Position numbers and translations under genes: made by a program | In this document: in pieces, positions 1 through 28,554 of the stretch | Numbering within the stretch: position 1 is the stretch's first letter | Layout: each line of letters begins with the position of its first letter | The notes under the pieces: model-generated | Databases searched by the model: none | What the model was told of the DNA's origin: nothing | Seen by the model: the letters and a program-made list of their open reading frames with translations, nothing else | NCBI GenBank assembly: GCA_958430865.1 | Contig: CAUDNR010000473.1 | Location: 923 to 29,476, forward strand | Reading direction: 5' to 3' | DNA: 28,554 nt | From: Entrophospora sp. SA101 | Taxonomy: Eukaryota; Glomeromycota; Glomeromycetes; Entrophosporales; Entrophosporaceae

Positions 1-1590
1 ATATGAGGCAAATGATAAACGTATTAACCCTTTTTATTGAAAAATTCGATAAATATGGAAGGTTACATGCATCAAAAACTATTAGCTAGAAATTTTATTA
101 TGTTAACAAACTTACCACCAAAGTACCCTTTTGGGATTGCTACTTAATTATTCGCATCTATATTACGTATTAGTATTAGTATGTGAAATTGAAATCTATA
201 ATTAGAATTTTGGGGTGTTTGAATACGAAAATCTGATTAGTCAATTTTAATTTCGTGTGCAAATTTACATAAATTTCATTTCACACATGAATCCGCCGCT
301 GTGGAGAGGTTTGACTGTATTATAAAAATTATTAAAATCAAAGTGTATCATGGCTTTTAGGCAATTACTGTTAGGTTCTTTATCAAGATAATAAATGTTT
401 GATATCATTTTGCTTTTCATGATTATTAATATTAAGTAATAATAATTAATTTATAAGATGTCAAGGATAAAAGAAAAATAACACGATTGTTAAAGATGGA
501 GGGAAAACTGCTCCTAGATGATTTGAGAAATATTTCAATGTATAACATTTAATTACAAAGTAGCATTCATAGACACGGCTAATCTGAATACGCTACCCTC
601 GATGATACAATGATACAACTAAATTCCAGGGGAGGACCCAAGGCCCGGAATTTATTGAAACTGCATCATTTTCAAAGAATGTTGTTTACAGGTAGAAATT
701 CAGAATTTCTACATGTTGTTTGACCAAGCCTTCCAGAATGTTTGGGTTACCTCACCTGTGGAAATAATTTCACAGCACCTTGTTCCATGTTTGTGGTAGG
801 AAAATTTACTAAATCTGATACCTGTGATTAATATCAGATTTATGGAAATGAAACTATTGGGAAGGAAAAATAATTTCATATATGAATTGAGGATCAAAAT
901 ATCAATAGACACAAATGTATTTTTATTTTTTTTTTGGAAAAACAATCAATTAATTTTGATGAAGAGTCAGTCCAAGATGACAAACGTGAGTCACACGGCT
1001 TACGGGTTTTGGATTCAGACAATGCAGGTCAAATAATCACCCGGTTCAACGATGCTTTGCACAAGGATCCGAAATGGTAGAAGGACATCCAGAACAAGAC
1101 TAGTCCAAATCAAAGATGTCATATCTAAAAATAAACAACAATAACAATAGTGGCAATGTCTATCACTATACATAATAGTGACAAAATGATTAACCACCAT
1201 GTTAGAATTATAATCCTAACAGATGAATATTTAATTTATACTCTTAAGGAAAAGTGGCGGTGCGTTTAACAAATTTCAATCATTTTTTTCCTCGTTTATT
1301 TATTTTGTAACAATTCATACAATGTAAAAAAAAAATCAATTGCAATTTAAGGAATTTTTTATAACAAACGCAATGATAAAAATATAATTGAATGGTGGGA
1401 ATGATTTTCATCACCTTTTTCTTGTTACTATCACCCAATCTCATCAGTGAGATTTCCCATATTTACATCATGATCGACTAAAATATTCACATGAATAGAA
1501 ATATTACTAATGAGTTTATGTAAAAAATCAGTTCATATGATTATTAATTATTATTATGTATATATATGAATAAATTAAAAAACCATGAAT
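1..1590. other. AT-rich intergenic leader, no gene recognised
   Basis: No open frame here has a recognisable domain or a plausible exon structure. The short open frames at 709-945 (minus), 824-1036 (plus) and 1015-1200 (minus) overlap each other and look random. A GC-richer patch at about 600-650 has AAATTCC and GGAATTT in inverted orientation around a CAGGGGAGGACCC core and may be the edge of an old element. The phrase GTGGAGAGGTTTGACTGTAT near 302-321 resembles one at 13780-13797, which suggests a dispersed repeat. Confidence 0.5.
1437..1454. repeat. Perfect 7-bp inverted repeat upstream of PCK1
   Basis: AATCTCATCAGTGAGATT has perfect 7-bp arms around a 4-bp spacer and lies about 205 bp before the PEPCK start codon. 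The position would suit a dimeric regulator site, but nothing in the sequence identifies the protein, and a chance palindrome in AT-rich DNA is possible. Confidence 0.35.
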
Positions 1591-1600
1591 GTTATATATA
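1591..1600 (+). promoter_or_regulatory. Putative TATA box of PCK1
   Basis: GTTATATATA lies about 60 bp before the PEPCK ATG at 1659. The spacing suits a core promoter, but TATA-like strings are common in this AT-rich background, so this is position-based inference. Confidence 0.35.
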
Positions 1601-1658
1601 GAGTAAACCTTGGCTTCAAGGTTTTTAATAATTCTAAAAAAAAATTTAATTAAAAAAA

Positions 1659-3486
1659 ATGACTTTATCAAATAATACTCATCATCATCATACAAAAATA
1701 GAAGAAGAACTTCATGCAAACGCTCATATTGATTATGATCGTGTTGCAATCAAATGGAATCCTTCTGTTGCTCAATTATATGAAGATGCCTTGAAATATG
1801 AAGAGGGATCTGCCATTTCTTCAAGTGGCGCTTTGGTAACTGCCTCTGGTAATAAAACTGGTCGCTCTCCTAAAGATAAACGTATTGTCGATGAACCCGG
1901 TTCAACCAAGGATATTTGGGTAAGTTAATAATAATCATAGATTCCTCAATTATATCTCATCTAATCATTCGTTCATCATCATCACATTATAGTGGGGACC
2001 TGTAAATACTAAATTACCAGAAAGAGTTTTTCTTATTAATCGTGAGCGAGCAGTTGATTATTTAAATACACGCAAAAGAATCTATGTATTTGATGGTTTT
2101 GCTGGATGGGACCCTAAATATAGAATTAAAGTTCGTGTTGTATGTGCTCGTGCATATCATGCCTTATTCATGAGAAATATGTTGATTCGTCCTACTCTTG
2201 AGGAACAAGAAAATTATGGTTCACCAGATTTCACTATTTACAACGCTGGTGCTTTTCCTGCAAATCGTTATACTACTGGTATGACATCAACAACCTCTGT
2301 TGATATTAATTTTAAATTAAATGAAATGGTGATTTTAGGAACTGAATATGCTGGTGAAATGAAAAAGGGAGTGTAAGTAGCATTCATTATTGTTGTTTGA
2401 GAAAGAGTGTATGTGTAATATTATTATTTAAAGTTAGATTATTTACATGTTTACATTCTCTTTCATATTTATGTATTGCACAGTTTCACAGTTATGCATT
2501 ATTTGATGCCGGTAAAACATAATGTATTGTCATTACATTCATCTGCTAATGAAGGTCCAGGTGGTGATGTATCAGTATTTTTTGGATTATCTGGTACAGG
2601 AAAAACAACACTTTCAGCTGATCCAAGCCGATTTCTGATTGGTGATGACGAACATTGTTGGTCCGACAACAATATCTTCAACGTAGAGGGTGGCTGTTAC
2701 GCAAAATGTATAAATCTATCACCGGAAAAAGAACCCGAGATTTTCAACGCAATTCAGTTTGGTTCAGTATTGGAGAATGTTGTTTATGATGAAAATACTC
2801 GTGTGGTCAATTACGATGATAACTCATTAACCGAAAATACACGTTGTGCTTATCCAATTGAATACATTCCAAATGCCAAGATACCTTGCATGTCAACTAG
2901 TCATCCAAAGAACATCATTCTTCTGACTTGTGACGCTTATGGTGTGATCCCACCTGTATCAAAACTTTCATCAGCACAAGCGATGTATCATTTTATTTCC
3001 GGCTACACGGCGAAAATAGCAGGTACAGAAGACGGAGTCACAGAACCTGAAGCAACATTTTCTGCATGTTTTGGTCAACCATTCCTGGTCTTGCATCCAG
3101 CTCGTTATGCACACATGTTGGCAGATAAAATGGAACAACACAAAGCTGATGCTTGGCTAGTTAATACAGGATGGAGTGGTGGGGCATATGGAGTTGGGGA
3201 AAGAATTAAACTCAAGTATTCCAGAGCTATAATTGACGCGATCCATAGCGGTGAGCTTGCAAATACAACGTATGAAAATTACAAAGTATTCAATTTAAAG
3301 ATTCCAACAACAGTTACAGGGGTACCATCCGAAATATTAAATCCAGAAAACACTTGGAAGGGACCAAAAGAAGAATTCGTAAAAACCAGAGATTCTCTTG
3401 CTAAACATTTCATTGAAAATTTTAAAATTTATCAAGAAGAGACTACACCAGAAGTTCTTGCTACTGGACCAATTCTTGAATGTTAA
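1659..3486 (+). CDS. PCK1: Phosphoenolpyruvate carboxykinase (ATP), three exons, intact
   Basis: Cytosolic gluconeogenic enzyme converting oxaloacetate and ATP to phosphoenolpyruvate, CO2 and ADP. Exons 1659-1919, 1993-2372 and 2484-3486 join in frame across GTAAGT...AG introns of 73 and 111 nt, giving 547 residues, normal for the ATP-type family. Visible motifs: EMKKG with the metal-binding lysine near residue 212, HSSAN with the metal-binding histidine at 232, the P-loop GLSGTGKTT at 248-256, the kinase-2/metal motif LIGDDEHCW with D268-D269, and NTRCAYPI downstream. The numbering nearly matches the E. coli enzyme as I recall it. The start is the first ATG in frame and opens with a His/Asn-rich stretch that may be a dispensable N-terminus. 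In a fungus that imports plant-derived lipid, a gluconeogenic entry enzyme makes physiological sense (inference). No defects seen. Confidence 0.97.
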
Positions 3487-4769
3487 TATTATCAGATGAA
3501 GAAAGAAAGAAAGAAGAAGAAAAGAGGAAAATAATATTAATATTTATTATTATAAAAATTTAAAAATTACTATTTAATTTATTATCATTAATGCTATATA
3601 TGTAATTAGAAAAATGTTATTGTATGCAAAAATCTAACCAGAATTAATTATTTATTAAAATTTCAAATTTTTATTACAGTAATTGTCAAATTGTTCACAA
3701 TTTCCCATTTCTCATTCATTTAAATTCATTCCATCAATATCAATAACAGTGTGATCTCATTTCATTCCGAGACATATGACAAGCTAGTGTAATGGAAATA
3801 ATCATACTTTCATATTAAAATATTAATTTTCATTTTTTATCAAAAAAATTTTTAAATATGTTTAAACAAGGTACAGATAGAAAGAAAAAACAAACATCAA
3901 TTCGAAACGAGCAAGTATTATCATAGCTGTTATTGCTTAGTTCAAGCTCTAGTTTATTTATAAACTTTGTCTTACTTAGTATTAACCAGAAATTCAACGA
4001 GTAATGATGTAAGTAGTCTACACGTTGTCTCTTTGATGAACTTTGTCAATTTTAATAAATTTCAAGTTCATCTAATAGCTCATCAGGTGTGATCTGTAAT
4101 AAATATGTGCATATATAATAAACAAGTAAAATATACGTACCATTTGTATAACTCGGAAAATTTTGTTAAGATGTAAAATCAAATGTTATTTAAATGATAT
4201 CGATATCTCTATGACAGGCAAAAAAAAACCATTATGCTATCTTTGCACCAGAAACATCATGATCACAATTCATTTTTGCAAGAGATTTCACAATATGATA
4301 TTAATATCCATCTCACTGTCACATTCCAAGACTTGTAAAGATCCAGACAATGAATGTATTGATATCTGCAATAATGAACATCGCTCTCAAGTTTTTTAAT
4401 ATGTAACTCTGCAACGAATGAACCATTACCATCCAATCCATTGGATCCATTGGTGTAACAGTTTAACCATATTAGTATTTAATAGCATGGACCAGACCAA
4501 AACTCATTAGTCTCAATGGACAGTCTATTTCCAACCCTGAGTTGTCAGCATTCTGCAATAGTTTTAGACAGGCGATAGATATCTTTAAATCCATTTCCTT
4601 AATTTTATAGATATTGTTATTATTATCTTAAAGAAATCAATCAGTGAGTAACAAATAAACAATAAAAACAAGTTTATTATCTGGTTTTTTTTTATAAAGG
4701 CAAGAAAAAAAATATCAGTTTATAATCTTTTTCTTATTTTTATTTTTATTTTTATTTTTTTCAAAAAAA
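3487..4769. other. Intergenic, no gene recognised
   Basis: AT-rich spacer. Purine-rich DNA follows the PCK1 stop codon and probably includes its 3' UTR. A 78-codon plus-strand frame at 4163-4399 is cysteine-rich but matches nothing I know. On the minus strand, 4380-4560 holds short exon-like open stretches with AG/GT borders that could be a degenerate gene fragment; I cannot name it. A T-rich run at 4735-4760 precedes the next start codon. Confidence 0.4.
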
Positions 4770-6119
4770 ATGATTTCAATTTTAAATAAACCATGCACTT
4801 TAATAAGTTTTTTAATAATTTTATTTATTACATTCTTTAGTTTTACATTTGTTGATAAAGATATCGAATTTCCTGAGCCATCAAAATCTCGTACAACGGG
4901 TTATCCGACATGGCACCCTGAACTTAAAGGTAGTCTTCTTTTTTTTTTTTTTTTGAAAATTATTATTATAAATAATACTAATTATTAAATTATTAAATTT
5001 ATTTAGATTATGATGGAAATTCACTTGATTCAATATTTTTATTTACAATTGTATTTACAGGAATTTGTTCATATCTTGGTTATAGATGGACAAAAAATCG
5101 CCCGGAAAATGAATATTTGATTACACTTATTTATCAATCATCAACAACATCATCAGATGAATTAACATCATTACCGCCAGTAACTAGTCAAGAATTTAAT
5201 AAAATATTAGAAGTTTACACATACGTTACATTCATAGCAACAACTTTTGCTTCTATTCTTGATATTGGGAAATTATGTGGAGTCTTTGCTTTATTACATA
5301 ATTCAATTGAATTTGTTATTTTGGTGTTGATTGGTTCTGGTGGAAAAATTAAATCTTTAGACTTTTATCTTTGGTTAATCATTTATACATTAACAATGGG
5401 TTATTGTATAATTATGTTTGAATATCCTGTTGATGTGGTATTTTTCAAATTACAAGGTTAAAAAGATTTTCTTTTTCGGAAAAAAAAACTTTTTAATAAT
5501 AATTATTATTATTTTCAATTAACTGATAAATTATCATTGATTATTAGGACTTTGTTTTGATTGGGCTTTAATTATAGAATTTTTTCGAATTTATTTTCAT
5601 ACTGGTCATGAATTAAAATTAAGAAATAGAATTTTGGGAGATGATAATGAAGATTTAGAGGAACTAACTGAATCAGAATTAAACCAATATTCATATTTAC
5701 CAAAAATATTTTCACATCCAAATCAATTATGGTTGTTGATATTTGCTGCCATCACTCATATTATTGGAAATATATTTATAACACTTGATGTTACAAGTTT
5801 AAACGCGTAAGTTCTTTATTTAAACAACAAAGAAAGAAAAATAGTAATAATGATAATGATAATAAACTAATAAATTTTATTTATATTTTTTTTTTTTTGT
5901 AGAACAATTTTATTTGTTTTTAGTTATTGTTTAACATATGGTGCCATAATATATTATATTTATCTTGACACTCATTGTCTAAGTATCTATTCAAGAAAAC
6001 GTTTATACTTTCCAAAATCTAGCAAGCTTGAAATCGCAAACATCTCCATAATTTCATTTGCTCTTTCTTTATTAACAATCAGACTTGCTATTTTCACTCA
6101 AGCAAACGAAAATAATTAA
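4770..6119 (+). CDS. Polytopic membrane protein of unknown function, four exons
   Basis: Exons 4770-4929, 5007-5456, 5548-5806 and 5903-6119 join without a frame break through introns of 77, 91 and 96 nt, all GT-AG, giving 361 residues. Hydrophobic segments lie near residues 10-28, 62-79, 124-141, 143-162 and 173-191, with further ones coded by exons 3 and 4, for about eight or nine membrane spans. A Ser/Thr-rich loop (about 98-115) and an acidic loop (GDDNEDLEELTESEL, in exon 3) look soluble. The first segment could act as a signal anchor. I recognise no family and see no catalytic or transport motif. The clean splicing and even hydrophobic pattern make it a real gene, probably lineage-restricted. 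The exon 1 donor (GTAGTC) is the weakest junction. Confidence 0.8.
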
Positions 6120-7064
6120 TTTAATTTTTTTTTTTTTTTTTGTATTAATAAATATAAAATAATCATATAATCATATAATCATATATAATAATACCATATA
6201 ATCATAATCATAATATAATCATATATAATAATATCAATTAATAATTATAAGATGATGGCCTTCTCTATATTTATATAATATGAATTATGTGAGGCGGTGT
6301 AATGCTCTACATAATAAAAAATACTTTGTGGATTTCTTTAAAAGATTTTTTCATTTATTTAATATATATATGCTTTGTGTTAAAAATTGATTTAAAGAAA
6401 ATCGCTATATTTTTATTTTTATTTTGAATACCACCTGCTATCTTAACAATTCATCATTTGAAATTCATTATCATCAGATATTCAAAAATAACCTTATGTC
6501 TGCTCATCTTTCAATAAACTATTATATTTTTAAATATAATAATAGTAATAGGGTTAATAACACTAAAGCAAATATAATGATAATAAACTATAATTTATTC
6601 AATTACAATGCTTCAACAGGTAGTAAATCAATTTTAGTTGTATCACTCCATTCTCTTGCATTTGGCCCATAGCAATTTATTTCACCTATGTATATTAATA
6701 TGTTTTATATGCCATTTGTAAAAACTAATTTTTAAGACTTTTTTACGTGACAAAATAACCTAATACCTGTTTCGTTGGAATTCTAAATCTCTAGGAATGT
6801 TTTGGTATGTTTTTTTTAAAGATGTCAGACAGATATTGGTAAATTTTAATTTGCGGCATCATTGCTTTTTTCAAATAGTCGATTACTTCTTAAACTATTA
6901 TTATGTAATTGGATTTATTATTACTGTTGGATTTATCATTGTCGATATATTATTGTCGGTGAATATATTTTTGCTGTTAGATGTATTATTGCTGTTAGAA
7001 TTTTTTCTCTAAATAAATTCGACATTTAACTTTTACGCGAAAATTTTATTGATCAAGTCCTAAA
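6120..7064. other. Intergenic with AT simple repeats
   Basis: Directly after the membrane-protein gene is a T-run, then an imperfect (ATAATCAT)n microsatellite at about 6155-6245. The plus-strand frames at 6424-6672 and 6797-7012 are low-complexity shadows: the second codes Leu/Ile/Val runs from imperfect GTTRGATKTATT repeats at 6908-7000. Nothing else recognised. Confidence 0.5.
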
Positions 7065-8170
7065 ATGATCGTACACAAATCTAAAACCCTTTATTTTCAA
7101 AAGCAATATTTGCAAGATGATGCTTGTATGAGAGTTAAAAGAAACAAAGAAAAATTAATTGAAGTGGTCAATTATATAAGAATAAATAACGATTCAATAT
7201 CATGTTTGAATGATAGTTTAACTGATTCAGATTTGGAAGATAATGCAATTATCGACCTTTCCCAAATCTGGTATATAAAGGTTTCATTAATATTGTAGAT
7301 AAAATCTAATATAAATGATACGGTAGGAAATGCTATAACCAAGTTTTTTTAAAGAGCATTCTTTTCGTGAAGATAATCTGCTGCCAAGCTCTACAAAAAT
7401 TAGTCATGAATGGAGGTGAATATCATATCATTCATTTCATGAAAAATTTTTTAATTCTTTCATATAATAATAAAAAATTACTGCTTGAATTATAGATCAA
7501 CTATGTCTCTCTGTTGTTGAAAAAAAAAAACAGGAGTTAACTCAAAATTTTCTTTATTATTATGAGGAATATTACGTAATTTTATTTTCACTTATTTACT
7601 GTATTAATTATCCATTTATTTATATCAAATAATAATTTAACTATTTTAATTAGATTGATAATAAAGGATTTTGTTATGCTGAATTGAACAATTGCACTTG
7701 GCGAAAATCAGTTGAAATGACAATACCAAACACTTCAATTGTAATAGCAATAATATTTTACTCGAACACAAAACAAAGACTAATTGGCATCCATCATTTG
7801 TTAACTTTGGGAAATATACAATAAAAAAACTTTTTGCCTGTATTAAAAGCTCAAGATGAATCAGAAAAAAAATCAAAATTATTTCATTTAAAAATATGGT
7901 ACTTTTCCATCAGTGCTTGGATATAATTTTTGGACCACTAATTCAAAAATACCAATCTGGAATTTATCTTGAAATTAATAGTAAACTTGAACATGTTTTT
8001 CTTTTTCCTGCGCTCATTCTCTCAAATTGGTTGGAAGCAGCAGAGTGTTGTTGTACATCTAAATCTTCAAATGCTCGATATCCATGTCATGCATGCTTAA
8101 TTGAAAAAGATCAACTCAACAATATAATTTTACAAATAATCAATTTAAATTTGGTTCTCAAATTCATTGA
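7065..8170 (+). pseudogene. Decayed Plavaka-type (CACTA-like) transposase
   Basis: Pieces of one transposase-like protein appear in order but in shifting frames. A possible N-terminal piece is at 7065-7298. A GNAITKFF block followed after a frame change by LLPSSTKISHEW lies at 7328-7420, a block ending LKAQDESEKKSKLFHL at 7666-7890, and the best piece at 7896-8150, with GPLIQKYQSG, SNWLEAAE and the cysteine motif YPCHACLIEKDQLNN. That last block matches what I remember of fungal Plavaka transposases (a KDZ/CACTA-related family abundant in Glomeromycotina). At least three frame breaks and a TAA near 7821 rule out a full product. The first 600 bp are the least certain part and may belong to something else. 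No terminal inverted repeats found by eye. Confidence 0.6.
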
Positions 8171-8520
8171 TTGTTTTATCTGAAGTTGACATCTTTGTAG
8201 AAAAAAATCAAATTTATCAATGCAATTCAAGATTGGATTGGAAAATCTTCATCAATCCATTCCAAGAAATAAAGATTGATGTAGATAATTTGTCTACTAT
8301 TTCACTATTTAAGAAACATGATAATTCTTATTACGTCAAACTAAAGTTTTCATTAAAATGGCAGAAAGTCGAAATGATCTATTATTGTGTAAGATAATTA
8401 ATTATAAAGGACACTCATTGTGTAATCTTTTTTTTTTGATTTTTACAGATCTTCTACTTTGCATTACAATTATGGTTGCTTGCCAAAACTCCTCTGGAAA
8501 TCAATCGGCAGAGTTTCAGC
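8167..8520 (+). pseudogene. Coding relic of unknown family, possibly two exons
   Basis: The 76-codon frame at 8167-8397 codes a charged, globular-looking peptide (for example YVKLKFSLKWQK) that does not continue the transposase reading. Near its end a GTAAGA donor and a T-rich ACAG acceptor at about 8449 could splice it to a second open piece ending near 8520. The two pieces do not share a clearly preferred phase. I do not recognise the product. It may be a fragment carried by the neighbouring element. Confidence 0.3.
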
Positions 8521-8633
8521 AGGTAACACACTAATTGATTGTTAGAGTTTCGGCAGAGTTTCGCATTTAGGGATTTCGACAATTAGTGGAGTTTAGGCAG
8601 GTTACAACTAATTGTTTATTAGAGTTTCAGCAG
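8511..8633. repeat. Diverged direct repeat, about 78-bp period
   Basis: Two related 45-bp copies, 8511-8556 and 8589-8633, each begin GAGTTT, contain GCAGGT and CTAATTG, and end TTAGAGTTTCRGCAG. A further GCAGAGTTTCG phrase lies between them. This looks like a small decayed tandem array. Confidence 0.6.
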
Positions 8634-8839
8634 TCATTAAGAGGTTTCGGAAAGCAACTTAATTACAATAAATACAGAAAAACATGATGTTGCATTAATT
8701 CAATAATACAAAAAAGTTTTATAAACATGGTTGTCCTTTCTTAAAAAAGTCAATCATTTTTGATTTCATTGATTAACAAGTAAAATTTGTTATGCTAAAT
8801 CGGAATCACCCTATTAGCTGACTGTGACGAAAAGAAAAC

Positions 8840-8897
8840 CCCATTGCTGCTGCTGCGCCAGCGAGATTTTCCTGCCACAATCATGTGCAGCAGTGGG
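8840..8897 (-). ncRNA. Candidate Fanzor guide-RNA scaffold hairpin
   Basis: Eleven-base arms CCCATTGCTGC (8840-8850) and GCAGCAGTGGG (8887-8897) pair at ten of eleven positions around a 36-nt loop. This is the most GC-rich patch nearby, and it starts six bases beyond the Fanzor stop codon on the minus strand. TnpB and Fanzor guide RNAs are known to derive from the 3' end of the nuclease gene and the flanking element end, so the position fits. Function is inference; the associated gene is broken. Confidence 0.3.
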
Positions 8898-8902
8898 TCA
8901 AT

Positions 8903-11123
8903 TTAAGTCCCCTCACTCCTACCCCACCTAAAAATTTCAGGCCTTTCTCCCCCATTCTCATTCATGTACAGAAATATGTTCCTTATGTTTCGGGCAGCAT
9001 TAGCATCACGATTCCAGAGGGTCTGGCACATGTGTCTACATGTCCGGAGCATCCAAAGCTGTTGAGGTTTACTAAATATCCCTTCACACTTGGAACATAT
9101 TCTGCTAGTTCTAAATTCATTAATAATTTTTACTCTACATCTTTTCCTTAACTCCCACATCAGCTGCTTTATTGGACCAGCAGCATGTCCTTTAGAACTT
9201 GATGAAAATGGAGCATGACTGTGATTATAAAATGAAAAGATTTTTTTTTAATTTCTCTAAATAACATAAAAAATTAGTATCATGAAAATAGGTAATATTT
9301 ACCCAAATGCCACAACAGTTCTCTCATTATTGGCAATCCTCCTACAGATTTTATCCATTGCCTTTTGTTTACCAATATAGTTTGACCATCTTAACCTTCT
9401 CCAACGTTTTTCTTTATAAAAGTCAAATAAATCATCCATATAAAAAGTGCTTCAGAGAGATACTGCACTTGGAAACCATGAACTGAAGGAACAGAAGGTG
9501 TTGGTAAACCTGAAATATATAATATTGAATTAATAATAATAATTAATTAATCTTTTAAAAAAAATCAAAATGTTTACCTCTGACAATGGCTTGTATGTAT
9601 TTATTTTTATTCATCCAAACTTCTCTTTTTTTCTTGCCTTTGTAAACCCAGCCATCTCATAATATTCTTTTGTGCTGCATTTAATTACTTTTTCATTTTG
9701 ATCTACAGCAACCAATAAATCCCTTCTTCCAGGGTCAACACCAACTACTCTACATCCCTCCAAATCTAATTTTTCATACTCATCATCATCATCATCATTC
9801 CTTTCACCAATTTTTTTTTGGCTTTTGTAGGTGGACAGAAGCACATATACCATCAGTTTGTAGATAGTATGTAAATGTTCTATTTCTAGTAGAAAATTTT
9901 TTTATATTAAAGCTTCTATTCCACCAATGATCAAAATTTTCTTTAAAAGCTTCTCTAGTTACTAGATCACTATGTTTAGTAGAAGCCCATAATTGGTATA
10001 ATGCTTCAGTGTCAATGTTTATGTTTCTTTATTGGATTGAATATAGTGGAGGAATTGTGAAGAGCGAAGGTTTTTGTTATGAGGATTTTTTGAAATATGT
10101 TTTAATAAAGAGTGCAGGAGAGGGAGATATTTCCACCAATTCTTTTTCACTTCATTGTTTTCTAATGACAAAGTTCCTAAAAGATTTCTTGCCTTTTGCA
10201 ATATATAAATAAATCTAATAGAGTCAATGTCAAAAAGCAAAGGTTCTCTGATGTTAAAAAAAAATGATGGAAGTGAAAGTCTTGAACCACTGTAAAGGAT
10301 TTTATAGAGGTGGTTCACTGATTTGTAAGATTTTTCTTTGAAAATGGTATCCAAGCCAATTTATGTTGAATCCATTTATTGATTCTGCTTTTAATATTTG
10401 TCATGACATGATTTTTGCAATTTGTTAGGTATTGCTTAGCTGCTGATGTGATAAGCTGAGCAAGATAACTATGAGTATTGAATTAATTTAATAAAAGAAT
10501 TTTTTATTAGAAATTCATTCATGAAAATAACTAAATAGATGTATGTATGGATAACAAGGATATTGCAGGAACACTAATGGATAACTAACCTTGAATCTGT
10601 CCATTCCTTTTCTTCTTAACGACAAGGAATATACAAAAAGTCATGGCAGAAATTGATAGTTAAATCAGCAGTAACACATGATATATTTAATTGCCTTTTG
10701 TTTATGGTTGTGACAGCTTTAAAAACACACTGAAAAAATGTTTGGTTGAGAGTAGGAATGGTTTGGTTTGTATTTATAAGATAAAGGGTTATTAGATTTG
10801 CAAGTAGAGATCCCTCATAAGCTATTTTTGTCATTTTTTCAACTGAAGTTTGAATATGTGAATTTAAAACATTTTCATTAAGAAGTTTATGTAGGCCTAT
10901 TTTTACTGTGTATGGTGTATATTCAATATCAGGTAATATGTATTGAAGCTTTAATAATTTTTTTTTGTTTTTTCAAAGATGGTGGGTTTTCAGTGTTAGG
11001 ATTAGGTCTTTTTAGTGGATTTATTGATTTTTTGAATTTTTTTGATGGTAAATTTTCAATATAGAGATTGATCTTTTTACAGAAGATATTTTTAATATGA
11101 GATAGCAAAATTGGAGTTTTTTT
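8903..11123 (-). pseudogene. Fanzor (eukaryotic TnpB-like RNA-guided nuclease) relic, about four exons
   Basis: Minus-strand exon-like blocks: about 11123-10590, 10468-9578, 9509-9303 and 9218-8903, separated by GT-AG introns of 121, 68 and 84 nt. The second carries AAKQYLTN and YLQTDGICASVHLQK, then the RuvC-I motif VVGVDPGRRDLLVAVD. The third has FYKEKRWRRLRWSNYIGKQK and VVAFG. The fourth has a zinc-ribbon ICSKC, then CRHMC, and the RuvC-III motif LWNRDANAARNI, with stop at 8903. This is the Fanzor domain order. Breaks: a T9 run at 10958-10966, an in-frame TAA at 10616-10618, shifts near 10345 and 10015, a T9 run at 9811-9819, and shifts near 9612 and 9437. Both RuvC aspartates remain. No start codon is evident upstream. 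Neighbouring genes are intact across similar homopolymers, so this looks like real decay. Confidence 0.85.
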
Positions 11124-12725
11124 TTATAATTTTATGAATAGTGTGAGTTCAGTTAATTAACAGATCAAAAAAAGTGGTATTATTTATATCTTGTTTTGAA
11201 TATTGTTAATTATTCATAATTATTATTATTTAATTTGGATATTCTAATTCGTATTACAAAAACAAATAATCACTTCAATTGTCAATGGTATGATACAATA
11301 ATAAGTAAAAATGTTTTAGCATTTTAAACAATAATCAATTCAATTAATTAATAATAAATGATGCTTTTCTTATAAATTAAACAAAAAAATCAACTATATG
11401 ATTTTCATCACACCAACTAAATATTAAAACAAAAAAGATGCTTTGCCACCACCAAAAAGTATTCTTAATTAGTAGAACATATGATAAAATAACAAAGAAC
11501 AATAATTAATTCAATTGTTAAATTAAAAGCTCTTCTTAAAATGTAAAATAACAAAATCTATTCTTACTAAACAGTTCTCTTCGGTCAGAAAAAGATATTA
11601 TTTATTATTGCATGATAAATGCTTATCATGTGGAAAAAAGGTGATCATGCAGTATATATGATTTTCCCAATTTTCCAAATTAAAAAATAACAAGCTTATA
11701 ACTGAGAATGCAATGTGAGCTTTTTGTGTCACAAAACATGCATACTGTGCTACGCGAGAATAAAAATTCAATTAAGTTGGGTTTTGCACTTCTGCAAAAA
11801 AATAACATCACTTGGGCCAAGACAATAGTCTATTTTATTAAATTTGAAACATATAAATAGGACAGCTGTCCAATTTTTTTTTTTTTGTTATTTTTTCATA
11901 GTGAAATTCCTCTAGGCCATTTCAGCACACGGAACTCAACCTTCTACATTCAGCCACATGAAATAATTGTTTGTTATTATTATACAATGTGTAATACAAA
12001 AATTTAACCCACGCAATTGTTGATTGATTGACCAATTAAAATCATGAATTTAAAAATAAAACATTTAATGTGGGTTTGACTCATTTTGTCAACAATCACT
12101 TCACAAACAATTGTTTCATTAACATTAACAAATGGTTCGAATTTAAGAAATTGGAAGCAACCATTTGAAATAGTCTAATAAATTAAACTGTACTACTCAA
12201 AAATGTATTTAAAGGGTTGGTTTTTGACTTGGTTGAAGAATAACTCTCTTTCTAACTCTTCTCTTGACCATATCTCTTGATATAATCAAAATAACCTTAA
12301 TATAATGAATGTCAAAATGATTGTAAATATGACCAATTTAAGATATATGATCAAGAGGAAACATGAACAATGAATGAAAAAATCAAACAAATTTATTTAA
12401 TAAAACAAAATTTACAACTCAAAAAAATTTTTTTTTGCATGTAATAAAATTCCATTATTAACTATTAACAATCTAATTATATAGACCTTGACCGATCAAT
12501 CCCACCTATATAGTTATTGAATAATTGATAATAATAAACATTAATTAAATATATTTTGCAAACAGCTTCATAGATCTCGACTTTAAGACTTACTTTGATC
12601 AAACCCGCCTATAATAATAAATGTTCATTTTGGAAATTTGATTTGCAAATAGATCTTGACTTTAACACTTACTTCTACAAAGCCTGCCTATATAATTATT
12701 TGAATAATTGATAAAGCAAAATCAA
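11124..12725. other. Long AT-rich stretch without a gene
   Basis: No open frame of note on either strand. A 20-bp palindrome CATGATAAATGCTTATCATG lies near 11610-11629. Weak inverted similarity between CTCTTGACCATATCTCTTG (about 12260) and the strand opposite 12335-12357 may mark an old hairpin element. The right part holds the diverged tandem repeats listed separately. The segment probably includes the missing upstream end of the Fanzor element. Confidence 0.5.
12481..12715. repeat. Three diverged tandem repeats, period about 80-90 bp
   Basis: Copies at about 12481-12530, 12570-12625 and 12649-12715. The last two share AGATCTYGACTTTAA, ACTTACTTY and RCCYGCCTATA. The first and third share CCTATATARTTATT followed by GAATAATTGATAA. 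Divergence suggests an old minisatellite-like array. Confidence 0.6.
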
Positions 12726-13120
12726 GTGGACTTACCCAAGGGTTGAAAATACCAACAATGATGATGATAAGAAATCCCCATGCAAAGCATTAAAATCCAA
12801 ACATCTGGATTTTGAGGAACAATTCATAAGTTCCAACAACAAGAGAAGACCACAAATCACATCAGGGAGTCAGGTAAAAAAAGAAGTACAGACCATGACC
12901 CACAGGAAGAATCAACATCAAGGACAATGAAACTGACACATACAATGAATGAAGTTGTCAGCAACAATATAGGTTATACAGATGCAGTAGAAAATTCATA
13001 CAACATTGAAAATGATGATGAAAATAATGAGAATGAAACAGTGGTAACAATGACGGTGATGAGAGTTGTAACACTGAATAATTTTTATTATTCTTTGTAT
13101 TTTTTTTTCACAATAAAAAT
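12725..13120 (+). pseudogene. Short degenerate coding relic, Asn/Asp/Ser-rich
   Basis: A frame open from about 12722 to 12930 codes a Lys/Ser/Asn-rich peptide (KSPCKALKSKHLDF and so on). After a GTAAAAAAAG run near 12877, a second frame continues in similar style through MNEVVSNNIGYTDAVENS to an acidic Asn/Glu tail, ending near 13127. A single shift in the A-run would join them, so this may be the C-terminal part of a broken protein. No family recognised; low-complexity chance coding is possible. Confidence 0.3.
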
Positions 13121-13288
13121 TACATAGATCAATTTTTTTTTTCTATTTGTATTTGTATGCAATAAAAATTATGTATATAGATCAATTTTTTTTTTTTCAG
13201 AAAAATAAAAAAAAAAATTTACCACTCAGCAAAAGCAAAAAATTCCTTCCCAAAAAATTAGGTTTAAAAAACAAAGATTTTTCAGTTT

Positions 13289-13368
13289 CAATTGCAATTG
13301 CAACGCATTGTTTTGCAATTCAATTCAACACAACTCAATTCCAATGCAATTGCAATTGCAATTGCAAC
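13289..13368. repeat. CAATTG hexanucleotide microsatellite
   Basis: Two clusters of the self-complementary CAATTG unit (13289-13304 and 13346-13368) are separated by a diverged stretch, on a background of CAATTC/CAACTC variants. The following 13420-13545 is unusually GC-rich for this window and has no identified function. Confidence 0.7.
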
Positions 13369-13663
13369 CTGTTTTATAAAACAAAACATTTGTCGTACGA
13401 CACAATTTTTGCTAAATATGGTGAAAGCGTTGATCGCGCCAAAAACCGAAAAGACCAGGCGCGGCTAGACGCAAAAGGAGACAATCGGCGAGAAAACTGC
13501 GCGGAAGTCGCACGACTTGCGAGTTTTGGAAGGAGATCGTGACACGGCAAATGTTAAATCTTTTTTTTGTGTAATGATAAAATTAAAATCAAAAATTTTT
13601 CTTTATTTGGAAATTTGTAAGACTTACATTTTACAATATTATTCTGAAATTTTTGGTAATACC

Positions 13664-13702
13664 AAATGTTCACTTTGTCTGGTTTTGTTGCAAGCATGCC
13701 CC
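13664..13702 (+). repeat. Dispersed repeat, copy 1
   Basis: A 39-bp stretch beginning AAATGTTCACTTTGTCTGG and ending GCATGCCCC recurs in inverted orientation at 23783-23822 with 29 identical bases in its first part. It is probably a conserved end or internal piece of a mobile element; the parent element is not identifiable here. Confidence 0.65.
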
Positions 13703-13903
13703 AATATTAATAAAAAAAAAGGGCTAATATTTAAACCCGTTGTATATAACAAGAAATTCGTTGTGGCGAGGTCTGTTGTGACGAGGTTTGGCTGTATAGG
13801 ATTTTCCTTTACATAAAAGTAAATTATTTATGTAGATCAACATAGAAACTGGCACCAAAAATTTTTATTTTTTTAAATAAATGTTAAACCATTTATTTTA
13901 ATA

Positions 13904-16900
13904 ATGTCTTCAAATGAAGTTGTCAGAAGAAAAAACGAAGCTCCAGTAAAAGAAGAGTAAACAATTATTTAATATATTTATATTTTATTTTATTTTATTA
14001 TTTGAATTATAATAAAATGATTTATCATTGTAAAAGGTTCATTGATAAAAAAAGTGTTGCTAAAATTGCGAGTGAGGCTGTATTTGGAGATATCGACAAT
14101 AATGATGATAAAAAAGATTTGGTAAGAACGATAATTCTAATCGAATTGTTAGTTGGTAAATGATGAATTTTTTTTTGCTCAACGGATTTGATTCTATATT
14201 TTAATTTACAGGAACCACCAAAAAAGAAATCACGTGTCACAAGAAAACCAGGTCAAAATAAAGGAAGTGCTGTTAAAAGATATTCAGAATCTTTAAGAGT
14301 ATGTAACATTAATCTTATTTATTATAATATTATAATTGAATATTTATTTTGTGTTTAGTTTCTTAAAAGATTTAAATTATTATTTAATATTTTATAGTTG
14401 TGTCACAAAACTTCACTCGATGAAAATTGTGAAAATGAATTGTAAGTTTAATACATTTGTTGCGACATGTTTATATAAAGTTTTTTAAAGAAAAGTGATA
14501 CTAAAATTTTCAAATAGATGTAAATTTAGTCATGATCTTCAGGAATATCTTCGGGTTAAAGAAAAAGATTTAGGAAATAAATGTGTAAATTTTGAGAAAT
14601 TTGGAAAGTAAATATTTAATATGAACATGAAATTTCATTTGCTTATCAATTTTAATTTGATTCATTTGTTAATCAACTATTATTATCTTAAAGATGTCGT
14701 CATGGATATGCATGTAGATTTGCAAATTCACATATAGATCTAAATGGAAAACTGATTATTAATGAGGAGGTACCTTTATCTTATTATATAGTCAACTATT
14801 CCCAATAATAATATTAATGTTGAACTCGTATCTGAAATAAAGCTTTTAGAAAAAAATATAATTGAAGAAAAAAACGTTACCACTGCTCAACTTCATAAAA
14901 CTCTTAGAAATCGTACGGTATAGTACTAATCAATAAAAAATTGATGTTACTTACAATATTAGAATAAATAAATAAATATTAATGTAAATAATTACAATAT
15001 TAATAATGGTGATTTGATTTTAGTACAAATTCCCAAAATCTGAAGAATATCTTCGAGAGATTCAATTAGAGATTTCTCAAAGATTGGAGGTGGAAAAGGC
15101 AAATAGATTAGCAAAACAAAATGCACAGGATGCATGTATTATTGAATCAAGTGATAACGATAAAGGCGAACCAAAATTGGAAATTCTTGAAGAAAATAAT
15201 GAAAGAGATGATAAACTAAAAGAGGAAAGAGAAGAAGCGCCTATTATCATTGAGAATAAAATTGAAAAACAAAATAATGATGATGGAGATAATGTTGAAG
15301 CATTCATTGACATGCCAGATGTTCCATTACGACAATGTGAAAAGAAAAAATTTTCTTTTAAGGATAAACTTTATTTAGCACCATTGACTACAGTGGGAAA
15401 TCTTCCATTTCGTCGTATATGTAAAGAGTTTGGAGCAGACATTACATGTGGAGAGATGGCAATGGCAACAAATATTCTTCAGGGGCAACAGAGTGAATGG
15501 GCTTTGATGAAGAGACATGTTAGCGAAGATATATTTGGTGTCCAAATATGTGGAAACAAAGTAGAGTATTTAGTGAAATGTGCAGAGGTTTTAAGTAATG
15601 AAATAGAAGTAGATTTTGTTGACTTGAATTTGGGATGTCCAATTGATGTTGTTTTTAACAAGGTTTGCTTATACTTATGTTTGAATTTATGAATAACAAT
15701 AAGATTAAATTGGGGGTTTTTTTAGGGAGGTGGAAGTGCATTATTGAGACATGATGGAAGATTGGGAAAAATGTTGAGAGGAATGAATCGAGTAAATAAG
15801 AATATTGAGATACAATATCTATTATTAGTGATGAATAATTTTATTAAAATCTTTTTATTTTTATTTTAGATAATTGATGTACCAATCACAGTTAAATTAC
15901 GTACAGGAATTTCAGATAAATGTTACGTTGCTCACAAATTGATTCCTAAATTTGAAAATTGGGTAATATCCCTTAATATTAAAATTTATATTTATAAATG
16001 ATGTTGTTGTTAATGAATATTACTGAAACAATTTTTTCTCTTGAAATTAATTATATTTAGGGTGTTTCTTTAGCTACTGTTAGTAATATAGTTAATTAAT
16101 TTAATATTAATATTTTAAATGAGTTCAATTAACTTATTTTTAATTACAAAAAAAAAAAAAGCTACATGGACGTTCTCGTGAACAAAGATATGTAAAACTT
16201 GCTGATTGGGATTATATTTCAACAGTTGGATCAACAAGAAAAAAAATGGAATTTTTTGGTAAATTTAAATTATACATTTTTATTAATATGTAACTCAAAA
16301 TTTAATTAAATTATATATATATAATATCTAGGTAATGGTGATATACTTGGATATGAAGATTATTATCAACATATTGAAAAAAATAATATAGATGGAGTTA
16401 TGATAGCAAGAGGAGCTCTGGTAAAATTTATATAAAATATTATAAATATTAATAGCTTAAAAATTTTATATTTACATTATTATTATTTTTTTAAAAAGAT
16501 TAAACCTTGGATATTTGATGAAATTAAATCAAAAAAACATTATGACATTTCATCAAAGGAAAGATTTGAAATTTTAAAAAAATTTTGTGATTATGGTATG
16601 GAACATTGGGGAGCTGATACAATTGTAGGGATTCAAATATATGTTTATATGTTTTTATATAATTATATGAGTGTATTGTAATTTTATTAATATACTTGTT
16701 TTAAAAAAATATATATCAGGGAATTAATCAAACAAGAAGATTTTTATGTGAATGGATGAGCTTTTTATATAGGTATATAAATATATATTGATAATATGTA
16801 AATGTAATTGGTTATTAATTAAATATGTGTGCATAGATATATTCCTGTAGGTTTGCTTGAAGTTTTGCCACAACGAATCAATGAGCGACCACCTTTATTT

Positions 16901-17121
16901 CACGGCAGAGATGAATTGGAAACATTATTAGCTAGTCCAAATAGCAATGATTGGGTTAAAATCAGGTACTCAACTAATCTATGAATCTCCAATGATTTAT
17001 TTATTTGTGTAAAATTAGTTAATTATCCTTTAATTTTTTTTTTAGTGAAATGCTACTTGGGCCTACTCCTGACAATTTCACCTTTGTACCAAAACATAAA
17101 GCAAATTCTTATGAGGGTTAA
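13904..17121 (+). CDS. DUS3: tRNA-dihydrouridine(47) synthase, 17 exons
   Basis: FMN- and NADPH-dependent enzyme reducing uridine 47 in the tRNA variable loop. Exons: 13904-13956, 14037-14121, 14212-14298, 14398-14441, 14518-14607, 14694-14769, 14843-14917, 15024-15662, 15726-15791, 15870-15962, 16061-16078, 16162-16258, 16332-16420, 16499-16624, 16720-16772, 16837-16965, 17046-17121, giving about 631 residues, near the yeast size. Order: KPGQNKGS linker, two CCCH fingers (C77-C86-C91-H95 and C112-C121-C127-H133), an acidic Lys/Glu-rich linker, then the TIM-barrel from [15 protein letters not shown], with [24 protein letters not shown] (catalytic Cys near 375), [32 protein letters not shown] and a C-terminal helical domain. 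Exon 11 is only 18 nt. The exon 6/7 acceptor is ambiguous: 14791 would leave a 22-nt intron and 17 more residues. Confidence 0.95.
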
Positions 17122-17200
17122 GAAAAATAAATTATTGTTATTGCAATAATTAAAAGTCACATAATATAATATATATTATTTTTATTATTTAATAAAGAAT

Positions 17201-18667
17201 TTATAATAATTTCACAGAAAATATCCTATTGCCAATTTTACAAACCATTTTTTCAATTATAAAATTGTATCCTTGAATTTTTCTTTCATATCCCAAATTT
17301 TTTAGGTGATTACATAGTGAATTATTTATTGAGTTTCCAAGAGCCCATAAAATACTTGAATGAAATTTTGGATCCTAAATATACGTGTGTGCGTTATATT
17401 ATGATCGATTTGAAATATTTGAAATGTGATTTTATGATTGTTTACCTTGTAAAACTCTTCTTGTCTATAATCTTTTACCACACTATTAATATGTTCAAGT
17501 AATTCTTTCAACTAAAATAATAATCATTACAATGATAGTAACAATAACAACAATAATATTATTAATTAATTTTACAAATTTAACAGTTTATATTCACAAT
17601 CTTATAAAAATATAAATACTTTATCAAATCCTTTATCCACTTCCAACGCAAGAAATGATCTTGTATTTTCATTATTTGTCAAATTTTGTAATTTTGAAAA
17701 CGCAATCTCGAATCTTGGAAAGGGGAGATAAATTGTAAATAAGAAATTTATCAAATACTTAAAAAAATTATCCATCAACTAAAGATGTATTTACTTTTTT
17801 TTATTTTTAAAACCTTTTTTCAAATTATCCCAAAATCCATTTATTTGAAAATATTTTAAAAAAATAGGTTTTGTTAAACTAATATGTAACTTTATATCTT
17901 TAAATATTTGTCCAATTTCATCTTCGTCTTTGTCATCATCTTTCTCATCATCGTCAATTTTATTTTCATTATATCTTAATAGATTGCTTGTACTCAGTAC
18001 ATCTTTATCAAGTAATTTTAATAATTCACTCTCTTCTTCTTCAAGACATGAGAAAACCTTGATTTCTTTTTCATTATTATTTAGAAAACTTTCTGATTGA
18101 ATTTTAATATTTTTTAAAAGATCCTCAAAGTCTTCTGGTATAATCACTATAATAAATAGCAATAAAAGAATTAATAACATAATCTTTAAATTATCATCAT
18201 TGTTATATAACCAATTTGTTATTAACCTTCCATGTAAACGTGTGTAGCCCAATTTCCCTCAACATGTAGTTTTGTTCTTACACGACCTTGATGTTCGTCT
18301 GGATTATCAATGTGTACTTTATTATCTAGAAAAAGAGATCCGATTAAGAGAATTATTATAATTTATATATTTAAAATTTATTAATTTATTACCTGAATAT
18401 AATTGTAAAAATTCAGTAGGAAGGGGTGGTAATGATGAAATTTTCTTTTTTCTATGGAAATATGTATGTTGATTATAGATATATAATTTAAGAAATGCTT
18501 TTAAAAATTTAAAATTACTTTATTGTTTGATTAAGATTTTCATCAGAAAATTTCCTTTTTACAAGCGCATTTGATAAAGGATTTCCATTATCATTATCAT
18601 CATTGTTGTTGTTGCTATCTTCCAGAATTTCTTCAGATGATGAATCATATTCTAAAATATTATCCAT
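17201..18667 (-). CDS. USB1: U6 snRNA phosphodiesterase Usb1/Mpn1, seven exons
   Basis: 2H-phosphodiesterase superfamily exonuclease that trims the oligo(U) tail of U6 snRNA in the nucleus. Minus-strand exons: 18667-18519, 18451-18393, 18325-18227, 18146-17795, 17713-17620, 17511-17446, 17374-17201. All join in frame through 67-108-nt GT-AG introns, giving 330 residues, somewhat longer than the human and yeast proteins. The two catalytic HxS motifs are LHISLTKP (H190, S192) and PKFHSSILW (H278, S280). Other family marks are GNWATHVYME near the start and NTRSFLALEV between the motifs. The N-terminus is Asp/Asn-rich and disordered. An acidic Asp/Glu/Lys insert in exon 4 (about residues 160-180) accounts for the extra length. 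It converges on DUS3 with 79 bp between stop codons, so the 3' UTRs probably overlap. The start is the first ATG of an open frame. Confidence 0.93.
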
Positions 18668-19488
18668 TATTTTTGATTTCTTAAATTGTAGATCTTGCTT
18701 TTAAATTCTTTTCGTGCGTGACGCAGTAATTTCTGTAGCATTATTTATTTTATTACCTTTCACTCATTGTAAGTATTGCGTACTTGTGGCTTTTCAGACA
18801 CCAAATATTATTTAGAAAATCTTGGGAACTACGGAGGTTTTGTAACACGTACATTCTCAACTATGTTCTTATTAGATAGTGAACAGTTAGTATTCAGAGA
18901 TGGTTACAATTAAGAAAATTCTCAGTGGACCTATGGATATTGTTTAAACATTCAATATAGACTTCCTCTTTTATAAATATAATAAATTTATAATTGCTAA
19001 TGATCCTATTTCATTGTTGGCAGAATGAATATTGTGCGAATATAATTTTTTTCTACTTTCAAACTTTACAACAATAGATTAAAGGCAATGACGAGGAAAA
19101 TAAAGTTACGACGAATTTTAAAACTGACTATGTGAAATTCAAAAGGCAAACAGGCGTGGTTATTTGACTGTGGAGCGATTTTTACTTAGCATGCGAGGTA
19201 TATTTATTTATGTAGCGTAAAAAAAGTAAAATCAAAAAATCAATCATGTCATAAAGATGTGTCTTTTTGTGTTTTTTAAAGATGAACCTAAAAACACAAA
19301 AATGCGTTTCTTTAAAAGCCCAGCGAATTCCAATTGGTTGTCTGCTGAAATATATCTGACAGCAGAATAACTTTTACTTGGTGGTGTGCGAGGCTTGTTT
19401 TTTTAAATAAAATAATTTACTCTTTTATTTAATAAGGAAAAGCATCCTATATTATTCTGTTTAAAATATTTCTTTTTTCGCAGAGAAC
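18668..19488. other. Intergenic between USB1 and the 59-codon frame
   Basis: Upstream of USB1 there is a CGTGACGCAG stretch near 18716-18725 that resembles a CREB/ATF half-site, about 50 bp before the start codon. Inverted repeats at 19264-19302 (13-bp perfect arms TTTTTGTGTTTTT/AAAAACACAAAAA) and 19340-19365 (TCTGCTG/CAGCAGA) could form hairpins. No gene recognised. Confidence 0.45.
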
Positions 19489-19668
19489 ATGGCTAGTTTG
19501 TCATCAAACGTACACCATTCACCACCCATTAAATCCAAACAGACAAAAGCGCAGAAAGTGATAAAAGAGCCAGTAAAAATTCGTTCAGCCGGTAAAGAAT
19601 GTGGTGCTGTTTTTGCTGATAATGGCTCTACTGGAAACCAAATAAATATTAATGTGTTAATATCTTAA
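19489..19668 (+). CDS. Hypothetical 59-residue open frame
   Basis: ATG at 19489 to TAA at 19666-19668. The product is Lys/Ser-rich at first (SPPIKSKQTKAQKVIKEPVK), then more neutral (KECGAVFADNGSTGN). It starts just after a T-rich CGCAG that could be a splice acceptor, so it may instead be an internal exon or a gene fragment. Composition is more protein-like than that of the random frames nearby. No family recognised and no partner exon found; treat as tentative. Confidence 0.3.
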   Translation: MASLSSNVHHSPPIKSKQTKAQKVIKEPVKIRSAGKECGAVFADNGSTGNQININVLIS

Positions 19669-19683
19669 ACTGAACGACAGTAA

Positions 19684-19751
19684 TAGAAACTATCTTGACA
19701 TTTTTGAGTTTTGTATGTCAAGATCACGCATCCCATCGTGACAAGTTTCTA
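19684..19751. repeat. Nested inverted repeat (hairpin-forming)
   Basis: Inner arms ATCTTGACAT (19692-19701) and ATGTCAAGAT (19715-19724) are perfect. Outer arms TAGAAACT (19684-19691) and AGTTTCTA (19744-19751) enclose them with an asymmetric bulge. It could be a tiny MITE remnant or a structured transcript; nothing decides between these. Confidence 0.5.
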
Positions 19752-19759
19752 CTACAGCT

Positions 19760-20267
19760 AATGTTCTTGTTTCGTTGTCGATTATTATTTAATGGTTTTT
19801 TAACATAATATAATGCAAGTCACTTAATCACTGACTCTATAATTGGGAGTGACACGGAATAAAACAAAAAATCAATTTCAATAATAATTAATCTTAAAAC
19901 CAAGGAAAATAGTGATAACGATGATGATGATGCGCTTTTGCTACCACAAGTAGACCAAAAAAAAAATAAAGGCAACAATAAAACATCCAATAATACAAAA
20001 AGAATGAATGAATATGAATCCTATCAAATTCTTATTTTTATTTTTATTTGTTTAATTTATTAATAACACTACACAGGTCTTGTCTTAATTATATCTTCTA
20101 CTTGGCTTTTTTTTTTCCAGCACACAAAATTTGTGCGCTGGCTGTCTCATATATAAAAAGCTCGTGAATAATAAGTGTAACAAAGAAAAATTAACATGAA
20201 TGTTGTCTGTGAAACGTGAACTCGATACCAATCCCCTCCCTTCCTTTCTAGAACTTGTCATTCAATA
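19760..20267. promoter_or_regulatory. Upstream region of the thioesterase gene
   Basis: Mostly AT-rich with no gene. CATATATAAAAAGC near 20148-20161 is a good TATA-box candidate about 110 bp before the ATG at 20268. Just before it, CCAGCACACAAA and TTTGTGCGCTGG (about 20119-20143) form a near-perfect palindrome that might be a regulator site. A pyrimidine-rich CCCCTCCCTTCCTTTCT stretch at 20233-20249 lies close to the start codon, as in many fungal promoters. Confidence 0.4.
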
Positions 20268-21570
20268 ATGTCTCAGCTAACTTCTGTAATTAAAAGGGCA
20301 GGACCTTCTTTGCACTCTGCTACTGTTATATTTTTACATGTAAAAATTGTTTATCCTTAATATATTAAGTATGTAAATAATAAATGTTCAAGAATTAAAA
20401 AAAATTATATATATTGCTTTATGGTATAGGGTTTAGGTGATAGCGGACATGGATGGGAACCAATTGCTACAGAAATAGGTGAAATAATGAAACATGTAAA
20501 ATTTGTGCTACCAAATGCGTAAGCTTATAATAATGATATTAATATATAAAGAATAATTGCAAAGATTTAATTTATTTGAGATTTGCCTTGTTGATATAGA
20601 CCAATACGTCCAATAACTATTAATATGGGTATGAGAATGCCTGGATGGTAATAATTATGACATGTTTCTTATCCAGATAGAATTGAATATAACAAACAAT
20701 TAATCATTATAAATTATATCATAGGTTTGATCTTACAACTCTAAATCTAGATCAAATAGATGGTGGTGTGGATGAAGATGGTGTTATGGAAACTCTCTCT
20801 CAAAGTATAATATTAATATTTATGTTAATATTATCAATGTTATTGATATTGGAAAAAATATTTATTGTTTATTTATTTATTTTTCAGTAAAGAAATTGAT
20901 AAAAGATGAAATTGACTCTGGAATTGTTTCTAATCGAATTGTTGTTGGAGGGTTTTCTCAAGGAGCTGCAATAGCTCTTGCTACAGGGGTAACATCAGAA
21001 TATCCTTTGGCTGGCATAGTTGGGTAAAAGTATTCTCTTATACTCTATCTTCTTTTTTCGTCTTTTGATCAAAAATTTTTAAAATTGTAAAGTTTTATAA
21101 AAATAATAGATTAAGTGGGTTTTTAAGTATGGAAGAAAAGATTATTCAGGTTAATTGTTATTATTATTATTACTACTACTATTGTTATTATTACTACTAT
21201 TACTATTATTACTATTATTATATTATTGATTCTTTAAAATTTTTATATTTAATATATGTTTAAATAAATGAATATTTAGATGTCCACTCAAGCAAATAAG
21301 AACACACCAATATTTATGGCTCATGGTGATAGAGATATGGTATATGATTATTGTTAAATGATAAATCAATGCAATATAATCATTAATATATATTTTTATA
21401 TATTTTTTATTTTATAGGTTGTAAATTATAAATTTGGTAAACGGACTTCAGAATTTCTTAAAAATAATGGTTACAACGTAACATTTAAAACTTATAATGG
21501 AATGGGCCATTCTTCTTCAAATCAAGAAGTTTATGATCTAACTTCCTTTCTGAAACAAGTTATTCCTTAA
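20268..21570 (+). CDS. APT1: Acyl-protein thioesterase 1 (lysophospholipase-like), eight exons
   Basis: Cytosolic alpha/beta-hydrolase that removes palmitoyl groups from S-acylated proteins. Exons: 20268-20339, 20430-20518, 20600-20647, 20725-20804, 20888-21023, 21110-21149, 21280-21339, 21418-21570, all with GT-AG introns of 77-130 nt and no frame break, giving 225 residues, the usual family length. Motifs: FLHGLGDSGHGW at the oxyanion side, LPNAPIRPITIN with MRMPGWFD, the nucleophile elbow GGFSQGAA (Ser120), AHGDRDMVV (Asp174) and GMGHSSS (His206). Positions closely match the human triad numbering I remember (Ser119, Asp174, His208). Intron 6 contains an ATT/ACT trinucleotide microsatellite (about 21152-21232). 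Intact. Lysophospholipase activity is the older alternative name for the same family. Confidence 0.96.
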
Positions 21571-21646
21571 ATTTGTTCAAATAAAAAAACCAAGGCATAC
21601 TGCAAAATGAACATTTGTACTACAAAGAATTTCATATACACTAATA

Positions 21647-21739
21647 CACATCTAAACTCAATTAAGTCGGACATTTATTTATATTATAAAGTACTTTAAA
21701 CAATTGATTGCTGTGTCCGACTTATTGAGTTTAGATGTG
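21647..21739. mobile_element. 93-bp palindromic MITE with TA flanks
   Basis: The ends are inverted repeats of about 27 bp (CACATCTAAACTCAAT, then AAGTCGGACA), differing by one T insertion in the left arm. TA lies on both sides (21645-21646 and 21740-21741), as expected for a TA target-site duplication of the Tc1/mariner type. The short AT-rich centre carries no gene. It lies about 75 bp past the APT1 stop codon, so it is probably in or near the 3' UTR. Confidence 0.75.
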
Positions 21740-22660
21740 TACTAATATGATATAACAATTTTATCTCCTATATGGTTTTCCCACCAAATTGAGAGCATTA
21801 TTTCCTAATATGAAAATGATCTTTGTGGTTCAAATGGCTATAAAAAAGTTCAGACAACTTTAAAATTTGGTCTTCGTTTTGCCGATCATGGAATTGACCA
21901 ATAAGAATTCAAATTTTATGAAGATCCTTGCTAAGATGGAAACCTTTCCTAAACAAAATTTTTTATCAGTCATCCTAAAACCGTTAATTTGATGGATAAT
22001 ATTTATCTGTAAAAAAACAAAGACAGAGATTATTGATTATAAAGAATAACCAAAAATTCATTCATAAACTAACTGTATCATTATAAACTTTTTATAAAAT
22101 ACCTTCCTTAATTCTATTTTTTATAAATATCCTTAATTTGACAAGAATTAACTGAACAATCAAAATGAAATTCAATATTTCCCTTCTATCATTGCTGTTG
22201 TTTCTTTAGCAAGGTCATTTGGCCATAGTTTGAAGAAACATAAGTGTTTCATTATGGTGTGCCATAATGCCATAATGGACTTATTAACTGGGTCATCTCT
22301 GAATTTATTTTTTAATTGAATACAAGCAATATATATCTTGGATATGAACTTAATCAATAACTGGACCTTTTCCAATATAGAGCCCTATTACAATTAATAT
22401 CATTTCATTTTATTTAAATAACAAATAGCTGGTACAGCCAATGTCATTATTTTTGAACTGTTAATGTTAAATAATAAATAGTTGGTAAATATTTTTATCA
22501 TCATTATATTACAGTCAATAGTATTGTTTCTGAAAAAAATATTAACTGTTGATTTCATTTTATTTCAAATAGTAAATAAGCTGTAAATATCTTATATTTG
22601 CTCTTTGATTCTCTGATAATTTCATTTGTTATTTTAACTTTTATATTCCTTTATTACAAT
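21740..22660. other. AT-rich intergenic, no gene recognised
   Basis: A 67-codon minus-strand frame at 22172-22375 codes LFFKLWPNDLAKE-like text (strictly CFFKLWPNDLAKE) that I cannot place. It may be a fragment of a fungal repeat gene. The rest shows only AT-rich runs. Confidence 0.4.
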
Positions 22661-22667
22661 AATTTTT

Positions 22668-22790
22668 CTAAGGAATGAAAGAATTACTTATGAAAAGAAA
22701 AACCATAGCCAGTAAAAGGACTTTGCCACTAAACTATAAAGGATTTAGAAAATTACAAGAGAAATAATTTACTACCTAACTTAACATAAA
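22668..22790 (+). repeat. Diverged copy of the 24172-24312 segment
   Basis: Begins CTAAGGAATGAAAGAATTACTTATG, read here in two parts: CTAAGGAATGAAAG and ATTACTTATGAAA. It continues with matching landmarks (ATAGCCAGTAAAAG versus ATAACTAATAAAAG; AGAAATAATTTACTACCTAA versus AAAAATAATTTACCACCTAA). In the other copy the same DNA is the end of a 63-codon frame plus its downstream spacer. In both places a minus-strand TGA-containing coding block follows. Confidence 0.6.
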
Positions 22791-22894
22791 TGAGCATGTT
22801 TTCATTATCTTTTAAAGGTTAACGAGATTATAGATAGATTTGATAAAAAAAAGAATTAGTGTGGTTTGTTTGGCTTCCTTGGGTTTTACTTCAA

Positions 22895-23212
22895 TTATTT
22901 CTTCTTAAGTGATTTTTCTTGCTTATCTTTTTTGTAATTTATTCTTTTTTCTTGGCAATGCTGGTAAATTGCTTGTAATTCTTGTTTTAGTTGCTGAATT
23001 TATTGTGCATGTTGACTTATCTCCTGATTCTTAACTATTTCTAATTGCTCTAATTTCTCAGCTAAATGTCTTTCTCTTCATTCTTGGGCTACTTCTAAGG
23101 CTTCAAGGTGAGTTTCAACATCTAATCTAGCCTCTTTAGTTTTTTGCTTTCAGTCTTTAATAGGTTCAATAGTTTTAATTATTTGGTTCTCTCTTCATTT
23201 CTTAATTGTTTA
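22895..23212 (-). pseudogene. Bacterial-type coiled-coil gene fragment read with TGA as Trp
   Basis: One minus-strand frame runs from about 23212 to a TAA at 22895-22897, if TGA codons at 23197-23195, 23152-23150 and 23080-23078 are read as tryptophan. It codes about 105 residues rich in Glu, Lys and Gln, with heptad-like spacing (LEALEVAQEW, HLAEKLEQLE, QQLKQELQAI) and a KSLKKK end. A true TAA at 23002-23000 breaks it. The reading suits Mollicutes code 4 and so a Mycoplasma-related endobacterium, as for the larger block at 24319-26887. No start codon; the 5' end is lost where a GGGAGTGCCC-bearing sequence begins. Confidence 0.6.
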
Positions 23213-24000
23213 GGGAGTGCCCAAAATGATGTCATTTGGTTTGGGGTGAGCTTCCAACATTACACATAATATGATCCAATAAAATTTTCATAATAATTTC
23301 ATCATATTTGATTTTATCACAGGAAAATTTTTTTGTTACATGTAAATTTATAAAGGGTAATATTATATACAGAAAGGTTCTTTTTATGAAATATATAGTT
23401 CCTATGCGACAAATAAGAATTAATTCTTAGAGTTGGTAAGCACTCCGTAATTCCTGCCACCACAGCCCACAAATTTAATTATCACATCATCAATAAAATG
23501 TCGCATTGGTTTTACAAAATTTTTGAGCTACAATTTAGTTTCTTTTTTTGTAGAATTAATTGCCACTTTTGTAGGCTCCGTATATTCCACATCATATGCG
23601 GACAATTTCCAGGTAGGTCTGACCTTTATCCCTGTATTCGGAGGGATACAGCTTTAGCCTGGCAAGGGATAAATATAAATACACAGATATATCTCTCTGA
23701 TCACCTGGTCCATAGATCTTGAGTGAATTATCCAACCAATACTCGAAGATCAATAAGATTGACAAGGGGGATATCCCTCATATGGGGCATACTGCAACAA
23801 AACCAGACAAAGTGAACATTTTATTATGTGATATGAATGAGAGGCTGATTGTGATGTGGCTGTAAAATTGACCAGTGTGACTGATGACATTTTGAAAAGT
23901 AATAATGGTGCTTGTTCATAACTTATGGACTTGTTAATTTTAATGCTCACTTTATCATACCAAAATGTGATGAATATAAACCATAACATGATTAATATAG
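23213..24000. other. Non-coding accessory DNA with repeat fragments
   Basis: Starts with GGGAGTGCCCAAAATGATG next to a TA, which looks like the end of an inserted element, though I cannot find its other end. The frames at 23498-23722 and 23750-23989 look like shadows of repeats. The block at 23783-23822 is an inverted copy of the dispersed repeat at 13664-13702. Confidence 0.4.
23783..23822 (-). repeat. Dispersed repeat, copy 2
   Basis: The reverse complement of the repeat at 13664-13702, ending GTATGCCCCA instead of AGCATGCCCCA. It confirms that this sequence is interspersed and not part of a gene. Confidence 0.65.
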
Positions 24001-24028
24001 GATTACCTCTATATATAAAAATAATAAT

Positions 24029-24220
24029 ATGAAGTTAATTTACATCAGATCTACAATGGAACCCAAGAATTATAGTACTATCAGAAGTATTTTGAAGAAA
24101 GAGCAAGGTGAAAAAATTGCACCTTATATTTTCAAAATAAATGATACTCAAACACTTGAGGCTTATCTAAGAAAAGAAAGGATTACTTATGAAATTTACC
24201 ATGAAGAAAGAAAATCATAA
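24029..24220 (+). CDS. Small 63-residue protein, probably endobacterial origin
   Basis: ATG at 24029, TAA at 24218-24220; no TGA codon occurs, so the genetic code is not tested here. The product is charged and compact (YSTIRSILKKEQGEK, then PYIFKINDTQTLEAYLRKE). No family is recognised. Its last codons and the downstream 90 bp recur at 22668-22790, and in both places a minus-strand TGA-as-Trp block follows, so it probably arrived with that DNA. An inner ATG at 24056 is an alternative start. No ribosome-binding site is obvious. It may well be silent in the fungus. Confidence 0.45.
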   Translation: MKLIYIRSTMEPKNYSTIRSILKKEQGEKIAPYIFKINDTQTLEAYLRKERITYEIYHEERKS

Positions 24221-25191
24221 CTAATAAAAGAACATTGTCACAAAACCATGATGAATCTAGAAAGAAAAGAAAATTAGAAGAAAAATAATTTACCACCTAA
24301 TTCAGGTTAATTAATCCCTTAATTTTTTTTCTTTTTTCCTAACAGACAGGCAAAAACTCCTATCATCAATACTATTATTGTTCCTCCCAAAATGTAAGGT
24401 AAGTAATTGGTTGGGTTGGTTGATGGTAATTGTTCTTGCTTTTTCTCAGCAATTATTTGTTTAAGTTCAGAATGGGATAAAGAGGTTTTATTATTATTAT
24501 TATTATTATGATATTCAACTACTAGTTTATTTTTACTATCAAGAGTAACATTTTTTATATCATGTTGAATAAAAAACTGTTCTAATTGTTCTAAATCAGA
24601 AAGAGAAAAGGCCTTTTGCTCTTCTTCATTAAATTCATAAACATTTTTATCTTTATTATTATCCTTTGGTGTTGTTGATTCCTGAGGAGTAGGAAGAGGA
24701 GTTTCTTCTTCACTTGGAGAATCACTATCTTTTTCTAAGGGAGGAACTTCTTCTTTCTCTTTTTTTTGGTTAGATTTCCCTTCCTCATCTATATTAAACT
24801 TCTTTCTTATTTCATCCACAAACTCCTTTTCTTTTTGTTTTCTTATTTCTTCATTTTTTTGTTTTGCTAGTTCAACTAACTTTTCTTTTAACTCTTCAGA
24901 TACTCCTTTTAACTTTTTCTTTCCTAATTTGAGAATATCTTCAAGAGAGTAATTATTGAGATTAGCCAAGATTTCTTTTATTGGTTTATCTCAAACTCTG
25001 GAACTTCTTTTTTATCTATTTCCAACACTTGAAGATTTTTCAGTGATTGTCAATCAGGACATGCTCAACATAAAAATAGTTTTTCTAATTTATCCATCAC
25101 TTCAAGTTTTAAGACTTGTCTATCAGAGGAGGAATAAAATAAGTAATGATGATTGGAAGAATCAAGAAATTCTAAATTTTTTGAATTACTA

Positions 25192-25640
25192 TGGTTGGCT
25201 CGGTCTAAAGATCTCCTATAGCTGCGCCACGCGCTCAAATTTCAAAAATTGCAATTTTGTGATTCGTTCAAAAATGCAATAAAATTTTTTAAAAAAGGGT
25301 TACACGTGATTTTGGTTAAAAAACTATTTTCCTTACTGCCAAATTTAGATATGATGGTCGAGTATTAGGCTAAATTTAGGAATGATGAACAAAAACTAGT
25401 CTAAATTTAGCAGTGATCATAGCGCTCAAATTTCTCATGAGCATAGTAAAGTACATGTTTTAAAAAAGAATAGAACTCTACAATAAATAATTTTTTGGAG
25501 AAAATCTCTTCATTACATTAAAAGTAGAAACCTATTTTACCAACTAATGAGGCTATTTTTTTAAAAGGTAGGACAGAAAATGACTTCTATACTTTTAAAA
25601 CTTGCCCAAAATTTAGGAGGTCTTTAGACCAAGCCAACTA
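25192..25640. mobile_element. 449-bp non-autonomous TIR element inserted in the LRR gene
   Basis: Terminal inverted repeats of about 27 bp agree at 24 positions: TGGTTGGCTCGGTCTAAAG on the left and TAGTTGGCTTGGTCTAAAG on the opposite strand at the right, each continuing AYCTCCTA. TA flanks both ends (25190-25191, 25641-25642). Removing the element plus one TA rejoins the LRR frame exactly, which supports these borders. The interior has no open frame. Two GCGCTCAAATTTC phrases (25228 and 25423 areas) are an internal repeat. TA duplication points to a Tc1/mariner-like mobiliser, but the TIR sequence is not one I can name. Confidence 0.8.
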
Positions 25641-25698
25641 TAGCATTAATTTTATTAATTAAATTTTCTTTACAAGAAACAAACTCTAAGTTTTTTAA

Positions 25699-25752
25699 GT
25701 TGCTAATATCTAATTCTTTTAAACAGTTGCTAATATCTAATTCTTTTAAACT
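25699..25752. repeat. Perfect-type tandem 27-bp duplication inside the LRR gene
   Basis: Two adjacent 27-bp units (25699-25725 and 25726-25752) differ only in the last base. On the minus strand each codes LKELDISNC-like text, adding nine residues in frame. It is shorter than the other repeat units of the protein, so it looks like a recent slippage event. Confidence 0.85.
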
Positions 25753-26913
25753 GTTCTCAGCACAATCTAGTGTTACCAAATTTTCACAACCCTTAACATT
25801 TAGTTACAAAGTGATGTTTCTTGTTGATGACAAACAAACAATTCTTTCAAACTTTTTGAGTTGTGGCAGTCTAATTTTTCTAACTTGTTTTTATAACAAT
25901 ATAAATACTTTAAATTTTTTAACTCTTTAACTTCTAACTCTTCAATATCATTACAATAACAATATACACTTTCTATTTCTAAGCTATTACTTAAATCTAA
26001 AGCATCTAGATTATTCAAACCACAATTTAACTTTTTAAGCTAGTTAAGTCACTTAAATCAACTTCTTCTAGTTCATTAGATGTTATCATTAAAGTATGTA
26101 AATTACTTAGACCAATGAAATCTGTTTCTTGTATTTCATTATGGTTAGCATGCACTTCTTGCAATTCTTTATTGCTACTTACATTTAACCTTCATAATTG
26201 ATTATTCGAACAATCCAAACAATCCAATTTCTCACACTCATCCAAATCCAAATCAGTTAGTTCATTATCACTACAATCCAAACTCTTTAAATTAGTGAAT
26301 CCTTCTAAGTTTAATTCTCCTTGTAATCCTAAATTACTCAAGTCTAGTTTCTCCACTTCACTTCTTTTGTCAAGAGGATACTTAGTATCTAACCAAGTTT
26401 GAGCATCACCATCTACCCTACTTCTTTTTATGGTATCTTCTAATCCCAAAGCATCTAATCTTGTTTTTTCCTCGGCAGTTAAAGGATTATCGCTATAAGA
26501 GATAGTTCTTAGGTTCTTTGCTTTTAACTCTTCAACTGGAAAGTCTCATTTAGTTAATTGATTATTATGGGTATAGATTTCTTGAACAGAAGGACAGTTC
26601 TCTATCTTTAAATTAGTAAGTTTATTATGTGTTACTTGAACTAATTTTAAGTCAGGGCAATTGCAAATAATAATATCTTCTAATTCATTATTACCTAAGT
26701 TTAATTGAGTTAAATCAGGAAAGTTCTCTATTACTACTTTACCAGTATAGCCTTGTTGAATAAAACAAAGAGTTTTAATTTTTTCTTTAACACTGGCTAA
26801 ATTGTTAAAATCCTTTTCTTCTTGTTTTGCTTTTAGCCTTAATCAATTTGTTAATCAGGCTTGATTTTCATATTCTTGGTTTGTCATGAGAAATAGTTAA
26901 TAGTTACACATTT

Positions 26914-26919
26914 ATTATA
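26914..26919 (-). promoter_or_regulatory. Possible bacterial -10 box of the LRR gene
   Basis: TATAAT on the minus strand, 27 bp before the ATG at 26887. No convincing -35 hexamer or Shine-Dalgarno sequence accompanies it. In DNA this AT-rich such a match is weak evidence. Confidence 0.2.
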
Positions 26920-27091
26920 ATCAATTACATATATAAATATATTTTAATGCATTCATCTTGGTCTTGGAGAAGTAATATCTTTGAATTCATCTCTAACAAA
27001 TGGGCAAATATTCTGGTAAAGATATTCTTGTCTTTTGTATTGCGAGCATGCAATCTGAGTTTCCTAATTAATAGGTTATTTATAGCTCAAC

Positions 27092-27176
27092 ACACAGCCT
27101 ACTTGCTGACTTACAGTCAAGTTTCCTTTAATTATATATATATGACACACAGCCTACTTGCTGACTTACAGTCAAA
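27092..27176. repeat. 30-bp direct repeat, 55-bp period
   Basis: Two identical 30-bp copies at 27092-27121 and 27147-27176 begin CACACAGCCTACTTGCTGAC and end CTTACAGTCAA. They are separated by 25 bp of AT-rich DNA. Only two copies are present, so this is a local duplication and not an array. Confidence 0.85.
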
Positions 27177-27255
27177 GATTAATAATAAAAATAACTTTTA
27201 TCTTCCTGGATAAAAGGGTCCCTAGGTTCCATGTAAATGATTATATCCCAAAGGC

Positions 27256-27390
27256 GTAAAGACTAGTGCTGTAAATTATGATGATGGTAGTAATTGTATT
27301 TACGGCATATAAAAAGTGGTTGCAATTACCTTTGCGACCACTTTTGCAACCATACTTTTTCCTTTTTTGGATTACGGCACTAGTCTTTAC
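27256..27390. mobile_element. 135-bp palindromic MITE at the 5' edge of the primase relic
   Basis: End repeats GTAAAGACTAGTGCTGTAA (27256-27274) and the inverse of GTAAAGACTAGTGCCGTAA (27372-27390) differ at one base. A second nested palindrome, AAAAGTGGTTGCAA against TTGCGACCACTTTT, lies inside. No clear target duplication is visible. It supplies the start codon and first residues of the open frame that runs into the primase, so the native N-terminus appears displaced. Confidence 0.7.
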
Positions 27391-28554
27391 ATCCGATAAT
27401 AAAAATGATACCGCACTTTTAGAAGCATACCATCCTGAAGAGATTTATTTTCAATATATTATCCAGATAGGAGAAAAAGGCTTTACATTAGTTGAACATC
27501 CTTCTGAAGTTTATAAAATACTTGATTCCCATGAGTGTATTGACGGAAATCAACCTCTTTGCCCAATACTTGATATTGATGCCAGACAGAAACCTGATCC
27601 CACCAATTCTGAACTACCTTCCTTAGATAGTGAAAAAATTTCTTGTGAAGATTTAATGTCTAAAATATTGATTGCTTATATAGATGCATTAAGTCTTATA
27701 CCAGAATATATGCCTTTCTTGCAATCTTTTGCATTAGCAAGTTCATCAAATGCTAATAAATGCAGTTGGCACATTGTTTATTCTCATGCCTGATTTATTG
27801 ACTATAGAGAACTTAAAGGCTTTACGAAAAAAGTTATGGAATTAGTAGGAGAGCCATATTCTAAATTCATTGATGTTGGCCTTCCCAAATCACGTTTTAA
27901 TCTTTGATTACTTGGATCAGCAAAAGAGAATAGAGTTAAAAGACCAGCCATTTCATCAGTTAAGAATGGATTCAAAAATCTAGAAGACTATTTAGTTCAA
28001 CCAAAATCTGATTATTCTGTGATCTGGCCATGGACTTTTTCAGAAGAAAAACCAACAGAAGATGAATTCAAACCTATTGATGATTAAGATGCTATGGTTA
28101 AAGGAGCTAATCTAGTTATTGCGAAATTTGGATGGCTCGAAATTGGAAGAACTGAGAAAGGGTTTGTCAACTTTCATGCACAATCAGTTAAAGAATGCCC
28201 TATATGTGATATTAAACATGAAAAGAATCGGTTATATGGATTTCTTTGAAAAAATGGACATTTTGTACTTAAGTGTTACTGTCAAAAACAATACAAGCCA
28301 GATCACAAAGGGCTTAGTTTCGATAAGGTATCAGATAAATTTGAATCAAAAGTAAAGCCTAAGTGGGGATTAATTGAAAGATTACCAAATGCTGTAAAAG
28401 ATCCATGCCCACTTGTAGAATTATCTGGAAAAAATATCAATGCCAGGGAAATGGAAAATGCTCCAGAAGCTTATCCTGATTTCTTGAGTGAGGAACCCAC
28501 TACATCTCTTATCCGATCACCTGTAATGACAGGAAAAACAAAAGCTTTAAGAAT
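27391..28554 (+). pseudogene. Primase-helicase (PrimPol/origin-binding-helicase type) relic, truncated by window end
   Basis: One frame stays in phase from 27391 to the window edge but contains TGA at 27791, 27905 and 28247 and TAA at 28085. Order: GFTLVEHPSEVYKIL, then CPILDIDARQKPDP (the hDhD metal motif of archaeo-eukaryotic primases), ASSSNANKCSWHIVYS (the sxH-type motif), KFIDVGLPKSRFNL, a zinc-ribbon-like CPICDIKH with two more Cys at KCYC, and at the edge SLIRSPVMTGKTKAL, the P-loop of a superfamily-2 helicase. I recall an expanded Rhizophagus family annotated as replication-origin-binding protein with this layout. No frame shifts are present, only point stops. The helicase body lies outside the window. 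Confidence 0.75.

What the first reader, a model, noticed from the sequence alone, without database searches (positions are those of the whole stretch)
24319..26887. Endobacterial LRR gene in a fungal contig, still showing a TGA = Trp code
The minus-strand frame carries four in-phase TGA codons over the first 700 bases, each where Trp gives sensible protein, and two more downstream. Standard-code gene callers would see only short, unrelated frames. The LRR type with Lys/Glu coiled coil and C-terminal anchor suits the surface proteins of Mycoplasma-related endobacteria living in these fungi. Flanking spliced genes such as APT1 show that the contig is fungal. This appears to be bacterium-to-host transfer of a putative host-interaction protein.
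Basis: partly seen in the sequence, partly recalled or inferred. Interest (0 to 1): 0.88.

Follow-up and report, generated by a model that had tools for sequence, protein, structure and literature searches.

The report
Endobacterial gene fossil in fungal DNA
A root-symbiont fungus carries in its own DNA a broken copy of a predicted surface-protein gene that likely came from bacteria living inside its cells: the gene still reads by a different genetic code, and a repeat element of the fungus, probably a jumping gene, sits in the middle of it.

Summary
Window 26887-26030 (minus) is open for 286 codons only if TGA = Trp; 2,000 simulations never exceeded 213. It encodes leucine-rich repeats (LRR). 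Three of its four TGAs are TGA in all four aligned nuclear copies, the fourth in the three that cover it. The rest is a pseudogene: frame breaks near 26035, 25803 and 25000, and a 449-bp insert at 25192-25640 with inverted ends and a duplicated TA. That insert has 40 near-full copies on 35 contigs, none of the nine contigs I class as endobacterium-like, and is absent from the paralogue on C608. Dispersed repeats flank both sides and the 3' junction recurs on eleven other contigs. So the gene sits in fungal DNA; a chimeric join is unlikely. The donor is most likely a Mollicutes-related endobacterium: the assembly holds code-4, LRR-rich contigs, but the donor gene itself was not found. At least three donor alleles probably entered. 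One of six TGA sites (25067) is probably not an original Trp. Expression was not tested.

The parts
26030..26887 (-). First part of the gene: 286 codons by code 4, LRR, TGA at 26857, 26845, 26548, 26194
   Evidence: relatives
26888..26987 (-). Probably the gene's own upstream DNA: about 71% alike in the C755 copies, where it lies inverted beside the gene start
   Evidence: weak
25804..26039 (-). LRR continuation in a second frame
   Evidence: LRR_4 E = 7e-6, just under Pfam's cut-off
25643..25803 (-). LRR continuation in a third frame
   Evidence: LRR_4 E = 4e-6
25192..25640 (.). 449-bp MITE-like host element with inverted ends (24 of 27 bases), inserted in the gene; TA at 25190-25191 and 25641-25642
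   Evidence: empty site in C608 and C1461
24981..25189 (-). Gene continuation after the insert; TGA at 25067 (CGA/CAA in other copies) and 25052 (TGA in all four)
24319..24969 (-). C-terminal 216 codons: charged stalk and LPSTN motif, hydrophobic stretch, KKKK tail
23995..24299 (.). Dispersed host repeat that follows the gene; holds a 65-codon + strand frame (24023-24217)
27037..27257 (.). Dispersed host repeat upstream of the gene
27275..27793 (+). Flanking ORF of a family found in many arbuscular mycorrhizal fungi
   Evidence: 142 relatives among 170 candidates
20776..21570 (+). Flanking APT1-like (Abhydrolase_2) exons

Best explanation
A stretch of DNA with an LRR gene that reads by TGA = Trp, likely from a Mollicutes-related endobacterium, lies in the DNA of a fungus that is, or is very near, Entrophospora sp. 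SA101, where it is broken in frame and split by a multi-copy element of the fungus that is probably a transposon. Shown: the code-4 reading, the LRR and the anchor-like tail, the frame breaks, the 449-bp element at a TA, dispersed repeats on both sides, further copies in the same assembly, and an empty site in one of them. Inferred: that the donor is the endobacterium; that bacterial DNA set free in the cytoplasm reached nuclei and was joined in by end-joining repair; that at least three donor alleles entered, because the first parts of the C434, C608 and C1661 copies differ mostly at silent sites, as they would while still translated in the bacterium; that the gene's 3' end was then copied around the genome together with the neighbouring host repeat; and that the gene did not work in the host, where UGA should stop translation after ten codons. 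In the bacterium the protein would have been an LRR domain on a charged stalk, held in the membrane by its tail; a role towards the host is a guess.
For: 286-codon run by code 4 against a simulated maximum of 213. TGA kept as TGA in the nuclear copies at five of six sites, and Trp in relatives: both N-terminal sites in P0001 (the only relative that covers them), 26548 in 4 of 4 that cover it. The assembly has nine contigs, sampled in ten pieces, that are 66-98% open by code 4, with TGA:TGG 372:114 in 49 frames of 200 codons or more; the window ORF has 4:1. Host element inside the gene: 40 near-full copies on 35 contigs, none of those nine, with a TA duplication and an empty site in the paralogue. 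Dispersed repeats on both flanks; fungal genes on both sides. 3' junction shared with eleven other contigs. Silent-site bias between C434 and C608 in the first part: dS 0.28, dN 0.047, 46 of 77 differences at third positions.
Against: The donor gene is not in the assembly's code-4 contigs (LRR matches there are about 30-50% identical; the tail matches none of the nine), and no Mollicutes genome came up in the one genome scan. Of the TGA sites, 26194 is Trp in only 1 of 5 relatives and 25067 is not TGA in the other copies. No reads were available, so the join was not tested directly. Copy searches scored only the best candidates (40 of 668, 40 of 1,559), so 'none of the nine' is not exhaustive. 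Some of the eleven junction contigs may be assembly duplicates; I read the sequence of two.
Confidence: 0.88

Rival explanations
1. Assembly chimera: a piece of a living endobacterium was wrongly joined to a fungal contig.
For: The assembly does contain endobacterium-like contigs, and Glomeromycotina assemblies with such contigs are known (PMC10507103, passages). Contig C539 has both code-4 genes and a fungal repeat, with a run of N.
Against: A multi-copy element of the fungus sits inside the gene with a TA duplication and an empty site in a paralogue; dispersed repeats on both sides; 3' junction on eleven other contigs; frame decay; the window itself has no N.
Confidence: 0.04
2. A working, domesticated fungal gene: the stretches with TGA are spliced out as introns and an LRR protein is made.
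For: Public SA101 gene models cover this and a related copy (P0002-P0008); in P0002 the left-out stretches hold TGA 26548 and 26194, and GT and AG are available at their edges.
Against: P0002 starts after the first two TGAs and is a partial model; frame breaks and the 449-bp insert follow; C434 and C608 differ without constraint in the later parts (dS 0-0.06, dN 0.01-0.08). No RNA evidence was available.
Confidence: 0.04
3. A native fungal LRR gene that decayed, the TGAs being ordinary nonsense mutations.
For: Site 25067 looks like that (CGA/CAA in other copies). Fungus-to-endobacterium transfer of LRR domains has been reported (PMC10507103, passages), so the family may be fungal further back.
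Against: Three copies that differ at many other sites have TGA at the same positions, with Trp in relatives; nonsense decay would give TAA/TAG as well, of which the first 286 codons have none. The closest code-4 LRR genes in the assembly lie on bacterial-type contigs.
Confidence: 0.02
4. A piece of mitochondrial DNA, since fungal mitochondria also read TGA as Trp (recalled).
For: Nuclear copies of mitochondrial DNA are common (recalled).
Against: An LRR protein with an LPXTG-like tail is no known mitochondrial product (recalled); relatives belong to an LRR family found on bacterial-type contigs.
Confidence: 0.01

Closest known systems
Nuclear insertions of endosymbiont DNA, e.g. Wolbachia DNA in filarial nematodes (PMC2882956, title and start of abstract in a listing only)
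   Same: Decayed pieces of an intracellular bacterium's genes in host DNA.
   Different: Fungal host, donor with TGA = Trp, and a host element inserted in the gene. Whether the Wolbachia cases share the last point was not checked.
LRR proteins of Mollicutes-related endobacteria
   Same: Code-4 LRR genes on nine contigs of the same assembly; an unnamed relative, P0092, has LRR, charged stalk and a C-terminal hydrophobic stretch.
   Different: 30-50% identical only to those of this assembly; broken.
LPXTG-anchored LRR surface proteins (internalin-like)
   Same: LRR domain, charged stalk, LPSTN, hydrophobic stretch, KKKK tail; LPXTG_anchor model reached in the window (17.1 v 15.9 bits) and in P0075 (20.6); weak InlJ match in P0092.
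   Different: No hydrophobic stretch in the first part that could serve as signal, motif is not LPXTG, and no sortase match in the assembly.
MITEs with TA target sites (Tc1/mariner type, recalled)
   Same: 449 bp, inverted ends, TA duplication, at least 40 copies.
   Different: No transposase was sought, so the superfamily is not settled.

Membership tests
Nuclear insertion of endosymbiont DNA | Bacterial-type sequence flanked by host DNA on both sides | tested here: met
   on one assembly, without reads
Nuclear insertion of endosymbiont DNA | Changes that happened in the host (host element inside, decay) | tested here: met
Nuclear insertion of endosymbiont DNA | Donor gene found in the endosymbiont | tested here: inconclusive
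   Only distant LRR relatives on code-4 contigs; no tail match there; no Mollicutes genome found
Gene of a TGA = Trp bacterium | In-frame TGA where relatives have Trp | tested here: met
   Three of the four sites well, 26194 in 1 of 5 relatives; 25067 fails
LRR proteins of Mollicutes-related endobacteria | Phylogenetic place among named endobacterial proteins | not tested
   No named endobacterial genome in hand; no tree built
Sortase-anchored (LPXTG) protein | Sorting signal and a sortase in the genome | tested here: not met
   Signal model just reached, but sortase PF04203 in 0 of 1 genomes; control rang in 3 of 14
MITE with TA target site | Short, inverted ends, TA duplication, many copies | tested here: met
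MITE with TA target site | Related autonomous element with transposase | not tested
   not searched

The most novel reading that the evidence does not exclude
The fungus is turning an endobacterial LRR gene into its own: stretches that hold UGA codons are spliced out as GT-AG introns, so that some nuclear copies make an LRR protein in spite of the foreign genetic code. If LRR domains once went from fungus to endobacterium, as published, this would be a round trip.
Probability: 0.05. Interest if true: 0.92.

Novelty: new member of a known kind. Interest (0 to 1): 0.6.

Why it matters
[quoted passage not shown] This locus points the other way, with a genetic-code tag that marks the direction and a host element inside the gene that argues against contamination, the usual objection. 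If several donor alleles entered, nuclear fossils would record past endobacteria of a lineage. It also shows that public gene models of these fungi can contain mis-spliced bacterial pseudogenes.

Tried and rejected
Chimeric join: rejected as the main reading. One insertion, then simple duplication: set aside, because C434 and C608 differ at 10.8% (77 of 715) in the first part, mostly at silent sites, but at 3.1% (14 of 449) and 6.2% (40 of 644) later (Fisher p = 4e-6); separate donor alleles with later exchange between copies fit better, though exchange inside the bacterium is not excluded. Shared limit of homology at the ATG as the integration point: set aside, since C755 shares about 100 bases upstream, inverted. 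Tail as part of the host repeat: at first suspected; rejected, because environmental proteins (P0075-P0077, P0084, P0085, P0089) carry the same tail or stalk, and the high-copy part starts at about 24299, beyond the stop codon. RING fusion in E. candida (P0079): the RING half has only 29-43% matches in G000, none beside the gene pieces, so a gene-model artefact is likely. Other genomes: 17 loci, none of Mollicutes, from one short pattern; viral contigs, no relative. tRNA scan of ten pieces for a Trp tRNA that reads UGA: one tRNA-Lys only. Gene-model introns: GT and AG are available, no RNA to test them. No structure was predicted.

Full report
What is there. The window is G000:C434:923-29476, in an assembly of 101 Mb and 2,123 contigs. 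On the minus strand 26887-26030 is open for 286 codons if TGA is read as Trp, with TGA at 26857, 26845, 26548 and 26194 and one Trp written TGG. In 2,000 first-order Markov simulations of the 2.57-kb region the longest TAA/TAG-free run in six frames was 213 codons. Pfam finds LRR_4 (E = 5.1e-18), and again, weakly, in the two pieces that follow in other frames (E = 7e-6 and 4e-6). The C-terminal piece is K/E rich and ends in LPSTN, a hydrophobic stretch and KKKKN; it just reaches the cut-off of the LPXTG_anchor model (17.1 v 15.9 bits, E = 0.006). No sortase was found in the assembly, so the tail is more likely a plain membrane anchor (inference).

The gene is broken. Read from 26887 it meets stops after codon 286; the LRR goes on in two other frames, and the tail is in yet another piece. 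Between 25640 and 25192 lies a 449-bp insert that is no part of the gene: in the copy on C608, and in its near-duplicate on C1461, the sequences on either side of it are neighbours. The insert has inverted ends (24 of 27 bases) and TA on both sides. It has 40 near-full copies, the window's own included, on 35 contigs at 90-100% identity (only 40 of 668 candidates were scored). In the six copies that I aligned the ends are the same and TA lies on both sides. None of the 35 contigs is among the nine that I class as endobacterium-like. The simplest reading is a MITE-like element of the host that landed in the gene after the gene was in host DNA.

Surroundings. A dispersed repeat lies at 27037-27257, another at 23995-24299, with a 65-codon frame that was found at 150 places, the limit of candidates scored, 142 of them without a stop. 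Beyond them are an ORF at 27275-27793 with 142 relatives, the named ones among the 120 listed being arbuscular mycorrhizal fungi and Geosiphon, and APT1-like exons at 20776-21570; PEPCK and Dus domains lie further left. In one search ten other contigs (C1964, C282, C1413, C482, C742, C1584, C387, C828, C202, C349) match from inside the gene's 3' end well into the repeat, and an eleventh, C322, just crosses the junction. I read the sequence of C1964 and C282 only; some of the eleven may be assembly duplicates.

Origin. The search with the LRR part gave 74 proteins among 1,866 candidates, with the tail 18 among 569; the best are gene models of Entrophospora sp. SA101 and unnamed environmental proteins. 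P0002 (SA101, 229 residues) matches the window exactly in four blocks of 47, 103, 52 and 24 residues; two of the gaps hold TGA 26548 and 26194, and GT and AG are available at their edges, so the model treats them as introns. The window is thus from SA101 or a near-identical isolate; which assembly G000 is, I do not know. At the TGA sites relatives have Trp: both N-terminal sites in P0001, the only one that covers them; 26548 in 4 of 4 (P0001, P0009, P0011, P0012); 26194 in 1 of 5 (P0010). Across the nuclear copies C434, C608, C1461 and C1661, TGA stands at 26857, 26845, 26548 and 25052 in all four and at 26194 in the three that cover it; at 25067 the others have CGA, CGA and CAA. C608 and C1461 are near-duplicates (99.35% over 3.8 kb), so they count as one.

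The supposed donor. Ten pieces of nine contigs of the assembly are 66-98% covered by stop-free code-4 frames of 120 codons or more, against 0-47% in the fungal-type pieces and 39% in the window (L028, a 477-base end piece of the window's own contig, read 97% and is too short to judge). Their 49 frames of 200 codons or more use TGA 372 and TGG 114 times. Two cautions: L023 and L031 are near-duplicates, and L029 (C539) has a gap of N and a fungal repeat, so it may be mixed. These contigs are full of LRR genes, but about 30-50% identical to this one, and the tail matches 21 contigs, none of the nine. So the donor gene is not in hand. 'Mollicutes-related endobacterium' is an inference from the code, the family and the host; I could not place these contigs taxonomically (the rRNA search did not complete).

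History. C434 v C608: in 233 codons of the first part dS = 0.28 and dN = 0.047, and 46 of 77 differences fall on third positions; in the later pieces dS is 0-0.06 and dN 0.01-0.08. The first parts thus diverged while translated, which with TGA inside means in the bacterium; the later parts diverged without visible constraint, as in the host. C434 v C1661 has dS 1.08 and dN 0.37 overall. I take this as at least three donor alleles, with later exchange between nuclear copies; exchange already in the bacterium is not excluded. C755 holds three further, more distant copies, and C1077 a short piece.

How it works. Most likely bacterial DNA was set free in the cytoplasm, reached nuclei and was joined in by end joining (inferred). 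In the host UGA should end translation after ten codons, so the gene was probably dead on arrival and decayed. Domestication by splicing is possible but rests on gene models alone.

Literature. SA101 was sequenced from sorted single nuclei, scaffolded with a Nanopore assembly (PMC6987183, passages). Fungus-to-endobacterium transfer of LRR domains is reported, and endobacterial contigs in Glomeromycotina assemblies are noted (PMC10507103, passages; chimeric assemblies also in PMC11423566, passages). [quoted passage not shown] That survey names Mycoavidus as donor to Mortierellomycota, so endobacterium-to-fungus transfer as such is known. I saw no report of Mollicutes-related endobacterial DNA in a fungal nucleus in the listings or in the passages that I read; these cover one open-access library. 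The Diversispora epigaea genome paper and the two 2015 PNAS papers were not read (one is not held; the others were not asked for) and could contain one.

Noticed in passing
window 24023-24217 (+): A 65-codon frame in the 3' flanking repeat occurs at 150 scored places in G000 at 89-100% identity, 142 without a stop, none on the nine endobacterium-like contigs; no Pfam match above cut-off. Conservation of the frame in so many copies is unexplained.
   Followed up: partly
P0002-P0008, P0025, P0086-P0088 (Entrophospora sp. SA101): Public gene models contain pieces of these bacterial-type genes, some apparently fused to other exons; they look like mis-annotated pseudogenes.
   Followed up: partly
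P0079 (Entrophospora candida): A gene model joins the stalk part of this family to a RING finger; the RING half has only 29-43% matches in G000. Artefact or real fusion is open.
   Followed up: partly
P0083 (Funneliformis caledonium): A partial LRR-stalk protein is 80% identical over half of the tail query, in a model from another fungal genus; whether bacterial or nuclear there is unknown.
   Followed up: no
L029 (G000:C539:9500-19400): Code-4 genes and a tRNA-Lys beside a fungal repeat (matches to window 8502-8664) on one contig with a run of N: a scaffolding chimera or a larger insertion.
   Followed up: no
L018-L020 (G000:C755, three places): Three copies of a more distant LRR fragment on one contig, 99.8-100% alike over 6.6-6.8 kb, with an inverted copy of the gene start beside it.
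   Followed up: partly
L023-L026, L030-L034: The endobacterium-like contigs carry many large LRR genes, up to 1,322 codons in code-4 stop-to-stop frames, some beside GTPase-like frames.
   Followed up: no
window 27091-27171: A 30-base direct repeat (ACTGTAAGTCAGCAAGTAGGCTGTGTG core) occurs twice in the 5' flanking repeat (seen).
   Followed up: no
window 17794-18258 (-): ORF with an HVSL (USB1-like) match just under Pfam's cut-off, 25.6 v 26.8 bits.
   Followed up: no
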